This document shows positions 1-64,000 of a stretch of DNA of 64,000 nt, piece after piece (position 1 is the stretch's first letter; the number at the start of each line of letters is the position of its first letter). The notes beneath the pieces were generated by a model. It was not told the origin of the DNA and made no database searches. It saw only the letters and a list, made by a program, of their open reading frames with translations. The stretch is from Chloroflexota bacterium (lineage in GTDB: Bacteria > Chloroflexota > Anaerolineae > Anaerolineales > Villigracilaceae). The DNA lies in contig JAJYLQ010000002.1 of assembly GCA_021787595.1 (NCBI GenBank), positions 124,001 through 188,000 of the forward strand, written 5' to 3'. Both the position numbers and the translations under genes were made by a program.

Positions 1-270
1 CGCAAGTGGTGCTACATCCGCATGGAAGGCACGACCTTCGGCGAAGTTCCGCTCAACCTCGAGACCAAGCTCGAAGTGTGGGACAGTCCCAACTCGGCTG
101 GTGTGGTGATTGACGCGGTGCGCTGCGCCAAGATTGCGCTGGACCGCGGACTCAGCGGACCGATCGTCGGCCCGTCTTCCTATTTCTTCAAGACGCCGCC
201 CAAACAGTTCCGCGATAGCGTCTGTCGCGAGATGACAGAAGCCTACATCAAAGGTGAAAGCAACGAGTAA
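1..270 (+). CDS. ino1: Inositol-3-phosphate synthase, C-terminal part (partial)
   Basis: The reading frame is open from base 1, so this is the last 89 codons of a gene whose start lies outside the window. The tail matches the C-terminus of myo-inositol-1-phosphate synthases: the stretches WDSPNSAGV and [10 protein letters not shown] are typical. The family converts glucose 6-phosphate to inositol 3-phosphate using NAD, feeding inositol lipids or osmolytes in the cytosol. No catalytic residue of the N-terminal Rossmann domain is visible here. A hairpin terminator follows about 30 bp after the stop. Confidence 0.85.
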
Positions 271-407
271 AAAGCAAGAAGAAAGAAGTAAGAAGAAAGA
301 AGGCGCGTTGACATGACGACGCGCCTTTTCTGTTATCATTGCACGAACCAAGATAATTCCATGAACCACCAAAACTTTTCGCTTCTCACTTCCCGCTTCT
401 TACTTCC
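271..407. repeat. Two oppositely oriented purine/pyrimidine iterated tracts
   Basis: Bases 271-303 iterate an AAGAAG/AAGTAAG motif, and bases 375-407 iterate the complementary CTTCT/CTTACTTCC type motif. The two tracts therefore face each other around a 70-bp core that carries the ino1 terminator. The right tract lies inside the signal-peptide coding region of the next gene. The layout resembles the inverted iterated tracts around the two four-helix-bundle genes in this window, but no such gene lies between these. Confidence 0.5.
302..329 (+). terminator. Rho-independent terminator of ino1
   Basis: Stem GGCGCGT (302-308) pairs with ACGCGCC (319-325) around a 10-nt loop and is followed by TTTT. 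It sits 30 bp after the inositol-phosphate synthase stop. Confidence 0.7.
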
Positions 408-1569
408 GACACTTCGACTGCGCTCAGTGCAAGCTTTGAGCCTGCTCGCCGTTTTATTGACCTCCTGCCAGTCTGCGACTCCCACCGCGGACCCAAACGC
501 GATCATGACGCGGGCTGTGCAAACGGCCTTCGCCGCGCTCCAGCAGAATAAAGCGACCGCGACGCCGTCCCCGGCCAGCACGCCCGCTTCCACACCGACG
601 TCCGCATCGCTCACGCCGCCCGCGCTGCCGCCAACATTTACGACCAATACGCTGTCACCGATGGTCACTCCGCACACGTATATTTCTGATTCCTGCCAAT
701 ATATCAAGGACCAATGGACGTCAACGAATGCCGCTCCGGGGACAATCGTCTTTGCCATCATGTTCCACAGCATCGAGAAAGGGACAGCACAGGTCTCGGA
801 CTCGAAGAACGTCAGCGATAAGGATTTCCAAGCCATGATGAACAGCCTGCACGATGAGGGATTTACGGCGATCAACACGCAGCAGCTGGCAGACTTTCTC
901 TATCGCAACATCAGCATCCCCGCGCGGTCTGTGGTCTTGATTCAGGATGATCGTCATCAAGCCCAAAACTTTATAGATCATTTCCTGCCCTATTACAAAA
1001 AATGGGGCTGGCCCGTGGTCACCGGCTGGATCAGCGCGTTTGGCGGAAGCGATCCTTATTTGCAGGAAAATGTGTCCCTCTCGAATCAAGGCTGGGTGGA
1101 TTACCAGGCGCATGGCGTCGTGCATAACATCCCCATGAGCGATGGTTCCACAGACGAATATATAACCGGCGAATTACAGGGTTCGATCACGAACATCCAA
1201 AAATACTTCAATAAGACGCCCATTGCCATCATCTGGCCGGGCGGCGGATTCGGTGTTCGTCCCGTCCAGTTCGCGCGCAAGTTTGGCTACCAGCTGGGAT
1301 TCACCATCAATCCGCGCGGGCCGATGATGTTCGATTGGATTCCGCTTGCCGATAAGACCGATCCCCAAAATCCGCTCTACATCCCCGAAGGCCCGGCCCA
1401 TGATCCTTTGATGACGCTGCCGCGCTACTGGCCCTCGCAAGTCGTGGCGGCCCTGGATGGCATCCGGCAAATGGGCAATGCGGCGGCTGCGTATGCCCAG
1501 CAAAATAAAGCCGCCGAACTGCAATACTACAATATCATGTGCGCGGCGAAAGATGGGCCAATTCAATAA
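361..1569 (+). CDS. Lipoprotein with polysaccharide-deacetylase-like domain
   Basis: This 402-residue protein has a type II signal peptide with lipobox LTSC (Cys36), then a Thr/Pro/Ala-rich linker to about residue 100, then a polysaccharide deacetylase (NodB/CE4) fold. Visible motif elements are QDD near residue 196, HGVVHN near 262 and WPGGGFG near 302. The family removes acetyl groups from peptidoglycan or surface glycans outside the membrane; the substrate here is unknown. The ATG at 361 is chosen because the longer frame (GTG/ATG near 313) adds residues that spoil the signal peptide. Part of the signal peptide is encoded by short repeat sequence (see findings). Confidence 0.8.
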   Translation: MNHQNFSLLTSRFLLPTLRLRSVQALSLLAVLLTSCQSATPTADPNAIMTRAVQTAFAALQQNKATATPSPASTPASTPTSASLTPPALPPTFTTNTLSPMVTPHTYISDSCQYIKDQWTSTNAAPGTIVFAIMFHSIEKGTAQVSDSKNVSDKDFQAMMNSLHDEGFTAINTQQLADFLYRNISIPARSVVLIQDDRHQAQNFIDHFLPYYKKWGWPVVTGWISAFGGSDPYLQENVSLSNQGWVDYQAHGVVHNIPMSDGSTDEYITGELQGSITNIQKYFNKTPIAIIWPGGGFGVRPVQFARKFGYQLGFTINPRGPMMFDWIPLADKTDPQNPLYIPEGPAHDPLMTLPRYWPSQVVAALDGIRQMGNAAAAYAQQNKAAELQYYNIMCAAKDGPIQ

Positions 1570-1633
1570 TCGGCGAATCAACCCGGCCTATTTGGCATAT
1601 CTTTATTCGCATTTCTCGAGGCTCAAAGCAAGA

Positions 1634-1981
1634 ATGACGACTTCCTGCATGTTTTGCAAAATTGCCAATCATGAATCCAAGGCCGACGTCGTTTATCGCG
1701 ATGATGAAGTGACCGCCTTCCGCGACATCCACCCCGTCGCGCCGACGCATATTCTCATCGTCCCGAACAGGCATATCGAATCTATCAATGAAATGAAGCC
1801 CGAAGACCAGCCGCTCGTCGGGCACATGGTCTTTACCGCGAAGCAACTTGCCGCGCAGGAAGGCATTAACGAAGAAGGTTACCGTTTAATTATGAATACC
1901 GGTCCGCACGGCGGGCAGACGGTCTTTCACATGCACTTGCATTTGATCGGGGGACAGCGGATGAAACATCCGATGGGTTAA
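1634..1981 (+). CDS. HIT family (histidine triad) nucleotide-binding protein
   Basis: A compact 115-residue HIT protein. It begins with the FCKIA motif common to the HINT/PKCI branch and ends with the triad HMHLHLIGG near residue 102. HINT enzymes hydrolyse adenosine phosphoramidates and related nucleotides in the cytosol. The frame is open further upstream (from 1457), but that part overlaps the deacetylase gene in another frame and has no HIT similarity, so the ATG at 1634 is preferred; an ATG at 1649 is also possible. The ribosome binding site is weak. Confidence 0.88.
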   Translation: MTTSCMFCKIANHESKADVVYRDDEVTAFRDIHPVAPTHILIVPNRHIESINEMKPEDQPLVGHMVFTAKQLAAQEGINEEGYRLIMNTGPHGGQTVFHMHLHLIGGQRMKHPMG

Positions 1982-1988
1982 ATAATTT

Positions 1989-2025
1989 CCCCTCTCCTTT
2001 TGGGAGAGGGGCTAGGGGTGAGGGG
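1989..2025. repeat. C/G-rich hairpin between convergent genes
   Basis: CCCCTCTCC (1989-1997) pairs with GGAGAGGGG (2003-2011) around a short T-rich loop, followed by CTAGGGGTGAGGGG. It lies between convergent genes and may act as a terminator. The same kind of CCTCTCCC-GGGAGAGG hairpin forms the core of the 173-bp elements elsewhere in the window. Confidence 0.55.
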
Positions 2026-2026
2026 A

Positions 2027-2878
2027 TTATCTCTTCAACAATCCGCTCCGCTGGAGCTTGCTTTGCGGCTTCCGCAAGCGGAGCGCGTACCAGCCGAGTC
2101 CAACCCCTCCGAGAAGCAGGAGTCCGCCAAAGATCCCGAGCAGAGGCGATGGCCCCCCGCCGCTGTCGCCCGGTGCCGGCTGGGCCGCCGTCGTATCCTT
2201 GGATTGCGCGCCGAAATCCACGTAATCACTGCCGCCCGCTTTGAGGTCCAGATCAGAAGTCAGACTCGTTGTGGGATTATAGTTATCGGGAAGAGCCGCG
2301 GCAATGCTGTAATGACCTTCGGGAATATTGTTAAAACATATTCCCTGATACGCATTGGGATCGGGATTGGTCACGGTCTGCAAGGTCTTCGAATATTTGC
2401 CGCTTGTTTCCGTTACGCTGATCGCACCGCCGGCAACGGCTCCTTCATTTGCATCTTTAAATCCATTGCCATTGATATCATCGAAGAGAATGACACAAAT
2501 CTGGGTCGTTCCGGCGGGCGGCGTGGGCGTGATGGTCGGCGGCGGAGGCGTGGGCGAAGGTCCGGGCGTCGCAGATGGGACAACCGGACCGCCCGTGCCG
2601 ACGAGAACCTTTTGCCCAATTTGCAGGTTCGAACAATCGGTATTGATGGTTTCGTTCAACTGACGCAGCTGCGCGTCAGTGATGCCATATAGATATTCGA
2701 TTTTTGTGCACGTATCGGATTGCTGGACGACGTAATAAATGTTGCCGTTCGGCAGGGCCGTATTGGTGGCGATCTGTATGCCTTGAGCCGGAGGCGCGGC
2801 CTGCGCCGGAAGGGAAAGACCGAAAAGCACGATGGCCGCGACGACAAAACTTATGATAACCAGCGGGCGAATTTTCAT
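2027..2878 (-). CDS. LysM-domain surface protein with C-terminal membrane anchor
   Basis: The 283-residue protein has an N-terminal signal peptide ending near AQAAP (residue 28), a LysM module at about residues 47-95 (YYVVQQSD to GQKVLVG), a Pro/Thr linker, a Cna-B/SdrD-like beta domain with the calcium-loop-like segment DINGNGFKDANEG near residue 135, and a C-terminal transmembrane helix with a basic tail. LysM binds peptidoglycan-type glycans, so the product is probably wall-associated outside the membrane. The start codon lies 7 nt after a TATAAT box (see the promoter entry), which suggests a leaderless mRNA. The exact partner is unknown. Confidence 0.8.
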   Translation of the reverse strand: MKIRPLVIISFVVAAIVLFGLSLPAQAAPPAQGIQIATNTALPNGNIYYVVQQSDTCTKIEYLYGITDAQLRQLNETINTDCSNLQIGQKVLVGTGGPVVPSATPGPSPTPPPPTITPTPPAGTTQICVILFDDINGNGFKDANEGAVAGGAISVTETSGKYSKTLQTVTNPDPNAYQGICFNNIPEGHYSIAAALPDNYNPTTSLTSDLDLKAGGSDYVDFGAQSKDTTAAQPAPGDSGGGPSPLLGIFGGLLLLGGVGLGWYALRLRKPQSKLQRSGLLKR

Positions 2879-2885
2879 CGTCGAA

Positions 2886-2891
2886 ATTATA
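2886..2891 (-). promoter_or_regulatory. -10 box of leaderless LysM gene
   Basis: On the minus strand TATAAT is followed by 7 nt (TTCGACG) and then the ATG at 2878. No ribosome binding site fits between them, so transcription probably starts at or next to the start codon. Confidence 0.6.
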
Positions 2892-2936
2892 TCAGGAATA
2901 AAATCAGTCCTCCAACGGATGACCGATTTTATTCGC

Positions 2937-3950
2937 TTATTTGCCGTAGCGTTTTCGGATTTCCGGCAGGAAGTATCGCTCGAAGAACGCCTCCACATCG
3001 TAATCGGGCTTCCAGCCCCAGTCAGTGCGCGCCAATGAATCGTTCACATCCTCCGGCCACGAATCGACGATACCCTGCCGGCGCGGATTCGGCTCGAAGC
3101 GAATATCCGCACCGGGAAATGCTTCGAGCGCGCGGTCGCGGAATTGTCCCGCAGTCAACGCAAACGCGGCCACGTTATAAACCACGTGACGCAATTTTTC
3201 GCGCGGCACGTCGGTCAGCATCAGCAAGGATTTGATCGCGTCCGGCATCGCCATGAAAGAGATTTTCGTGTCTTCGCGAACAAAACAGGAGTACGGCTTT
3301 CCCTGCGCGGCGGCATGTAACATCTCGGGGCCGTAATCGCTCGTCCCGCCGCTGGGCAGGGTAAAGGCGGAGATCAAGCCTGGGAAACGGAGCGCGCGAA
3401 AGTCCAGCATGACCGGCGGGTTCGAGTCCAGATGACGCTGGCCGTAATAACGGCTGTAATACATCCCCAGTTTTTCACAATAGAGTTTATTGCATCCGTA
3501 CATCGTGTGCGGGGTGTTGTATTCATCCTCTTTCACGCACCCGGCAGATTTCTTCACATCAAGGCTTGGCATCCCGTATGCGGCAATGGAACTGGGGAAC
3601 AAGAACTTGATCGGCTTTTTATATTTCTCCGAACGATACGCGGCCAGCATCAACAGCTGCATCGTGCCCTCGACGTTGATGCGGTGCGCCTCTTCCGTTG
3701 CCACTTCCGCTTTTGAAGAGAGCGATGCCGCCAGGTGAAAAATGATGTCGAAATCGTAATCGTAAAAGGTCTTGATCTTGTAAACCAAATCCCCCTGCAC
3801 ATGCTCTGCCGCCAAATCCTTGATCGTATCCGGCAGCGGCGCAATGTCTGCCGTCACCACTCGATGTCCTCCCCGCTTCGATAATTCCTGCACCAGCGCC
3901 TGACCGATTTCCCCGCACGCGCCCGTCACCAGCACAGTTTTATCCGTCAT
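2937..3950 (-). CDS. NAD-dependent epimerase/dehydratase, threonine-dehydrogenase-like SDR
   Basis: This 337-residue extended SDR protein has the NAD-binding glycine motif GACGEIG at residue 10, the active-site YGCNK (Tyr-x-x-x-Lys) and the segments PGLIS, GGTSDYG, CFVREDT and MPDAIK. These are characteristic of the L-threonine 3-dehydrogenase/UDP-sugar epimerase branch (SDR-type Tdh). The likely role is cytosolic NAD-linked oxidation or epimerisation; substrate is not certain. The ATG at 3950 has a clear AGGAG 6 nt upstream, so the much longer open frame to 4334 is rejected. Confidence 0.8.
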   Translation of the reverse strand: MTDKTVLVTGACGEIGQALVQELSKRGGHRVVTADIAPLPDTIKDLAAEHVQGDLVYKIKTFYDYDFDIIFHLAASLSSKAEVATEEAHRINVEGTMQLLMLAAYRSEKYKKPIKFLFPSSIAAYGMPSLDVKKSAGCVKEDEYNTPHTMYGCNKLYCEKLGMYYSRYYGQRHLDSNPPVMLDFRALRFPGLISAFTLPSGGTSDYGPEMLHAAAQGKPYSCFVREDTKISFMAMPDAIKSLLMLTDVPREKLRHVVYNVAAFALTAGQFRDRALEAFPGADIRFEPNPRRQGIVDSWPEDVNDSLARTDWGWKPDYDVEAFFERYFLPEIRKRYGK

Positions 3951-4013
3951 TATATGCTCCTGATATGCTAGAATGGGAATGCCGTTGTATTTTACAACAC
4001 CTTCGAGATTTAT

Positions 4014-4820
4014 ATGCTTCACAGCCATCATTCTTTTCGGTTGACATTCATCCTCGCCATTGCGCTGACCATCGGCTTGACGGGCTGCGCCGGTTTGGAG
4101 GACACTTCGATTCTGACTCCCCCGCCGGGAACGCCGACGCCGGTTCCTTCTCCGACGATTGTCTGGTTCCCGCCTTCGGCCACACCCACGCCGCAAGTTT
4201 TCCCCACCAAGGCGCCCACGCCCGAACAAAAACCCGGCATTGGCAGCGTCGCCATGACCGATGATTTTTCTTCGCCCCTGGTTTGGGATACCGCCACATC
4301 GGATCAGGCAGGCGTTAACGTCAGCAACCATCAATTGACCATTGCGGTCCAGCCCGGCGTCTTTGCCGACAGTTTCCGCAAAGATGTGATCCTGAGCGAC
4401 TTCTACGCGGAGATCACAGCCAGCCTGAGCCTCTGCAGAGGCCAGGATGAATATGGATTTTTATTCCGCGCGCCAAACTCGGTTGCGTTTTACACGTACG
4501 CACTTTCCTGCGATGGTCATGCGCGCGTGGAACGCACCAGCGTCGCCACGCACCTGCCGCTCCAGCCGCCAACTCCCAGCGGCGACGTTCCGACTGGCGC
4601 GCCGGGTCAAACGCGTCTCGGCGTGTGGGCCGTCGGCCCGGACTTGCGATTCTTTTTGAATGGCCGTTATCAATTCAGCGTGAATGACAGAAGTTATGCA
4701 TCCGGCGGGATTGGCGTATTCGCGCATTCAGTGGGCGATACCCCGGTAACAGTCATCTTTTCCAATTTAGCGGTGTACGATGTGACATACACACCGCCGA
4801 CCAGAACACCAAAGCCGTAG
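4014..4820 (+). CDS. Lipoprotein with jelly-roll (LamG/DUF1080-like) domain
   Basis: A 268-residue exported lipoprotein: hydrophobic signal to residue 24, lipobox LTGC, then a TPTP-rich linker to about residue 75. The rest (DDFSSPLVWDTAT to the C-terminus) is a beta-rich domain resembling the concanavalin-like fold of DUF1080/LamG proteins, with the typical alternation GFLFRA, DLRFFLNGRYQ and GGIGVFA. Such domains bind or hydrolyse glycans; no catalytic residue can be assigned. The start overlaps no other gene and lies 63 bp from the divergent epimerase. Function is unknown. Confidence 0.7.
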   Translation: MLHSHHSFRLTFILAIALTIGLTGCAGLEDTSILTPPPGTPTPVPSPTIVWFPPSATPTPQVFPTKAPTPEQKPGIGSVAMTDDFSSPLVWDTATSDQAGVNVSNHQLTIAVQPGVFADSFRKDVILSDFYAEITASLSLCRGQDEYGFLFRAPNSVAFYTYALSCDGHARVERTSVATHLPLQPPTPSGDVPTGAPGQTRLGVWAVGPDLRFFLNGRYQFSVNDRSYASGGIGVFAHSVGDTPVTVIFSNLAVYDVTYTPPTRTPKP

Positions 4821-4853
4821 CAATGCAGGGAAATTCATCTGAGCGAGATATTC

Positions 4854-5681
4854 ATGCCAAATAATAAACTCAATGATCTCGATTCAAAAACCTGGCTTAA
4901 ATTCCAGAAGTCATGGTTCATCCATAATCCGCCGCCGCGCCGTAAAGGGGTGCTTGTCCACCCGGCCAAATTCCCGGAGACGATGGCACAGGAATTCATC
5001 GAGTTCTTCACCAAAAAGGGCCAGGCCGTTTTGGATCCGATGGCGGGAACCGGGTCAACGCTGGTCGCGGCGCTGCGCGCCGGGCGCAATTCGTATGGCA
5101 TCGAGTTGAATCCAAAATACGCAAAGATCGCAAAACAGATCATCGAAGACGAACGCGCTGCTTTGGGAAAGACAATCAACAATCTAAAATCTGAAATCAT
5201 CAAGGGCGACGCGGCCAAGATTACCAATTGCCAATTACCAATCATCCATTATGTTTTGACTTCGCCTCCCTACTGGGACATGCTCCACGCCAAAGGGGCG
5301 GAAACGCAAAAGAAGCGCCGTTCATCCTCGACGCTGGATGTCTTTTATTCCGATGATCCAAACGATGTGGGCAATATTCATGACTATGAATTGTTCCTTG
5401 AAAAGCTGGTCAAAATCTACGCGGGACTAAAACCGTTGCTGCATGAAAAAGCATATCTCACCATCATCGTCAAGAACGTGAAGAAAGGCGGAAAGATTTA
5501 TCCGCTGGCGTGGGATGTGGCTCGCGAACTTGGTAAAACATACACATTGAAAGATGAAAAAATCTGGTGTCAGGATAACCAGTCGCTTGCACCATTTGGA
5601 TTGGGTTCCGCGTGGGTAAGTAATACGTTCCATCATTATTGTTTACAGTTCAGGAATGAAGAAAAAAATTTAGTGATATGA
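4854..5681 (+). CDS. Site-specific DNA methyltransferase (N4/N6 amino-MTase)
   Basis: The 275-residue protein carries the S-adenosylmethionine-binding motif I DPMAGTGST at residues 61-69 and the catalytic motif TSPPYW at 136-141. TSPPYW favours an N4-cytosine or adenine-N6 amino-methyltransferase. Motif I precedes motif IV, and the remaining 130 residues would hold the target-recognition part. Its stop overlaps the start of the next gene (ATGA), suggesting translational coupling. No typical restriction endonuclease adjoins it, but a protein with PD-(D/E)XK-like residues lies one gene downstream. It could be an orphan methylase or half of a restriction-modification system. Confidence 0.82.
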   Translation: MPNNKLNDLDSKTWLKFQKSWFIHNPPPRRKGVLVHPAKFPETMAQEFIEFFTKKGQAVLDPMAGTGSTLVAALRAGRNSYGIELNPKYAKIAKQIIEDERAALGKTINNLKSEIIKGDAAKITNCQLPIIHYVLTSPPYWDMLHAKGAETQKKRRSSSTLDVFYSDDPNDVGNIHDYELFLEKLVKIYAGLKPLLHEKAYLTIIVKNVKKGGKIYPLAWDVARELGKTYTLKDEKIWCQDNQSLAPFGLGSAWVSNTFHHYCLQFRNEEKNLVI

Positions 5682-6841
5682 AAAAGCTTCCCTCTCCTTT
5701 GATGTTTGGCAGCATCATCCTGCTCTTTGTAATGGGACTCGCGCTTCGCGGGCTGGCCCTTCCCGCAATATCTGGAGACATGCAATGGGCTTATATTCCT
5801 TGGTATGATTTCCTCAAAACTCATGGCATTCAGGAAATTGGCACAAACTTCTCGGATTACACTCCACCTTATCTCTATCTGCTTTGGCTCTCAACGCTGA
5901 CATCAACTTTTTTGCCCAATGTGGTGGCAATCAAATCAATTTCTATTTTTGCAGATGTTATCAATGCGTTCTTGGTCTATCGCATAGTGCGGCTCAAATA
6001 CCCGATCGGCTACACGCCTTTACTGGCTGGTGCTCTCTTTTGGGTTTTACCAACGGTCATGATGAACAGCAGTCTATGGGGACAAGCCGATGCCCTATAC
6101 ACTATGTTCTTACTGCTTTGTCTCTATTATCTCCTAAACAACAAATCATTATTGGGCGTCATTGCTTTTGGCATAGCGTTCACGATCAAAGCGCAAGCAA
6201 TTTTTATCGCGCCTTTGCTCGCCATATTGTTTTTCAAAAAGCGCATCGCCTGGCATTATTTTCTGATGGTTCCACTCGTTTATCTATTGCTTGATGCGCC
6301 CGCTTTCTTCCTTGGGCGATCTTGGCTGGGCATTTTCACAATTTACTCATCCCAGGCATATACTTTTCAGGAACTTTCCAAGAACGCACCCAACTTATAT
6401 ATTTTTGCATCCAGCATTTCATATGGTCTTGGCACGATCATTGGCCTGGTTCTCACTGTTCTTATTGTTGGTTGTTGGATTTTGTTGAACGCGCGTGCAA
6501 AATTTGATTTGAGCCGCAGCGCCATTCTCCTGATGGGACTGGTTTCTGTAGCCATCCTTCCGTTTGTATTACCCAAAATGCACGACCGTTATTTTTATCC
6601 TGCAGATGTTGTTTCATTGGCATTAGCCTTTTATTTCCCGGAATTATGGTTTGTGCCAATTCTCTATCAGGTCATCTCCACGTCGGCTTATATTGTTTTT
6701 CTCTTCAATGCAGCGCCGCTATTGACTCAGAGTGCTGCCATTCTGAATACATTGACAGTCAGCTTTCTGGTGTGGAAACAAGTGAGAACGTTTGCGCCCT
6801 CACCATTGTCAAAAATTTCAGCAAAAGAATCCCCGGCATAG
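5678..6841 (+). CDS. GT-C type polytopic glycosyltransferase-like membrane protein
   Basis: A 387-residue protein with about ten hydrophobic helices. The segment SSLWGQADALYT and the early acidic residue in the first loop (ISGDMQW) resemble GT-C mannosyl/arabinosyltransferases of the PMT and GT87 type, which use polyprenyl-phosphate sugars on the outer face of the membrane. The ATG overlaps the methyltransferase stop by 4 nt. The gene looks more AT-rich than most neighbours, so horizontal acquisition is possible. Acceptor and sugar are unknown. Confidence 0.65.
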   Translation: MKKLPSPLMFGSIILLFVMGLALRGLALPAISGDMQWAYIPWYDFLKTHGIQEIGTNFSDYTPPYLYLLWLSTLTSTFLPNVVAIKSISIFADVINAFLVYRIVRLKYPIGYTPLLAGALFWVLPTVMMNSSLWGQADALYTMFLLLCLYYLLNNKSLLGVIAFGIAFTIKAQAIFIAPLLAILFFKKRIAWHYFLMVPLVYLLLDAPAFFLGRSWLGIFTIYSSQAYTFQELSKNAPNLYIFASSISYGLGTIIGLVLTVLIVGCWILLNARAKFDLSRSAILLMGLVSVAILPFVLPKMHDRYFYPADVVSLALAFYFPELWFVPILYQVISTSAYIVFLFNAAPLLTQSAAILNTLTVSFLVWKQVRTFAPSPLSKISAKESPA

Positions 6842-6863
6842 AAGTGTTTGAATTCGACAGCTC

Positions 6864-7856
6864 ATGATTACCATTTCTGATTTAGTTCGCATTCCCTACA
6901 CACCCGATCTGACAGAAGGCGGTATTGCCTACGCCTGCCGTTCGCTCCCGCACACGTATGACCGCATGGGCGGTTCGCCGTTCGACCGTCTGCGGCGTAT
7001 CGTGGCGGGCGTGGCTGTCGAGCTTGCCTTCCGACGTTATCTTGCGCAGCAAAATATTCCGTTCGATATCAAAGGCGCGACGCCATTCACTGACCCGGAT
7101 CGTTATGATGTCTCACTCGGTGGGCATCGTTGCGACATTAAATCTTTTTTGATCTCACATCGGACTCAAATCACTTCGCTTCGCGCGGACCCGGGCTTGA
7201 TCCTCCAAGCCCCGGCTTTGGTCCCGCTCGATCAGTATTCCTCGGACGGTCACGCCGGGAACGATATTTACCTCTTTGCATTTCTCACCGGTTTAATTGC
7301 GGCCTCGCCGGACGATATGCAAAAAGCATCCGATGCCGGGCAGCCCATTTATCTGATCCACACGATGCCAAAAACATGGGCTCGCCCGCGCGCGTGGATT
7401 CCGCTGGGGCCGCTGGTGCTGAAATCCGAATCGGATGAAAGACTAATGCTCGAAATCGGCGGGCAGGATTCGGGTCGGGGTTTTCTGACGCGTGCGACAC
7501 ATCTTCCGCCTCATACGCGGTGTGAAGTCAGCGCGGATTTCTATTCGCTGGCATACGTTCGCGCCAAGTCAAGACCAACCGCGCGGCTCGGAATTTATTC
7601 TCCGCCGCGTAAGGAAACGTACATCGTCGAGCCAATTGAATGGGGTAATATCTGGGTTTATGGGATGGATATTTACCTGGCAGGCTGGATCACGCGCGAT
7701 GAATTTCGCCGCCGCGCCGGCTTGATCCGCGAGGGCAGCCGCGTGTTCCAATACAACCAGACGCGCACAAAAAATCTGGCTGTGCCAGTATCTGACTTGA
7801 GGCCATTGAACGAATTGTTCGAGCGCGTGCGCCAATGGGAAATGGATGGATCGTAA
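6864..7856 (+). CDS. Uncharacterised protein with PD-(D/E)XK nuclease-like motif
   Basis: I do not recognise the whole family. Residues 50-93 contain an ordered set consistent with a PD-(D/E)XK nuclease core: Glu53 in a helix (AVELAF), Asp82 (RYDVSLGG) and Asp91-Ile-Lys93 (CDIKS). Such folds occur in restriction and repair nucleases. The C-terminal half (about 200-330) is conserved-looking with many aromatic residues (WGNIWVYGMDIYLAGW). It follows the GT-C gene by 22 bp and ends in a strong terminator, so it closes the unit that begins with the methyltransferase. Nuclease activity is inferred only. Confidence 0.6.
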   Translation: MITISDLVRIPYTPDLTEGGIAYACRSLPHTYDRMGGSPFDRLRRIVAGVAVELAFRRYLAQQNIPFDIKGATPFTDPDRYDVSLGGHRCDIKSFLISHRTQITSLRADPGLILQAPALVPLDQYSSDGHAGNDIYLFAFLTGLIAASPDDMQKASDAGQPIYLIHTMPKTWARPRAWIPLGPLVLKSESDERLMLEIGGQDSGRGFLTRATHLPPHTRCEVSADFYSLAYVRAKSRPTARLGIYSPPRKETYIVEPIEWGNIWVYGMDIYLAGWITRDEFRRRAGLIREGSRVFQYNQTRTKNLAVPVSDLRPLNELFERVRQWEMDGS

Positions 7857-7891
7857 GGGTCATCATGGTTTCCGCTTAGACTCGACTGGGA

Positions 7892-7918
7892 CGCTGCTGC
7901 TTTAGAGCAGCGTTTTTT
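7892..7918 (+). terminator. Rho-independent terminator
   Basis: Stem CGCTGCT (7892-7898) pairs with AGCAGCG (7906-7912), followed by TTTTTT. It ends the methyltransferase/GT-C/nuclease-like unit. Confidence 0.85.
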
Positions 7919-7959
7919 GTTTAAGAAACCGCTCATTGATTTCTGGTACACTTTTCGAC

Positions 7960-9228
7960 ATGTTCAAGCAAATTCGAACGATACTCTTTGGTGCTGCCGG
8001 GCTTTTTGTGCTGGGCCTTTTACTTTACCAGGTCCCGGCAATCCAATCACGAGTAGTGTGGCATTTCGAAGTCTTTACTACTTATATGCAAAATACAATC
8101 CATCCCATTGGAAAAATGCCCACGCCCGTTATTCCAACCATGGCGGAAACTGTCATATCTTCCACGCGGCCTCCCGCAGTTTCGTCGCCGACTTTCGCAG
8201 CGACCGAAACGTCCACACCAACCCCGGTGCCTCTGCCGGCGCAGGTTGCACTCCCTTCCCCCAAATATGAATTACAGGGCATAAATAATTGCGGCCCGGC
8301 CACGCTGACCATGTATCTTCGTATGTACGGTTGGAGCGGAAACCAGAATGACATTGCCCAGGTCATCAAACCTGTTCCGCAGGATCGCAACGTCAATCCC
8401 GATGAGCTGGTTTATTTTGTTCGCAACAAAGCGGGGTGGCTGAGCGCCGACTTTCGCGTCGGCGGCGATCTCACTTTGCTGAAGAGTCTTCTAGCCGCTC
8501 AATTTCCCGTCATGATAGAAGAGGCATCGAAGCTCAATCCGCAGGACGCGATGGGGCCTGATGATGATCTATGGGATGGGCACTATCTTTTGATCACGGG
8601 CTATGACGATACGGCCAGTGTGTTCACAGCCCAGGATCCCTTGCGCGGCCCAGATCAGAAAATTCCGTACGATAAATTGATGACCGATTGGAAATCATTC
8701 AACTACGTATACATTTTGGTTTATCCGCCGGACCAGCAGGCGCAGATCCAATCCATTCTAGGCTCGAACTGGGACCCGGATCAAAACCGGAAAAATGCCC
8801 TGGCGATGGCACAAGCTGCCGCGTCGGCCAATCCATCCGATGCCTTCACCTGGTTCAATGTGGGCAGCAACCTCGTTTATTTCGAACGCTATACCGAGGC
8901 CGCGCAAGCCTTCGATAAGGCCTTTGAGATCGGCCTGCCCCAGCGGATGACGCGTTATCAGTTCAGTCCATTCTTTGCTTATTATTATGCGGGCCGCATT
9001 GATTATTTGGTTCAATTAACGGAATACACTTACAAGCCGATACCGGGCTATTACTCGGAAGAAGCCCTGCTCTGGCATGGTTACGCCTTATATAAACAAG
9101 GAAACATCGCAGGCGCAAAAGCAGATTGGAATAAAGCACTCTCGGTCCACCCAAACTATTGTGATGCCGAATACGCGATCAATAATTATATCCAGGCAAC
9201 ATATAATCTCTCGACTTGTGTTCCATAA
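7960..9228 (+). CDS. Membrane-anchored C39-like cysteine peptidase with TPR repeats
   Basis: The 422-residue protein has an N-terminal membrane anchor (residues 7-24), a Thr/Pro linker, a peptidase_C39_2 papain-like domain (about 100-255) and TPR-like helices (about 275-400). Candidate catalytic residues are Cys111 in NNCGPAT and His208 in GHYLLITGYDD. The C39 family cleaves leader peptides or other exported peptides; this branch is extracytoplasmic and of unknown substrate. A paralogue with the same order lies at 47173. A TACACT box 7 nt before the ATG hints at a leaderless mRNA; an upstream ATG at 7936 would spoil the signal anchor. Confidence 0.78.
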   Translation: MFKQIRTILFGAAGLFVLGLLLYQVPAIQSRVVWHFEVFTTYMQNTIHPIGKMPTPVIPTMAETVISSTRPPAVSSPTFAATETSTPTPVPLPAQVALPSPKYELQGINNCGPATLTMYLRMYGWSGNQNDIAQVIKPVPQDRNVNPDELVYFVRNKAGWLSADFRVGGDLTLLKSLLAAQFPVMIEEASKLNPQDAMGPDDDLWDGHYLLITGYDDTASVFTAQDPLRGPDQKIPYDKLMTDWKSFNYVYILVYPPDQQAQIQSILGSNWDPDQNRKNALAMAQAAASANPSDAFTWFNVGSNLVYFERYTEAAQAFDKAFEIGLPQRMTRYQFSPFFAYYYAGRIDYLVQLTEYTYKPIPGYYSEEALLWHGYALYKQGNIAGAKADWNKALSVHPNYCDAEYAINNYIQATYNLSTCVP

Positions 9229-9265
9229 AAATAAGCCGCCGATTTATTCGGCGGTTTGCTTATTT
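9229..9265. terminator. Bidirectional terminator between convergent genes
   Basis: CCGCCGA (9236-9242) pairs with TCGGCGG (9248-9254), extended by AAATAAGC and GCTTATTT outside a small bulge. It serves the C39 gene on the plus strand and the response regulator on the minus strand. Confidence 0.75.
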
Positions 9266-9964
9266 CTCCTGGAAACTATATCCTCCTGGAAAGGTTTGAA
9301 TCAGGTAGGACGTTTTTCCTGTATCAAGGTCAAGCTTTTTCCGAAGCCGGTAAACGACGTTCTTCAGGACCGCAGTGTCAACCGGCGCGCTCCAAACCAT
9401 TTGCATGATCTCGTCGTTCTTGAACACATAGCCGGGGCGGCTCATCAAGAGATGCAATAGACGGAATTCAAGATTCGTTAATTTGATCTCCTCCCCTTTC
9501 GGTTCGATCGCGGACCGGCGGGCCGGATCCAGTTTCAATTTGCCGGCGCGCACCGAACTCATCGGGATCGTCCAACTCCGCCGCGACCAGGCTACGATCT
9601 TTGCCAGAAAAACAGCAGGGCTGATTGGCTTGATGACACACTCATCCACGCCGGCCTGGTAAGCCTCCAGAATCTCGGCTTCATTATTGGTGGGGAGGAA
9701 TAACAGGATCGGGCTGGCGCTCAAGGAGCGAAATTTCTTGCAAAGCTCGATGCGTTGGACGTGAGGAGCATTCACATCAATGACTATGAGATCGGGAATC
9801 TCCTCCATGGAACGTTCCAAAGCCCTCTGCACCGATGTTTCGAGAATCGCCACCAATCCTTTCTCTCGAATGATATAGCCCCAAATCGGCGCGGTCGCAT
9901 CCTGGTCGCAGACCACAAAAACTCGATGCGAAACATCAGCGTTAAATGCGGGAAATACTGTCAC
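9260..9964 (-). CDS. OmpR-type response regulator with winged-helix output domain
   Basis: With the GTG start at 9964 the protein has 234 residues: a receiver domain (about 12-125) with phospho-acceptor candidate Asp63 (DLIVIDVN) and the conserved Lys112-Pro pair, then a winged-helix trans_reg_C domain (LTNLEFRLLHLLMS... VVYRLRKKL). The acidic pocket near residue 20 (VCDQD) is present. No sensor kinase adjoins it. The GTG has GGAG 9 nt upstream. A longer frame to ATG 10078 exists, but a TATAAT box lies inside that extension, so the short form is preferred. Confidence 0.75.
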   Translation of the reverse strand: MTVFPAFNADVSHRVFVVCDQDATAPIWGYIIREKGLVAILETSVQRALERSMEEIPDLIVIDVNAPHVQRIELCKKFRSLSASPILLFLPTNNEAEILEAYQAGVDECVIKPISPAVFLAKIVAWSRRSWTIPMSSVRAGKLKLDPARRSAIEPKGEEIKLTNLEFRLLHLLMSRPGYVFKNDEIMQMVWSAPVDTAVLKNVVYRLRKKLDLDTGKTSYLIQTFPGGYSFQEK

Positions 9965-10115
9965 TTCTGCAAACTCCACTTGCTTTGTAAGCGAATTATA
10001 ATGTATAATCGGTAACGGACGGTAACAAAAACTTTCAATCTTACGACCTGTAAAGGAGAGGAGATTCTTCCTTCCCATGCAATGAGGTCAGCTATCGTAG
10101 CAAAGGAGGCTTACG

Positions 10116-11045
10116 ATGAAAAAGCTCTTTCCCATCCTGGCAGTGTTGGCACTGATTGGCACTGCTTGCCAGTTGGGCGGATCCGCCCAACCCACCCCAA
10201 TTCCAGCGGTGACCGCTTTTCCAACCAATGCAATCAATCTTAATCCGACTGCCGCACCCGGCGGCAACCAGGCTGCCGGAAGCACACGCAACAGCAATGA
10301 TGGCATGACAGAAATTTATATTCCTACTGGCACATTCACCCAGGGCGGCCTCGATCCAAATGCCACACAGGATGAAAAGCCTGCCCATAAAGTTACCATG
10401 CACGCCTATTGGATTGATAAGTTCGATGTGACCAATGCCATGTATCTCCAATGTGTGAGTGCCGGCGCCTGCAATCCTCCTCAAAGTTTCAGTTCAAAGA
10501 CTGTTACAAATTATTTTAACAACAAGGATTACAACGATTATCCTGTTGTTCAAGTAACGTGGGGAGATGCTGCTGCTTACTGCAAGTGGGCGGGTCGCCG
10601 CCTGCCTACCGAAGCAGAATGGGAATACGCGGCCCGCGGCACTACCATCAACACCTATCCGTGGGGCAATGATGCTCCTGATAACACACGAGCCAATTTC
10701 AATAGTGCAGTAGGTGACACTACAAAGGTTGGAAGTTTTCCGGCTGGCGCCAGCCCATTCGGTGTTTTGGATATGGCAGGTAATGTCTATCAATGGGTCA
10801 GCGATTTCTATGACGCAAACTATTACTCCAAGGGCGTTGTACTAAATCCGACCGGGCCCACTGCCCGCACCAACTTCTTTGGTCGTGTGATCAAAGGCGG
10901 CAGCTTCCAGGATGTTGCAGCAGACATCCGTATTGCAAACCGCCCCCAAGCTCTTGGACCCAACCCGGATGCTCAACAAGGATCTGCCGCTTATTTGGGT
11001 ACTTTCGACGCCAAGATTGGCTTCCGCTGCGCATCTGATAACTGA
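10116..11045 (+). CDS. Lipoprotein with formylglycine-generating-enzyme (SUMF1) domain
   Basis: The 309-residue protein has a lipoprotein signal (lipobox GTAC, Cys18), a short low-complexity linker, and an FGE-sulfatase domain from about residue 60 to the end. Hallmarks are RRLPTEAEWEYAARG, YPWGN, DMAGNVYQWVSD and a terminal GFRCA. True formylglycine enzymes oxidise a sulfatase cysteine, but many bacterial members only bind ligands. No sulfatase gene is nearby, so the role is open. AAAGGAGG stands 6 nt before the ATG. The divergent neighbour is a response regulator. Confidence 0.83.
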   Translation: MKKLFPILAVLALIGTACQLGGSAQPTPIPAVTAFPTNAINLNPTAAPGGNQAAGSTRNSNDGMTEIYIPTGTFTQGGLDPNATQDEKPAHKVTMHAYWIDKFDVTNAMYLQCVSAGACNPPQSFSSKTVTNYFNNKDYNDYPVVQVTWGDAAAYCKWAGRRLPTEAEWEYAARGTTINTYPWGNDAPDNTRANFNSAVGDTTKVGSFPAGASPFGVLDMAGNVYQWVSDFYDANYYSKGVVLNPTGPTARTNFFGRVIKGGSFQDVAADIRIANRPQALGPNPDAQQGSAAYLGTFDAKIGFRCASDN

Positions 11046-11064
11046 TCTATAACGAGTTTAGTCC

Positions 11065-11097
11065 ATGCGGCGTGATACCACGAGTGTCACGCCGCAT
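11065..11097 (+). terminator. Hairpin after the FGE-domain gene
   Basis: ATGCGGCGTGA (11065-11075) pairs with TCACGCCGCAT (11087-11097); a moderate T-rich tract follows. Confidence 0.6.
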
Positions 11098-11129
11098 TTC
11101 ATATTTTAAAGGCAGCCGGATGCAATTAA

Positions 11130-11158
11130 TTGACTTGCCTATGGACCTGTGGTATTAT
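11130..11158 (+). promoter_or_regulatory. Sigma-70-type promoter of the metK leader
   Basis: TTGACT (11130-11135) and TATTAT (11153-11158) are separated by 17 bp and lie just upstream of the SAM-I riboswitch. Confidence 0.7.
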
Positions 11159-11188
11159 CCCGCAACAAATCAATAGCCCTGATCGGCA

Positions 11189-11297
11189 CTCTTATCCAGA
11201 GAGGCGGAGGGATCGGCCCTGTGATGCCTCGACAACCGGTCGGCTTATGCCGAACACGGTGCCAATTCCGACAGATGGATATTCTGGGAGATGAGAG
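11189..11297 (+). promoter_or_regulatory. SAM-I (S-box) riboswitch
   Basis: The leader of metK contains the S-box consensus in order: CTCTTATC with AGAGAGGCGGAGGGA, GGCCC, GATGCC, ACAACC, then GGTGCCAATTCC and the closing GATGAGAG. The first (11189-11196) and last (11290-11297) segments form helix P1. This RNA binds S-adenosylmethionine and typically switches off transcription of methionine and SAM synthesis genes. A terminator hairpin follows, which fits control by attenuation of the SAM synthetase gene by its own product. Confidence 0.93.
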
Positions 11298-11318
11298 GGC
11301 AGCCGTTGCCCCATGTGC

Positions 11319-11350
11319 AATTGCCCTTTCGTGACCGAAGGGCAATTTCA
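11319..11350 (+). terminator. Riboswitch expression-platform terminator
   Basis: AATTGCCCTT (11319-11328) pairs with AAGGGCAATT (11338-11347), followed by a T-rich stretch, 22 bp before metK. It is the likely off-state structure of the SAM-I riboswitch. Confidence 0.8.
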
Positions 11351-11372
11351 TTTCTGGAAAGGAAACAACATT

Positions 11373-12587
11373 ATGAGCAATACTTTCATGACATCCCCCA
11401 AGCTGCTGTTCACATCCGAATCTGTAACGGAAGGCCACCCGGATAAGATCTGCGATCAAATCTCGGACGCCGTGCTGGATGCCTGCCTCGAACAGGACCC
11501 GATGTCGCGCGTGGCCTGCGAAACAGCCACCAAGACCGGATTCGTCGTCCTGTTGGGTGAGATCACCACGCATGCCTACGTCAACTTCGACGAACTCGTT
11601 CGCCGCGTCGTAAGGGAGATCGGCTATGACAGCAGCGAGAAAGGTTTTGACGGCAATACCTGCGGAGTGCTCTCCGCCATCGCCAGCCAAAGCCCGGATA
11701 TCGCGTTGGGTGTTGACCATGCAATGGAGGATAAGAGCGGCGAAATGCGCGACGCCGACATCGAACACGTTGGCGCGGGCGACCAGGGCATGATGTTTGG
11801 ATTTGCATGCAACGAGACTCCGACGCTGATGCCGATGCCAATTTACATGGCACATAAATTGTCGCGCCGTCTCTCCGAGATGCGTAAAGACGGCACGATG
11901 CCCTGGCTCCGTCCGGATGGCAAGAGCCAGGTGACTGTTGAATATTCACATGGAAAGCCAAAGCGAATTGATACCGTCCTGATCTCGACGCAGCACTCCC
12001 CGGATATTTCTCACGCTGAGATCACAGAGCAGGTTATGGAGCATGTCATCAACCCGTCCCTGCCAAAAGACATGGTGGATAAAGATCTAAAAGTATTTGT
12101 CAATCCGACCGGACGTTTTGTGATTGGCGGGCCGATGGGCGACGCAGGCGTGACCGGACGCAAGATCATCGTTGACACCTACGGCGGCATGGGACGTCAC
12201 GGCGGCGGCGCGTTCAGCGGCAAAGACCCAACGAAAGTGGATCGCTCTGCAGCGTATGCCGCTCGTTATGCCGCGAAAAATGTTGTCGCCGCGGGTCTCG
12301 CGGACCGCGTCGAGATTCAGGTGGCGTATGCCATCGGCGTGGCGCACCCGCTCTCGGTCAATGTGGAGACGTTTGGAACCGGAAAGATCGCGGACGACAA
12401 AATCGCAGCACTCATCACCGAATACTTCGACCTGCGTCCCGGTGCGATCATCCGTGACCTGGGCCTGCGAAAACCCATCTATCGCAAGACTGCTGCGTAT
12501 GGCCACTTTGGCCGCGACGATGTCGAATTCCCATGGGAAAAGACAGACAAAGCCGCGGCGCTGAAGAAGGCCGCAGGGATTCAGTAG
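11373..12587 (+). CDS. metK: S-adenosylmethionine synthase
   Basis: The 404-residue enzyme makes S-adenosylmethionine from methionine and ATP in the cytosol. Diagnostic segments are [20 protein letters not shown] near residue 13, the ATP-binding loop [10 protein letters not shown], and the glycine-rich [19 protein letters not shown]. Length is normal for the family (about 380-410). The ATG at 11373 follows an AAGGAAA element; an alternative ATG five codons downstream is possible. It is transcribed alone behind a SAM-I riboswitch and is closed by a strong terminator. Confidence 0.97.
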
Positions 12588-12611
12588 GTTAAATTTACAC
12601 TCCCGATCATG

Positions 12612-12642
12612 AAATGGAACTGAGTATCTCAGTTCCATTTTT
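12612..12642 (+). terminator. Terminator of metK
   Basis: AAATGGAACTGAG (12612-12624) pairs with CTCAGTTCCATTT (12628-12640), ending in a run of five T. Confidence 0.88.
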
Positions 12643-12738
12643 CGTTCTATTGTCACATACATTTTGACTTATAATCATTTCGTGCTCGGTAAAAAAAGCG
12701 CCAATCAATTTTTCATTATCGGCGGGAAACAATTTTTG

Positions 12739-12832
12739 AATTAACAATACCTTCGCCATTTGTGGGACAATTTGCCAAATTGTCCCTACGTTTGCCGCTC
12801 CCGATACCGCATTGGCGAAGGTATTGAATTAA
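12739..12832. mobile_element. 82-bp palindromic element with 14-bp inverted ends
   Basis: CAATACCTTCGCCA (12745-12758) and its exact inverted copy (12813-12826) bound an 82-bp unit with an inner palindrome GGGACAATTTG-CC-AAATTGTCCC type (12764-12786). The unit is flanked by AATTAA on both sides (12739-12744 and 12827-12832), as expected for a target duplication. It codes for nothing and lies just upstream of the radical-SAM gene, so it may affect that gene's expression. Confidence 0.6.
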
Positions 12833-12846
12833 GGAGCGAACTTTTC

Positions 12847-14325
12847 ATGAATGCCCTCTTGATTTATCCCGAATTCCCGGATACTTTCTGGAGTTTCAAA
12901 CATGCCTTGAATTTCATTCGCAAAAAGGCTTCTCTTCCGCCTCTTGGCTTATTGACCGTCGCGGCGATGCTTCCATCTGAATGGGATAAACGTCTTGTGG
13001 ATTTGAACGTTCGCAAACTCACAGACAAAGACCTGGAGTGGGCGGACATTGCCCTGGTCAGCGCGATGGTGGTGCAGCGCGAATCGACTCAACAGGTCAT
13101 CGCGCGCTGCAAAGCCGCAGGACTCAAAGTTGTTGCGGGCGGTCCGCTCTTTACTGCGGAATACGATCAATTCAAAGAAGTGGATCATTTTATCTTGAAC
13201 GAAGCCGAGCTGACCCTGCCTCCGTTTCTGAGAGACCTCGAGCAGGGTTGCGCGAAAAGAATCTATTCTTCGACTGAATTTCCAGACCTTCGCCAGACTC
13301 CTGCTCCGTTGTGGGAGCTGGCCGATCTGAAGCATTACGCGACGATGGCGATCCAGTATTCGCGCGGCTGTCCATTCGATTGCGAGTTTTGCAATATCAC
13401 CGCGCTGTTGGGACACCGGCCGCGCGTCAAGACCGCCGAACAAATCATCCGCGAATTGGACGGGCTTTATCGCCTGGGCTGGCGCGGGATTATTTTCTTC
13501 GTTGATGATAACTTGATTGGCAATAAAAGGCATCTAAAAGAAAGTCTATTGCCCACCTTGATCGAATGGCGAAAAGGCAAAGTGGGGTTTGTGTTCAATA
13601 CTGAAGTCTCCATTAATTTGGCTGATGATCAGGAATTGATGGATTTGATGGCCGAAGCCGGATTCGATACGGTCTTCATCGGTGTCGAAACTCCAGACAA
13701 TGACGGCCTGGCCGAATGCAACAAGAAACAAAACCAACGCCGCGATCTCGTCGAAGATGTCAAGCGCATCCAGCGCAGCGGATTGCAGGTCCAGGGCGGA
13801 TTCATCATCGGCTTCGACAGCGACACGCCATCCATCTTCCAGCGGCAGATCGAATTCATCCAGAAGAGCGGAATCGTGACGGCCATGGTCGGTTTGCTGC
13901 AAGCTCCGATTGGAACGAGACTGTATGACCGTCTGGCGCGTGAAGGCCGATTGCTGGGATTCATGACCGGCGATAACGTGGATGGCACAACCAACATCAT
14001 CCCGAAAATGAATATTGAATTGTTGCGCAGGGGTTACAAGACCGTCATCAACACTTTATACGCCCCGAAAAATTATTATGCGCGTGTGATTACTTTTTTG
14101 AAGGAATACAAGCCGCCGAAGATCACCGTGCCGCTGGATTTCCAGCATGGGATGGCACTCTTCCGCTCCATCCTGCGGCTCGGTATCCTGGACAGGGAAC
14201 GCATCCACTACTGGAAGCTTTTCTTCTGGACGTTATTCCGCCGTCCGCGATTATTCCCGCTGGCGATTACCTTTGCCATTTACGGATATCATTTCCGCCA
14301 GGTGATGGACTCACATATTTTGTAG
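12847..14325 (+). CDS. B12-binding-domain radical SAM protein (DUF4070-type)
   Basis: The 492-residue protein has an N-terminal cobalamin-binding-like Rossmann domain (about 1-140), a radical-SAM core with Cys175, Cys179 and Cys182 (CPFDCEFC) and a C-terminal DUF4070-like region. Relatives include HpnR/HpnJ-type enzymes of lipid modification and many of unknown substrate. The usual cobalamin DxHxxG motif is not evident, so B12 binding is uncertain. AAGGAG lies 10 nt before the ATG at 12847; the open frame to 12760 runs through the palindromic element and is rejected. Confidence 0.82.
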   Translation: MNALLIYPEFPDTFWSFKHALNFIRKKASLPPLGLLTVAAMLPSEWDKRLVDLNVRKLTDKDLEWADIALVSAMVVQRESTQQVIARCKAAGLKVVAGGPLFTAEYDQFKEVDHFILNEAELTLPPFLRDLEQGCAKRIYSSTEFPDLRQTPAPLWELADLKHYATMAIQYSRGCPFDCEFCNITALLGHRPRVKTAEQIIRELDGLYRLGWRGIIFFVDDNLIGNKRHLKESLLPTLIEWRKGKVGFVFNTEVSINLADDQELMDLMAEAGFDTVFIGVETPDNDGLAECNKKQNQRRDLVEDVKRIQRSGLQVQGGFIIGFDSDTPSIFQRQIEFIQKSGIVTAMVGLLQAPIGTRLYDRLAREGRLLGFMTGDNVDGTTNIIPKMNIELLRRGYKTVINTLYAPKNYYARVITFLKEYKPPKITVPLDFQHGMALFRSILRLGILDRERIHYWKLFFWTLFRRPRLFPLAITFAIYGYHFRQVMDSHIL

Positions 14326-14338
14326 ACGCTTTTATCTT

Positions 14339-14974
14339 GTGTCGCAAACGAAATTCGATCCACAAGAACCCTTCGATGTTACTCAGGGCAGGCATCATCG
14401 CCGATCCATTCGTTTGAAAGGATTCGACTATTCACAGGTCGGCGCGTATTTCGTGACTATTGTCGCGTTTCAGTGCGAGTGTTTATTCGGCGAAATCGTG
14501 GATGGGGAGATGAGATTAAATCATTACGGTGAAATCGTCCAGAAGCGGTGGGATGATATTCCGATCCATTTTCCAAATGTTGAGGCGTGGACGTTTGTTG
14601 TCATGTCAAATCATGTTCATGGGATTATTGTCATTACCAACCGTAGGGGCACAGTCCCCGTGCCCGATGACAACCGGACCAACAATTTCAAAAACCAAAA
14701 ACGGGGCGAGATGACCTCGCCTTGTAAAACGGGCGGGGAAACCCCGCCCCTACATGCACCAACATTGGGACAGATTATCGCGTATTTCAAATATCAATCA
14801 ACAAAGGAAATGAACGCTTTGTGCGGTGACACAATAACCAAATTTTGGCAACGAAATTACTACGAACACATCATCTGCAACGAACGCGAAATGGACAATA
14901 TCTGGAGATACATCGAGGCAAATCCCTCGAGATGGAACGGTGATGACGAGAATCCGCGCCGTGGGCAACCGTAG
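14339..14974 (+). CDS. REP-associated tyrosine transposase (RAYT, Y1-type HUH)
   Basis: A 211-residue protein of the TnpA_REP class. The HUH motif is NHVHG (His92, His94), and the likely catalytic Tyr is in YFKYQSTK near residue 152. RAYTs nick and mobilise short palindromic REP sequences. The GTG start at 14339 follows the radical-SAM gene by 13 bp without a strong ribosome binding site. Between the HUH motif and the Tyr helix, residues 101-140 are encoded by GTAGGGGC-type hairpins, that is by REP-like sequence itself. Activity cannot be judged from sequence alone. Confidence 0.85.
   Translation: MSQTKFDPQEPFDVTQGRHHRRSIRLKGFDYSQVGAYFVTIVAFQCECLFGEIVDGEMRLNHYGEIVQKRWDDIPIHFPNVEAWTFVVMSNHVHGIIVITNRRGTVPVPDDNRTNNFKNQKRGEMTSPCKTGGETPPLHAPTLGQIIAYFKYQSTKEMNALCGDTITKFWQRNYYEHIICNEREMDNIWRYIEANPSRWNGDDENPRRGQP
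14643..14753. repeat. REP-like hairpins inside the RAYT gene
   Basis: Three small hairpins follow one another: GTAGGGGCAC with GTGCCC (14643-14665), GGCGAG with CTCGCC (14705-14721), and GGGCGGGG with CCCCGCCC followed by TAC (14731-14753). The motif GTAGGGGC recurs just after the RAYT stop (14972), inside radA (28194) and near 39712. Confidence 0.65.
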
Positions 14975-15052
14975 GGGCGACCCATCGAATTGAGAAATAT
15001 TTATCCGTTACTTCGAAAGATGTTTTTCATCCTCCTTTCATTCGCCCTTCAT

Positions 15053-15216
15053 CCTTTTCTGTTATAATCGCCACCGAACAAACCAAAGGAGAGAGACTCA
15101 TGCCCAAGAAGACCAAGGGCTCTATTGCGCTACCCCTCGAAAAAGAAGAGATACTCAAAGATTGCCGATTCGCCTGCCAGTCGCGGCAGGCGAGTCTGAC
15201 TCCTGTAAAGGCGTAA
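15053..15216 (+). pseudogene. Duplicated promoter and 5' end of the E1 dehydrogenase gene
   Basis: Bases 15053-15213 repeat, with substitutions and a 3-bp insertion, the promoter (TATAAT at 15063), ribosome binding site (AAAGGAGAGAGACTC) and first 34 codons of the E1 gene that starts at 30804. The copy reads from ATG 15100 to a stop at 15216 (38 residues, MPKKTKGSIALPLEKEEIL...). It lacks all catalytic parts and is a remnant. It lies directly upstream of the MOSC gene and may supply its promoter. Confidence 0.85.
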
Positions 15217-15237
15217 TCAGCTCAAAGGAAAATATCC

Positions 15238-15891
15238 ATGCGGCTTATTAGTGTGAATATCGGTCAGAAGCAGACCCAGCAAAAGGGAAATCAACTTGAA
15301 ACAACGGGGATTTATAAACTTCCTGTTCAAGAACCTGTTGAAATCAAGCCGCTTGGGATTCCGCAGGACGTTATCTGTGACGAGAAAAATCACGGCGGGC
15401 CGGATCAGGCCATTTATATTTATGGAACAGTTGATTATGATTGGTGGTCGAATGAATTGGGCAAGAAACTTGAGCCGGGCACGTTTGGCGAAAACTTGAC
15501 GGTCAGCGAGCTGGAAAGTACACAGTTCAACATCGGCGACCGATTGCATATTGGCAACGTGATTCTCGAAGTGACTGCGCCGCGCATTCCGTGTTCAACA
15601 TTGGCAGGACGGATGGGTGATCCAAAGTTTGTAAAAAGGTATCGTCATGGTGAACGGCCGGGATTATATTGCCGCGTAATTCAAGAAGGAATTATCCGAA
15701 TGGGGGACGAAGTGGGGATCGAGGAATACGCGGGCGAAACAATCTCGATTCTTCAGATGTTCCGCGATTACTACGATAACCATAAAAACGAAGAGATGTT
15801 ACGGCGTCATCTGCGCGCGCCGATTGCGATCCGCTCGCGCCTGGAATTGGAAGAACAACTGCAAAAGGTTTTGGAAGAGAATCAAATTTGA
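15238..15891 (+). CDS. MOSC domain protein (YiiM-like)
   Basis: This 217-residue protein has an N-terminal MOSC beta-barrel and a C-terminal three-helix (3-alpha) domain, as in YiiM. Visible hallmarks are NHGGPDQAIYIYG (about 51-63), GTFGENLT (about 81) and the conserved Cys119 in PRIPCSTLAGRMG. MOSC proteins bind molybdenum cofactor sulfur or act in N-hydroxylated base detoxification. An AAAGGAAAA site precedes the ATG. It sits 21 bp after the duplicated E1 5' fragment, which may drive it. Confidence 0.87.
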   Translation: MRLISVNIGQKQTQQKGNQLETTGIYKLPVQEPVEIKPLGIPQDVICDEKNHGGPDQAIYIYGTVDYDWWSNELGKKLEPGTFGENLTVSELESTQFNIGDRLHIGNVILEVTAPRIPCSTLAGRMGDPKFVKRYRHGERPGLYCRVIQEGIIRMGDEVGIEEYAGETISILQMFRDYYDNHKNEEMLRRHLRAPIAIRSRLELEEQLQKVLEENQI

Positions 15892-15916
15892 TTTTCAAGG
15901 GGTCGAAAAATTTAAG

Positions 15917-15945
15917 TTGTAAATCTAGAAAATATGTTCTATAAT
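15917..15945 (+). promoter_or_regulatory. Promoter of the 72-residue protein gene
   Basis: TTGTAA (15917-15922) and TATAAT (15940-15945) are separated by 17 bp, 31 bp before the start codon of the next gene. Confidence 0.6.
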
Positions 15946-15976
15946 TGTGGCATCCATCTTAGACAAGGAGATGACC

Positions 15977-16195
15977 ATGATTCCCTTCGACCAAACTATC
16001 CACATACAAGTGAATGAGATTGCATCCAAGACTGGCAAGTCGTTCGAAGACTTGACCGACATCGTGCGTTGGACCGGCCTGACTGATCCGAATAAAATCC
16101 GCTGGATGTTGCAGCGCGAATATCGCCTGGGTTATGAGGAAGCGAAATTGCTCGTCCGCGTCATGCTTGAGTCCAAACTGGAAGGCGCGGGATAA
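15977..16195 (+). CDS. Small DUF4287-like helical protein
   Basis: The 72-residue product is predicted to be all helical: IQVNEIASKTGKSFEDLTDIVR, then a second helical unit IRWMLQREYRLGYEEAKLLVRVML. The pattern TGKSxEDL followed by a GLGxxxA-like helix resembles DUF4287 modules, but similarity is judged by eye. The second ATG (15977) is chosen because AAGGAG stands 6 nt before it; the ATG at 15971 overlaps the ribosome binding site spacing. It ends 2 bp before the DinB-like gene, so the two are probably one operon. Confidence 0.7.
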   Translation: MIPFDQTIHIQVNEIASKTGKSFEDLTDIVRWTGLTDPNKIRWMLQREYRLGYEEAKLLVRVMLESKLEGAG

Positions 16196-16197
16196 TT

Positions 16198-16674
16198 ATG
16201 GAAAAAACGATTTCACAGAAAAATTTTCTGAACAATCTTTTCAGTTTCTATGATGAGGCTTTTGAGAATCATCACGGCATATTTCTGGACCCGGACACAT
16301 CGCTCTTTCCGACGCTGGAAACGGCCTCCGCACAGGAAGCCTCCATCCCCGTTGGGAGCAAATGCGCCTCACTTGCCGCGCAGGTAACGCATGTCATCTT
16401 TTATTTGGACGTGCTCGTAAAATATTTTCTGAAGCAGGAAATCGGTAAAGTGGATTGGGGCGAGATTTGGCGCACCGTGGAAAAAGTCACGCCGGAGGAA
16501 TGGGAAAATCTCAAAGCTAAACTCAGACAAACGTATCTGAGAATTGATAAACTATTTCACGAAACTGAAAATTGGGACGATGAAGATGTCGTCGGCGGTG
16601 CGATGGCTATTGTCGTTCACACGGCGTATCATCTCGGCGAAATCTGTCAAGCCTTGTGTACATTGAAAAAGTAG
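16198..16674 (+). CDS. DinB-like helical protein
   Basis: A 158-residue protein with a pattern of long helices and metal-ligand-like histidines: AAQVTHVIFYLDVL near residue 62 and HTAYHLGEI near residue 140. This matches the DinB/YfiT fold, a four-helix bundle binding a divalent metal and often acting as a small-thiol-dependent transferase. Substrate is unknown. The start is 3 nt after the preceding stop, so translation is likely coupled. Confidence 0.72.
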   Translation: MEKTISQKNFLNNLFSFYDEAFENHHGIFLDPDTSLFPTLETASAQEASIPVGSKCASLAAQVTHVIFYLDVLVKYFLKQEIGKVDWGEIWRTVEKVTPEEWENLKAKLRQTYLRIDKLFHETENWDDEDVVGGAMAIVVHTAYHLGEICQALCTLKK

Positions 16675-16746
16675 ATGCGTTGAGAAGTTTGATATTCAGG
16701 TTAAGTAATAAGGAGCTGCCCTTCTTGTTGGACAGCCCCTACAGGA

Positions 16747-18099
16747 TTACAGCGAAATCAAAGCTGGTTGTTTTTGCGAGCGCACTCCAGCGAGGTTGGC
16801 TTGCATGGACCATGGCCCTGTCCACGTGATCGTGACCGGAACGATCTTGCCTTTTAGGTCTTCATCCGATTCAACAAACACAAGCTTGTTGGTCGGCGTG
16901 CGGCCCTTCCAGCGTCCCTTAACTTTTTCCTCGAATAAAACATCCATAGTCTGACCGAGATATTTTTTGTTGATCTCGTCCACGATCTTTTCCTGCAATT
17001 CTTCCAACATGCGGAAGCGCCGCATCTTTTCCTCGTCCGAAACGTTGTCGTCCATGCGGCGCGTGGCGACGGTTCCCTCGCGGGACGAGTAGCGGGCCAA
17101 ATGGGCCACGTCCAGCCTGAGGTCCGATAAGACGCGATAGGTTTCCATGAATTGTTCATCCGTCTCGCCGGGGAATCCAACGATGATGTCGGTCGCGATG
17201 GAACAGTCCGGAATCTTCTTGCGGATTTTTTCAATGAGATCGCGATAATCCTTTTGAGTGTAGCCGCGCTTCATGTTGGAAAGTACTTCATCATCGCCAG
17301 CCTGGATCGGGATTTCGATATGCGGCATCACCTTCGGAAGTTCAGCGACGGTTTCCATCAATTCTTCGGTGAAATAATTTGGATGCGAGGTAAGAAAGCG
17401 AATACGTTCGATACCATCAACGTCATGAACAATGCGAAGAAGCGCGGCGAGGTTTGGACCATCGGGCACATCCTTGCCATAACGATCCACGATCTGACCG
17501 AGAAGCGTGATCTCCTTGACGCCTTGTGATGCGAGCGAATGAATCTCACTGACGATATCGCCAACGGGGCGACTGCGCTCGACGCCGCGTCGGAACGGGA
17601 TGATGCAAAACGTGCAAGCGTGCGAACAACCATAAACAATCGGCACATGCGCGCTGATGAGTTGACCGCGTTCGTATTGCGGAAGAATTAGATCTTCATC
17701 CATCATCGCGAAGCGACGTGTTGTCTCATTCGACTCGATGGCATGGATTTCACCTTGACTCAAAAATGAAACCAGCGGTCCCGGATCGGATGGCGGCGAG
17801 AAGACATCCACGAACGGAAGTTTGGCGCGCAGTTTGTCTGCGCCGCGCACGCCGACGAGACATCCCATTAAATTGATAATAAGGTTGGGATTTTTTTCTT
17901 TGAGCGGACGAAGCGAAGTCAAACGTCCAAGCGCTTTGTCTTCGGCGGATTGACGCACAACGCAGGTATTCAAAACAATAACGTCGGCTTCTTCGATATT
18001 ACCAGTAAATGTGTAACCTAAATGCTCCAGCGACGAGCCGACACGTTGCGAGTCGGCTACGTTCATCTGACAGCCTTCGGTCCAGATATGATATTTCAT
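16747..18099 (-). CDS. miaB: tRNA-2-methylthio-N6-dimethylallyladenosine synthase MiaB
   Basis: A 450-residue radical-SAM methylthiotransferase. Auxiliary-cluster cysteines are Cys10 (EGCQMN), Cys46 (LNTC) and Cys80 (MGC); the radical-SAM cysteines are Cys158, Cys162 and Cys165 (CSHACTFC). A C-terminal TRAM domain begins near residue 380. The enzyme methylthiolates A37 of tRNAs that read UNN codons. EGCQMN and the overall layout favour MiaB over MtaB or RimO. AAGGAGCAGG precedes the ATG. A weak imperfect hairpin at 16712-16744 lies after the stop. Confidence 0.92.
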   Translation of the reverse strand: MKYHIWTEGCQMNVADSQRVGSSLEHLGYTFTGNIEEADVIVLNTCVVRQSAEDKALGRLTSLRPLKEKNPNLIINLMGCLVGVRGADKLRAKLPFVDVFSPPSDPGPLVSFLSQGEIHAIESNETTRRFAMMDEDLILPQYERGQLISAHVPIVYGCSHACTFCIIPFRRGVERSRPVGDIVSEIHSLASQGVKEITLLGQIVDRYGKDVPDGPNLAALLRIVHDVDGIERIRFLTSHPNYFTEELMETVAELPKVMPHIEIPIQAGDDEVLSNMKRGYTQKDYRDLIEKIRKKIPDCSIATDIIVGFPGETDEQFMETYRVLSDLRLDVAHLARYSSREGTVATRRMDDNVSDEEKMRRFRMLEELQEKIVDEINKKYLGQTMDVLFEEKVKGRWKGRTPTNKLVFVESDEDLKGKIVPVTITWTGPWSMQANLAGVRSQKQPALISL

Positions 18100-18206
18100 C
18101 CTGCTCCTTGCATAATGTACGAGTCCGGTCTGGTTAGAACGCAGGACTTCGTAGGCTGTGAATTATACCAAGTGAGTCTGAATTCGTCGCTTGCAAGTTG
18201 TAGCCA

Positions 18207-19015
18207 TCAACCTGTTTTAGCGAACTTCAAGAAAAGAAACGTTGCCACCCAGCTTATAAGCACACCAACGCCTAGGAGCCACTTTTTTCTCGTCAACGGA
18301 AGCAAAACAAATACCCAGCTTTGAATTGCCACGTATGGTGAAAGGAAGATGGACGCGGCGAGGGCCAGGAAAACATCCTCACGCTTCCAAGCAAACCAAG
18401 CCAAGGCCAATCCAATTGGAATTCCATATGGCCAAATGCTTGCAGACCAATTAACCCCCGATAGATTTGGAAGGCGATACCATGCCAACAGCATGAGCAC
18501 GCCAAGAGTTAATACAGGTAAGAGGACGAGCCATTTTTTTGGCTTGATCCATAAGATCATCAGAACGATACTGACTTGCGGTTTCAGAAAAACAAGCCAC
18601 GCGCCCCATGCGGCGGGAAGCGTGGCACCTAACATGACCAGCCAATCCAAATTTCCATTGCTCAAATCAAGATAAACGAATGGAGACCCGAACAGCAAGA
18701 GAATCGTCCACTTGTCAAAGCTGAATCTTCTAAATGCTATGAGATAGGCAGTCGCGCCGAAGACCAACCAAATCCATCTGGCTATCTGGATTGGAAATAA
18801 AGAGACCGGAGCTAGCAATAGCAATGCCCAAGGAGGATTGAAAAAAAAGGCGCGGCCTGATATGGATTTTGCCAATTCCAGACCGCGCGGCCCGCTGGAT
18901 ATAGGAGGCGGAAATCAATTCCGACTGGCGGCATCTCGGTCAAATAGATCACTGAAATCAAAAGAACAGATCCAACAAAGAGCCCAAATTTTGCGCGCTG
19001 GTTCAATGTGTTCAT
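18207..19015 (-). pseudogene. GT87-like membrane glycosyltransferase split by a homopolymer frameshift
   Basis: Two overlapping minus-strand frames together make one protein. The N-terminal frame starts at ATG 19015 and reads to NPYQAAPFF; the C-terminal frame continues with FFNPPWALLLLAP to the stop at 18207. The switch lies in a run of eight A (T on the coding strand) at 18841-18848. The product would have about 270 residues, seven or more membrane helices and the FFNPPW motif seen in DUF2029/GT87 proteins. It is either a true frameshift, a sequencing error, or a gene expressed by polymerase slippage on the homopolymer. The protein is short for the family (about 400). Confidence 0.7.
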
Positions 19016-19153
19016 GCTATGTCGATTCGCTTGGGATTCAATATTCCGCCGGCTGCAGATTATACCAGTTGGGCACTGATGCGCATTTACAGAGTCGGGA
19101 CGCCGGATTCGCAGGCGAATCCCGTTTGTCTTTATGGTAAAATCTTTCAGCCT

Positions 19154-19238
19154 GGAGGGATGGCCGAGCGGCTGAAGGCGCATGTCTTGAAAACATGTTT
19201 GGGTCACACCAACGTGGGTTCGAATCCCACTCCCTCCG
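19154..19238 (+). tRNA. tRNA-Ser (anticodon TGA)
   Basis: The acceptor arms GGAGGGA and TCCCTCC pair, a long variable arm is present as in class II tRNAs, the anticodon loop is CTTGAAA (anticodon TGA), and the T-loop GGTTCGAATCC is standard. CCA is not encoded. Confidence 0.95.
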
Positions 19239-19270
19239 CTCACGTCTTCCAGTAAAATATAGGTGCACCC

Positions 19271-19360
19271 GGGGAGGTGCCAGAGTGGCTGAATGGGCTC
19301 GCCTGCTAAGTGAGTGCCGGGGTAACTCGGTCGCGGGTTCGAATCCCGCCCTCCCCGCCA
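19271..19360 (+). tRNA. tRNA-Ser (anticodon GCT)
   Basis: Acceptor arms GGGGAGG and CCTCCCC pair, the anticodon loop is CTGCTAA (anticodon GCT), the variable arm is long, and CCA is encoded at 19358-19360. It lies 32 bp after the other tRNA-Ser gene. Confidence 0.95.
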
Positions 19361-19366
19361 GAAACG

Positions 19367-19398
19367 AAAACGCGCTTCGTCAGCGCGTTTTGTTTTTC
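19367..19398 (+). terminator. Terminator after the tRNA pair
   Basis: AAAACGCGCT (19367-19376) pairs with AGCGCGTTTT (19382-19391), followed by GTTTTTC. Confidence 0.85.
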
Positions 19399-19424
19399 AT
19401 TCGTTTGACTCTCTTGTGCCAATT

Positions 19425-20201
19425 CTACGGTATCGAAAGCGTCCTGGTTACGGAGATCGTTATTGGATTCGTGATGCGAAGCGTGACTTTGTATGCGCCG
19501 CAGGGCAATCTGCCCTGGAAGTTGCCCGCGAGGCCGTTAGCTCCGCCCGTCTTGAAGACAGCGCGCCCCCCTGGAACAGTTGTATTAACGGGACCCTTGA
19601 TGAGCCAGTCATAATCCACAATTGCCCAACTGGTCGTTGTGACCGTAGCGGTAAAGTGGATCCTGTTTGAACCGGGACACGTATTGCTCTTGGCAAATGC
19701 GTTGACGCTAACTTTGGTGATTGTGCCCATGGGCGGCATCACAACTTGCACGCCGGGTATATCGCCGGTTGTCGTGACGCTGACCGACGGAACCCAGCAC
19801 GAAACGCGGGTGTTATTCGGGTCCTGGATTTGCAGCCAGCTTGTGTTGTCATCGCGGCCCATGATTTGGGCCACCTGACCGGAATTGAGGGTGTCAACCA
19901 CCTGGTAGCCAAAGTCTGGGCCGTACATGCAAGTGGTGGCATTGGACACTATCGTGGCGAGAGGCCCGCTCGGCGTCGGCGTGAAGGATGCGGTCGGGGT
20001 TGCATCAGGTGTTGGGGTCAGCGTGGGCAGTTCCGGGACCGGCGAAGAAGGCATAGCGGTCGGGGTACCGGGCGCATTTGCAGAAGTGGCTTGCGCGGGC
20101 AGATTCGATGGCGTATTTGTTCTCGGTGCGGATGTTGACGGGCTGCAGGCCGAGATCAAAATGGATGCGGTCATCAGCCAAAAAAACAGTCGAACTTTCA
20201 T
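19425..20201 (-). CDS. Lipoprotein with SH3b-like domain
   Basis: This 258-residue lipoprotein (lipobox ISAC, Cys19) has a Thr/Pro-rich linker (about 20-80), a bacterial SH3-type segment (about 85-130: MYGPDFGYQVVDTLNSG, then WLQIQDP and CWVP) and a C-terminal beta domain (about 150-258) of the Ig-like kind. SH3b domains bind cell-wall peptides. It is the last gene of a minus-strand series. AAGGAG lies 5 nt before the ATG. Function is unknown. Confidence 0.75.
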   Translation of the reverse strand: MKVRLFFWLMTASILISACSPSTSAPRTNTPSNLPAQATSANAPGTPTAMPSSPVPELPTLTPTPDATPTASFTPTPSGPLATIVSNATTCMYGPDFGYQVVDTLNSGQVAQIMGRDDNTSWLQIQDPNNTRVSCWVPSVSVTTTGDIPGVQVVMPPMGTITKVSVNAFAKSNTCPGSNRIHFTATVTTTSWAIVDYDWLIKGPVNTTVPGGRAVFKTGGANGLAGNFQGRLPCGAYKVTLRITNPITISVTRTLSIP

Positions 20202-20405
20202 GAATGCTCCTTGAAGTGCAATTCGATCCCATTTATTTTGTGCATGCGCATCATATCATCCTGATGTGCCGCAGCGATGTAAAAGCTCCTGTCAACATAA
20301 TATTTACATAAAATCTTCATCCCCAACTCACACAGCAAATGGAATTGCGGTCCTGAAAATGGAAGCGGCGATATTTTATTGGTTTCCGTCCCGGTTTCCA
20401 TTTCT

Positions 20406-22190
20406 TCATTTGCAGCCTGTTACTTGAAAAATTTGAGCGCCCGGCAGGAACAAGATGTTTTTGTACCAATCAGGTTTTTCTTCGACCGATGCCCGATTGA
20501 AACTCTGGGGTTTGTCATCAACATAAATATTGGATATCTCATGCTTGCAGAGAAAGCTCAATGTATCCGAACGGCTGAAGTCGGTCGAAAAGGGAAGGAG
20601 GAATGTGGGCCTGTTGGTCAAGGGCGTGATCCAAACTCCCGCGTCGGACCCGGCGGTTTGCGGATTCCGACTCGAAGCTGTGATTCGCAACTCCGTCGAG
20701 GATATGGCAGTCAGCGCGGCCGGCGGCGTGTGCTTATCCAGCCAGTCCAAAGCTACGGCGTCATCTTGTGTCACGATCATGCAGCAGTCTGACGGATAAA
20801 AGCTGTAGCTCATGAAGGCGTGAACGATGATGGCTCCGACAAAAAGGACCGTGCCGATCAATTTCATGCCGCCGAATCCCGCGGGGACAAGGCTGCTCGA
20901 AGCCGCATATCCCAACCCGCCGAGAAGTGAAAGCGGAATGAACAAAACCATTTCGACCAGCGGCCTGTCCAACAAAGTCAGGTCGGTGACGTGCGGAATG
21001 GGAATGAATAATCCAAGCAGGAGAAAAAGTATTGACGCCCAACATGCAAACGCAAACTGCGGATGCTTCTTGAAAGCAGGGATTGACAGCAATCCAACGA
21101 AACCAGTCATCCAGACGGTGTTGCCAAGATAGGGATCGAATAATGGGCGAAGGTTGGAATTGTTTCTGATGAGAATCGATTCGATTAGAAGACCGCCTGC
21201 CATAATGCCCAGGACGAGAACACGCCATTCGAATCTCTGACTTTTCCACCAGCCCGCTGAAGCCCATGCTGTAAAACCCATTCCGATCAGGATGATCGAA
21301 CGCGTATGGATCAAGAGGGAAATTGCTATGCTGAACGCGCCGACTGCAATGAGCCGGCGGGACTTGGAAAACGTTCGATATTTGCCGATCAGATAAAGGA
21401 TGCCCAAACAAAATTGGGTTGTCAGCAGACTCAGGAGAGCAGGATACTTCCCCCAATTGACCGCGAATGCCGGCATATACCATCCAAAACTTCCCAGCAA
21501 TACAGCGAACAAACCCGCGGCGTCCAACCCGGTCTCGAGCCTGACAAGAAAGAATAATGGGATGGCCGCGGATCCCACGATGATCTGTCCCAGGATCAAC
21601 ATCGCCTCGGAAATGTTCAACTGAAACGCCGCTGCCAGTAACGCTGTGATGAAGTGAAACCCGAGATGATAGTAGACGGGCACAGGCCAGATGAAATTCT
21701 TCAGCGCATTTGTTTCCGTGAAATCTTTGACGAGATTCTGGATGATCAGATAGTGTTGCGCGGAGTCGATGTAAAGCGGCAGGGGCGTCCTGGCGGCAAA
21801 AGCCAGATGAAGAAAGGTTGAGAGAAGGAGTATGCCCCAGAGCGCGATGGCGGTCAATGCAGAACCGCGGGGGTTTTTTCGCCTCGCGCGTCTATTTGCC
21901 CAAATCACCAGCCCCAGACTCAAGGCAAATGCTGCGATTGCAACCTGAACGTTGGGGCGCACATGGAACAGCACAGCCAGGGCAAAAACAAGGATCGAAA
22001 CCGGAAAGAGCGGCACGACCCATCCAGCCAGCGCCAGGGAACTGTACTCGGAAATATTGAATTTCAAATCCGCAAAACTTCCCAACCCCACAGCAAGGAT
22101 GATCGTCCCCCAACTCATACATGCCAGGATGACAAAGATGGGCCACTTGTCCAGCGACAGCACCTGCCAGCTATCGAGAAGCAGATTCAT
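20406..22190 (-). CDS. Large polytopic membrane protein, putative GT-C enzyme (DUF6541-like)
   Basis: The 594-residue protein has roughly 13 hydrophobic helices in its first 470 residues and a soluble C-terminal domain (about 470-594). An acidic/histidine loop YIDSAQHY near residue 140 followed by YYHLGFHF resembles GT-C glycosyltransferases and the DUF6541 family. It may transfer a lipid-linked sugar at the outer membrane face, but substrate and activity are not inferable. The start has no clear ribosome binding site; the lipoprotein gene upstream stops 39 bp before it. Confidence 0.6.
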   Translation of the reverse strand: MNLLLDSWQVLSLDKWPIFVILACMSWGTIILAVGLGSFADLKFNISEYSSLALAGWVVPLFPVSILVFALAVLFHVRPNVQVAIAAFALSLGLVIWANRRARRKNPRGSALTAIALWGILLLSTFLHLAFAARTPLPLYIDSAQHYLIIQNLVKDFTETNALKNFIWPVPVYYHLGFHFITALLAAAFQLNISEAMLILGQIIVGSAAIPLFFLVRLETGLDAAGLFAVLLGSFGWYMPAFAVNWGKYPALLSLLTTQFCLGILYLIGKYRTFSKSRRLIAVGAFSIAISLLIHTRSIILIGMGFTAWASAGWWKSQRFEWRVLVLGIMAGGLLIESILIRNNSNLRPLFDPYLGNTVWMTGFVGLLSIPAFKKHPQFAFACWASILFLLLGLFIPIPHVTDLTLLDRPLVEMVLFIPLSLLGGLGYAASSSLVPAGFGGMKLIGTVLFVGAIIVHAFMSYSFYPSDCCMIVTQDDAVALDWLDKHTPPAALTAISSTELRITASSRNPQTAGSDAGVWITPLTNRPTFLLPFSTDFSRSDTLSFLCKHEISNIYVDDKPQSFNRASVEEKPDWYKNILFLPGAQIFQVTGCK

Positions 22191-22229
22191 TCGAAATGAT
22201 CTTATCGAAAAGATTCAGGGATTAGGATA

Positions 22230-22838
22230 TTATGGATTGGGGTATGGGTTGATCGGTGTTGGCGTTTGGGTGACAATGCCTGGCGGAGTGACAGTCATCG
22301 TTCTCGAGAAGGATGTGGTTGCCGTAGATATTTCATTTGTTCGGGTTGGGAGGGCAGTAATTGCCGGGGATGTTTCGCCAGGCTCCATCGTGGGAACCAC
22401 AATGATCGGCGTTGGCAGCGCAATTGCATTGAGCATGAAGGTCCCTTGCGCGATCAGAGTATTTCCCTTGGATGAATAAACTCCAATGTTGATCGAAGTG
22501 CCAAGAGGAATCTGTTCGCCCGTGCAATATACACTTGTCGCAAAGTTTTTTGCGGCCCGGCATGGATAGGTGTACGTATCGGTATCGAATTGAACTTTCA
22601 GGTAAAAGTCGGTCGTGGAAGACGGCGGGACAAAAAAGCTGATCAGCATGTTGCTGCCAGTGTTATCCAGGCCGAAGGACGCTAAACAAAGCGATGTGGG
22701 ATTTTCCCTGCATCGGGAAATTTCAGTTGTGGTTGGGCCCGCCGCGGGGGGTGTCAAAAAAGGCACCAGGCTGCAGGCCGCCACCCACAGGATCGCGGTC
22801 ACCAGGACGAAGCCGATTGGCACTCGCTTTTGTTTCAT
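22230..22838 (-). CDS. Small lipoprotein, unknown function
   Basis: A 202-residue protein. The ATG at 22838 gives a clean signal peptide with lipobox VAAC (Cys22); the longer frame to 22952 overlaps the hutU gene and is rejected. The mature part contains a beta-rich domain (about 35-140) with four Cys that may form disulfides, then a Thr/Pro-rich tail (about 145-202). The unusual C-terminal position of the low-complexity region contrasts with the N-terminal linkers of the other lipoproteins here. It lies 25 bp after hutU and may be cotranscribed. Confidence 0.65.
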   Translation of the reverse strand: MKQKRVPIGFVLVTAILWVAACSLVPFLTPPAAGPTTTEISRCRENPTSLCLASFGLDNTGSNMLISFFVPPSSTTDFYLKVQFDTDTYTYPCRAAKNFATSVYCTGEQIPLGTSINIGVYSSKGNTLIAQGTFMLNAIALPTPIIVVPTMEPGETSPAITALPTRTNEISTATTSFSRTMTVTPPGIVTQTPTPINPYPNP

Positions 22839-22863
22839 CTGCGCCCGATGGATAAAGGAGAAG

Positions 22864-24519
22864 CTATTTTCCCAGCATCGGCATTTTGATGCCGTGACGT
22901 TTCGCGGCGGCGATGGCTTCTTCGTATCCCGCGTCGGCGTGCCGGACCACACCGAGGCCGGGATCCGTTGTCAGAACTCTTTCCAACCTGACGGCGGCTT
23001 CCGGCGTCCCGTCTGCGACGATGACCTGTCCCGCGTGCTGGCTGTATCCGATTCCCACGCCGCCGCCGTGATGGAACGAAACCCACGTCGCGCCGCCAAC
23101 CGCGTTGATCAGTGCGTTGAGGATGGCCCAGTCCGAGATCGCGTCCGAGCCGTCTTTCATCGCTTCGGTCTCGCGGTTTGGCGAAGCAACCGATCCGGAG
23201 TCCAAATGGTCGCGCCCGATCACAATCGGCGCTTTGACGATTCCTTTCGCGACCAGTTCATTGAATTTGAGTCCCGCTTTGACGCGTTCGCCATAACCCA
23301 GCCAGCAGATGCGCGCCGGCAATCCCTGGAACGGAACTTTCTCTTTTGCCATCTTCAGCCAGCGATGCAGGTGCGCGTCGTTTGGGAACAATTCCATGAT
23401 GGCTTCGTCGGTGCGATAAATATCTTCAGGGTCGCCCGAAAGCGCAACCCAACGGAATGGCCCTTTGCCCTCGCAGAACAACGGGCGAATGTATGCTGGC
23501 ACGAAGCCGGGGAATTCGAACGCGTCGCTCACACCGTAGTTGTAAGCCTGCTGGCGAATGTTGTTTCCATAATCGAAAACCTCCGCGCCTTTGCGCTGGA
23601 ATTCCAACATGGCCTGCACATGTTTCGCCATCGAAGCCATCGCCATCTTCTTGTATTTTTCAGGATCGGACTTGCGGAGCTCATTTGCCGCGGCCGCCGA
23701 AAGTCCGGACGGAACGTACATCAGCGCTTCATGCGCGGACGTCTGGTCGGTGACCACATCCGGAGTAACACCGCGTATCACAAGTTCATTGTAAATGTCC
23801 GACGCGTTTCCGATCAAGCCAACAGACAGCGGCCTGCCCGCGGCTTTATTCTCTTCAACGAGTGTCATGGCTTCTTCGAGTGTGTCCACCACGGTATCAA
23901 CATAACCGATCGCGCGGCGGCGTTCGGCGCGGTCCCGATCCACTTCGACGATGAGTCCCACGCCTTCATTCATCGTGATGGCAAGCGGCTGCGCGCCGCC
24001 CATGCCGCCGAGGCCGGCCGTCAAAACGAATTTGCCTTTGAGCGAGTCCCAGCCTTTGAGTTTTGCCAGCGCGCCGAAGGTTTCGTATGTGCCTTGAAGG
24101 ATTCCCTGTGTGCCGATATAAATCCACGAACCGGCGGTCATCTGGCCGTACATGATCAAGCCTTTTTGTGCCAACACATCGAAATGTTCCCACGTGGCCC
24201 AATGCGGCACAAGGTTGGAATTGGCGATCAAGACTCTCGGCGCGTCCTTGTGTGTTTTGAATATGACCACCGGCTTGCCGGATTGGACAAGCAGCGTTTC
24301 ATCTTCTTCGAGATTTTTCAGCGATTCGAGGATCGCATCGAAAGCCTCCCACGAACGCGCGGCTTGACCGCGTCCGCCGTAGACAACCAGATCCTGTGGG
24401 CGTTCTGCGACTTCGGGATCGAGATTGTTTTGGATCATGCGATACGGGGCTTCGGTCAGCCACGACTTGCAGGTCAGTTGTGTGCCGCGCGGCGCGCGGA
24501 CGGTGCGAGGACCAGACAT
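22864..24519 (-). CDS. hutU: Urocanate hydratase
   Basis: The 551-residue enzyme converts urocanate to imidazolone propionate, step two of histidine degradation. Hallmarks are [32 protein letters not shown], and the NAD-binding region with [17 protein letters not shown] and [10 protein letters not shown]. The length is normal (about 550-560). AAAGGAG precedes the ATG. No hutH, hutI or hutG is in the window, so the rest of the pathway must be elsewhere or absent. A large opposite-strand frame covering it is a shadow. Confidence 0.95.
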
Positions 24520-24540
24520 GATAGACTCCTTTGAACATAA

Positions 24541-24574
24541 AATTCCTCCCGGTAATTATACGCCGGGAGGAATT
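24541..24574 (-). terminator. Terminator of the minus-strand gene at 24604
   Basis: AATTCCTCCCGG (24541-24552) pairs with CCGGGAGGAATT (24563-24574); on the minus strand it is followed by TTTT. Confidence 0.75.
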
Positions 24575-24603
24575 TGAATTGATGTTTTGCTCTTATTGAA
24601 GAA

Positions 24604-25467
24604 TTATGGCATGTTTACTTTAATCGATTCTTTTATCTGATCAAACTCTGGCATAAGGGTATCTTTCAAATCGTAAGTGGTATCCAGGCGAACGGCAATC
24701 ATCCCGGTAGGCACCTTAAAAATGATTTGCTTTTCGTATATTACTTCGATGTTTGTTCCGCCTTTCATCAAATCCTTCATCTTGATCTCAAATTCCACGA
24801 TATTGACTTCGAGACCAGAAGATGTTGTTTCGATCTGGGACGAAAGCACTTTATTACTTAAGTAGAATCTTGAATAGCTTCTTTGTAGTCCGCTAATAAA
24901 TTTGCTGTAGTTGTTAGAGTCCTGAGTCCATGAAACATCAATAGTTGTCAAAGCATCTATTTGCACATGCCCGTTGCGAAGATCGTACGCAAACAGGCGG
25001 AATATATTTGGGTCCATAGCTTGTATGCTGGTCAGGTTCCCTAGAACAGAAGAGTTAGCACTTTCTGGCAGTTCCCACATCTTGTAGAACTCCGGCTCGT
25101 TGATGCGGAAAGCAGTCCAGCCTGAAGGAGTCACAAGTTCATACCCTAACTTCTGGTCAACGAAAAAGGTCGAACCGTCAGCTTGCTGTCGAAGAGCTGT
25201 GTTGTACGAAGAGAATATTAGTTGAGGCGTAGTTGTCGAAGTGGGAGCCGTTGTTTCGGTCAGGGTGGGAAGCGGGATGCTCGTCGAAGGATTGGCCTGC
25301 GCGGTCTGCGTCGCGGCCGACGCGTTGGCTGTCCCGGCAATGATCGTTGAGATCGAATTGGCGTCCGGCGTTGGAAATTCAGAAGGTGTGGAAAGTCCGG
25401 GCAACGCACATGCCCAGGCAAACAATCCAATCATCAATATGATCCATTCGCGATGTTGTTTATTCAT
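24604..25467 (-). CDS. Putative exported protein, unknown function
   Basis: The protein has 287 residues. The ATG at 25467 has GGAGG 4 nt upstream. The N-terminus is a signal peptide with Cys20 in AWAC, a possible but atypical lipobox (Trp before Ala). A Thr/Ser/Ala-rich linker covers about 25-85. The C-terminal part (about 90-287) is a compact alpha/beta domain starting with FFVDQKLGYELVTPSGWTAFRI, resembling PsbP/DUF1795-type folds by eye. I do not recognise a function. It follows the Rrf2 regulator but a strong terminator separates them. Confidence 0.7.
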   Translation of the reverse strand: MNKQHREWIILMIGLFAWACALPGLSTPSEFPTPDANSISTIIAGTANASAATQTAQANPSTSIPLPTLTETTAPTSTTTPQLIFSSYNTALRQQADGSTFFVDQKLGYELVTPSGWTAFRINEPEFYKMWELPESANSSVLGNLTSIQAMDPNIFRLFAYDLRNGHVQIDALTTIDVSWTQDSNNYSKFISGLQRSYSRFYLSNKVLSSQIETTSSGLEVNIVEFEIKMKDLMKGGTNIEVIYEKQIIFKVPTGMIAVRLDTTYDLKDTLMPEFDQIKESIKVNMP

Positions 25468-25484
25468 GTATCCTCCAAAAATGA

Positions 25485-25515
25485 ACACGACCTCCCAAGA
25501 ATCGGGAGGTCGTGT
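25485..25515 (-). terminator. Terminator of the Rrf2 regulator gene
   Basis: ACACGACCTCCC (25485-25496) pairs with GGGAGGTCGTGT (25504-25515), followed on the minus strand by TTCATTTTT. Confidence 0.85.
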
Positions 25516-25532
25516 AATCGTGTGCCCCCCGA

Positions 25533-25946
25533 TCACGCACTTTGAGTTTGAGCCAGCAATTGTTCGAACGTTGTGTTTTTCAGACGTTTCACCAGTTCAT
25601 CCTGCGCGTCGCACCAAACCGGGCGGAGCGGGCATTCTCCTTCGAACGAACATAGCCCGTCTTCCCCAACACATTCGTTCAACTGGATGGGACCATCAAT
25701 GGCCTCGATGACTTCCAATAGGGAAATATCTCCTGGCTCGCGGGCCAAAGTCACACCGCCGCGTGCTCCACGGGATGTGTGCAGCAACCCCGCAATGGAC
25801 AATTGTGAGATGATTTTTGCCAAAAATGAAGGTGGAATGCGCTGCTCTTCTGCCACAGTACTGGTGGCGGCGCGCTCGGTATTTCCGAGCTTTGCCAGAT
25901 ATAGGATCGCACGTACCGCATAGTCGGCCTGACGAGTGATTTGCAT
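25533..25946 (-). CDS. Rrf2-family transcriptional regulator with Fe-S-type cysteines
   Basis: A 137-residue winged-helix regulator starting with MQITRQADYAVRAILYLA. The segment SRGARGGVTLAR is the usual Rrf2 wing. Cysteines in the pattern C-x6-C-x5-C (CVGEDGLCSFEGEC) followed by another Cys resemble the cluster ligands of IscR/NsrR, so it may sense iron-sulfur status or oxidative/nitrosative stress. No isc or suf genes are nearby. Upstream, a TATAAT box (25970-25975) overlaps a TACCGATAATACC tract, a plausible site for autoregulation. AAGGAG precedes the ATG. Confidence 0.88.
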   Translation of the reverse strand: MQITRQADYAVRAILYLAKLGNTERAATSTVAEEQRIPPSFLAKIISQLSIAGLLHTSRGARGGVTLAREPGDISLLEVIEAIDGPIQLNECVGEDGLCSFEGECPLRPVWCDAQDELVKRLKNTTFEQLLAQTQSA

Positions 25947-26118
25947 GAGGCTCCTTCCTTCTCGAAAGTATTATACCGATAATACCTGCCTGTTATAACG
26001 ATTTTATTGTTCTCATCTTCACAAGGCAAGTGATAGAGGTCACGGATGAAATATGACCTTTTACTCCGATTTCTAAGCAGGCTCTCATCTTGAATTGGAA
26101 GGACAAAAAACGGGTCCA

Positions 26119-26961
26119 TTAATGTGTGAGGGTCAGGTTCCCCGCGCCGGTTTTGATGATGAAAGTCAGCGTTGGGCCGGAACCGCTTTGTGTGTAAACA
26201 TTTCCGTTTTGACTCCAGCCTGGCGCGGCGTTGACATTGGAGAGTCCGCTTTCGGTTGTTACAACCGCGTCCGTGCTTTGGGGAATGACCAAAATCAAAT
26301 TGCTGAGTCCGCTCGAAATGGTGATGGTCGCATCACGCTTGAGCGCCCCGGAAAAATCCAACGTGTAATCGCCCGCGCCGCTGTTGAAGATCAGCGTACT
26401 GAAATTCGCGTTGGCGAGCCCGCTCAACTTCACAGATGAAGCGCCAGTCTCGTAACGGAGCAAAGACATCTCGCTCGCGTTTGGCTGCGAGAATGACATC
26501 TTCACGTTCGACGCGCCGTCCTTGACGGTCAGGCTGGTTAGCGATAAGCCGCCCAATTCATACGTGCCGTTATATGCGCCTGCATTGACCGTCAAATCCA
26601 TTGGCGTGCTGCCAAGTTGAAGATCCCATTTATTGTGTATTTGACTCGGATAGGCAAAGTTCTTTAGCTCGCCTTGCTTGATTTGAATGTCATTGCCGTG
26701 CGTGGTAACTTGCGGCTTTAGATCGGGGACATTGTACGTGGCTGTGCCTTCGACCGAATCTTTTGCGCCCGGAGACAATTTCAAATCGCCCGCGCCAAAT
26801 GTGATGGTCAGGCGCGTCGCCCCGGACCCGGGGGCATGCACCGTTATATTGTCCGTGACGTCCGGCCCGGGCGTGGGCGCCTGTGGAATCGAAAAACTGA
26901 ATCCACACGCCAGTGTGCTGAGCGCGAGGATAAGAATGACTGAAATAATTTTGTAGTTCAT
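26119..26961 (-). CDS. Lipoprotein with toast-rack-like beta domain
   Basis: A 280-residue lipoprotein (lipobox STLAC, Cys19). After a short Pro linker, the mature part is a beta-solenoid-like domain with repeated patterns such as LTITFGAGDLKLSPGA, LTVNAGAYNG, and LIFNSGAGDYTLDFSG. This resembles LiaF/DUF2154 toast-rack domains, which occur in cell-envelope stress proteins. Partner and function are unknown. AAGGAG precedes the ATG at 26961; the longer frame to 27027 adds non-signal residues. Confidence 0.72.
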   Translation of the reverse strand: MNYKIISVILILALSTLACGFSFSIPQAPTPGPDVTDNITVHAPGSGATRLTITFGAGDLKLSPGAKDSVEGTATYNVPDLKPQVTTHGNDIQIKQGELKNFAYPSQIHNKWDLQLGSTPMDLTVNAGAYNGTYELGGLSLTSLTVKDGASNVKMSFSQPNASEMSLLRYETGASSVKLSGLANANFSTLIFNSGAGDYTLDFSGALKRDATITISSGLSNLILVIPQSTDAVVTTESGLSNVNAAPGWSQNGNVYTQSGSGPTLTFIIKTGAGNLTLTH

Positions 26962-27048
26962 GGGGATTCTCCTTCTGTCGTTTATACGGGAGGAGAATTG
27001 AGTTGGTTGCAAAATGCCTTGTTGCAAGGATCACTGTAAATTTCTTGA

Positions 27049-27135
27049 TGTCATTGCGGGACCCGTGGCGCGGCAATCTCATCGGCCTGCTGACAGGGGA
27101 TTGCCACGCTCGCTAATGCTCGCTCGCAACGACAT
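27049..27135. repeat. TGTCATTGCG-type imperfect palindrome
   Basis: TGTCATTGCGGG at the left and GCTCGCAACGACA at the right are near-inverted ends; GGCAATCTC and GGATTGCC lie inside. Related units occur at 29536, 36546 and 63813. Confidence 0.6.
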
Positions 27136-27198
27136 GATTGCAATCGAGCTGGTTGCAAAATAAAAATACAAAAGGGATAAGGGGGTAAGAGAAAAGGT

Positions 27199-28683
27199 TT
27201 ACGCGACCTTGCGTCCTTTGGGCAATTCCATTTGCGAGATCAATGCCGCATCCAACGCTTGCTGGATGGAACGCGCCTCGATGATCTCGATATCCTTTGG
27301 CCAACCCTCGCCCTTGCGAATGGCTTTCGGCACAATCGCGGTTTTGAATCCAAGCTTGGATGCTTCGCGCAGACGCGTCTGCATTTGGCCGGGCATGCGT
27401 AATTCCCCCGCGAGACCAATTTCTCCGATCAGCACAGCCTCGGCGCGGACTGCGACATCCTTCCACGAAGACGCAATCGCCGCGGCAATGGCCAGATCCG
27501 CTGCGGGTTCATCAATTTGAATCCCGCCGACCACATTGACGAAAACATCCTGCTCGCCGAGTTTGAGTCCAACGCGCCGGGTAAGAACCGCCGCGATGAG
27601 CAGAAGCCGGTTGAAGTCCACGCCGTTGGGCGTGCGGCGTGCATTCCCGAATTGGGTTGGTGACGTGAGTCCTTGAATCTCAACCAGGATCGGACGCGTG
27701 CCCTCCATCGCGACCGCAATCGAAGAACCGGGTGCATTGACCATCCGTTCTTCGAGAAAAGCCTCGGATGGATTCGTTACTTCGATGAGTCCGCGCTCGC
27801 GCATCTCGAATACGCCGACTTCGGAGGTCGCGCCGAAACGATTCTTCACCGAGCGCAGCAAACGGTAAGCCTGGAAGCGGTCGCCTTCGAGATATAGAAC
27901 GGTGTCCACGATATGCTCGAGCACACGCGGGCCGGCAATGGCGCCTTCTTTGGTTACGTGACCGATGATGAAAATGCTGATGCCGCTCGACTTGGCAAGC
28001 TCGCGCAACTGTGAAGCGCACTCACGGACCTGCGAAACCGAACCCGCGGATGAATCCAATTCGGAAAGATAAACAGTTTGAATCGAATCGACGATCAGCA
28101 AATCGGGTTTGACTTCGCTGACGTGATCGAGAATGATTTCCAAGTTTGTTTCGGTAACCAATAATAAATTTGCAGGCAGGGGCACAGCGTTGTGTAGGGG
28201 CGCAGCAGGACGATCACTCGTCAAAGACATCGAGGGATTCCGCTGCGCCCCTACGTTCGATGTTAAACGCGATGCGCGCATTTTGATTTGTCTCTCAGAC
28301 TCTTCGCCAGAAACATATAATACGCGCTTCCTGCTTGCCATCTCCATCGCCATCTGCAGCATCAGCGTGGACTTGCCGATGCCGGGATCGCCGCCGACCA
28401 GCACGATGGAGCCGGGCACGATTCCACCGCCGAGCACGCGCGCAAATTCGCCCATCGGAAGCGGGATGCGATCTTCCGCGTCGCCGCTGATTTCACCGAT
28501 CGGCCGAGGCTGGGAGCGGCCCGTCAGTCCGCGCACCGAAGCGGGGCCTTTCGTCACCGGTTCATCATGGACGATTTCCTCGACCATGCTGTTGAACGAT
28601 CCGCATTGCGGACATTTGCCCATGTACGTCGCGGACACGCGTCCGCATTCCTGGCAGACGTAGCGAGTGTGAGTTTTTGGCAT
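27199..28683 (-). CDS. radA: DNA repair protein RadA
   Basis: The 494-residue protein has the N-terminal zinc finger (Cys10, Cys13, Cys24, Cys27), a RecA-like ATPase with Walker A GGDPGIGKST (98-106), the RadA motif KNRFGA, and a C-terminal Lon-like domain. It promotes branch migration in recombinational repair. Between MRASRL (about 140) and ANLLLVTETN (171) about 27 extra residues are encoded by GTAGGGGC palindrome sequence, an in-frame insertion inside the ATPase domain. The family is otherwise about 450-460 long. The ATG lies 6 nt after TATAAT, suggesting a leaderless mRNA. Confidence 0.93.
   Translation of the reverse strand: MPKTHTRYVCQECGRVSATYMGKCPQCGSFNSMVEEIVHDEPVTKGPASVRGLTGRSQPRPIGEISGDAEDRIPLPMGEFARVLGGGIVPGSIVLVGGDPGIGKSTLMLQMAMEMASRKRVLYVSGEESERQIKMRASRLTSNVGAQRNPSMSLTSDRPAAPLHNAVPLPANLLLVTETNLEIILDHVSEVKPDLLIVDSIQTVYLSELDSSAGSVSQVRECASQLRELAKSSGISIFIIGHVTKEGAIAGPRVLEHIVDTVLYLEGDRFQAYRLLRSVKNRFGATSEVGVFEMRERGLIEVTNPSEAFLEERMVNAPGSSIAVAMEGTRPILVEIQGLTSPTQFGNARRTPNGVDFNRLLLIAAVLTRRVGLKLGEQDVFVNVVGGIQIDEPAADLAIAAAIASSWKDVAVRAEAVLIGEIGLAGELRMPGQMQTRLREASKLGFKTAIVPKAIRKGEGWPKDIEIIEARSIQQALDAALISQMELPKGRKVA
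28194..28254. repeat. GTAGGGGC palindrome inserted in frame in radA
   Basis: GTAGGGGCGCAGC (28194-28206) and its exact inverted copy (28242-28254) bound a 61-bp unit; a second partial GGGGCACAGC lies just left. The whole inserted stretch keeps the radA frame open. Confidence 0.8.
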
Positions 28684-28689
28684 GGCGAT

Positions 28690-28695
28690 ATTATA
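28690..28695 (-). promoter_or_regulatory. -10 box of leaderless radA
   Basis: On the minus strand TATAAT is followed by 6 nt (ATCGCC) and the ATG at 28683. There is no room for a ribosome binding site. Confidence 0.65.
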
Positions 28696-28769
28696 CTTTT
28701 GTTGTCTGTGGTACTATACTTGAGAAAATATTCTGATTGAATGTGCAGTGGGACAATTGGGAGGGCGTC

Positions 28770-29525
28770 ATGGTGAATGAGAACTTGAAACAGACAATTG
28801 AAAAACCCAGGGGGAATCGGTGGTCATCCTGTTTTATGTGGGGAACAGGAATTTTGCTTTTGGCTTTTTTGATTGGGGTCGGACTCTTCGCTTTTAATTC
28901 CTTTTCCATTACCAAAGACCCGAGTCAATATCGGCATGACCAGCCAATTGAATATTATCTTTACGCGCCGGAGAATTATTCGGCTGACCGCGCCTGGCCG
29001 TTATTCGTCGGCATTCACGGAACGGGCGGCTCCGGCTTGGATTGCTGGAATTGGTGGCAGTCGTACGCGGACAAGGAAGGATTCGTTTTGTTGTGTCCAA
29101 GCATCGCGGATCAAAGCGGAGGTTGGTATCAAACAGATGGTGAGACAAAAGTTTTTAGCGCCATCAATCAGGCTCGCAGCCGGTATCGCCTTGAGCCGCG
29201 CGAATTCATAGCCGGATTTTCAGCGGGTGCTCAATTCGTTCAGGGATTTGCCTTCAAGTATCCGCAATACGTCAGCGGCGTTGCAGTTCTTTCCGCGGGA
29301 AATTACTACATACCAACGCCCGGCGCTCAAGGCGTTCCATTTCTGGTTGTCATTGGTGATCGTGATGATCCGGTGAGTATTCAGGGAAGTGAATCATTTG
29401 CAGCAGCTTTGAGTCAAAATGGGTTTAATGTTCAATATCAAGTCCTGCCCGGCGTCGGGCACACAATGACGGATCAGGCCATACAAGCGACGATTGCTTT
29501 ATTCCGAAAGACTGAAGGAAAATAA
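28770..29525 (+). CDS. Membrane-anchored alpha/beta hydrolase (esterase-like)
   Basis: The 251-residue protein has an N-terminal membrane anchor (about 23-45) and an alpha/beta hydrolase domain. The oxyanion segment is VGIHGTGGSG, the nucleophile Ser lies in GFSAGAQF, and Asp in IGDRDDPV and His in GVGHTM complete a plausible triad. The closest look is to PHB-depolymerase/feruloyl-esterase-type enzymes acting outside the membrane. GGGAGG lies 5 nt before the ATG at 28770; an upstream TTG (28737) is less likely. Substrate is unknown. Confidence 0.8.
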   Translation: MVNENLKQTIEKPRGNRWSSCFMWGTGILLLAFLIGVGLFAFNSFSITKDPSQYRHDQPIEYYLYAPENYSADRAWPLFVGIHGTGGSGLDCWNWWQSYADKEGFVLLCPSIADQSGGWYQTDGETKVFSAINQARSRYRLEPREFIAGFSAGAQFVQGFAFKYPQYVSGVAVLSAGNYYIPTPGAQGVPFLVVIGDRDDPVSIQGSESFAAALSQNGFNVQYQVLPGVGHTMTDQAIQATIALFRKTEGK

Positions 29526-29535
29526 CAAACACAGA

Positions 29536-29688
29536 TGTCATTGCGAGCGCTGGCCGAGTAAGCGGTGTTGTTCCGCTATATCGAGACCAAGCGTGGCAAT
29601 CCCGCAAGGGGATGATATCTCAAATAACAACCAATTGAAAATTCAAGGAGATTGCCACACGCCGCTTTAGTGTCATTCGCAATGACAC
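29536..29688. repeat. TGTCATTGCGAG-type palindrome pair
   Basis: TGTCATTGCGAGCGC (29536-29550) faces CATTCGCAATGACA (29674-29687) at the other end; inside, GTGGCAATC faces GATTGCCACAC. It fills the 180-bp gap between convergent genes, which holds no ORF. Confidence 0.65.
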
Positions 29689-29705
29689 TTGAAATCGTTT
29701 GACGC

Positions 29706-30653
29706 TTACACCGCGGCGTAAATTTGATTCAAGAGAGCCGTAAATTCTTCTGTTGGCCGCTCGCGCAAAATATCTTTTCGTTCTTCTCTTGAAAGCGTTT
29801 TCAATAGTAAATATTGCACCGCATGTTTGCGGAAGAGACGCTGACCATCTTCCTCGCCATAGAATTGGATGTTGCGTTCGAGATGTTCCTGCATCGTCTG
29901 GCGGACACGTTCGGGCGGGACCTGTTCGCGGTCGAGTCCCGAAAAGATCCACGGATTGGCGATGGCGGCGCGCCCAATCATGACCGCGTCGCAGCCGGTA
30001 TGATCCTTCATGCGTTGAACGTCAGCGACAGTTTTTACATCGCCGTTCCCGATGACGGGAATCTTCACCGCCGCGCGGACTTCTGCAATTGCGTCCCAAT
30101 CGGCCTGGCCGCCATAATTTTGTTCCTTCGTGCGCCCGTGGACGGCGATCAGCGAACCGCCGTTCTCTTCGATAATGCGCGCAACAAGTTTGTAGCTGCG
30201 GAAGTCCTCCCATCCCAAACGGATCTTTCCGGTGATTGGAACCCTGAGCGCCGCGCTTAACTTTCGAAGGATATGCGCGATTTTCAGCGGCGTCCGCATC
30301 AGCCCCACGCCCGCGCCGCGGCTGGCAACGCTCCTTGCCGGACAGCCCATGTTGATGTCAATGATATCCGGTTTCAACTCCTGGACTTTCAACGCGGCTT
30401 TCAAAAGCAAATCGGCGTCGTCGCTGTAAATTTGGAAGACAACCGGCCTCTCGTTTTCTTCGAAATATAATTTTGCATTCTTCCGCTCATGCCTGGCAAG
30501 AATGCGCTCGACCTGGACAAACTCCGTGTAGCTCATGGCCGAGCCGAGTCCGCGGCACACCGAACGGAACGGCCAATCGGAATAGCCGTCCATCGGCGCG
30601 AGGATCGCGTCGCCATAGATGGGGATGCCGCGAACGAAGAAGGTTGGGTTCAC
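29706..30653 (-). CDS. dus: tRNA-dihydrouridine synthase
   Basis: The 315-residue flavoenzyme reduces uridines in tRNA D-loops with NADPH. The TIM-barrel hallmarks are LAPMDGYSDWPFR near residue 18, the catalytic-Cys motif INMGCPARSV near 100, HGRTKEQ and GNGDV, and the C-terminal helical domain. The gene starts with GTG at 30653; this codon lies 7 nt after TATAAT, so the mRNA is probably leaderless. Which uridine positions it modifies cannot be told. Confidence 0.93.
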   Translation of the reverse strand: MNPTFFVRGIPIYGDAILAPMDGYSDWPFRSVCRGLGSAMSYTEFVQVERILARHERKNAKLYFEENERPVVFQIYSDDADLLLKAALKVQELKPDIIDINMGCPARSVASRGAGVGLMRTPLKIAHILRKLSAALRVPITGKIRLGWEDFRSYKLVARIIEENGGSLIAVHGRTKEQNYGGQADWDAIAEVRAAVKIPVIGNGDVKTVADVQRMKDHTGCDAVMIGRAAIANPWIFSGLDREQVPPERVRQTMQEHLERNIQFYGEEDGQRLFRKHAVQYLLLKTLSREERKDILRERPTEEFTALLNQIYAAV

Positions 30654-30660
30654 GAAGATA

Positions 30661-30666
30661 ATTATA
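30661..30666 (-). promoter_or_regulatory. -10 box of leaderless dus gene
   Basis: On the minus strand TATAAT is followed by 7 nt (TATCTTC) and the GTG at 30653. Confidence 0.65.
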
Positions 30667-30767
30667 CCTGCAGGCGGCTTTGAATCTAAATAACGAGAGG
30701 GGGACTAACTTTTATGCAGGGGGTTGGGGCAGTCAAATAACCGGTTACGTTCTTTTTACCTTTCCGT

Positions 30768-30773
30768 TATAAT
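30768..30773 (+). promoter_or_regulatory. -10 box of the 2-oxoacid dehydrogenase E1 gene
   Basis: TATAAT lies 30 nt before the E1 start, with AAAGGAGAGAGACTC as ribosome binding region. The same arrangement is duplicated at 15063. Confidence 0.65.
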
Positions 30774-30803
30774 CCCATTGACAAAACCAAAGGAGAGAGA
30801 CTC

Positions 30804-33233
30804 ATGCCCAAGACCAAGGGCGCTCTTGCGTTACCCCTCGAAAAAGAAGAGATACTCAAGGATTATCGTCTCGCCTATCAATCGCGGCAGGCGAGTCTGA
30901 TTGGCCGGCGCGAGGTGCTGAGCGGCAAAGCCAAGTTTGGCATCTTCGGCGACGGCAAGGAACTCGCCAACATCGCCATTGCGCGTGCTTTCCGCAAGGG
31001 CGACTGGCGTTCCGGCTATTATCGTGACCAAACCTGGATGTTCATGTTGGGAGTGATGAGCATCCAGGAATTTTTTGCCCAGCTTTACGCGCACGCAGAC
31101 GTTGAAGCCGAATCGAACACGGGCGGGCGCGGCATGGATGCACATTTCGCTTCGCGTTACATCAAACCCAACGGCACATGGAAAAATCAAATGGAGATGT
31201 ACAACACGTCCGCGGATGTTTCACCGACGGGAACACAAATGCCGCGCACGGTGGGTCTCGCATACGCGTCAGTTGTGTATCGCAAACTTGTAGAGGCGAA
31301 TGGTCAATCGCCCCTACCCGAATTTAAAAATTTTTCACACAACGGCGAAGAGATTGCATGGGCAAGTATCGGCAACGCATCCACTGCTGAGGGCATGTTT
31401 TGGGAATCGGTCAACGCCATCGGTGTGTTGCAGGCGCCCGCAGTCATCACGGTTTATGATGATGGTTATGGCATCTCCGTCCCGAATCAATTTCAGATGG
31501 TCAAGGAAAATATTTACGCCATCCTCAAAGGCTTCGAGCGCGAGCCTTGCATGGAGGAAGATTGCGAGCGCGGCTACGATCTGTATCAGGTGCGCGGCTG
31601 GGATTATCCCGCGCTGATCGAAACCTATCAGAACGCGGCGGAGATCACGCGCAAATATCACATCCCGCAGTTGGTGCATGTCATTGATGTGACTCAGCCG
31701 CAGGGACACTCCACCTCGGGCAGTCATGAACGTTATAAGACTCCAGAGCGACTTAAGTTCGAGGAGGAATTTGATTGCGTTCGCAAGATGCGCGAATGGA
31801 TGATAGAGAACCGCCTCGTCTCGGGCCCGGAGCTGGTCGCCATTGAAAAGGCGGACCACGAAACTGTGGAGGGAATCCGCAAAGCCGCGTGGGACGCGTA
31901 TCTCGACCCGATTCTTGAAGAGCGCGCCCAGGTCATGGATATGCTCGATGAGATCGCGGGTTCTTCAAATCACGCGTCAGAGTTGAACAACATCAAAGAA
32001 CGGCTGGCCGCTCTCCCGTCGCCGTTGAGGCGTGACGTTCATTCCGCCGCGCATGAAGCTCTGCGAGTCCTGCGCGACGAAGAGAATCCATCGAAGCAAG
32101 TTTTGATCCAATGGAAAAATGATCAGGACGCGATCAACGTCGAACGTTATGGTTCGCATCTTTACAGCGGAAGCGCGTTGAAGGTCGAGGAAGTCAAGCC
32201 CGTGTATTCGGTTAACTCACCGACGATGTTTGGCTTCGAGGTCATCAACGCCGCGTTCGATAAAATTCTGGAGCGTGATCCGCGCGTGATCGCGTTCGGC
32301 GAGGATGTGGGTCTGCTCGGCGACGTGAACCAGGGCTTCAAAGGGATGCAGGAAAAATACGGCGCGCTGCGCGTGACCGACACGGGCATTCGTGAGGCCA
32401 CGATTTTGGGACAGGCGATTGGCATGGCGATGCGCGGCTTGCGACCGATCTGCGAAATCCAATATCTCGATTATTTGTTGTACGCGCTGCAAACCATGTC
32501 CGACGATTTGGCGACTCTGCATTGGCGCTCCGCAGGCGGACAATCCGCGCCTGTTATCGTCCGCACGCGCGGCCATCGTCTCGAAGGCATTTGGCATTCA
32601 GGTTCGCTGATGTCGGGAATCATGAACTTGACGCGCGGCATGAATATTTTGGTGCCGCGTGATATGACGCGCGCGGCGGGTTTTTACAACACGATGTTGA
32701 AATCCGATGAACCTGCGTTGATCGTCGAAGTGTTGAACGGTTATCGCGTCAAGGAAAAATTGCCCGATAACATCGGCGAGATGACTGTCCCGCTTGGCGT
32801 ACCAGAAGTGATCCGCGAAGGAAAAGATGTCACCATCGTAACTTACGGCGCATGTTGCAGAATCGCGCTTGACGCGGCAGAGAAGTTAAGCAAGGTTGGA
32901 ATTGAAGTCGAGTTGATTGATGTTCAATCGCTCGTGCCATTTGATATTCACAGCAAGATCGTCGAGTCGTTGAAGAAAACGAATCGCGCTTTGTTTTTGG
33001 ATGAAGATGTGCCAGGCGGAACGTCCGCGTATATGATGCGGGAAGTCGTCGAAAAACAAGGCGGCTATTATTATCTCGACTCTGAACCAAGAACCTTAAG
33101 CGGCACCGAGCATCGTCCCGCCTATGGAAGCGATGGAGATTACTGGTCGAAGCCGAATGCGGAGACGGTTTTCGATACAGTTTATGAGATGATGAATGAA
33201 GTTGATCCGAGTCAGTATCCAGTGATCAAGTGA
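30804..33233 (+). CDS. 2-oxoacid dehydrogenase E1 component, fused alpha and beta subunits
   Basis: The 809-residue protein joins a thiamine-diphosphate E1-alpha domain (about 1-400; GRGMDAHF, NGEEIAWASIGNASTAEG, VYDDGYGIS) to an E1-beta domain (about 470-809; FGEDVGLLGDVNQG, TGIREATILG, LDEDVPGGTSAYM). It decarboxylates a 2-oxoacid and passes the acyl group to the E2 lipoyl domain. The fusion and sequence resemble branched-chain or acetoin-type E1 more than bacterial AceE; the exact substrate is uncertain. It opens a locus with E2 (33799) and E3 (36644). Confidence 0.88.
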   Translation: MPKTKGALALPLEKEEILKDYRLAYQSRQASLIGRREVLSGKAKFGIFGDGKELANIAIARAFRKGDWRSGYYRDQTWMFMLGVMSIQEFFAQLYAHADVEAESNTGGRGMDAHFASRYIKPNGTWKNQMEMYNTSADVSPTGTQMPRTVGLAYASVVYRKLVEANGQSPLPEFKNFSHNGEEIAWASIGNASTAEGMFWESVNAIGVLQAPAVITVYDDGYGISVPNQFQMVKENIYAILKGFEREPCMEEDCERGYDLYQVRGWDYPALIETYQNAAEITRKYHIPQLVHVIDVTQPQGHSTSGSHERYKTPERLKFEEEFDCVRKMREWMIENRLVSGPELVAIEKADHETVEGIRKAAWDAYLDPILEERAQVMDMLDEIAGSSNHASELNNIKERLAALPSPLRRDVHSAAHEALRVLRDEENPSKQVLIQWKNDQDAINVERYGSHLYSGSALKVEEVKPVYSVNSPTMFGFEVINAAFDKILERDPRVIAFGEDVGLLGDVNQGFKGMQEKYGALRVTDTGIREATILGQAIGMAMRGLRPICEIQYLDYLLYALQTMSDDLATLHWRSAGGQSAPVIVRTRGHRLEGIWHSGSLMSGIMNLTRGMNILVPRDMTRAAGFYNTMLKSDEPALIVEVLNGYRVKEKLPDNIGEMTVPLGVPEVIREGKDVTIVTYGACCRIALDAAEKLSKVGIEVELIDVQSLVPFDIHSKIVESLKKTNRALFLDEDVPGGTSAYMMREVVEKQGGYYYLDSEPRTLSGTEHRPAYGSDGDYWSKPNAETVFDTVYEMMNEVDPSQYPVIK

Positions 33234-33786
33234 TCAGTAATCGAGTGATCAGTCAACAGTGAAAGGAGCAAACATGAGCGCGTTGAAACATGCAGGTAGT
33301 TTCCATGATTTGATCGTGTATCAGAAAAGCCGACAATTGCAGAGGGAAATCTTCAGACTCACGAAATCATTTCCGAAGGAAGAGATATTTTCGTTGACGG
33401 ATCAAATCCGCCGCTCTTCTCGATCTATTGGCGCGAACATTACGGAAGCGTGGGCAAAGCGTAGATACGAGAAGCACTTCATCAGCAAATTGACAGACTC
33501 GGACGGGGAACAAATGGAAACTCAGCACTGGATAGAAACTGCATTGGAATGCAACTATATTGATCAGAAAACAAGCGCGTCGCTCATGGAGAAATGCCTT
33601 GAAATCGGACGTATGTTGAATAGCATGATGGACAAAGCCGACATGTTCTGCGGAGAACCTCCTCATTCTCTCCGCGAAGAGTCTGCCGAATATTTCACGG
33701 CACTGATGACTGATAACTGATCACCGATCACTGATGACTGATAACTGATCACCGATCACTAATAACTGATCACTGATAACTTTTCT
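33231..33786. repeat. Inverted iterated-motif arrays around a four-helix-bundle gene
   Basis: Bases 33231-33258 carry GTGATCAGTAATCGAGTGATCAG; bases 33706-33786 carry many units of the complementary kind, TGATAACTGATCACCGATCACTGATGACTG and so on, period about 10-14 nt. The left array is the inverse of the right. The arrays bracket only the S23-like gene. Motifs vary, and no unique spacers of fixed length exist, so it is not a CRISPR. Confidence 0.75.
33274..33720 (+). CDS. Four-helix-bundle protein (S23/bAvd-like family)
   Basis: A 148-residue protein with the family pattern: FHDLIVYQKSRQLQREIFRLT, then SLTDQIRRSSRSIGANITEAWAK, and TQHWIETALECNYID near residue 90. The family includes proteins encoded in 23S rRNA intervening sequences and the Avd accessory proteins of diversity-generating retroelements; most have no known role. 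AAAGGAG lies 5 nt before the ATG. It interrupts the E1-E2 operon between two inverted iterated-motif arrays and looks like an inserted cassette. No reverse transcriptase is present. Confidence 0.88.
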   Translation: MSALKHAGSFHDLIVYQKSRQLQREIFRLTKSFPKEEIFSLTDQIRRSSRSIGANITEAWAKRRYEKHFISKLTDSDGEQMETQHWIETALECNYIDQKTSASLMEKCLEIGRMLNSMMDKADMFCGEPPHSLREESAEYFTALMTDN

Positions 33787-33798
33787 ACTGGAGGTCAA

Positions 33799-35031
33799 AT
33801 GGCTACCAAAGTTTTAGTTCCTCTACTCGGTGAAGGTGTTGAAGAAGTTACCGTTACAAAATGGCTGAAAAAAGAAGGCGACTCGGTTAAAGAGTTGGAA
33901 CCATTGCTTGAAGTCAACACGGATAAAGTTGACACAGAAATTCCCGCGCCTGCAACGGGAACAGTGCTGAAAATCGTCGCGCAGGAAGGCTTGCCTGCCA
34001 AAGTTGGGACGATATTAGCATTCATCGGAAAGCCGGGAGAATCCGTTGAAGGAGCAAGCGCATCCGCAGGAATGGCAGAAAGCGAAAAGCGTAAAACGCA
34101 AAACGCAATGTCCACCGTTCAACCTGCAACTTTGAACCTGCAACCTGAAACCAAAGAGATTGGATTTATCTCTCCCGTTGTCGCAAAGATCGCCGCAGAA
34201 CATGGCGTGAACTTGTCGGAAGTTCAAGGCACGGGGTTGAATGGGCGCATCACAAAGAATGATGTAATGAACTTTGTAGAAAGTGGAAAGAAGTCCGTAG
34301 ACCGTGGACCGCAGACCGTCAACCGTCAACCGTCTACGGTCTCGCATATCGAAGGCGATCAGCTTATTAAACATACCGTGATCCGCAAACAAATTGCTGA
34401 ACATATGGTGATGAGCAAACATACTTCGCCGCATGTGCTGGCCGTCATGGAAGCGGACATGAGCAAAGTCGTCTCGCATCGGAATGCGAACAAAGATATC
34501 TTTGCGCGTGACGGAGTCAATCTCACTTTCACAGCCTATCTCATGATGGCAATCACGGCGGGATTGAAGGCTTATCCGATGACAAATTCATCCTGGACAG
34601 ATGAAGGCATTCTCGTTCACAAAGCTGTCAACATTGGCATGGCAACTTCGCTCGGCGAAGAAGGTTTGATCGTCCCGGTCATCAAGAATGCCGACAACCT
34701 TTCTTTATTGGCAATGGCACGCACAGTCAATGATTTGGCGAACCGCGCCCGCAGTAAGAAACTCCAGCCCGATGAAGTCAAAGGCGGGACATTCACATTA
34801 ACCAATCACGGAGTGAGCAAATCGCTGTTTTCATTCCCGATCATCAACCAGCCTCAATGCGGAATCCTCGGCGTCGGTGCGATGCAGAAGCGTGTGGTGG
34901 TAATCAATGATGCGATTGCCATCCGTCCGATGGTTTATTTATCGTTTGTTTTCGATCATCGCATTCTGGATGGCGCCAGCGCGGACGCATTCCTGATGAA
35001 GGTCAAAGAGACTTTGGAGAATTGGAATTAG
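33799..35031 (+). CDS. 2-oxoacid dehydrogenase E2 component (dihydrolipoamide acyltransferase)
   Basis: The 410-residue protein has a lipoyl domain (about 1-77, lipoyl-Lys43 in NTDKVDT), an E3-binding domain (about 125-160, ISPVVAKIAAEHGVN) and a catalytic acyltransferase domain (about 185-410) with the active-site FDHRILDG. It forms the complex core with E1 and E3. Both linkers are encoded by iterated short motifs (34087-34152 and 34292-34343), a sign of repeat insertion in tolerant regions. GGAGG precedes the ATG. The acyl substrate is not certain. Confidence 0.9.
   Translation: MATKVLVPLLGEGVEEVTVTKWLKKEGDSVKELEPLLEVNTDKVDTEIPAPATGTVLKIVAQEGLPAKVGTILAFIGKPGESVEGASASAGMAESEKRKTQNAMSTVQPATLNLQPETKEIGFISPVVAKIAAEHGVNLSEVQGTGLNGRITKNDVMNFVESGKKSVDRGPQTVNRQPSTVSHIEGDQLIKHTVIRKQIAEHMVMSKHTSPHVLAVMEADMSKVVSHRNANKDIFARDGVNLTFTAYLMMAITAGLKAYPMTNSSWTDEGILVHKAVNIGMATSLGEEGLIVPVIKNADNLSLLAMARTVNDLANRARSKKLQPDEVKGGTFTLTNHGVSKSLFSFPIINQPQCGILGVGAMQKRVVVINDAIAIRPMVYLSFVFDHRILDGASADAFLMKVKETLENWN
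34087..34343. repeat. Iterated short motifs in the two E2 linkers
   Basis: Linker 1 (34087-34152) iterates AAAACGCA and then CAACCTGCAAC/TTGAACCTG. Linker 2 (34292-34343) iterates GACCGT/CAACCGT and contains CCGTAGACC with an inverted copy GGTCTACGG type end. Each tract keeps the frame open. Confidence 0.6.
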
Positions 35032-35113
35032 CATTATGTTATTGCGAGGAGCGGCGTTGGTTGAGTAGTGACAATCTCAAGTAACCGCCAAACTTTAGAA
35101 ATTCGGAGTTGAT

Positions 35114-35584
35114 ATGACAGAACATAATTTGGATCATGCCCAAGTCATGGTTCCGCCGCCGCTGGTCTTTCTTGGTTATCTCATCGGCGTGTTGATCGCG
35201 AATTGGCTCATCCCGTTTCCCACCCCATGGACAATTCCATTGCGCGTCGCTGGCGCGATCATAGCCATTGCAGGTTTCTTTCTTGCCGGCTCCGCAATTT
35301 CTCAAATGCGGAAAGCGCACACCTCGCCCGATCCGCATCATGCCGTTGCCGCGCTCGTAACAGGCGGACCCTATCGCTTCACGCGCAATCCAATCTATCT
35401 CGGTTTCTTATTGATCTATCTTGGCTTCACCTTATTGGCAGGCACGCTTTGGGGTTTGATCGTTTCGCCGTTTTTGATATGGACGATCACCGGCGCGGCC
35501 ATCCATGCAGAAGAAGTCTATCTCGATGGCAAGTTCGGCGATCAATATAAAGAATATCGCTCACGCGTGAGGCGATGGATTTAG
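35114..35584 (+). CDS. Isoprenylcysteine carboxyl methyltransferase-type membrane protein
   Basis: A 156-residue membrane protein with about four helices. The motif GPYRFTRNPIYLGF (about 93) and the C-terminal EEVYLDGKFGDQYKEYRSRVRRW are the signature of the ICMT/PEMT superfamily, which methylates lipids or small molecules with S-adenosylmethionine at the membrane. Bacterial members rarely have known substrates. It lies within the 2-oxoacid dehydrogenase locus but has no obvious link to it; the gap upstream carries a degenerate TGTTATTGCGAG repeat. Confidence 0.83.
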   Translation: MTEHNLDHAQVMVPPPLVFLGYLIGVLIANWLIPFPTPWTIPLRVAGAIIAIAGFFLAGSAISQMRKAHTSPDPHHAVAALVTGGPYRFTRNPIYLGFLLIYLGFTLLAGTLWGLIVSPFLIWTITGAAIHAEEVYLDGKFGDQYKEYRSRVRRWI

Positions 35585-35653
35585 ATTAAGGAAAGGCGGC
35601 GAAAGCCGTCTTTTTACTGGCTCTCTGGGACTTGCCGTGGTGCGCTGCCAGCC

Positions 35654-35680
35654 GTAGGTCAAATTGCCAATTTGACCTAC
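35654..35680. repeat. 27-bp palindrome GTAGGTCAAATT-GCC-AATTTGACCTAC
   Basis: A perfect 12-bp inverted repeat with a 3-nt centre in the 263-bp gap between two plus-strand genes. It resembles the inner palindrome of the 12745 element. The remainder of the gap shows no gene. Confidence 0.6.
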
Positions 35681-35847
35681 ATCATGCCGCCAAATATGCT
35701 GGTCCATCACAGCAATTCCCAATGAACCTTTTTACTTTATTGATTTATAGAACGCATGTGCAGTATAATTGAATTGGCAGATTCAAAAGCCAAAATTGAA
35801 ACTCGATTGATCGCGCGTAACACCATTATAGTTAAGGAGAAAATATC

Positions 35848-36513
35848 ATGTCTGTCCAAAAGTCTGAAATCAAATTAAATGTGAACGGAAAAGATGCCAA
35901 TGCGTATCTTGTCCAACCTGCGGACGGCGGGTCGGGAATTTTGTTGCTCCACGCCTGGTGGGGACTCAAACCATTCTTCAAGCAGGTTTCTGATCAAATT
36001 GCGGTGCAGGGTTTTACGGTTCTCGCGCCCGATCTCTACCGAGGTCAAATCGCAAAGACGATTGAAGAGGCTGAAACCCTGCATAAAAAATTCGATGACG
36101 ATTTCATGGGCGATATTGTTAAAGCCGCGAAGGATCATCTAACATCGCTTCGACCGGGCAAGCCCATTGGCGTGATGGGATTCTCCATGGGAGGAGCCTG
36201 GGCCATTGTGACCATGACGAAAGAGCCGGACATTGCCGCAACTGTCCTGTTTTACGCGGCTTATCCCATGGACTTCAGCAAGGTCAAATCCAAGGTTCTC
36301 GGCCATTTTTGTGAAGTGGATGAATGGGAACCCATTGAAGGCGTGCGCGAAATGGAAGCCAACATGAAAGCCGCCGGCATGGACGTGACGATTCACGTCT
36401 ACCCGGGAGTTCATCACTGGTTCATGGAATCGGATCGCCCCGAATACAATCCCGCCACGGCTAAATTAGCTTGGGATCGAACATTTGAGTTTTTGAAGAA
36501 GAACCTCTCATAG
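35848..36513 (+). CDS. Dienelactone hydrolase family protein
   Basis: The 221-residue alpha/beta hydrolase has the DLH-type layout: LLLHAWWGL near residue 33, nucleophile elbow GFSMGGAW near 112, acidic residue in CEVDEWEP near 153 and His in GVHHWF near 188. Classical dienelactone hydrolases use Cys; this one has Ser in the elbow, as in many relatives of unknown substrate. It is probably cytosolic. A TATAAT-like region and AAGGAG precede the ATG. No aromatic-degradation genes are nearby. Confidence 0.85.
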   Translation: MSVQKSEIKLNVNGKDANAYLVQPADGGSGILLLHAWWGLKPFFKQVSDQIAVQGFTVLAPDLYRGQIAKTIEEAETLHKKFDDDFMGDIVKAAKDHLTSLRPGKPIGVMGFSMGGAWAIVTMTKEPDIAATVLFYAAYPMDFSKVKSKVLGHFCEVDEWEPIEGVREMEANMKAAGMDVTIHVYPGVHHWFMESDRPEYNPATAKLAWDRTFEFLKKNLS

Positions 36514-36545
36514 CGTAGTAAAATCGAAACAAACAATAGACTACA

Positions 36546-36627
36546 TGTCGTTGCGAGGGTGTTCTTCCCGAAGCAATCTCCTGTTTGAATGAAAGAGGAG
36601 ATTGCTTCGCTCCGCTCGCAATGACAC
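36546..36627. repeat. TGTCGTTGCGAG-type palindrome
   Basis: TGTCGTTGCGAGG (36546-36558) faces GCTCGCAATGACA at the right end; GCAATCTCCT faces AGGAGATTGC inside. It lies just upstream of the E3 gene start. Confidence 0.65.
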
Positions 36628-36643
36628 TACTCAGGAGTTATTC

Positions 36644-38044
36644 ATGCCAGAAAATCTTGATGTCGTGGTCATCGGCGCGGGGCCTGCGGGGTATGTCGCC
36701 GCGATTCGCGCCGCGCAGCTCAAGCAGAAAGTCGCAATCGTTGACAAGCAATGGCTCGGCGGCGTGTGTCTCAACGTTGGCTGCATCCCGTCCAAGTCGC
36801 TGCTCAAGAACGCCGAGGTCGCTCACATTCTGCGCGAGCGCGGCAAGGACTTTGGTTTTTCGTTCGATAATTTAAAGCTGGATTATTCAGTTGCGGTCAA
36901 ACGCTCGCGACAAAACTCGGATCGCTTGACCAAAGGTGTTGGATTCTTGATGCGCAAAAATAACATCGCCGTTACTATGGGCGAGGCGCATCTGACCACG
37001 CCGACAGCGGTCTCCGTCAAAGATAAAGAGGGCAAGCTAACGGAGTTATCCGCCAAGAACATCATCGTTGCGACGGGCGCAAGCGCGGCTGTCCCCGGCG
37101 CGTGGAAAATGGACGGCGAAAAGGTCGTCACGTATCTCGAAGCCATCCTTCAAGAGAAGCTTCCTAAATCGGTGATCGTGATCGGATCCGGTGCGATCGG
37201 CGTGGAATTCGCGACCGTATGGAGTTCGTATGGCGTGGATGTCACCATCGTCGAAATGCTTCCGCGTCTCGTCCCGCTCGAAGATGAAGAGGTCTCGAAA
37301 GAATTGGAAAAAGAATTCAAGAAGCGCGGTATCAAATGTTTAACCGGAAATAAAGTTGAATCGGTCGAAGCCACAGCGACGGGCGTGAAAGTAAAAGTGT
37401 CAGCCGAAGGAAAAGAAACAACGCTTGAAGCAGAACAGGCTTTGGTCGCGATCGGGTTCCGTCCCAACTCGAAAGGACTCGGACTCGAAGAGGTCGGGGT
37501 CAAGATCAGCGAGCGCGGTTTTGTCGAGATCAACGAGAAGATGCAAACCAGCATCCCGAACATTTATGCCATCGGCGATGTGACCGGCAAGTTGATGCTG
37601 GCACATGTCGGCTCGGCGATGGGAATCGTCGCCGCCGAAAATATCGCCGGCGCGGAAACGATCACGCTCGATTACGAGATGATGCCGCGCGCCACCTATT
37701 GCCAGCCGCAAATCGCGTCGTTTGGTTTGACAGAAGCGCAAGCCAAGGAACGCGGCTACAACATCAAGATCGGGCGCTTCCCATTTCAAGCCAATGGCAA
37801 AGCATTGGGTTTAGGCGATTACGCGGGCTGGGCCAAGATCGTGATGGATGAAAAATATGGTGAGATTTTGGGCGCGCACATGATCGGCCCCGAAGTGACC
37901 GAGCTTCTGCCCGAACTCACGCTCGCGCATCTGATGGAATTGACGCCGCACGAGATCGCACGCAACGTCCACGCACACCCGACGCTTTCAGAAGTTTTGA
38001 TGGAAGCCGCACACGGAGCAGAAGGAACACCGATACATATTTAG
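36644..38044 (+). CDS. lpd: Dihydrolipoamide dehydrogenase (E3)
   Basis: The 466-residue flavoprotein reoxidises the E2 lipoyl group and reduces NAD. Visible are the FAD motif GAGPAG, the redox pair Cys42/Cys47 (GGVCLNVGC), the NAD motif GSGAIGVEF near 180, GDVTG near 308, and the C-terminal HAHPTLSEV with its catalytic His-Glu pair. CAGGAG lies 6 nt before the ATG at 36644; the longer frame runs into the repeat upstream. The last 76 bp are duplicated at 38567-38642. Confidence 0.95.
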   Translation: MPENLDVVVIGAGPAGYVAAIRAAQLKQKVAIVDKQWLGGVCLNVGCIPSKSLLKNAEVAHILRERGKDFGFSFDNLKLDYSVAVKRSRQNSDRLTKGVGFLMRKNNIAVTMGEAHLTTPTAVSVKDKEGKLTELSAKNIIVATGASAAVPGAWKMDGEKVVTYLEAILQEKLPKSVIVIGSGAIGVEFATVWSSYGVDVTIVEMLPRLVPLEDEEVSKELEKEFKKRGIKCLTGNKVESVEATATGVKVKVSAEGKETTLEAEQALVAIGFRPNSKGLGLEEVGVKISERGFVEINEKMQTSIPNIYAIGDVTGKLMLAHVGSAMGIVAAENIAGAETITLDYEMMPRATYCQPQIASFGLTEAQAKERGYNIKIGRFPFQANGKALGLGDYAGWAKIVMDEKYGEILGAHMIGPEVTELLPELTLAHLMELTPHEIARNVHAHPTLSEVLMEAAHGAEGTPIHI

Positions 38045-38079
38045 GCGCAAGAAGAAGGCATAGAATTTAAGAGAGCATC

Positions 38080-38307
38080 ATGCCTACGGTGGCCATAGAA
38101 GGCTACAAGTTTCGTTTCTGTTCCTCCGACATTCATGAGCCTCCTCATGTCTTGCATGGCGAGCATGTTGCGAAGATCTGGCTTGTGCCAATTTCAATAG
38201 AATTCAATCATGGATACAATCAACCTGAACTTAATCGTATTCTGAGATTGGCCCGCCAGAATCAAGAAAGACTTCTGGAGATTTGGAATGATTACTTCAA
38301 CCAGTAG
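38080..38307 (+). CDS. DUF4160 family protein
   Basis: The 75-residue product has the DUF4160 pattern: FRFCSSDIHEPPHVLHGEHVAKIWL, then ELNRILRLARQNQERLLEIWNDYF. DUF4160 genes are usually followed by a DUF2442 gene, as here, and the pair is often described as toxin-antitoxin-like; activity has not been shown for most. It starts 35 bp after lpd and overlaps the next gene by 20 nt. The pair lies between two copies of the lpd 3' end. Confidence 0.85.
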   Translation: MPTVAIEGYKFRFCSSDIHEPPHVLHGEHVAKIWLVPISIEFNHGYNQPELNRILRLARQNQERLLEIWNDYFNQ

Positions 38308-38554
38308 CGTGAATATTCAAGTTCAAGCAAAGAACGTCCGCTTTGAAGGCAACACACTATATATTCTACTTAGCGACGGCCGCGAGATTAGCATCCCAAT
38401 TGACCAAATGGAATGGCTGAAATGGCTTACCAAAGCGACCAAAGAACAACGCTCCAAGTGGACGATTGAACCTGGAGGTTTTGCGATTTATTGGGAAGAG
38501 CTGGATGACGGTATCGAAATTGAGCACTTATTGAGTCTCCAGCCATTGGCATAG
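38288..38554 (+). CDS. DUF2442 family protein
   Basis: An 88-residue protein with the DUF2442 layout: VRFEGNTLYILLSDGREISIPIDQMEWL, ending with the typical WEELDDGIEIEHLL. It forms an overlapping pair with the DUF4160 gene, the usual partner. A shorter start within the overlap is possible. Twelve bp after its stop the duplicated lpd 3' end begins. Confidence 0.85.
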   Translation: MITSTSSVNIQVQAKNVRFEGNTLYILLSDGREISIPIDQMEWLKWLTKATKEQRSKWTIEPGGFAIYWEELDDGIEIEHLLSLQPLA

Positions 38555-38566
38555 GGACCGTGACCG

Positions 38567-38642
38567 CCACGCACACCCGACGCTGAGTGAAGTTTTGATG
38601 GAAGCCGCACACGGCGCGGAGGGAACGCCGATACACATTTAG
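38567..38642 (+). pseudogene. Second copy of the lpd 3' end (76 bp)
   Basis: These 76 bp match the last 76 bp of lpd (37969-38044) and still read HAHPTLSEVLMEAAHGAEG to a stop. By eye nine bases differ, and every difference leaves the encoded residue unchanged. The copies bracket the DUF4160/DUF2442 pair. Confidence 0.88.
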
Positions 38643-38700
38643 AGATTAGATAACTGAAAGCGGAGAATGGGAACAGGTTATAATCTTATTGGAGGCCGAC

Positions 38701-39006
38701 ATGGTTCTGAACGCAAATATCGAATCCAGCACCCGCCGCTTGTTCCCAAATCTCACGCCCGAACAGGCAATCGTGGAATTGCTGTTGGAACGGGCGCAAA
38801 AGAATTTAATCAAGTATCAAACGATGACGCGTCAGCTCAAATCCAAATACAAAATGGAGTTCGAAACTTTCCGCAAGAAGATTCTTTCAACCAAACCGGA
38901 TTCCGTTACGGAACAAGATTACTTCGACTGGGAATTGGCAGTTACAGGTATCGTAGATATGCAAGACGAAATCAAACGTCTGAAAGCTTTGAGCAAGAAA
39001 ACATGA
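38701..39006 (+). CDS. Putative antitoxin of a TumA/TumE-like pair
   Basis: A 101-residue helical protein with the segment LTPEQAIVELLLERAQKNLIKYQ and a C-terminal helix DEIKRLKALSKK. It overlaps the next gene by 4 nt (ATGA), and its partner looks like a TumE (DUF6516) toxin, so it is probably the TumA-type antitoxin. I assign it by context more than by motif. GGAGG lies 5 nt before the ATG; the TTG at 38689 is less likely. Confidence 0.65.
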   Translation: MVLNANIESSTRRLFPNLTPEQAIVELLLERAQKNLIKYQTMTRQLKSKYKMEFETFRKKILSTKPDSVTEQDYFDWELAVTGIVDMQDEIKRLKALSKKT

Positions 39007-39356
39007 ATGTCGCGGATTTATCCGTTGACTTGCAAAACGAACTCAAGCGCCGCAAATATTTTACACAGATGGACATACTTGAGCAGACTTCGAGTTTACT
39101 TAAAGCCCGCCTGTATATTTCCAATGATTTGTTTGTCCAGATCTATCGAAACGACCGTTACGATACTACAAACTTGGCACTGATCTACAACGGCAACCGC
39201 CTGTTTGCCCGCGATGAATTGGATGGGAAGTGGCACAGACATACACAGTCCGCCCCCGAAGAACACGATGTTGGCGGCGAAGGGAGCAAGGCGATCTCAT
39301 TAACAGAATTTTTGGATGAAGTGGAAGTTGTGCTGTCGGAGATGAATTTGCCCTAA
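39003..39356 (+). CDS. TumE-like (DUF6516) toxin candidate
   Basis: The 117-residue product contains the DUF6516 pattern: SSLLKARLYISNDLFVQIYRN, then TNLALIYNGNRLFARDELDG, WHRHT and a C-terminal FLDEVEVVL. The ATG at 39003 overlaps the preceding stop; the frame is open back to 38667 but that part overlaps the antitoxin. DUF6516 proteins are regarded as toxins of type II systems; the target is unknown. It is the second toxin-antitoxin-like pair in a row after lpd. Confidence 0.75.
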   Translation: MNVADLSVDLQNELKRRKYFTQMDILEQTSSLLKARLYISNDLFVQIYRNDRYDTTNLALIYNGNRLFARDELDGKWHRHTQSAPEEHDVGGEGSKAISLTEFLDEVEVVLSEMNLP

Positions 39357-39369
39357 CCGCGCAAAACAA

Positions 39370-39693
39370 TCATGCTCGTATCATTGTCAGCAGCATCTTG
39401 AATCGCTGCATCGCTTTCACCGCATGCGGTTCGTTGGCGGGCATGATAATCGCCTCGCCCGCGTTCAGTACATAGGATTTTCCAGAAATCCAAATCTCGG
39501 CTTCGCCTTCGAGAACATGCGCGAGCGCATCATAGGGCGCGGTGTGTTCGCTCAGTTCCTGCCCGGCATCGAACGCAAACAGAGTCACGTTGCCGGCATC
39601 GGCTTTGGTGATTTGTCGGCTGACAACGGAACCTTCTTGGTACGAAACCATCTCGACGAGTTTAAGGATTTGCGATTTTGGCGCAGCGGACAT
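39370..39693 (-). CDS. Cupin-domain protein
   Basis: A 107-residue single-domain cupin. The motifs are G(x)5H with GQELSEHTAPYDAL near residue 44 and the second motif PANEPHAVKA near 86. Small cupins of this type bind metals or act as mini-isomerases or regulators; no substrate can be inferred. GGAGG lies 5 nt before the ATG at 39693. It converges with the TumE-like gene. Confidence 0.85.
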   Translation of the reverse strand: MSAAPKSQILKLVEMVSYQEGSVVSRQITKADAGNVTLFAFDAGQELSEHTAPYDALAHVLEGEAEIWISGKSYVLNAGEAIIMPANEPHAVKAMQRFKMLLTMIRA

Positions 39694-39711
39694 AATTCCT
39701 CCAATGTTTAT

Positions 39712-39740
39712 CGTAGGGGCGGGGTCACCCCGCCCCTACG
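39712..39740. repeat. GTAGGGGC palindrome (REP-like)
   Basis: CGTAGGGGCGGGG pairs with CCCCGCCCCTACG around TCA. It lies between the cupin gene and the metalloprotease gene and matches the motif found in the RAYT gene and in radA. Confidence 0.75.
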
Positions 39741-39742
39741 TG

Positions 39743-41767
39743 TTATTTTATTTCGATTGTAAAACCTGCAAGCAAACGCGAGAAACGCTGTGTGCCGGTT
39801 ACGACCAGCACCGCATTCTGACCCGGCTTCAATGCAAGCGGAATGTCCGCAGTTTGATCGGGTGTTAACGTGATGTTTTGAACGGTGGTTTTGTCGCCTT
39901 TGAGGATCAGCGCGAGGCGGAAGGTTTGGGGCAGAACATTTTCGACGCGCGCAAAGCCATTGGCTTGCCATCCGCCGTTATCGGTCTCGAAATCGGACGA
40001 GTAGTGGATCGCCGGCATGGACACATCGTCCAGCAGGAAGCCTTCCCCGTTAACTTCCGCGTCGGTGACGTATTCGAATCGCAGTTGGATTTTCCTGCCA
40101 TCGTACTGTGAAAGATCAACGCTTTCGTTCAGCCATTGCGCGCTGTTCCCGCCGCCGCTCTTGCCGGTATAACCACAACCATACGCGTTGCCGGATGTAT
40201 CGTTGCTGAAACAGGCGGGCGTCTTGATGATCTGCCAGCTTTGCCCGTCGGTGGAAGCCTCGAGGTAGAGATAATCATAACCATCCTCGAGGTCATACCA
40301 GGCCCAGTAGGAGAATTGAGCCGGGCCGGTGACATGGGTCAAATCGAACTCACGCGTCAGGGTCATATCCGACGAGTCGCCCATGTTCGACCAGAAGGCA
40401 TATTTGCCTGAATGCGGATCGGTCGGCAAGAGCGCTGCCAGCGTCGAGCCTCGAAAAGAAAGCGTGTAATTGCCAGCGCAGTTGATCTCGATGTATTCCG
40501 CACCGTCTTGATTGACTGATTTGTTCAATGGAGATTGCGGACAAGTATCAATGGTTTGTGTTGCAGAGACTTTCGGCGCATTGGGATAATTATGATAAGC
40601 GTATCGTCCATCGCCCACCTTGCCATCCTGCAAATACATTGTGACCATCCAGTCCAGGAGCACATCATCGGTTGTGATTACTCTTCCTGTCTGCGGGTCG
40701 GTGATGTTGAGACTCTTGAGCGTATCGCCGACACCCTCGATATTGTTATCGTGATCAGCGGCAAGTGCCTGCGTGGCCTTTACGCCAAAGCGGTCGAGGA
40801 AATAGTCAAGGAAGAGGAAAGACTCTCCATAATGGGGACCGTTTGCGCCGGGGTCCGGAAGCCAATCCGTCAGGTTGAGATCCGAATGCGTAACATAGGC
40901 GTAATCAAAGTACGGGGAATATCCATTCAGATATTCCGCTAAAACAGAAAAACCTTCATTCATCCAGTCTGGCTGATTCTCATCAATGTTCCAGCGAATC
41001 ATGTGTTGGAATTCATGGGCCAGCACGCTGTAGGTTTCCGTGGAGCCGAGGTCCATGTTGTCGGCGTTGAAAACAAACATTTCGTGTCCGTTGGAATATT
41101 TGTGCACCAGCGGATTGTATTCATCGGGCGTGGAAAAATAACCTGCGTTCGAGGCGCCTGTGCCGCGCGCGTAGACAATGTAAATATGAGGATCATTATC
41201 CACGCCGGGCGTCCATTCGCTCCCAAAGAATTTGTGATCGGTCGGATAGATCTTATTCTCGAAGTCATCCATCAATGCCTTCATGTCGCTCCGGTTGACT
41301 TGAACGCCATCCTGCGCCCAGAAATATGTGTGAGGCGTGATGTAATCCAGCGTCGCCGTGATCTGTGCAGTAACGTTGGTGTCCACGTTGCTGATCCAGA
41401 ATTTCTGCTGATCGCCAACCTGAAACGGTTTCGCGGGCGCGGGTAATGTATGCGGCACATTGCAAACATTTTTGAGGCGGCATGCCAGATCATACAGGTT
41501 TGCATCGGGGACCGCCGCATTGTTCAGCGTTGTTTCGGTATCCAGCGGAATTGACGAGACCGGAGGGCGCGTGACCGTGACAGGCGGCTGTTCCGTGCTG
41601 CCGCTGGACGAGGGGGCAGGCAATGTTGGCGAAACGGGTGAATTGTGAAAATAAAAATAGAAGGCAAGTCCGCCCAGCAATAGCAGCATGGCGCAAATGC
41701 AGCAAAGCACAATGACGATTGCAATGGCGATATTTCGATTGGACGATCTGGGTTTCGACTGATTCAT
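39743..41767 (-). CDS. Membrane-anchored extracellular zinc metalloprotease-like protein
   Basis: The 674-residue protein has an N-terminal membrane helix (about 12-40), a Ser/Pro linker, and a peptidase region with the zinc motif HEFQH (251-255) followed by NEGFSVLAEYL near 270, as in gluzincin-type enzymes. C-terminal regions (about 430-600) contain MAM-like beta domains (FSYWAWYDLEDGYDYLYLE), as in immune inhibitor A-like peptidases. The likely role is extracellular protein cleavage. AGGAG precedes the ATG at 41767. The open frame further upstream is encoded by a 173-bp element and is rejected. Confidence 0.8.
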   Translation of the reverse strand: MNQSKPRSSNRNIAIAIVIVLCCICAMLLLLGGLAFYFYFHNSPVSPTLPAPSSSGSTEQPPVTVTRPPVSSIPLDTETTLNNAAVPDANLYDLACRLKNVCNVPHTLPAPAKPFQVGDQQKFWISNVDTNVTAQITATLDYITPHTYFWAQDGVQVNRSDMKALMDDFENKIYPTDHKFFGSEWTPGVDNDPHIYIVYARGTGASNAGYFSTPDEYNPLVHKYSNGHEMFVFNADNMDLGSTETYSVLAHEFQHMIRWNIDENQPDWMNEGFSVLAEYLNGYSPYFDYAYVTHSDLNLTDWLPDPGANGPHYGESFLFLDYFLDRFGVKATQALAADHDNNIEGVGDTLKSLNITDPQTGRVITTDDVLLDWMVTMYLQDGKVGDGRYAYHNYPNAPKVSATQTIDTCPQSPLNKSVNQDGAEYIEINCAGNYTLSFRGSTLAALLPTDPHSGKYAFWSNMGDSSDMTLTREFDLTHVTGPAQFSYWAWYDLEDGYDYLYLEASTDGQSWQIIKTPACFSNDTSGNAYGCGYTGKSGGGNSAQWLNESVDLSQYDGRKIQLRFEYVTDAEVNGEGFLLDDVSMPAIHYSSDFETDNGGWQANGFARVENVLPQTFRLALILKGDKTTVQNITLTPDQTADIPLALKPGQNAVLVVTGTQRFSRLLAGFTIEIK

Positions 41768-41826
41768 CAATGAACTCCTGTGGCGAATTCCTCGATGGTA
41801 ACCGAATTTTTTAAATCCTGCCTTAG

Positions 41827-41999
41827 TATTACAGCGCAAAGTTAGAGTGTTGAGGGTTCTGCTCATGGCTTTCCTACCGTTTTCGCCCTCATCCCCAACC
41901 CTTCCCCCAAATGGGGAAGGGAGTCTCCTCTCCCTTTGGGAGAGGGAAAGGGTGAGGGAGAATTGGCAGGGAACGATTGCTCGACCTTGCGCTGTAATG
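41827..41999 (+). mobile_element. 173-bp inverted-end element, copy 1
   Basis: The unit has inverted ends TATTACAGCGCAA and TTGCGCTGTAATG, and is flanked by TTAG on both sides (41823-41826 and 42000-42003). The core has hairpins CCTTCCCC/GGGGAAGG and CCTCTCCC/GGGAGAGG. It lies 60 bp upstream of the metalloprotease start. It encodes no transposase. Three further copies are in the window. Confidence 0.85.
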
Positions 42000-42032
42000 T
42001 TAGAGAGTGTTTTAAAAATCAATGTTTCAACT

Positions 42033-42094
42033 TGTCATTCTGAGTGGCGCCAAGTCGAAGATTCCGCACACGCGGGGCGCCACGAAGAATGACA
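42033..42094. repeat. TGTCATTC...GAATGACA palindrome
   Basis: TGTCATTCTGAGTGGCGCC (42033-42051) and GGCGCCACGAAGAATGACA at the right end form an imperfect 62-bp palindrome. The GTGGCGCC element recurs near 50746 and 62271. Confidence 0.55.
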
Positions 42095-42146
42095 TGCCTA
42101 CGTCTATTCATGAATTCCAAAACACTTTCTTAGGAATTTCGTTAAG

Positions 42147-42179
42147 AAAAAAGGTGCCGTGCTTTGTCTGCACGGCACC
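42147..42179 (-). terminator. Terminator downstream of clpC
   Basis: GGTGCCGTGC (42153-42162) pairs with GCACGGCACC (42170-42179); on the minus strand TTTTTTCTT follows. The remaining bases to 42335 hold further short inverted stretches and no gene. Confidence 0.8.
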
Positions 42180-42335
42180 CGGCCTTGGAGTGCTTCCTGA
42201 ATCTTTCCGGCCTCCCAATGGCAATGTCACAAACTCTTTTGGACACGGACTTCACGGACAAGCGCGGATCTTAAAGATTTGTCCGTGTGATCCGCGGCGG
42301 CCGTGTATAAAAAGTCTTTATTAAGAAACAGCCTC

Positions 42336-44810
42336 TTACGAAGCGTTTGCTGGCTGTCTGGTTTTACGGACTGCCTGCGCTGTGTGGAAGGTAATCTTAT
42401 CGGTCTCCACATCCACATCCACCAGAACGGTCGCGCCATTTTTGAATTTTCCGCTGAGCAGTTCCACCGAAAGCGGACTTTCGACATATTTTTGGATGGC
42501 GCGCCGCAGCGGCCGCGCACCGAATGCCGGGTCATAACCTTCCTTGGCAAGCCATTTGCGCGCTGATTCAGTCAGCTCGACTTTGATGCCATATTCGTTC
42601 AATCGGTCCTGCACTTCCTTTATCTGCAGATCAACGATCCGCTCCATCTCTTCGAGCGAGAGCGGCGAGAACATGATGATCTCGTCAATGCGGTTCAGAA
42701 ATTCGGGACGGAACGTACCCTTGAGCGCCTTCTCGATCTTATCGTGGGATTCGCGTTCCTCGTTATCTGACTTTTGCTGGAGAAAGCCGAGGCTGCCGCT
42801 CTTTCGAACGTATTCAGTGCCGAGGTTCGAAGTCATGATCAGAATCGTGTTGCGAAAGTCCACCACGTTGCCCTGACCATCCGTCATGCGGCCATCGTCG
42901 AGGATCTGCAGGAGCGCGTTCCAGACTTCGGGATGGGCCTTCTCGATTTCGTCGAACAGCACGACTCGATACGGGCGGCGGCGGACGGCTTCCGTCAATT
43001 GACCGCCTTCCTCGTAACCGACGTAACCGGGAGGCGCGCCGAACAAACGCGAGACGGTGTGCTGCTCGCGATATTCCGACATATCCACGCGTACCAGCGC
43101 GTCTTCATCGTCGAACATGAACCAGGCCAGCGCCTTTGCCAGTTCGGTCTTGCCCACGCCGGATGGACCGATGAAGATGAACGAGCCGATTGGACGCGAC
43201 GGATCTTTCAGGCCCGAACGCGCGCGGCGGATCGCGTCCGAAATCGCATGGATGGCTTCATTTTGTCCGATGATGCGCTCGTGCAGGCGCTCTTCCATCT
43301 GCAGGAGTTTCTGCGACTCGCTTTCCATCATCTGGCTGACCGGAATGCCCGTCCACTGATGAACCACCTCGGCAATATCATTGACGTCAACCACCTCGTC
43401 GAGCTGGTGTTCCGCTTCCCATTTATCGCGTTTGGCATGGTATTCGTCGTCCCTGCGTAAGCGCTCCACTTTGATCTCGGCCGCGCGCTGATAATCGCGC
43501 GAGTTGGATGCTGCGTCCTCTTCCGCCTGCAGGCGGTCGAGCTCGGCTTTCATTTCCTTCAAATCCTGCGGCATGGAATAAAGCGCCACGCGCAATTTGG
43601 CGGCAGCTTCATCCATCAGGTCAATCGCTTTGTCCGGCAGGCGGCGGTCGGTGACATAACGGTCCGCGAGGCGCGCCGCGGCCACCAGCGCTTCATCCGC
43701 AAAGCGGACTTTGTGATGGGCTTCATAACGATCGCGCAGACCCTGCAGCATCTTGATCGTATCGTCCACGCTCGGCTCCTCGACGTAAATCGGCGCAAAG
43801 CGTCGTTCGAGGGCCGCGTCCTTTTCGATATATTTGTGATATTCGTCCAGCGTGGTCGCGCCGATGGTCTGCAGTTCGCCGCGCGCCAATGCCGGTTTGA
43901 GCATGTTCGACGCGTCCATCGCGCCTTGCGCCGCGCCCGCGCCGACGACGGTGTGCAATTCGTCAATCATCATGATGATCTCGCCCTGCGCGCGCTGGAC
44001 TTCTTCGATCACGGCCTTGAGCCGCTCTTCGAATTCGCCGCGGAAACGCGAGCCGGCAATCATCGCGCCCAGATCGAGCGCCACAACTTTTTTGCCGGAG
44101 AGAATCTCCGGCACGTCATTGGATGCAATTTTCTGGGCCAATCCTTCGACGATGGCCGTCTTTCCGACGCCTGCTTCGCCAATCAGCACAGGATTATTCT
44201 TCGTGCGGCGCGAAAGGATTTGGATCAGGCGCAGGATTTCGTTATCGCGTCCGATGACGGGATCCAGCTTGCCTTCCCGCGCGAGCTGCGTTAAGTCACG
44301 CGAATATTTTTCGAGCGTGCGGTAACGCGTCTCGGCCTGCGGGTCGGTGACGCGCTGTCCGCCGCGCAGATCCTGGATCGCATCGTAGACGCGGTCGCGG
44401 GTCAGGCCGGCAGATTCGAGAATGCGCGCCGCGGGCGTATTTCGTTCGGTCAAAATCGCAAGGAAAATATGCTCGGTGGAAATGTATTCATCCTTGAGCC
44501 GGTTGGCTTCCTCGTTCGCCAGGTCAATGATCCGCTTGACGCGCGGCGTGATGAAAATCTGTCCCGCGCCGCCGCCGAAGATGTTGGCTTTCGGGCTGGC
44601 GCGCAGCGTCGCATCGAGGCGCTCCACGAGCGCGTCGGGACTCACATTCAATTTTTCGAGAATTTGGGGAATGACGCCGCCCGGTTGTTCGATCAGCGCC
44701 AGCAAAATGTGCTCGGTATCGATCTGGTTATGGCCGTAGCGCTGGATGATTTCCGCCGCGCGCTGGGCAGCTTCCTGGGCACGTTCCGTAAATCGGTCAA
44801 ATCGCATCAT
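42336..44810 (-). CDS. clpC: ATP-dependent Clp protease ATP-binding subunit ClpC
   Basis: The 824-residue AAA+ unfoldase has an N-domain with two Clp repeats (1-150), AAA-1 with Walker A GEAGVGKT near 215, a middle UVR-type segment near 430 ([13 protein letters not shown]) and AAA-2 with Walker A GPSGVGKT near 560. The middle segment and overall length favour ClpC over ClpA or ClpB. It unfolds substrates for ClpP and controls stress-regulator turnover. ClpP is not in the window. GGAGG precedes two adjacent ATG codons. Confidence 0.93.
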
Positions 44811-45095
44811 AGTTAAAATCCTCCGCCGGGGTGTTTTTCACCCCTGCCAATAGAGACATGGCGCATTATAACAAAGTCGCGTCGGCGAATTATCTAAAGG
44901 GCGTTAGAGTTCTGTAAAATCTCGCAGCATTGGACCGCATCCAAAATTACGAGAATCGGAAATTCCATCCGCAGATCACCCAGATTTCGCCGATTTTTTC
45001 TCCCAATTTGCGCCATCTGCAAAATCGGTGGACTACTCCGGGTAAGGTCCGTTGAAATTCCGGGCCGGATTTGTGTTTTGGACGGCGATCGGAGC
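44811..45095. other. 285-bp gap between divergent genes
   Basis: This stretch between clpC and the acetyltransferase gene holds promoter regions for both directions. A minus-strand open frame within it has no coding character. I see no RNA gene or repeat family. Confidence 0.5.
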
Positions 45096-45101
45096 TATAA
45101 T
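45096..45101 (+). promoter_or_regulatory. -10 box of leaderless acetyltransferase gene
   Basis: TATAAT is followed by 7 nt (ACACGCA) and the ATG at 45109. The nearest GGAG lies 14 nt from the ATG, too far and overlapping the promoter. Confidence 0.65.
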
Positions 45102-45108
45102 ACACGCA

Positions 45109-46098
45109 ATGGCTTCCATTAGCGTTCAGGTGCATGCTTCCTCGCCAACCAGTCCGGTGCGGCCGATGAACGTTCTGCGCGACCTGCCGCAGGTGGCGGA
45201 TTTGATCGAGCTGTGCTTTTCGTCCACAATGGACGAAGACGGCCAATCGTTCCTGCAAGAGATGCGCCGCGCCAGCCGGGACAATAATTTTTTGCGCTGG
45301 GCGGGCCAGGTGGTGGACAGTGCCTCCCTGCCGATGACCGGTTTCGTGTGGGAGGAAAATGGCAGGGTCGTTGGAAATGCCAGCCTCATCCCGCAAAATT
45401 TCAAGGGCCGAAGAATATTGATGATCGCCAACGTCGCAACGCACCCGGATTTTCGGCGGCGCGGCATTGGACGCGCGTTGACCGGACGCGCCCTGCAGCA
45501 CGCGCGGCAAAAAGGCGCAAAGGAAATCTGGCTCCACGTCCGCGAAGATAACCCAACTGCGATCAAGATCTACGAAGATTTGGGATTCGTCGAGCGCGCC
45601 CGGCGGACGACCTATTATTCCACGCCGAACGCGCTGCTCCAAACGGTTCAAGACGGGACCTCGAAGCGGGTGACCGTTTCCAAACCGAATCTACGCGATT
45701 GGCCGCTCCAACGCAAATGGCTGGGGCGGGCGCATCCTGATGAATTGAACTGGTACTCGCGCTGGGATTGGGATGAACTCGGCCCGGGACTCTGGAATTT
45801 TCTGCGCCGCTCGGTGGTCGAATTCGATGTGCGGCAATGGGCAGCAGCGCAGGATGGCAGACTGCTGGCAACCGTCAGTTGGATGCCGTCCATGCGCGCC
45901 TCGAATTCGCTGTGGGCCGCCGCAAGGCCCAATGCCGACGCGCCCGGCCTGACGTCCGCGCTGGAGGCTGCGCGGAGCGAGCTGACCCATTATCGCAAGC
46001 TCGTTGTCGAATATCCATCCGGTGAGATGACGGATGCAATTCAGTCCGCGGGTTTCATTCCATTCCGCACATTGATCTGGATGCGCGCAACCTCGTGA
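45109..46098 (+). CDS. GNAT-family N-acetyltransferase
   Basis: The 329-residue protein has a GNAT domain at about 20-165. The acetyl-CoA loop is HPDFRRRGIGRAL near residue 112, followed by VREDNPTAIKIYEDLGF. The C-terminal half (about 180-329) looks like a second, degenerate GNAT fold. GNAT enzymes acetylate small molecules or protein N-termini; substrate unknown. The ATG at 45109 is chosen because TATAAT ends 7 nt before it, which suggests a leaderless mRNA. Confidence 0.8.
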   Translation: MASISVQVHASSPTSPVRPMNVLRDLPQVADLIELCFSSTMDEDGQSFLQEMRRASRDNNFLRWAGQVVDSASLPMTGFVWEENGRVVGNASLIPQNFKGRRILMIANVATHPDFRRRGIGRALTGRALQHARQKGAKEIWLHVREDNPTAIKIYEDLGFVERARRTTYYSTPNALLQTVQDGTSKRVTVSKPNLRDWPLQRKWLGRAHPDELNWYSRWDWDELGPGLWNFLRRSVVEFDVRQWAAAQDGRLLATVSWMPSMRASNSLWAAARPNADAPGLTSALEAARSELTHYRKLVVEYPSGEMTDAIQSAGFIPFRTLIWMRATS

Positions 46099-46192
46099 TT
46101 CATTATGCGTATTCACTCTCGAAAGGTGAAAGCGCGGGGCAGGATAATATCCCGCCCTGCGAAGCAGATTGACATCGAAAGGAGAACGCACA

Positions 46193-46570
46193 ATGACTCG
46201 ATTTATTCTTCGCTGGATCATCAATGCGGTGGCAATCTTTCTTGCCATTCGTTTCGTTCCCGGTATTTCATTTCAAAGCGGCTGGCTGGGAATCATCTGG
46301 CTGGCTTTGATCTTCGGGCTGGTAAACGCCTTCGTCCGGCCCTTGTTGAAGATCATGACCTGCCCGTTGATCATCCTGACGCTCGGCTTGTTCACCCTGC
46401 TCATCAACACGTTCCTGTTCTGGCTGACCGGGCAGATCGGCCAGGCTTTCGGAATCGTCATCACGATCAATGGCTTCTGGCCCGCATTCCTGGGCGCGTT
46501 GGTCGTGAGCATCGTCAGCGTTGTTTTGACGCTGGTGTTGAAGGATGAGATGAAAGGTTCGCGAAAATAG
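46193..46570 (+). CDS. Phage-holin-superfamily IV (YvlD-like) membrane protein
   Basis: A 125-residue protein with four hydrophobic helices. The segment FGLVNAFVRPLLKIMTCPLIILTLGLFTLLIN is characteristic of PF04020 (YvlD). These are integral membrane proteins of unknown role, often in stress operons; the holin name does not imply lysis. AAGGAG lies 8 nt before the ATG at 46193. A strong terminator follows. Confidence 0.85.
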   Translation: MTRFILRWIINAVAIFLAIRFVPGISFQSGWLGIIWLALIFGLVNAFVRPLLKIMTCPLIILTLGLFTLLINTFLFWLTGQIGQAFGIVITINGFWPAFLGALVVSIVSVVLTLVLKDEMKGSRK

Positions 46571-46589
46571 CAGCGCTTGAAAATTAGGG

Positions 46590-46620
46590 AACGGGTCACA
46601 AATTTCTGTGACCCGTTTTT
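46590..46620 (+). terminator. Terminator of the YvlD-like gene
   Basis: AACGGGTCACA (46590-46600) pairs with TGTGACCCGTT (46607-46617), followed by TTTTT. Confidence 0.88.
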
Positions 46621-46646
46621 GGATTGACTTATGAGCACAAAAAACA

Positions 46647-46868
46647 GTGCGCCCCTGCATTGACAACACAGACCGCGAGGCCTCCCTTATCCCAAGAAAG
46701 ATTCATGGGGTCATCCCCGGCCCGCGCGTGGAGAAGGATGACTTCATCCGCGTGATTGATGAGAGCGGCGAAGATCATCTTTATCACATCGGTCATTTCG
46801 TATGGATTCGCTTGTCGGCGGAGGCAGAAAAGGCTTTGATCGCGGCGCAAATAATCTTCCGATTTTAA
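46647..46868 (+). CDS. Small hypothetical protein (possible)
   Basis: A 73-residue frame starting with GTG at 46647. The middle part (VEKDDFIRVIDESGEDHLYHIGHFVWIRL) looks like a folded beta-rich protein, but the first 20 residues do not, and there is no ribosome binding site. It may be a gene with another start or the 3' end of a broken gene. I do not recognise it. Confidence 0.4.
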   Translation: MRPCIDNTDREASLIPRKIHGVIPGPRVEKDDFIRVIDESGEDHLYHIGHFVWIRLSAEAEKALIAAQIIFRF

Positions 46869-47159
46869 GATGGATTTTTACCTTTAGGCGGTCAATTTCG
46901 CGATTGACTCGGTTGAATTTATTGCTGATTTAAAGTGCCTTCGTTCATAGACCCTCACTTGTCCTTAATTGCTCATCCATGGTCAAACCATAGCGCGGAA
47001 TTTCCTGTGTGACGTTATGCCCAAAGCTTGATTCGACTTTATAGTATTACCCTGCGAAAACCATATCCGCCGCGAAGATTTTGTAGCGCAATATTTATAT
47101 CGCCTTTGGCTGCGGAATGAATTCCGCGCCACGTTTTGTGCTGCATCATCGCGCAGCGG
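46869..47159. other. Gap with no recognised gene
   Basis: This stretch contains no convincing ORF, tRNA or repeat family. It is relatively AT-rich and ends in the promoter of the next gene. Confidence 0.5.
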
Positions 47160-47165
47160 TATAAT
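47160..47165 (+). promoter_or_regulatory. -10 box of leaderless C39/TPR gene
   Basis: TATAAT is followed by 7 nt (CTTTTCC) and the ATG at 47173. Confidence 0.65.
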
Positions 47166-47172
47166 CTTTTCC

Positions 47173-48507
47173 ATGTCCAAACGTCTTACCGGTATTCTTG
47201 CCGTGCCTGTGCTGGTTGTCCTTGCGATCGGCGTGTATTACATTCCGCCGGTGCATGAACGCCTCGCCTGGCGTCTCGATGACTTCCGCACGCGCGTCAT
47301 CTATTATTTCAGACCGCCCGATCAAGCCGTCTTCCTCCCGGAAATCTCGCAACAGGTTGCGATCGATTCCATCGTCCAGGCGACGATGCAGGCGTATTCG
47401 ACAGCGCAGGCGATTTCATTGACGCCGACTCCGTTACCAGGTCCGACCGCGACGCCCACGCTCACGCCGGAACCGTTACCGGCCACCGTTTCCTTGAGCG
47501 GAGTCAAATACGAGGACCAGTTCAACCGCTGGAATTATTGCGGTCCCGCAAATTTTGCGATGGCGCTAACGTTCTGGGGCTGGGACGGCAACCGCGATGT
47601 GATCGGCAAAGCCGTCATGCCGGGCAACACGGGCAAGAATGGCCTGCCCGCCAACATGGACAAGAACGTGATGCCGTATGAACTTCAGGATTATATTTCG
47701 GCGAACGTGCCGAATATGTCTTCGGTCCTGCGCTACGGCGGCGACATGGATGTGGTCAAGCGGTTGGTTGCCGGCGGCTTCCCGGTCATTGCAGAAAAAG
47801 GCGAGTACCAGCGCGATACCACCGGCAGTCTCAGTTGGATGGGACATTATCAATTCATCACCGGCTACGATGACACGGCGCAAACGCTTCTGATCCAGGA
47901 CACCTATTTGGACGGCCCGAATTTCCGTGTTGCGTACGATAAATTCATGACCGACTGGCGCAGCTTCAATGATGTCTTTGTCGTGGTTTATCCAACAGAT
48001 CGCGAATCGCAAGTGATGTCCCTGCTCGGCCCCTACGCCGACGAAAAATGGGCGCTGGATCACGCGCTGCAAGTTGCGACCGCTGATTCGCAAACGCTCA
48101 CCGGCGTTGACCGGTTCTTTGCGTGGTTCGACATCGGTACGAGTCACGTGGCTTTGCAGGAATATGCGGACGCGGCTTCCGCGTACGATTATGCTTTCCA
48201 GCTTTATGCCAATCTTCCCGCCGATTACGCAACGCGTCCGTGGCGCATGATGTGGTACCAGACCGGCCCATACTTTGCGTATTTCTATTCCAATCGTTAT
48301 CAGGATGTGATCAATCTGGCGAATATCACATTGACGTACAACATCACCAAACCTGTTTTGGAAGAAAGCCTCTACTGGCGCGGCCGCGCGGAGGCTGTCA
48401 CTGGCAATCCGCAAGCCGCGATCAGGGATTATCGCGCCGCGCTGGTCGTGCATCAAAACTATCCGCCTGCGGTTCAGGGATTGCAGGATTTGGGAGTGAG
48501 TCCGTAG
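47173..48507 (+). CDS. Membrane-anchored C39-like cysteine peptidase with TPR repeats (paralogue)
   Basis: The 444-residue protein has a signal anchor (about 5-24), a Thr/Pro linker, a C39_2 peptidase domain (about 112-265) and TPR-like helices (about 290-440). Candidate catalytic residues are Cys123 (NYCGPAN) and His225 (GHYQFITGYDD). It shares domain order and segments such as YDKxMTDWxSFN and GHYxxITGYDDTA with the protein encoded at 7960. Both are probably extracytoplasmic with unknown substrate. The start lies 7 nt after TATAAT. Confidence 0.78.
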   Translation: MSKRLTGILAVPVLVVLAIGVYYIPPVHERLAWRLDDFRTRVIYYFRPPDQAVFLPEISQQVAIDSIVQATMQAYSTAQAISLTPTPLPGPTATPTLTPEPLPATVSLSGVKYEDQFNRWNYCGPANFAMALTFWGWDGNRDVIGKAVMPGNTGKNGLPANMDKNVMPYELQDYISANVPNMSSVLRYGGDMDVVKRLVAGGFPVIAEKGEYQRDTTGSLSWMGHYQFITGYDDTAQTLLIQDTYLDGPNFRVAYDKFMTDWRSFNDVFVVVYPTDRESQVMSLLGPYADEKWALDHALQVATADSQTLTGVDRFFAWFDIGTSHVALQEYADAASAYDYAFQLYANLPADYATRPWRMMWYQTGPYFAYFYSNRYQDVINLANITLTYNITKPVLEESLYWRGRAEAVTGNPQAAIRDYRAALVVHQNYPPAVQGLQDLGVSP

Positions 48508-48568
48508 TTGAGTAGTTATGTAGCTCGATAGTTACATAGTTTGATGGTTTGTTGGAGGAGGAGAGAGC

Positions 48569-49129
48569 ATGGCTAAGATTGAACGTTTTGAAGATTTGCA
48601 AAGCTGGCAAAAGTCGCGCCAGCTCGCGAATTCAATTTATGACTTAACTGAATGTCAAAGATTTGCCAAAGATTTTCATCTTCGTGGACAAATTCAGGAC
48701 GCGGCGGGATCGGTCATGCACAACGTCGCCGAAGGTTTTGATGCCGGAACCAATCTCAAATTCATTCGCTTTCTCAAGATCGCAAGGCGTTCGGCAAGTG
48801 AAGTTCAATCTGAACTTTATTTAGTATTACAGCGCAAAGTTAGAGTTTTGAGGGTTCTGCTCATGGCTTTTCTACCGTTTTCGCCCTCATCCCCACCCCT
48901 TCCCCCGAATGGGGAAGGGAGTCTCCTCTCCCTTTGGGAGAGGGAAAGGGTGAGGGAGAATTGGCAGGGAACGATTGCTCGACCTTGCGCTGTAATGTTA
49001 GCACTCGACCGTAATTACATCAACCAAAATGAACTTGATTCGGCTTACAATTTGGCTACTGAAACCAAACGCCTCATCAACGGCATGATTGCCTGCCTGC
49101 GAAAATCCAAACGTTCCACCACTACCTAA
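48569..49129 (+). CDS. Four-helix-bundle protein (S23/bAvd-like) with a 59-codon element insertion
   Basis: The 186-residue frame begins like the family (FEDLQSWQKSRQLANSIYDLT; GQIQDAAGSVMHNVAEGFD) and ends like it (ALDRNYINQNELDSAYNLATETKRLINGMI). Between SELYL and ALDRN, 59 residues (VLQRKVRVLRVL ... ARPCAVML) are encoded by the 173-bp element plus a 4-bp duplication, 177 bp in all, so the frame stays open. Without it the protein would have 127 residues, the usual size. GGAGGAGGAG precedes the ATG. The insertion probably disrupts the bundle between helices 3 and 4. Confidence 0.85.
   Translation: MAKIERFEDLQSWQKSRQLANSIYDLTECQRFAKDFHLRGQIQDAAGSVMHNVAEGFDAGTNLKFIRFLKIARRSASEVQSELYLVLQRKVRVLRVLLMAFLPFSPSSPPLPPNGEGSLLSLWERERVRENWQGTIARPCAVMLALDRNYINQNELDSAYNLATETKRLINGMIACLRKSKRSTTT
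48825..48997 (+). mobile_element. 173-bp inverted-end element, copy 2 (inside a gene)
   Basis: It is flanked by TTAG at 48821-48824 and 48998-49001. Removing the element and one TTAG joins SELYL to ALDRNYI, the expected uninterrupted family sequence. This shows both the element's borders and the 4-bp target duplication. Confidence 0.92.
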
Positions 49130-49155
49130 CTACCTAACTACAAAACTACCGAACT

Positions 49156-50433
49156 ATGAAACTACTCCACTTTGCCGACGCCCACATTGACATGGCCAAC
49201 TATGGCCGACACGATCCCGAAACGGGCTTGCCGCTGCGTGTGATCGACTTTCTCAAGTCGCTCGATACGATCGTAGACACCGCCGTCGCCGAAAAAGTGG
49301 ACATGGTCATCTTCGCGGGCGACGCATACAAAGATCGTTCGCCTGCGCCGACGTTTCAACGCGAATGGGGCAGGCGCATTATTCGTTTATCGCAGGCAAA
49401 GATTCCAACTTTGCTTTTGGTTGGCAATCATGATCTCTCGCCTGCGGCCGGACGCGCGCACGCGATCCAGGAATTCGACACGCTGCAGGTGCCATACGTC
49501 AAAGTGCTGGCAAAGCCTGAGTTATTAAGTCCAAAAGATTTATGGGATTTGCCGGTTCAAGTGATTGCCCTGCCATGGATTTCGCGCTCGGGTTTGATGG
49601 TGTCCGTGGACACCACCGATACGCCGATCGAAGAAGTTTTCTCGAACATCGAATCTCGAATATCGGATTTGGTCAGTTCGTGGCTGGATGAAATTGATTC
49701 GAGCCTGCCGACCATTTTGACTGCGCACGCGTCCGTGCAGGGGGCGGCGTTTGGCTCGGAGCGGATGGTCATGCTCGGCGCGGATTTGGTTTTGCCCACG
49801 TCGCTGGTGAAGGACGATCGCTGGGATTACGTGGCCCTCGGTCACATCCACAAACCGCAGGATGTCAACAAAGGCGCGCATCCGCCTGTAATTTATCCTG
49901 GCTCTATCGAGCGCGTGGATTTTGGCGAAGCCGCCGATGACCGCTTCTTCATCGTTGCGGATGTCCAGAGACAAAATACAAAGGTTGAGTGGAGAAAGCT
50001 CGCAGGCGCGCGTCCGTTCGTGGAACGGCGAGCCGTTATCCAACCCGCGCTGACGACCGAAGGGAGGGTCGAAGCGTCGAATGAGAACGTGACGGAGACT
50101 CTGATCGCCGCTTTACCAAAGTCAAAAGATTTGGATGGCGCCATCGTCAAGTTGACCGTCGAATATCCACGCGAATATGATTCGTTGATTGATGAAGCCG
50201 CGTTGCGAAAATACGCGGAAAAAGCGTTTGAATTTCATTTGGTCAAACGCCCGCAAATAGAGGCGCGCATCCGCCTGCCCGCCGGTCAAACCGTCAGCAG
50301 TCTTTCCCCGCTCGATTTGCTGGATCAATACTGGCGCGCCGCGCACACCGATCCATCCGACGCAGAGGCATTACAAAAACTGGCTCGTGAAATTCTGGCG
50401 AACAGTAACGAAAACAGTGAGGGAGCGTTATAA
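49156..50433 (+). CDS. SbcD/Mre11-like DNA repair exonuclease
   Basis: The 425-residue protein has the calcineurin-like phosphoesterase metal motifs in order: FADAHID (residue 6), FAGDAYKDR (about 53), VGNHD (about 95), TAHASVQG (about 195) and GHIHKPQ (about 238). This is the SbcD/Mre11 pattern: DNA exo/endonuclease acting at breaks and hairpins. SbcC is not adjacent; the next gene encodes a 50-residue membrane protein. There is no ribosome binding site; the start directly follows the iterated array. Confidence 0.85.
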   Translation: MKLLHFADAHIDMANYGRHDPETGLPLRVIDFLKSLDTIVDTAVAEKVDMVIFAGDAYKDRSPAPTFQREWGRRIIRLSQAKIPTLLLVGNHDLSPAAGRAHAIQEFDTLQVPYVKVLAKPELLSPKDLWDLPVQVIALPWISRSGLMVSVDTTDTPIEEVFSNIESRISDLVSSWLDEIDSSLPTILTAHASVQGAAFGSERMVMLGADLVLPTSLVKDDRWDYVALGHIHKPQDVNKGAHPPVIYPGSIERVDFGEAADDRFFIVADVQRQNTKVEWRKLAGARPFVERRAVIQPALTTEGRVEASNENVTETLIAALPKSKDLDGAIVKLTVEYPREYDSLIDEAALRKYAEKAFEFHLVKRPQIEARIRLPAGQTVSSLSPLDLLDQYWRAAHTDPSDAEALQKLAREILANSNENSEGAL

Positions 50434-50477
50434 CTTAAGGCAAGTTTCGACGACCTTATAAATAAGGAGAAACCAAA

Positions 50478-50630
50478 ATGAAACTCAATAAAAACCTTGC
50501 GATGATTTTACTGGCAATTTATTTGATATTGGCTGGCCTGGAAGGCCTCGGCGTTGAATTTAGCTTTCTGCATATCATCACCGCGATCTGTGCGCTGGCC
50601 GCAGGCATCCTGTTTTTGATTAATCGTTAG
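50478..50630 (+). CDS. Small two-helix membrane protein
   Basis: A 50-residue ORF with AAGGAG 8 nt before the ATG. The sequence has two hydrophobic helices (AMILLAIYLILAGLEGLGV and IITAICALAAGILFLI) separated by a short polar turn. It is closed by a 15-bp terminator hairpin, which supports a real transcript. I do not recognise the family. Confidence 0.75.
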   Translation: MKLNKNLAMILLAIYLILAGLEGLGVEFSFLHIITAICALAAGILFLINR

Positions 50631-50640
50631 CCGATGATCG

Positions 50641-50679
50641 AGATACAGCCCCGCGAATTTCGCGGGGCTGTATCTTTTT
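50641..50679 (+). terminator. Strong terminator
   Basis: AGATACAGCCCCGCG (50641-50655) pairs with CGCGGGGCTGTATCT (50661-50675), followed by TTTTTA. Confidence 0.92.
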
Positions 50680-50836
50680 ATTTGACACAGTGTTTTCCCT
50701 CCTGTAAACTTCATGGTAAGAATGTCACTCGGTGCCTTGCCCTGAGGGAGTGGCGCTGAAGGCGCCACGAAGTCGAAGGGGAAGCGAAGAGTGGCATGGT
50801 ATTTTCTAATCTGATTCATTGGAAAGGGATTTCGGT

Positions 50837-52150
50837 ATGACACAACAGAAAAATTTCGTTCGCCCTCCCATGTCAACATTCCGGCAAATCCTGTTGAGCG
50901 TTTTCTGGTTCTCGACCAACATGATGTGGTCGGCCATTTTGATCATTACGATGCCGAGCCAGATCAAAGCCGCGGTGGGCGATGCGACCAAAGGCAGCGC
51001 GCTCGGACTCGCCCTCGGAGCGGGCGCGTTCATCTCGATGCTTGCCGCGCCGATTTTTGGCGCGCTCTCCGACCGCATCCGTTTGCCGGGCGGGCGGCGC
51101 AAGCCGTGGATCGTCATCGGCACAGTTGGCAACGTTCTGGGTTTGGTCGGCCTGGCTTATTTGATCCAACCGGGACATCCAGAGTCCGTTGTGGGTTGGA
51201 GTGTCGTGTTCCTGTTCGTCGAATTATTCAATAACATTGCGACCGCGCCGTACGCGGCATTGATTCCCGACCTGGTTCCCGCCGAGCAGCGCGGCTCTGC
51301 GTCCGGCTGGCTTGGACTGATGACGATGCTGGGAACCTTCGGCGGCGGTGTGATGGGGTTTTTTGTTGACTCGCTGGGCATCCCCGCGGTGTATTTCATT
51401 TTGATAGGTGTTATGTTACTTGGCGCAATTGTCACCGTTTTCGGTGTGAGCGAACTGGATGTCCCGTACGAAATCCAACCCTTCCATTTCGGCGAATTCA
51501 TGCGCGGCCTGACCGACCCGTTCGAACATTCGGATTTCACGTGGGTGTTTCTGACCCGCCTTCTCGTGACGATGGGCATCTTTACGGTTCAGGAATTCAT
51601 TCAATATTATCTTGGCGACGTGATTGGCTCGCCGTATGTTCTTGCCGGCTTTGGTCAAGTGGCAAGTACGGCGGAAGAAGCCGTGTCATTCTTTTTGCCC
51701 GCCCTTCTTTTGGGCGCGATCATTACCACGCTTGTAGCGGGTGTGCTTTCCGATAAATATGGACGCAAGCTGATGGTGTATGTCTCCGGCGGGTTGATGG
51801 GATTCGTCTGCCTCGTGTTCGTTCTCTTCCATTCATTCACGCTGGCCGTTTTGATGGGCGTCGTCTTCGGCCTCGGTTACGGCGCGTACGAAAGCGTGGA
51901 TTGGGCGCTGGCCTCCGATGTGCTTCCTTCGATGGACGATTACGCCAAAGACATGGGCGTGTGGCATGTTGCGATGGTTTTGCCGCAGGTCATTGCCACG
52001 CCGATTGCCGGTTTTCTGCTCGATAACTTTCAGCGCGTCGGCACGGCGCAAAATATTCCGAACCTCGGTTACACCGTGATCTTTCTTGTGGCCGTTGTTT
52101 ATTTCATCTTCGGCACGGTCTTTGTCAGGCAGATCAAAAAAGCTCGATAA
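50837..52150 (+). CDS. MFS transporter (SLC45/GPH-like)
   Basis: The 437-residue protein has twelve predicted membrane helices. The motif ALSDRIRLPGGRRKPWI after helix 2 and VLSDKYGRKLMV in the second half are the MFS motif-A pairs; the first resembles sugar transporters of the SLC45/GPH branch. Substrate is unknown. GGAAAGGG precedes the ATG. The upstream gap (50700-50790) carries a palindromic repeat with TTGCCCTGAG and GGCGCCAC. Confidence 0.85.
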   Translation: MTQQKNFVRPPMSTFRQILLSVFWFSTNMMWSAILIITMPSQIKAAVGDATKGSALGLALGAGAFISMLAAPIFGALSDRIRLPGGRRKPWIVIGTVGNVLGLVGLAYLIQPGHPESVVGWSVVFLFVELFNNIATAPYAALIPDLVPAEQRGSASGWLGLMTMLGTFGGGVMGFFVDSLGIPAVYFILIGVMLLGAIVTVFGVSELDVPYEIQPFHFGEFMRGLTDPFEHSDFTWVFLTRLLVTMGIFTVQEFIQYYLGDVIGSPYVLAGFGQVASTAEEAVSFFLPALLLGAIITTLVAGVLSDKYGRKLMVYVSGGLMGFVCLVFVLFHSFTLAVLMGVVFGLGYGAYESVDWALASDVLPSMDDYAKDMGVWHVAMVLPQVIATPIAGFLLDNFQRVGTAQNIPNLGYTVIFLVAVVYFIFGTVFVRQIKKAR

Positions 52151-52203
52151 TCAAATCATGCGGCGTAAGTTTTCGCCGCATGATTTTTATGGACGGAGTT
52201 GGA

Positions 52204-52758
52204 ATGGATTTTTCTGAAGACACAGGTTTGCTGATCAAAGCATTGCGCTTTTCAGCGGACAAGCATCGCCACCAGCGCCGCAAGGATCAGGCGCAATCGC
52301 CTTACATCAATCATCCGATTGAAGTGATGCAGCTTTTGTGGGATGTCGGCGGCGTGCGAGACGTCAATGTGCTTCTGGCGGCGCTGCTTCATGACACGAT
52401 CGAAGACACGCAAACAACCCCCGAAGAGATTCGCAATTTGTTTGGCGGGGAAGTTCTATCTCTCGTATTGGAAGTCACCGATGATAAAAATCTTCCGAAA
52501 GCCGAGCGGAAACGTTTGCAGGTCGAGAGCGCGCCGCGTAAATCGCCTGGCGCAAAGCTGATCAAGCTGGCGGATAAATGCTGCAACGTGCGCGATCTGG
52601 CCGGATCGCCGCCGAGGGATTGGCCGCTCGAGCGCCGCCGCGAATATTTGTTGTGGACGGAACAAGTCGTGGCGGGTCTGCGCGGCACGAATATGGCGCT
52701 CGAAGCATATTACGAAAGCGAACTATTAAGCGGAAAAATGTTACTTGGCATCGGTTGA
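52204..52758 (+). CDS. HD-domain phosphohydrolase (MESH1/SpoT-hydrolase-like)
   Basis: The 184-residue protein has the HD motif pattern of ppGpp hydrolases: KHRHQRRKDQAQSPYINHPIEV near residue 20, LLHDTIEDTQT near 63 and KLADKCCNVRDL near 122. There is no synthetase or regulatory domain, so it is a small alarmone-hydrolase-like enzyme (MESH1 type), possibly acting on (p)ppGpp or NADPH. The ATG at 52204 has GGAG 5 nt upstream; the ATG at 52180 is possible. Confidence 0.85.
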   Translation: MDFSEDTGLLIKALRFSADKHRHQRRKDQAQSPYINHPIEVMQLLWDVGGVRDVNVLLAALLHDTIEDTQTTPEEIRNLFGGEVLSLVLEVTDDKNLPKAERKRLQVESAPRKSPGAKLIKLADKCCNVRDLAGSPPRDWPLERRREYLLWTEQVVAGLRGTNMALEAYYESELLSGKMLLGIG

Positions 52759-52789
52759 TTTGATCCGTATGATGGTCATTGGAGGTCCA

Positions 52790-53650
52790 ATGACCGTCAT
52801 TGTTGCCGATACCACCTGCGGCCTGCCGCACGATCTGCTCGAAGCGCGCGGCATTCCGCTCATCCCACAGATCGTGATGTTTGGGGAACAAAGCTTTCAC
52901 GATGATAACGAACTGGACACTGCTGCGTTCCTGCAAAAGTTGAAAGCTTCCTCCGCACTGCCGAAAACCGCCGCGCCAGAACCGACGCTTTATTATCCGA
53001 TCTTCCAACAGGCGCAGGAGAAAGGCGAATCGGTGATCGTCATTGCACCGACATCCAAAGCCAGCGGAACGCTTCGTTCGGCGGAAACCGCCGCGCAGGA
53101 TTTTCCGCAAGCCGACATCCGCATCATTGATACATTGACGATTGCGGGCAATCTCGGTTCGCTCGTGTTGATGGCCGATCAATGGGCCAAAGAAGGCGCG
53201 GATGCGGATACGATTGTCAATCGCGTCAACGAAATGATCCCGCGCGAACGGACTTATTTCCTGGTCGCCACGCTGGCTTATCTTCAGAGGGGCGGGCGCA
53301 TCGGCGGAGCCAGGGCAATGGTGGGTGAGTTGTTGCAGGTCAAACCCATTCTTTCGATTTGCGATGGACAGGTCGCACCCGTCGAACAGCAGCGGACAAA
53401 GAAACGCGCGGCGGCGCGGTTGATCGAAATCGTCAACGAGCAATGTCCGAAGTCAGGCGCCGCGCATTTGTGCGTGATGCAGGCCGACGCCGGGGACGAA
53501 GCCCGCGAACTGGCGGCCAGCCTCCAGCTTGTGCTGAGCAAAGGCGAAGCATCCAGGATGGGATGCGCTGAAGTTCCCATTTACGAATTGCCGCCCGCCA
53601 TTGTTGTCCACGTTGGGCCGGGCGCGCTGGCGGTTGGCTTTTTTATCTAA
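52790..53650 (+). CDS. DegV family fatty-acid-binding protein
   Basis: The 286-residue protein has the DegV pattern: VIVADTTCGLP at the start, TSKASGTLRSAE near residue 87, and LAYLQRGGRIGGARAMVGELLQVKPIL near 162. DegV (FakB-like) proteins bind fatty acids for a phosphorylating kinase (FakA), delivering acyl phosphate to lipid synthesis. FakA is not in the window. GGAGG lies 4 nt before the ATG at 52790; upstream starts overlap the previous gene. Confidence 0.88.
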   Translation: MTVIVADTTCGLPHDLLEARGIPLIPQIVMFGEQSFHDDNELDTAAFLQKLKASSALPKTAAPEPTLYYPIFQQAQEKGESVIVIAPTSKASGTLRSAETAAQDFPQADIRIIDTLTIAGNLGSLVLMADQWAKEGADADTIVNRVNEMIPRERTYFLVATLAYLQRGGRIGGARAMVGELLQVKPILSICDGQVAPVEQQRTKKRAAARLIEIVNEQCPKSGAAHLCVMQADAGDEARELAASLQLVLSKGEASRMGCAEVPIYELPPAIVVHVGPGALAVGFFI

Positions 53651-53713
53651 TGGTATAATTTTGCCGCTTAACGTGCAAATTCCCACGATCGTGGTTTCAA
53701 GCAAGGAGTTCGT

Positions 53714-54469
53714 ATGTCCGGTCATTCCAAATGGTCAACCATCAAACGCAAAAAGGGTGCGGCGGATGCCAAGCGCGGCGCGGTCTTTACGCGGCTGACG
53801 CGTGAAATCGTGATGGCCGCGCGCGATGGCGGCGGCGATCCTGAATCCAATTTCCGCTTGCGGCTGGCGGTGGACAAGGCGCGCGCTGAGAACATGCCGA
53901 AGGATAATATCGAGCGCGCCATCAAACGCGGCACCGGTGAAGATAAAGACGGTGCAGTGTTTGAAGAACTCATGCTGGAAGGTTACGGCCCGCATGGTTC
54001 GGCCATTTTGGTTTCGTGCGTGACCGATAATCGTAATCGCACGGTTGCCGATCTTCGCCACACGTTCACCCGCGTGGGCGGCAATATGGCCGAGGCTGGC
54101 GCGGTGGCCTGGCAGTTTGATCGCAAGGCATATTTTTCTTTTCCGTCGAGTCAGATGTCTTTCGAAAAAGCTTTCGACCTGGCGGTCGTGGCCGGCGCGG
54201 ACGATGCGATTGATTCCGGCGACTCAGTGGAAATTCTTGGTCCGGTCGAGTCATTCAAGACGATTGCCAACGCGCTGCATCAGGCGCACGTCACGCCGGA
54301 TGAAGCGGGTTTGCGTATGGTTCCCAAACAGGAGCTTGAACTGGATACGGAGGCCACGCTTCAAGTATTGAAGGTGGTCGAGAGCATCGAAGAATTGGAT
54401 GACGTGCAGGATGTGTACCACAACGTCAAGATCACCGAAGAGGCGCTGGCTGCCCTCGAAGCCGCATAA
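53714..54469 (+). CDS. yebC: YebC/PmpR family protein
   Basis: The 251-residue protein opens with SGHSKWSTIKRKKGAADAKRG, the YebC/TACO1 signature, and contains MPKDNIERAIKRGTG near residue 57. The family acts in translation or as a DNA-binding regulator. It has a normal length (about 240-250). It precedes ruvC, a common order. A TATAAT-like box (53653-53658) and AAGGAG lie upstream. Confidence 0.95.
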   Translation: MSGHSKWSTIKRKKGAADAKRGAVFTRLTREIVMAARDGGGDPESNFRLRLAVDKARAENMPKDNIERAIKRGTGEDKDGAVFEELMLEGYGPHGSAILVSCVTDNRNRTVADLRHTFTRVGGNMAEAGAVAWQFDRKAYFSFPSSQMSFEKAFDLAVVAGADDAIDSGDSVEILGPVESFKTIANALHQAHVTPDEAGLRMVPKQELELDTEATLQVLKVVESIEELDDVQDVYHNVKITEEALAALEAA

Positions 54470-54549
54470 TGAAATGATATGGGGGAGCGCAGCGGGACCC
54501 CTCACTGCTCTCGACGAACAATTGTCCTGCCGCGCCCCTACTGCATTTA

Positions 54550-55029
54550 ATGACCCTCGCGCTTGGGATCGATCCAGGAACGGCAACGACCGGCTACGGA
54601 CTTGTCCGCCTCGCCCGGGATGGAAGTCTGGGCGCCGTTAAATTTGGCGTCATCACCACCCCGAAAGAATCTGCCGCCTCCGCGCGGCTGGAAATGCTCT
54701 ATTCCCAGTTGAATGCTCTTCTAAGACAAAATCATCCTGACACCGCCGCGGTCGAAAAATTATTTTTCCAGCGCAACATCACGACTGCCATCGCGGTGGG
54801 ACAAGCGCGCGGCGTGGTTTTGCTGTCTTTGCAGCAGGCGGGAATCGAAGTGTTCGAATACACGCCGAATGAAGTCAAACAAGCGGTAGCCGGTTATGGT
54901 TCGGCGGGGAAACGCCAGGTGCAGGAAATGGTGCGGACGCTTTTGCTCCTGCCCGAAATCCCCAGGCCCGATGACGCCGCGGACGCATTGGCGATTGCCA
55001 TCACACACTTGCATACGAAAAGGTTTTAA
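54550..55029 (+). CDS. ruvC: Holliday-junction endodeoxyribonuclease RuvC
   Basis: The 159-residue nuclease has the acidic active-site segments GIDPGTATTGYG (Asp7), VEKLFFQRN (Glu), and DDAADALAIA near the C-terminus. It cuts Holliday junctions during recombination repair. It follows yebC by 80 bp. The usual downstream partners ruvA and ruvB are absent: the next gene is on the other strand. The start has no clear ribosome binding site. Confidence 0.93.
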   Translation: MTLALGIDPGTATTGYGLVRLARDGSLGAVKFGVITTPKESAASARLEMLYSQLNALLRQNHPDTAAVEKLFFQRNITTAIAVGQARGVVLLSLQQAGIEVFEYTPNEVKQAVAGYGSAGKRQVQEMVRTLLLLPEIPRPDDAADALAIAITHLHTKRF

Positions 55030-55183
55030 ACCACAGACGAAATTGGGGCAAGTCGCTTATTTGTGTAAATCCTTTCTGAAAACGAATGCTGCCTTGAAAG
55101 TTTCTCAGCAACAGCCGCCATGAGATGAGCCATTTGGCTAATGACTTTGGGCACCGCTTTGGATCGTAAAATAACGCGGCGCC

Positions 55184-56368
55184 CTACATCGAATAAACAG
55201 CGCTTCTAAATCTGTCCCTGAATTTCGTTCCCCCGATCCATCCGCCCAGCCCCGCGATGGTCTCCGTCAACAGGAACAAGGGCAGCGTGCCGAACACCTG
55301 CAGCAGGACGCGTCCATAACCGATACGATCGTCGAACATATCCACCAGCGCACGCGTGGCGAAGGGATTGCGCACGCCCAATTCGAAGCAGAGCATTGGA
55401 AAACTGTAGAACAATTCTGTCAAAGCGACTCCCAGTCTGTGACTCCGGCCGATCTGACGATCCACTGCGGCGCCATAATGTTCGGGATGACCGGAAAGAA
55501 TCGCCTCGACTGCCAGCCGTCCGCTCTTGATGGCAAAACGGATGCCCTCTCCGGTAAAGGGATCAACGAGTCCCGCAGCGTCACCCACAAGAAGTGTTCG
55601 CGGGGTGTTGATGGGCTCGCGGCGGGTATAGGCAGGCAAGGGATGTCCTCTGCGCGGCTGCCCTTCGATGGAAATGCCGAAGCGGGGCATGACCCGTGCC
55701 AGCGTGGCTTGCAGTTCGCCAGGCCGGGGATGAAATGCGCCAATTCCAACGGACAAGTGATCCGATTTGGGAAAGATCCAAAGATAACCAGCCGCGATCT
55801 CACCGAAAATGAACATAGGCCGGTCGGCAAAGCGGGCAAAGACATCAGCGGGGACAACGGCTTCCACTTCAATGGCCCCGGCCATCACCCTTTTGGGTCG
55901 CAATCCCAGTACGCGCGCTACAACTGAATTAGCGCCATCTGCAGCAACCAGAAATTGGCTTTCGAATTGTTCGCCATCGCTGGTTTGGACCCTCACGCCT
56001 TCGGACGTTTCTTCCACGTTCTGCACGGTGGTACCCTCACGAATTTCGGCCTCGGCATGTTTCAGAAGGTACGTATCGAATCCATCCCGCATCACCATAC
56101 GCATGGATCGTTCCGGCAGAGGGATGGTGACGATATTCTCGCCCAAGGCATAGGAGATGGACTTGACTTTCGATTCGATGACCGATTCGAATGAAAAGGG
56201 AAACTGCTCCAGGACACGCGCAGAGACACCGCCTCCACAAGCCTTGTAACGAGGCAGACTTTCCTTCTCGAGGACCAGCACACGCCTTCCCGCCTGGCCG
56301 AGATACCAGGCAGCCGTCCCACCTGCGGGACCTCCGCCGACGATGATCGCATCATATTTCTTGTGCAT
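55184..56368 (-). CDS. Geranylgeranyl reductase family FAD-dependent oxidoreductase
   Basis: The 394-residue flavoprotein has the FAD motif GGGPAGGTAAWYL near residue 11 and GDAAGLVDPFTGEGI near 270, the hallmark of the geranylgeranyl/digeranylgeranyl-lipid reductase family. Such enzymes saturate isoprenoid chains of lipids, quinones or chlorophyll. The substrate here is unknown. The C-terminal part may contact the membrane. AGGAA precedes the ATG at 56368. The 154-bp gap to ruvC contains no gene. Confidence 0.87.
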   Translation of the reverse strand: MHKKYDAIIVGGGPAGGTAAWYLGQAGRRVLVLEKESLPRYKACGGGVSARVLEQFPFSFESVIESKVKSISYALGENIVTIPLPERSMRMVMRDGFDTYLLKHAEAEIREGTTVQNVEETSEGVRVQTSDGEQFESQFLVAADGANSVVARVLGLRPKRVMAGAIEVEAVVPADVFARFADRPMFIFGEIAAGYLWIFPKSDHLSVGIGAFHPRPGELQATLARVMPRFGISIEGQPRRGHPLPAYTRREPINTPRTLLVGDAAGLVDPFTGEGIRFAIKSGRLAVEAILSGHPEHYGAAVDRQIGRSHRLGVALTELFYSFPMLCFELGVRNPFATRALVDMFDDRIGYGRVLLQVFGTLPLFLLTETIAGLGGWIGGTKFRDRFRSAVYSM

Positions 56369-56455
56369 GTTCTTCCTAAACTTTCACCAATAAGCCGGCA
56401 CGTACAAGGTTTGATCACATCTCGATTTGAGTCACTGTTTTTAAGGATAGATTAT

Positions 56456-56628
56456 CATTACAGCGCAAGGTCGAGCAATCGTTCCCTGCCAATTCTCCCT
56501 CACCCTTTCCCTCTCCCAAAGGGAGAGGAGACTCCCTTCCCCATTCGGGGGAAGGGTTGGGGATGAGGGCGAAAACGGTAGAAAAGCCATGAGCAGAACC
56601 CTCAAAACTCTAACTTTGCGCTGTAATA
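56456..56628 (-). mobile_element. 173-bp inverted-end element, copy 3
   Basis: The same element in reverse orientation relative to copies 1 and 2. It is flanked by TTAT on both sides (56452-56455 and 56629-56632). It lies between the oxidoreductase gene and the redox cluster. Confidence 0.88.
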
Positions 56629-56691
56629 TTATATTCTAACGATAAGGATCGGCGTCCGCGAGCTGCTGCTGTGGCGGAAGGATTGCCAGGG

Positions 56692-56910
56692 TTAGAAAAC
56701 ATCCCCGCGCCAGCGATACCAAAGCCACCCAATCGCAAGGCCTGCCAGACCGCCGCCCAGCCCCGAAAGCCAATGATACGGATGAGGATAAGCGTTGAGG
56801 ATGATTCGGGCGGCCACATAACTTATAAAGGCGAGACCAATCATCCAAAAATAAACAACTGCCGGCCATTCATTTCTGTTTTCGATTTTCCTGCTTCTGG
56901 TCTTTTTCAT
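56692..56910 (-). CDS. Small two-helix membrane protein
   Basis: A 72-residue protein with two hydrophobic helices (VVYFWMIGLAFISYVAARII and LSGLGGGLAGLAIGWLWY). It starts 13 bp after the thioredoxin-like gene and is translated with an AGGA site, so it is probably the last gene of that unit. The frame continues upstream inside the thioredoxin gene, but only this part has protein character. Function is unknown. Confidence 0.65.
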   Translation of the reverse strand: MKKTRSRKIENRNEWPAVVYFWMIGLAFISYVAARIILNAYPHPYHWLSGLGGGLAGLAIGWLWYRWRGDVF

Positions 56911-56923
56911 TCTGCATCCTGTT

Positions 56924-57493
56924 TCAGGGAAGCAATGGGTCAACCACTGCTTTGATCTCACCGGCGTTGAGGAAGGGACCGATCTTGACGTATCGGAGCA
57001 CGCCGCCTGCATCCACAATGTACGTTTCCGGCACTCCTTTGATGCGAAATAACTGGGAGATGACCGTTCCCACATCCGGGCCGTTGGGATACGTGTTGTC
57101 GAATTTTTGGAGAAAGATGCGCGCGGCAGATTCGGTATCCACATAATCCACGCCCAGGAAAACCACTTTGCCGCCTGGCTGATAATATTCCCAAGCCTGT
57201 TCCAATATGGGCGCTTCCTGCTCGCAGGGTTTGCACCACGAGGCCCAAAAATTAATGAACACCACCTTGCCGCGCAAATCAGAAATATTGACTTTGGATT
57301 GGCCGTTGTATTCATAGCCGCTGTACAGCGTAAGGCTGAAATCGGGGATTTTGGTCCCGGGCTGAATACTTCCCTGTTGGGTGCGCACCAAGCCAAATCC
57401 CACCACCGCCAGGATGGCAAGCAGAACGGTCCAAATGAGGATTTGGATCCATGTTGGAATACTGCGATGCGCCTTCACATTGGCTTCTGTCAT
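56924..57493 (-). CDS. TlpA-like membrane-anchored thioredoxin (CcmG/ResA type)
   Basis: The 189-residue protein has one N-terminal membrane helix (about 18-38) and a thioredoxin fold with the redox motif WASWCKPCE near residue 90 and cis-proline segment GVPETYIVD near 155. Such proteins reduce cysteines outside the membrane, for example in cytochrome c or metal-centre assembly, and receive electrons from CcdA-type proteins; one is encoded at 58441. GGAG lies 5 nt before the ATG. Confidence 0.9.
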   Translation of the reverse strand: MTEANVKAHRSIPTWIQILIWTVLLAILAVVGFGLVRTQQGSIQPGTKIPDFSLTLYSGYEYNGQSKVNISDLRGKVVFINFWASWCKPCEQEAPILEQAWEYYQPGGKVVFLGVDYVDTESAARIFLQKFDNTYPNGPDVGTVISQLFRIKGVPETYIVDAGGVLRYVKIGPFLNAGEIKAVVDPLLP

Positions 57494-57667
57494 GGATTCT
57501 CCGCTGCTACTGCATCTGGTGCAATTTTTTATTCTTGAAATGACGATCGGCATTGAAACCATCTCCAACCATGGCGACTCTTTTACCCTGCGCTTGAAGT
57601 TTCTTGCCTTCTTCAGCTTTGTCTTGCGGCATGACTTCCGCCGTGCGGCGATTGTCGCCGGATGATT

Positions 57668-58063
57668 TCAGACTGTTGGTCTTGCTTCATGAGCCATCTC
57701 GGTGGGCGAAAGCGCAGCGGGGAGGTAAGCCGTTAGGGCGCGTCGGAGGACTGCCTCCAATTGTTGGTTCGCATGTCTTCCCGTCGCGCTTGCCAGAGAA
57801 AGCCAGGTTCTTTCATCTTGCCCGTGAATCACAAGTGTGGCTGGAGCCTCACGCTTTCGATAGACAAGCAGGACGACCATCTGACAATCGCACTGATCCG
57901 TGCCGTGGTGCGGGCAGGGACAATCAGGATGAGTCAGGCGGGCAATTTGCAGATCGAAAGTTTGCTTGACCCGAAAGCCGGCCTCGGTTAATTGCTCAAT
58001 GACCCGGGCTTGAACCCGTTCGCAGGTTTGGTCAAGCGCTAAAAACGGCAATAAAGCGCTCAT
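57668..58063 (-). CDS. Cys/His-rich small protein, unknown
   Basis: A 131-residue protein with an internal metal-ligand-like cluster HPDCPCPHHGTDQCDCQ near residue 45 (four Cys, three His). The rest is alpha/beta with no family I recognise. AGGAA lies 7 nt before the ATG at 58063; the longer frame to 58180 is less likely. It lies in a metal/thiol-redox cluster, so metal binding is a reasonable inference. Confidence 0.65.
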   Translation of the reverse strand: MSALLPFLALDQTCERVQARVIEQLTEAGFRVKQTFDLQIARLTHPDCPCPHHGTDQCDCQMVVLLVYRKREAPATLVIHGQDERTWLSLASATGRHANQQLEAVLRRALTAYLPAALSPTEMAHEARPTV

Positions 58064-58181
58064 TCTGTATTTCCTGTTGCTGCCAGTATAGGCGGACGAG
58101 GGTGAAAACCATAGCGCCGAATCCCCCGTTGGGCGATAGGCATTTTCGCTTATGGCATTGAATGGAAATACGCCAAACAAA

Positions 58182-58203
58182 AGGGCTGTCCGAAGACAGC
58201 CCT
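58182..58203 (-). terminator. Terminator after the 31-residue gene
   Basis: AGGGCTGTC (58182-58190) pairs with GACAGCCCT (58195-58203) around a TTCG-type loop; on the minus strand TTTTGTTT follows. Confidence 0.85.
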
Positions 58204-58227
58204 CCGTGAGAAGAAAGTGCTGTTGCG

Positions 58228-58323
58228 TTATTTATTTCCAGTGAGTTTGCTCACCAGCACTACGACGAGGATGACTGGCAAAGCAATCAGCGCGAGCATG
58301 AAGAGAAATCCAAAGCCCATCAT
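58228..58323 (-). CDS. 31-residue single-helix membrane peptide
   Basis: A short ORF with AAGGAG 9 nt before a double ATG. The peptide is one hydrophobic helix (FLFMLALIALPVILVVVLV) with a basic end. A terminator lies directly after the stop, which supports expression. I do not recognise it. Confidence 0.55.
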   Translation of the reverse strand: MMGFGFLFMLALIALPVILVVVLVSKLTGNK

Positions 58324-58440
58324 GGTGTATGTCTCCTTTCGTGTTTACCTGGCTTCAGTATAGATGCTGCGCGTAAAGGATTGATGAAGTTGGGTCAAAG
58401 GTTCCGTGAAGATTGCTGAAACCTGTTTAGGTAAGATGTT

Positions 58441-59265
58441 TCAAACCGTTGCAAGGATCAGCAATCCCATGGCAACCACGCCGCCTCCTAATGCTAACCG
58501 CACCCATTCCTTGTGATGCAGATTCCAGTGAGCGAGGCGATTCAATGTCGGGCGAGCGGCCGCGGCAATGAGAATGATGATCAGCGGCAGGATAAAGATC
58601 AGGTTATACAGCACAAGATAGCCATAGCCCAGCAAGGCGGACGGCTGGAGCGCAAGCAAACTCAATACACCCAGATAGACTGCGCCGCTGCACGGAACCG
58701 TGCAAAGGCCGATGAGGAAGCCTCCCACGATCAGGGCCGGGACCGTGGCCTTTTTCGCCATCTCCCGCGCCGTTGTCCCGACCTGAGGCGGGGCCTGCAA
58801 ACGCCAACCCAAATCGGGCAGGAAGAAATCCTTGAGCATCCACAAGCCGAACAAGATCGCAGCCAGCGCACCGAGCCGCGCGGGAAGATGCTGTTCGGTA
58901 AAGATGTTGATCGTTTTCAACAGGCCGACGCCCAACGCCAGGTAGGTTAGAAAAACAGCGGCGATGTAGATGCCGCCTAAACTAAGCAAACGCGCTCTGA
59001 TTCCGTTGATACTCTGTTCTCCGGATTGCATGGTCGCGAGCATGGCTGTAATGAAAAGCAGCAGGACGGTGAACGCGCAGGGATTGATCCCGTCTACCGC
59101 TGCAGCCACAACCACGGCGGGCAGAGTGATCTTCGGCAAATACATCTGCATGGCCTGGGTCGGCGCGTTGGGATGCCATAGGCCAGTCAACGCAATGGCG
59201 CCCAAAGCCACGACTGTCAATGCAGATAAGATGACAATGCGGCGAAGTTGCGATGTGGCTGTCAT
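58441..59265 (-). CDS. CcdA/DsbD-like transmembrane thiol-disulfide protein
   Basis: The 274-residue protein has about seven helices. The pair of cysteines in NPCAF (near 62) and in CTVPCSG (near 196) match the redox-active helices of CcdA/DsbD proteins, which carry electrons from cytosolic thioredoxin outward. Likely partners are the TlpA-like protein and the cupredoxins nearby. The start at 59265 lies 2 bp after the stop of the cupredoxin gene, so translation is likely coupled. Confidence 0.87.
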   Translation of the reverse strand: MTATSQLRRIVILSALTVVALGAIALTGLWHPNAPTQAMQMYLPKITLPAVVVAAAVDGINPCAFTVLLLFITAMLATMQSGEQSINGIRARLLSLGGIYIAAVFLTYLALGVGLLKTINIFTEQHLPARLGALAAILFGLWMLKDFFLPDLGWRLQAPPQVGTTAREMAKKATVPALIVGGFLIGLCTVPCSGAVYLGVLSLLALQPSALLGYGYLVLYNLIFILPLIIILIAAAARPTLNRLAHWNLHHKEWVRLALGGGVVAMGLLILATV

Positions 59266-59267
59266 CG

Positions 59268-59726
59268 TTATCCTTCGACGATCAGCGTGCCGTTCATGGT
59301 GGGGTTGGCGCGCCCGCCGCAGCAAATATCGCAATAGAAATCGTAGGTGCCGGCTTTGGTCGGCGTAAAGGTCAGCGTATTGGAGCTTTCAGGCTGGGCG
59401 ATGAGGTTCAGTCCCAGTTCATCCACTGCCCATTGGTGCTTCCCGCCGCCATCCGTGTGGGCCGAATTATCCAGGCTGGTCAGGCGGATGGTGACCGGCT
59501 GGCCGACTTTGACGCGGATCTCGGTCTTATCGAATCCACTCATCGAAGCGGCGATGTCAATCACATTCCCCGCCAATGGCGGAGGCGGCGGGCGGAAGAA
59601 GGCGGACTTGAGATAATAGCCTGCCAGACCCAGCACGCCAATAACAACGACGGCGAAAGTGATCGAGCGAATGCGTTTCTGGCGCAACTGGGCTTCCCTG
59701 CGAATTTGGCGGGCGGATTTTTTCAT
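59268..59726 (-). CDS. Membrane-anchored cupredoxin-like protein
   Basis: The 152-residue protein has a basic N-terminus, one membrane helix (about 22-42) and a cupredoxin fold. The C-terminal metal-ligand region FYCDICCGGRANPTMNG resembles the CuA-binding loop of cytochrome oxidase subunit II (Cys-x3-Cys ... Met), though not exactly; an additional ligand may be His in SAHTDGG. It probably binds copper outside the membrane. It is the gene before the CcdA-like gene, 2 bp apart. Confidence 0.78.
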   Translation of the reverse strand: MKKSARQIRREAQLRQKRIRSITFAVVVIGVLGLAGYYLKSAFFRPPPPPLAGNVIDIAASMSGFDKTEIRVKVGQPVTIRLTSLDNSAHTDGGGKHQWAVDELGLNLIAQPESSNTLTFTPTKAGTYDFYCDICCGGRANPTMNGTLIVEG

Positions 59727-59748
59727 GTGATTTATCCTTGTTCAGATT

Positions 59749-60048
59749 TTATGCGGTCATGAGTTCGGCGCGATATTCATGGCCGACATCGTTGCCGGCG
59801 CGAGAGACAGCTTCGACCAGCAGGGGCGCGGATATTTTCTGTTTGTCGAATCTCACCTCAGCTACGCCCATATTCAAGTACACATCTGCTGCATAAACAC
59901 CGTCCAATGCCAGCAGGCTATTGCGGACGCGCGTGGCGCAATTCGGGCAGCCCATTCCCCAAATGGTCAGCAATGCTCTTTCAGCCTTCATAACCTGATC
60001 CGCCGTCGCGGTTTTGTGGATTGGTTCAACGTGACAATTTTCTTCCAT
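59749..60048 (-). CDS. Heavy-metal-associated (HMA) domain protein
   Basis: A 99-residue protein with the metal motif GMGCPNCATRV near residue 32, in a ferredoxin-like HMA fold (about 24-92). Such proteins bind Cu(I), Hg or Zn and act as chaperones. The N-terminal extension has His and Cys. It lies 22 bp before the cupredoxin gene on the same strand; AAGGAG-like purine tract precedes the ATG. Confidence 0.85.
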   Translation of the reverse strand: MEENCHVEPIHKTATADQVMKAERALLTIWGMGCPNCATRVRNSLLALDGVYAADVYLNMGVAEVRFDKQKISAPLLVEAVSRAGNDVGHEYRAELMTA

Positions 60049-60095
60049 ACTTTTCTCCTTAAACTGATGAAGCGCTTAATTTGCGACGCTAACGA

Positions 60096-60206
60096 TCATT
60101 GCCATGCTGAGGCGGCCAGCAAACTGACTTTCAACCCGAAGAAGGGATGAATCAACAGGCCCGCCAGCGGGAGCGTACACATCCAGATTGCGATTGCAAG
60201 CACCAT
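60096..60206 (-). CDS. Possible 36-residue membrane ORF
   Basis: A short frame (ATG 60206) with two hydrophobic stretches (VLAIAIWMCTLPLAGLL and LKVSLLAASAW). No ribosome binding site is visible. It may be the C-terminal remnant of a longer membrane protein or chance coding. The surrounding 236 bp contains no other gene. Confidence 0.25.
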   Translation of the reverse strand: MVLAIAIWMCTLPLAGLLIHPFFGLKVSLLAASAWQ

Positions 60207-60284
60207 GTTATCGAGGTGATTCGCAGCGCTTCACAATATCTCTGGTGGGCCTGTTCAGGCACATAACGAAATCCAAACTTGATT

Positions 60285-60878
60285 TCACTTCGTGTTAGCC
60301 CTGGCGTTTCGGCCAGCGAGCAGCGGAGCGGAAGCCAGGAAGCCCCATCGTCCAAGCCGTGAGGTCAGCCAACTGTCCATGCCCCAATACAATCCGGCAG
60401 ACGAGAAGAACAGCAGCGCAAAAACAGGTACGTAGATGATCGCCGCGCCAATGTCCGTTGCGCCCGGTCCGTACGGGCCGCCAAAGCCTTCCGCCACAGA
60501 CCAGATGATCAGGGAAAGCAAAGCGCCGCCAACGTAGCCGACATTGCTGAAGAGACCCAGGATCAGGCTGATGGCAAGCGCCGTTTCCAGGATCGCCACG
60601 ATGATGGCAAAGGCGGTGGGATCAATTTGCATGATGCCTTGCCAGAAATTGATCCAGGATTGAACGGCGGGTGGCTGGCCGTCCAGTGCGCTGGTCAGGT
60701 AGCCGCTAAAATTCTGGATAAAATCCGGCTGCCATTTGAGCCAGGCATTGATCACCCAGATCAGGCCCATGGCAATACGCACCGCGGCAATACCCTTCGT
60801 GCGCCATCCTTCCAGCGCAATGGCGCTCGTCCGCGTGTTGGGCTGCGCGCCCAGATGAGTTGTAACGCTCGCTGTCAT
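60285..60878 (-). CDS. DoxX-like membrane protein
   Basis: The 197-residue protein has about four helices (about 30-50, 90-112, 115-135, 145-170). The pattern IAMGLIWVINAWLKWQPDF and ILGLFSNVGYVGGALLSLIIW matches DoxX/TQO-small-subunit-type quinone-linked oxidoreductase proteins. Such proteins often accompany thiol or metal redox genes. The longest frame starts at ATG 60878; GGAAAGGAA lies upstream. No enzymatic partner is evident. Confidence 0.78.
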   Translation of the reverse strand: MTASVTTHLGAQPNTRTSAIALEGWRTKGIAAVRIAMGLIWVINAWLKWQPDFIQNFSGYLTSALDGQPPAVQSWINFWQGIMQIDPTAFAIIVAILETALAISLILGLFSNVGYVGGALLSLIIWSVAEGFGGPYGPGATDIGAAIIYVPVFALLFFSSAGLYWGMDSWLTSRLGRWGFLASAPLLAGRNARANTK

Positions 60879-61132
60879 TTCAGTATTCCTTTCCTTGTCT
60901 TGATTTGCGGGAACCGCATGGCATCCCAGCCATCAAAACGTATTGTGTGATATGGCACATTGTAGGGCTTTGCCTGAAGATTCCCAAGCGCCGTTTATCG
61001 CATGTTTCGATAGGCATTTTGGCCTATGTAAAATTCAGGCTCTGGATATGACATGACCAGAGCCTGAGGCGAAGTCCATTCGGGCAGATCGATATGGCAA
61101 CATATATCGTGCCAATGATCATCACCAATTAG

Positions 61133-61305
61133 TATTACCGCGCAAGGTCGAGCAATCGTTCCCTGCCAATTCTCCCTCACCCTTTCCCTCTCCCAAAGGG
61201 AGAGGGGACTCCCTTCCCCATTCGGGGGAAGGGTTGGGGATGAGGGCGAAAACGGTAGAAAAGCCATGAGCAGAACCCTCAATGCTCTAACTTTGCGCTG
61301 TAATG
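61133..61305 (-). mobile_element. 173-bp inverted-end element, copy 4
   Basis: The fourth copy, in reverse orientation, flanked by TTAG (61129-61132 and 61306-61309). It occupies most of the 446-bp gap between the DoxX-like and TetR genes; the remainder (60879-61128) shows no gene. Confidence 0.9.
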
Positions 61306-61324
61306 TTAGTCGGCCGAGACATGT

Positions 61325-61969
61325 CTACTCGCCATCCCGCAGCCCAAACGCATCGCGGACGGCTGCGCGCTGCAAGCGGTGGAACGTCTTTGCCAGATCT
61401 TCGAAGGTGTGGGGCTGGCGTTTCTCCAGCCACCATTGCAGCAGCTCGATCTGCGCCCCGGCCAGATAATTCGCCAGCACATCGAGCGGGATGCTGCTAT
61501 CGGATTCAGTAAACGCGGCGCGCAGGCTGGCTTGGATTTCACGCGCGCTTTTTTCGCGGATCCGCCGCAGGATCAGCTGACTATCCTTGCCATGAAAGAC
61601 GGAATACAACCGCGCCCGCGCCTCCTCCAGATGCCGATATGCCGCGACCGTGCTTGGCGGCGCTTCCTGCGACAAGAGTTCTTCCCGCGATAAGGGATGG
61701 AGCGATCCGATTCGGAACTCGCTGACGATGGCTTCGTGGCAGCCAATGAATAATTCGTCCTTGCTGTTGTAATGCTGATAGAAAGTGGTGCGCCCCACGT
61801 TGGCGCGATCCACGATCTCCTGGATCGTGATTGCATCATAGCCGCGTTCGCCGATCAGTTCGATCAGCGCCTTTTGCAGGAGTTCGCGCGTCCGTTTTGG
61901 TCGTCGGTCAGGTTTTGCCAAGAGGTCTCCTCGGGTTTTGATTTTACTCCACCGCAACACGGAAAGCAT
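61325..61969 (-). CDS. TetR/AcrR-family transcriptional regulator
   Basis: With ATG 61969 the protein has 214 residues. The helix-turn-helix is in AITIQEIVDRANVGRTTFYQHY (about 47-68), followed by a C-terminal ligand-binding domain. A TTG at 61921 with AGGAG 5 nt upstream gives a 198-residue form that starts just before the DNA-binding region; it may be the true start. The ORF upstream to 62194 is unlikely. A perfect inverted repeat (61982-62011) just upstream suggests autoregulation and control of the divergent methyltransferase gene. Confidence 0.85.
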   Translation of the reverse strand: MLSVLRWSKIKTRGDLLAKPDRRPKRTRELLQKALIELIGERGYDAITIQEIVDRANVGRTTFYQHYNSKDELFIGCHEAIVSEFRIGSLHPLSREELLSQEAPPSTVAAYRHLEEARARLYSVFHGKDSQLILRRIREKSAREIQASLRAAFTESDSSIPLDVLANYLAGAQIELLQWWLEKRQPHTFEDLAKTFHRLQRAAVRDAFGLRDGE

Positions 61970-61981
61970 CGGACGAAACGA

Positions 61982-62011
61982 TTCCGAACAATCCGCTCGA
62001 TCTGTTCGGAA
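61982..62011. promoter_or_regulatory. Operator-like inverted repeat upstream of the TetR gene
   Basis: TTCCGAACA (61982-61990) and TGTTCGGAA (62003-62011) form a perfect 9-bp inverted repeat with a 12-bp centre, the usual layout of a TetR operator. The remaining gap (62012-62408) contains a GTGGCGCC-GGCGCCAC palindrome near 62271-62288 and no gene. Confidence 0.65.
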
Positions 62012-62408
62012 ACGAACACTGCCCGAGGTTTGATTATTGACCTCATCCGTGAAACAGCGTAGTATGGGTATCGAACGTTGAAACTCTGCCTGAAGAAAAT
62101 AGGTGTGCTTCATGGTTCGCGCAGTGAAAACCATGTTCACAGATTCGGGAGTCAGCGAAGAGAATATTCGCGCTGAAGAGTTCGCCGGATTCAATGTGAA
62201 TGAAATTCATAACTGATGTTACGCAGCGGCTCGTTTCGGCGGGATCAATCCCTGCCTCAGTCCATGAAAGTGGCGCCAAGGCGCCACTCGTTACGCCAAC
62301 CCGCAGGCGTCGCCGTGGCGGCAGCTTCCAAGCCCTGAGCCGGGGATTTATCCCCGCTGGCTGCGTAAGGTGAGTTCATAAGATCAATAACTGAGCAACA
62401 AGGAAAGG

Positions 62409-63119
62409 ATGACAAATATGCATTCGTTTGCAGGACACCAGCACAGGAAATCGGGTGAAGCGTCACCGAAGATAACCAGAGGCTTGGTTCTCGATACCGG
62501 CTGGCGCTACGATTTGATGGAGTGGTTCTTCGATACATTTTTCCTGCGAGGCAAGCTGCAGGAGCTTCGACAAAGAACGGCCGACCTCGCTCACGTTCAG
62601 AGTGGGGATAAGGTGTTGGATGTGGGCTGCGGCACAGGAACGCTGGCGATGTTCGTTGCACCGCGCGTCGGCGCGGCAGGTCGAGTCTTTGGCATTGATC
62701 CCGGCACGCAACAGATCGCTTGCGCTCGTTCCAAAGCGGCTCGACGAGACTTACCCATCGAATTCCAAGTCGGTGTGATCGAACATCTTGACTTTCCCGA
62801 CCGGACCTTTGACGTTGTCCTTAGCACGATCATGATGCACCATCTGTCCGACACTCTCAAGCGCCAGGGACTCGCTGAGATTTTCCGCGTCCTCAACCCT
62901 GGGGGACGATTGGTGATCGCTGATTTCAATCGTCCAGAAGAACAGCCGGCCCAATCCAAACGCTTCGGACCCGGTGGAAGCCGAATGGAAAATCTGGAGG
63001 CGCTCGTTAAGGAGGCCGGCTTCATACAAGTGGAAATGGACGAGATGCAACTTCCGCGATTTCCCGGTCATTCTGCGGGCTTCGCTGGCTTTGTCAGCGC
63101 AAAGAAGCCAACTTCTTAA
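62409..63119 (+). CDS. Class I SAM-dependent methyltransferase (UbiE-like)
   Basis: The 236-residue protein has the methyltransferase motif I VLDVGCGTGTLA near residue 73, acidic motif II FGIDPGTQQ near 98, post-I VLSTIMMHHL and motif III LNPGGRLVIADF near 169. This is the UbiE/Coq5 branch, which also includes arsenite methyltransferases; Cys ligands typical of ArsM are not visible. AAGGAAAGG precedes the first ATG; the ATG at 62418 is also possible. It is divergent from the TetR gene. Confidence 0.85.
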   Translation: MTNMHSFAGHQHRKSGEASPKITRGLVLDTGWRYDLMEWFFDTFFLRGKLQELRQRTADLAHVQSGDKVLDVGCGTGTLAMFVAPRVGAAGRVFGIDPGTQQIACARSKAARRDLPIEFQVGVIEHLDFPDRTFDVVLSTIMMHHLSDTLKRQGLAEIFRVLNPGGRLVIADFNRPEEQPAQSKRFGPGGSRMENLEALVKEAGFIQVEMDEMQLPRFPGHSAGFAGFVSAKKPTS

Positions 63120-63208
63120 AATGGATTTCGCTTGGTATGTGTATCATGTTCACCTGCCGCCGGAGTTCAAATCGAGCGCTATTCTCATGCCTGACTTGAC
63201 GTAGCGGC

Positions 63209-63397
63209 CTAATGGTGCGAGCCATGCTCGTCGTGGTGTTCGTGCTTCTGCGGATGGCCGTATTTGTGCGGGTCGGCATCGAATTTGCTGACGCAGTTCT
63301 GCGAGCAGAAATAAAACGTCCGCCCTTCATGTTCGCGCTTGGCGAACGCCTTTTCTGATTCGATCTCCATTCCGCAAACGGGATCTTTGACTTTCAT
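63209..63397 (-). CDS. YHS-domain protein
   Basis: A 62-residue protein with the YHS pattern: DPVCGMEIE near the start and EGRTFYFCSQNCVSKFDADP. YHS domains bind metal ions and occur in copper-ATPases and metallochaperones. The C-terminus is His-rich (HPQKHEHHDEHGSHH), supporting metal binding. AAAGGAGA precedes the ATG. It lies downstream of the cupredoxin gene of the CopA unit. Confidence 0.88.
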   Translation of the reverse strand: MKVKDPVCGMEIESEKAFAKREHEGRTFYFCSQNCVSKFDADPHKYGHPQKHEHHDEHGSHH

Positions 63398-63411
63398 CGT
63401 AATCTCCTTTC

Positions 63412-63789
63412 TTACTCAACGATCAATTTGCCGCGCAGCATGCCCATCTGGCACTGGAACTCGAATTCGCCGGTCTTATCGGGCATGAACTCCACGGACA
63501 CCGTTTCGCCTTCGGGGAGCCTGGCGCTCTTCTGAAAGTCTGGGATGAGTACCATCTCGGAGCAGGAGGCGGACTCTGAACGAACGAAGTTCAAGCGCAC
63601 CGGCTTGCCTTTCTCCACGACGATCACATCGGGCGTATAACCGCCCTTCACCAGCACCATCAGTTCCTGATATCCGCTGCTGGATACGGCGGCTTTCACG
63701 CCGGGCTTCTTCACCATCCAGAAGAACCAGACGATGGCTGCGATGGCCGCCAGGCCAAGTAGCGTTACGAAAATTTTATCGGGGGTCAT
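63412..63789 (-). CDS. Membrane-anchored cupredoxin domain protein
   Basis: The 125-residue protein has one N-terminal membrane helix (about 6-27) and a cupredoxin_1 type domain (about 40-125) with ligand-like residues in SCSEMVLIPDF and FQCQMGMLRG. This Cys/Met-rich form is typical of cupredoxins linked to copper ATPases. The ATG at 63789 has GGAG upstream; the longer frame runs through a palindromic repeat. The YHS gene follows after 15 bp. Confidence 0.82.
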   Translation of the reverse strand: MTPDKIFVTLLGLAAIAAIVWFFWMVKKPGVKAAVSSSGYQELMVLVKGGYTPDVIVVEKGKPVRLNFVRSESASCSEMVLIPDFQKSARLPEGETVSVEFMPDKTGEFEFQCQMGMLRGKLIVE

Positions 63790-63812
63790 AATCTTTTCTC
63801 CAATTCTGTTTC

Positions 63813-63869
63813 TGTCATTGCGAGCAATCCCTGTTTCGAGGAGAATGCTTCCCGAAGACTCGCAATGAC
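63813..63869. repeat. TGTCATTGCGAG-type palindrome
   Basis: TGTCATTGCGAGC (63813-63825) faces CTCGCAATGACG (63858-63869). It lies between the ATPase gene and the cupredoxin gene. Related units occur at 27049, 29536 and 36546. Confidence 0.65.
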
Positions 63870-63877
63870 GAATGTAA

Positions 63878-64000
63878 TCAAGCCGGTTTCCAGCTCTTGA
63901 GCCGGTTGGCATTGCTGATGACGGTCACACTGCTGAATGCCATCGCTAATCCGGCCAGGATGGGTGAGAGCAAAATGCCGAAGAATGGATACAGCACACC
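63878..64000 (-). CDS. copA: Copper-translocating P-type ATPase, C-terminal end (partial)
   Basis: The last 40 codons of a gene that continues beyond the window. The translated end contains [20 protein letters not shown] and SNANRLK, which match the final two membrane helices of CopA-type (P1B) ATPases. It exports copper or a related metal using ATP. It is the first gene of the unit with the cupredoxin and YHS genes, in the direction of transcription. Confidence 0.85.

Follow-up and report, generated by a model that had tools for sequence, protein, structure and literature searches.

In this work, we focused on a gene for an S23 protein (23S rRNA intervening-sequence protein, IVP) that lies between facing inverted heptamer arrays in a window of 64,000 nucleotides, the whole stretch analysed. 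This gene-in-facing-array architecture holds and is general. The protein family and heptamer arrays are each already known; a search of the open-licence PMC literature gave no paper connecting the two, except for heptamers in the intervening sequence (IVS) of Coxiella. Two long-standing puzzles are joined here, i.e. the role of the S23p ORF of rRNA intervening sequences, given as of unknown function in the available part of PMC4990558, and the abundance and scatter of heptamer arrays, for which the available part of MacGregor 2015 (PMC4679880) suspected transmission by a mechanism that was not evident. We slightly favour the reading that S23 genes and inverted heptamer arrays are one system and that the dispersed arrays have S23 as their resident partner, in a RAYT-REPIN-like manner.

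The S23 gene between the E1 and E2 genes

The gene, whose start codon is ATG, is a member of the S23 family (PF05635, 120.2 bits against a curated cut-off of 33.8; TIGR02436, 114.3 bits against 24), and the only domains matched in it were 23S_rRNA_IVP and bAvd (PF22296, 1.3e-12). It separates the genes of Table 1 for E1 and E2, which normally adjoin, as the earlier note had stated: a clean E1-E2 junction was found in three relatives (G016, G018 and G025). The final codons and stop of E1 (33231-33233) fall inside the left array and those at the end of the S23 gene inside the right array, where a lag-7 segment (33694-33786) had a value of 0.83. The heptamer word of the locus is TAACTGA/TCACTGA. 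The position of the gene between facing inverted arrays was confirmed, the left array scoring 36 against the reverse complement of the right one when mismatched pairs of 22 loci had a mean of 11.0 (sd 2.6). The second family member pointed out at 48569 has the same architecture with another, GTAGTT-type, motif; the uninterrupted orthologue of its gene is L146 in G004, and its right array extends across the start codon (ATG at 49156) of the gene that follows.

Table 1 Features of the two S23 loci in the window
Feature	Position	Strand	Basis
E1 of 2-oxoacid dehydrogenase complex, fused, 809 aa, upstream	30804-33233	+	Pfam E1_dh, Transket_pyr, Transketolase_C
Left heptamer array, GTGATCAGTAATCGAGTGATCAGT type	33220-33261		sequence; pairs with right array, score 36
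S23 / 23S rRNA intervening-sequence-protein gene, four-helix bundle, 148 aa	33274-33720	+	PF05635 5.6e-35, TIGR02436 2.9e-33
Right heptamer array, inverted relative to left (ACTGATC ACCGATC ACTGATG ACTGATA ...)	33702-33781		sequence; lag-7 segment
E2 acyltransferase, 410 aa, downstream, ATG at 33799	33799-35031	+	Pfam 2-oxoacid_dh, Biotin_lipoyl, E3_binding
Left array of second cassette, GTAGTTGAGTAGTT type	48504-48551		sequence; own left-right score 25 (L014)
Second S23 gene (L014), insert in frame at about 48825-48999	48569-49129	+	PF05635 1.2e-26
Right array of second cassette	49121-49167		sequence; L014 left-right pairing

Distribution of S23 genes and arrays

This genome (G000) carries 22 S23 genes, most of them flanked by inverted heptamer arrays, each with its own motif. 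Autocorrelation in the flanks of these copies was raised at lag 7 (0.447 left and 0.463 right, against a background of 0.247) and likewise at lags 14 and 21, with slight rises at lag 8 (0.319/0.299) and, on the left, at lag 15 (0.332); the 14-nt repeat unit given previously is thus corrected to a degenerate 7-nt unit. The own right flank was the best partner in 14 of the 22 copies and ranked second in 3, third in 2 and fifth in 1, and no left-right array pairing was seen for L003 and L010. Within 864 kb of this genome, a sample holding 9 S23 genes (one further gene lies 529 bp outside), 12 of 685 ORFs scored at least 16, i.e. 7 S23 and 5 non-S23.

In a survey of four-helix-bundle gene flanks, such as the earlier note had proposed, 104 loci of the order had an average own left-right score of 20.3 (maximum of 2000 permutations, 11.9), and 72 of them exceeded the 95th percentile of mismatched pairs. 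Lag 7 stood at 0.489/0.430 in 78 loci from many phyla, and among 12 loci from plasmids or viruses all but one scored at least 19. Among plasmid records, 16 of 72,556 were matched (2gsc query); virus carriage of S23 was rejected, one query clade giving two loci in viral_contigs. From relatives, 62 S23 loci in 22 genomes were available. S23 genes were co-oriented with the downstream gene at 72 of 84 loci and with the upstream gene at 64, 18 site clusters (same operon position across genera) comprised 50 of the 84, and the start codon of the next gene was frequently abutted by an array.

Orthologous sites were judged by eye in two relatives (27 site-genome combinations). The gene was missing in 19 combinations, and 10 of these 19 showed neither gene nor arrays; arrays therefore arrive with the gene, which agrees with the former proposal that gene and facing arrays make one cassette. 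Gene-less inverted arrays were present in 7 of the 27, and a one-arm remnant in 1; at one of the 7, the L004 site of G004, the arrays carry the motif found around the corresponding G000 copy; arrays and gene are thus able to part, and we read the gene-less arrays as gene-less members or remnants of S23 elements. The interpretation of the earlier note as a whole is partly supported. Of the two observations that it named in advance as refuting, arrays without the gene do occur, and a gene lacking arrays in the majority of genomes was not encountered. There were at least two occupations of the E1-E2 junction, by members of two S23 clades, and in relatives one site held different S23 clades, PF13366 genes, gene-less hairpins or nothing. 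Empty-site comparison showed a target duplication of at most 1 nt at the L005 site and possibly one of AGGA at the L012 site, with no constant duplication evident.

The motif goes with the protein lineage, not with the site. Array similarity between different sites was 7.5-7.9 at protein identities below 50 % and 12.7, 15.8 and 23.0 at 60-70, 70-80 and >80 %, respectively; in the tree, pheT-site copies with AGAGA arrays group with AGAGA copies from another site. Formation of the arrays at the insertion site, as formerly suggested, was rejected as unsupported, given clean empty sites, from which arrays are absent, and words tracking the protein lineage across sites. Concerted word change was rejected at the pheT site, whose copies the tree puts in different lineages (96 %), and for L131/L139, L139 lying apart from L131, L132 and L153. 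The L114/L145 pair may represent such a word change at one site.

There was no burst: a genome contains many S23 lineages, and none of the copies compared were near-identical. The best within-genome identity was 66 % in this genome and 71 % in any genome compared, and the nearest sampled relative lay in another genome for 13 of 21 comparable G000 copies, the other 8 having theirs in their own genome at only 35-64 %; repeated insertion within this genome is not supported by these figures. The S23 protein is under purifying selection (dN/dS 0.02-0.11 in 7 of 16 pairs).

Gene-less arrays elsewhere in genomes tend to match the motifs of resident S23 genes. Solo arrays scored 26.2 in G007 and 22.3 in G010 against their own S23 motifs, other genomes giving 15.3-17.5 (9 loci sampled). 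Those of G000 scored 20.4 against its own 22 loci (20 random sets of 22, 15.5-17.6), and when only 9 of these loci were used, G000 no longer matched itself best (16.0 versus 16.8 for G007). A prediction set beforehand named three motif groups expected at further S23 genes of G007. One of them, TATCGAA, was recovered among the 5 additional genes examined, at L337, and it was the only one of the three; 12 of the 14 S23 genes of G007 were covered in all.

Genomes poor in S23 genes tend to be poor in arrays as well, although exceptions exist. Genomes with 0, 2, 2, 9, 14 and 22 S23 genes had 0, 5, 0, 50, 60 and 54 lag-7 segments per Mb, respectively, and 400 kb of a genome without S23 held zero heptamer arrays. 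TCAGCNN arrays occurred in 39 of 77 S23-bearing genomes versus 10 of 44 without S23; the pattern was missing in 6 of 20 genomes carrying L097-clade S23, and G149 (72 % complete, 128 CGACTNN-word matches) and G142 (87 % complete, 13 TCAGCNN matches) had no PF05635 match. An inverted partner accompanied 17 of 43, 5 of 18 and 4 of 22 solo arrays (controls 4/215, 3/90 and 7/110, respectively), the majority having none (26/43, 13/18 and 18/22), and 4 of 47 long arrays adjoined an S23 gene. Arrays were also found far from S23 genes and in coding linkers of E2.

Alternative explanations

An IVS-like RNA element, whose arms would pair in the operon mRNA so that RNase III cuts the stem and the S23 segment is excised, RNA complementarity being selected, is unlikely but comes first among the alternatives. 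The protein family is common to the ORF of rRNA IVS (Coxiella, Leptospira) and to this locus, and both have complementary ends: those of the cassette at 33220-33781 can form a stem (score 36), and the fold predicted for 33205-33795 (-171.9 kcal/mol) contains 49 pairs between the arms. The available part of PMC4990558 describes for the Coxiella rRNA IVS an S23p ORF, a terminal stem of 28 bp that RNase III cuts and, directly before the ORF, 2-3 GACAGAT heptamers that vary among strains, and the co-orientation with neighbours also agrees with an RNA element. However, the cassettes studied here lie between protein genes of operons, as between E1 and E2, and not inside rRNA: Rfam matches, and therefore rRNA, were absent in 20 of 22 own loci. 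They also differ by their long degenerate arrays and by the many S23 lineages per genome with matching gene-less arrays elsewhere, and such arrays and lineage-specific words are left unexplained at the RNA level. Arm mismatches showed no G-T excess over A-C in the Chloroflexota set (126:152, control 910:1106), the all-phyla set (121:111, control 3406:3805) was counted as no excess, PF13366 loci gave 69:84, and sense and antisense duplexes were equally stable; RNA-level selection on the stem is unsupported by these counts and stabilities.

A host regulatory cassette is rather improbable too and ranks next. S23 would regulate its operon, the arrays would be operator or translation signal, and spread would occur by ordinary slippage. 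The strong purifying selection, the long residence at operon positions seen in the site clusters and the arrays adjoining the next start codon suit this explanation, and the available part of PMC4679880 places TAACTGA arrays directly upstream of start codons, MacGregor suggesting translational regulation. The varied occupancy of one site among relatives speaks against it, as do neighbour genes that vary between sites (neighbour function left unscored).

Passive association, i.e. slippage arrays in tolerant intergenic spots where S23 would be present by chance, might account for arrays distant from S23 or in E2 linkers, but seems very improbable given the identical word, inverted, on both gene sides, the joint absence of gene and arrays at clean empty sites, the words tracking protein lineage and the few other ORFs with such flanks (the 5 non-S23 among the best 12 of 685). 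Retroelement or DGR-like mobility, with S23 as an Avd relative using a reverse transcriptase in trans, draws on the bAvd match and on a match to the DGR Avd model below its cut-off (39.5 bits of 80), but is scarcely credible for present activity, as RVT_1, matched in 18 of 31 genomes, was absent in the S23-rich G000, G002 and G020 (22, 15 and 16 S23), which leaves a reverse transcriptase partner unsupported, although one may have been lost in the past.

S23 as a candidate resident partner of heptamer arrays

The one-system reading that we prefer draws on RAYT-REPIN, for which the available part of PMC3116915 supports the RAYT side of the likeness: the resident gene lies next to repeats of its own class, a genome can have several distinct lineages, each in single copy, nearest relatives lie in other genomes, and gene-less repeats are dispersed, partly as inverted pairs. 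S23 is single-copy per lineage by the maximal identities given above, and dispersed repeats of its own class are clear in G007 and G010, and in G000 with 22 loci but not sampled to 9. Unlike RAYT, the S23 protein is a four-helix bundle without HUH/Y1 domain or known catalytic domain, and 7-nt arrays stand in place of the palindromic 16-mers of REPIN; Y1 transposase was matched in 31 of 31 genomes, hence uninformative on Y1 acting in trans.

In such a system, the helical bundle would putatively recognise its own word as DNA, either as duplex or as a single-strand hairpin at the fork. Together with host replication or repair, it may lengthen the arrays in 7-nt steps, and copies of the arrays would reach new intergenic sites, for the most part unaccompanied by the gene, which would itself stay put for long times and rarely switch site or host. 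A solved relative of the S23 protein is reportedly a ring of five.

PF13366 genes (GxxExxY-type, PDDEXK_3) are likewise small genes between inverted low-complexity arrays, the E1-E2 site included, but the protein is unrelated to S23 and the flanks have period 9 (0.351/0.354), lag 7 being only 0.244/0.273. A wider proposal, which we hold tentatively and at somewhat less than even chances, is that S23 is the resident driver of bacterial heptamer arrays, a non-catalytic ring that recognises and lengthens its own word and helps it to spread; rRNA intervening sequences would be one outpost and each gene family would determine the period of its arrays (7 for S23, 9 for PF13366), which would make a general gene-in-inverted-array class without known transposase. 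A testable consequence is that each S23 protein is expected to prefer its own heptamer word, and with many matched protein-word pairs the recognition code might be readable. For Xanthomonas, GGGAATC arrays are predicted on both sides of its S23 gene.

S23 arrays share the 7-nt period of heptamer simple sequence repeats. STRRs are likewise heptamer repeat arrays. In the available parts of the heptamer-array literature, no partner gene is named, S23 and four-helix proteins being absent from those of PMC4679880 and S23 from those of PMC4692102. The same parts describe arrays of TAACTGA (Beggiatoaceae, cyanobacteria, Bacteroidetes), GGGAATC (Xanthomonas) and GGGGAYT (Nostoc) with period 7, intergenic and often several per genome, inverted pairs being reported in Xanthomonas (PMC4692102). 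The first of these words, TAACTGA, is also that of the E1-E2 locus.

Cassette between E1 and E2 and its sites in relatives

The S23 gene (23S_rRNA_IVP family, PF05635 and TIGR02436, a four-helix bundle) that separates the E1 and E2 genes of the 2-oxoacid dehydrogenase complex is flanked by arrays with a 7-nt repeat unit (ACTGATC ACCGATC ACTGATG ACTGATA ...).

Features of the E1-E2 cassette and other repeats of the window
Feature	Positions	Remarks
Solo heptamer array (no S23 gene beside it)	256-310	AAGAAAG type, near window start
E1-like fragment	15109-15204	78% identity to E1 protein residues 3-34
Left array	33220-33261	includes end of E1
E1 stop	33231-33233	5' border of intergenic interval
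S23/23S_rRNA_IVP gene, 148 aa	33274-33720	between E1 and E2
Right array	33702-33781	includes S23 gene end; ends a few bases 5' of E2 Shine-Dalgarno
E2 ATG	33799	3' border of intergenic interval
Two heptamer arrays within E2	34072-34152; 34276-34356	interdomain linkers
~175-bp repeat	~41840-42010	ends ATTACAGCGC/GCGCTGTAAT
~175-bp repeat	48825-48999	same ends; in frame within second S23 gene

The E2 linkers of relatives show different heptamer-coded peptides at the same place, e.g. TNHQPPTTNHQPPT in G002. The ~175-bp repeat, also present in another S23 gene of the genome (L010), is a MITE-like family.

E1 followed by E2 was found in 16 of the 19 loci read, including that of the genome under study (G000). 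Their junction holds an S23 gene in six genomes (G000, G002, G005, G007, G009, G017), a PF13366-type gene in two (G012 and G013, broken in the latter) and, by eye, gene-less inverted arrays in four (G004, G006, G011, G015); it is clean in three (G016, G018, G025) and ambiguous in G003. The junction S23 genes of G000, G009 and G017 belong to one clade (A) and those of G002, G005 and G007 to another (B), with which L125, located in a paralogous operon of G008, groups.

Segments upstream of 17 S23 copies of G000 (L001-L017) were sought in two members of the same genus, G004 (14/17 located) and G002 (13/17), and site states were read by eye. Among the 27 site-genome combinations, S23 was present in 8 and absent in 19. 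The earlier note took gene and facing arrays for one cassette, and this is borne out by the ten S23-free sites at which both are missing (G004: L003, L005, L009, L010, L012; G002: L003, L004, L005, L010, L012). At the cleanest empty/filled pair, the L005 site, the empty state reads CTAATGAC, the stop overlapping the start, and the filled state CTAA, array, S23, array, ATGAC. The gene and its arrays were inserted as a unit, not array first. Arrays without the gene, which the note had set against its own reading, do occur in inverted form at seven of the 19 S23-free sites (G004: L001, L004, L006, L007, L008; G002: L007, L008), as against the ten without arrays; among these seven, the word of the G000 copy is found only at L004 in G004. 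The remaining S23-free sites in G004 are a one-arm remnant (L002) and an ambiguous case (L013).

Inverted arrays around S23 and PF13366 genes

The 4.08-Mb G000 genome contains 22 S23 family matches, whose flanks show lag-7 autocorrelation (0.447 left, 0.463 right; background 0.247). On the coding strand, G exceeds C in the left (upstream) flank of 19/22 copies and C exceeds G in the right (downstream) flank of 18/22. When left flanks were scored against the reverse complement of right flanks (left-right score), the own right flank was the best partner in 14/22 copies. Control ORFs of G000 (n = 685, from an 864-kb sample that includes nine S23 genes) had a mean score of 10.1; 12 of them scored 16 or more, i.e. 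seven S23 genes and five others, one being transposase-like by eye.

The relatives' set comprised 62 S23 loci from 22 genomes, the best-scoring places among the matches listed, and 20 loci were added later. Over 104 loci, the own score had a mean of 20.3 and a median of 19, against a mean of 10.7 and a maximum of 11.9 in 2000 permutations, and 72/104 exceeded the 95th percentile of mismatched pairs (flanks from different loci). The neighbouring gene, defined as the longest open frame within 750 nt, lies on the same strand as S23 downstream in 72/84 loci and upstream in 64/84.

A scan of GTDB contigs using four L097-clade proteins as queries kept at least 80 loci, assigned by record title to Chloroflexi, Cyanobacteria, Nitrospirae, Spirochaetales, Poribacteria, Acidobacteria, Bacteroidetes, Planctomycetota and further groups; at least two of the loci (L189, L243) coincide with L101 and L103 of the relatives' set. 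In the 78 loci with long enough flanks, lag-7 values were 0.489/0.430, and 33 exceeded the mismatched-pair 95th percentile, itself raised because clade members share a TCAGCNN-like word. Ten plasmid and two viral loci, L398 and L399 being near-copies of one another, scored 19 or more in 11/12 cases (mismatched mean 11.6); L404 scored 7, its arrays being direct instead of inverted. On the cyanobacterial plasmids L402, L403 and L404, the S23 genes lie within CRISPR operons (cas10-S23-cmr3; cas6-S23-cas4).

Inverted arrays also frame PF13366 (PDDEXK_3) genes. In 32 loci (L053-L055, L157-L185; three of the four G000 copies plus the 29 top-scoring loci from relatives, L171 and L172 being near-copies), the own score was 23.3 vs 11.2, and 22/32 were above the 95th percentile; L030 and L033 stand at the E1-E2 junctions of G012 and G013. 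The PF13366 array period is 9, vs 7 for S23; if this is true for PF13366, array period goes with gene family.

Array words, gene-less arrays and S23 content

The array word, i.e. the 7-nt unit, is inherited with the protein. Between loci at different sites (flanking frames not alike; 84-locus set), array similarity rises with protein identity, from 7.5-7.9 below 50% (pairs below 40% were sampled) to 8.9 (50-60%), 12.7 (60-70%), 15.8 (70-80%, 22 pairs) and 23.0 (above 80%, 3 pairs). In a tree of 83 proteins and 142 columns, with 31/80 inner branches open, pheT-site copies with AGAGA arrays group with AGAGA copies from another site (96), and L136, which occupies a different site in G007 and carries the same word, adjoins L001 (94).

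Judging from sequence identities, S23 copies within a genome do not appear to be a burst: the highest identity is 66% in G000 and 71% in any sampled genome, and the nearest sampled relative lies in another genome for 13/21 comparable G000 copies and within G000 for 8/21 (35-64% identity). The protein is under selection, dN/dS being 0.02-0.11 in 7/16 pairs, with dS already high (1.25-2.5), and the other nine pairs saturated.

In 864 kb of G000, 47 lag-7 segments were detected (0-9 for each other lag from 2 to 12). Only four of them have an S23 match within 250 bp, since most S23 flanks are too weak for this strict scan; the other 43 are solo. These solo arrays scored 20.4 against the genome's own S23 flanks and 15.5-17.6 against 20 random sets of 22 relatives' loci. 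With 400 kb each and nine loci sampled, the own set was clearly best in G007 (26.2) and G010 (22.3), other genomes giving 15.3-17.5; with G000 down-sampled to nine loci, it was not (16.0 vs 16.8 for G007). TATCGAA arrays are numerous in G007, and the word was absent from the first seven S23 genes fetched; we had predicted that a further G007 S23 gene would carry it, and likewise the GTAACTTG/GTACCCC and CTTTCAT words. TATCGAA arrays were found at L337, the best match for 7/22 solo arrays, and the other words at none of the five further genes (12/14 fetched overall). Inverted partners occur near 17/43 solo arrays in G000 (controls 4/215), 5/18 in G010 (3/90) and 4/22 in G007 (7/110).

Arrays and S23 are linked across genomes. 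Lag-7 segments number 50 per Mb in G010 (9 S23), 60 in G007 (14) and 54 in G000 (22), in non-random stretches that include S23 genes; the 200-kb stretches of two genomes with two S23 genes, G018 (one segment) and G008 (none), leave out the known S23 loci of those contigs, and G030, devoid of S23, has none in 400 kb. Among 121 genomes of the order, TCAGCNNTCAGCNNTCAGC was found in 39/77 with S23 (596 matches) vs 10/44 without (29 matches; Fisher p 0.0037), and in 14/20 with L097-clade S23 (52% identity or more) vs 35/101 others (p 0.005), relatedness being uncorrected in both. The backward control pattern, itself a heptamer word, gave 220 matches in 17/121 genomes, 128 of them in G149 (72% complete, no S23 match); G142 (87% complete, no S23) has 13 TCAGCNNTCAGCNNTCAGC matches.

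Proposed role and known systems

S23 may recognise its own word, and the arrays would grow and spread with its help. A wobble test gave no sign of selection on pairing as RNA, and we therefore prefer a role at the DNA level. Heptamer repeats of cyanobacteria include the STRRs. Solved structures of S23 relatives are 2rld and 2gsc. PMC4679880 describes heptamer arrays from Beggiatoaceae, cyanobacteria and Bacteroidetes, and PMC4692102 from Xanthomonas and Nostoc, no partner gene being named in the excerpts of either paper. In population pattern, the closest system is RAYT-REPIN, as portrayed in excerpts of PMC3116915, but its catalytic domain is missing from S23. Excerpts of the Coxiella paper (PMC4990558) recount that the Xanthomonas structure is a ring of five, and describe an rRNA IVS in which the terminal stem measures 28 bp and 2-3 heptamers precede the ORF; its protein family is common to the present elements. 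These look like relatives of the Coxiella rRNA IVS, within protein operons.
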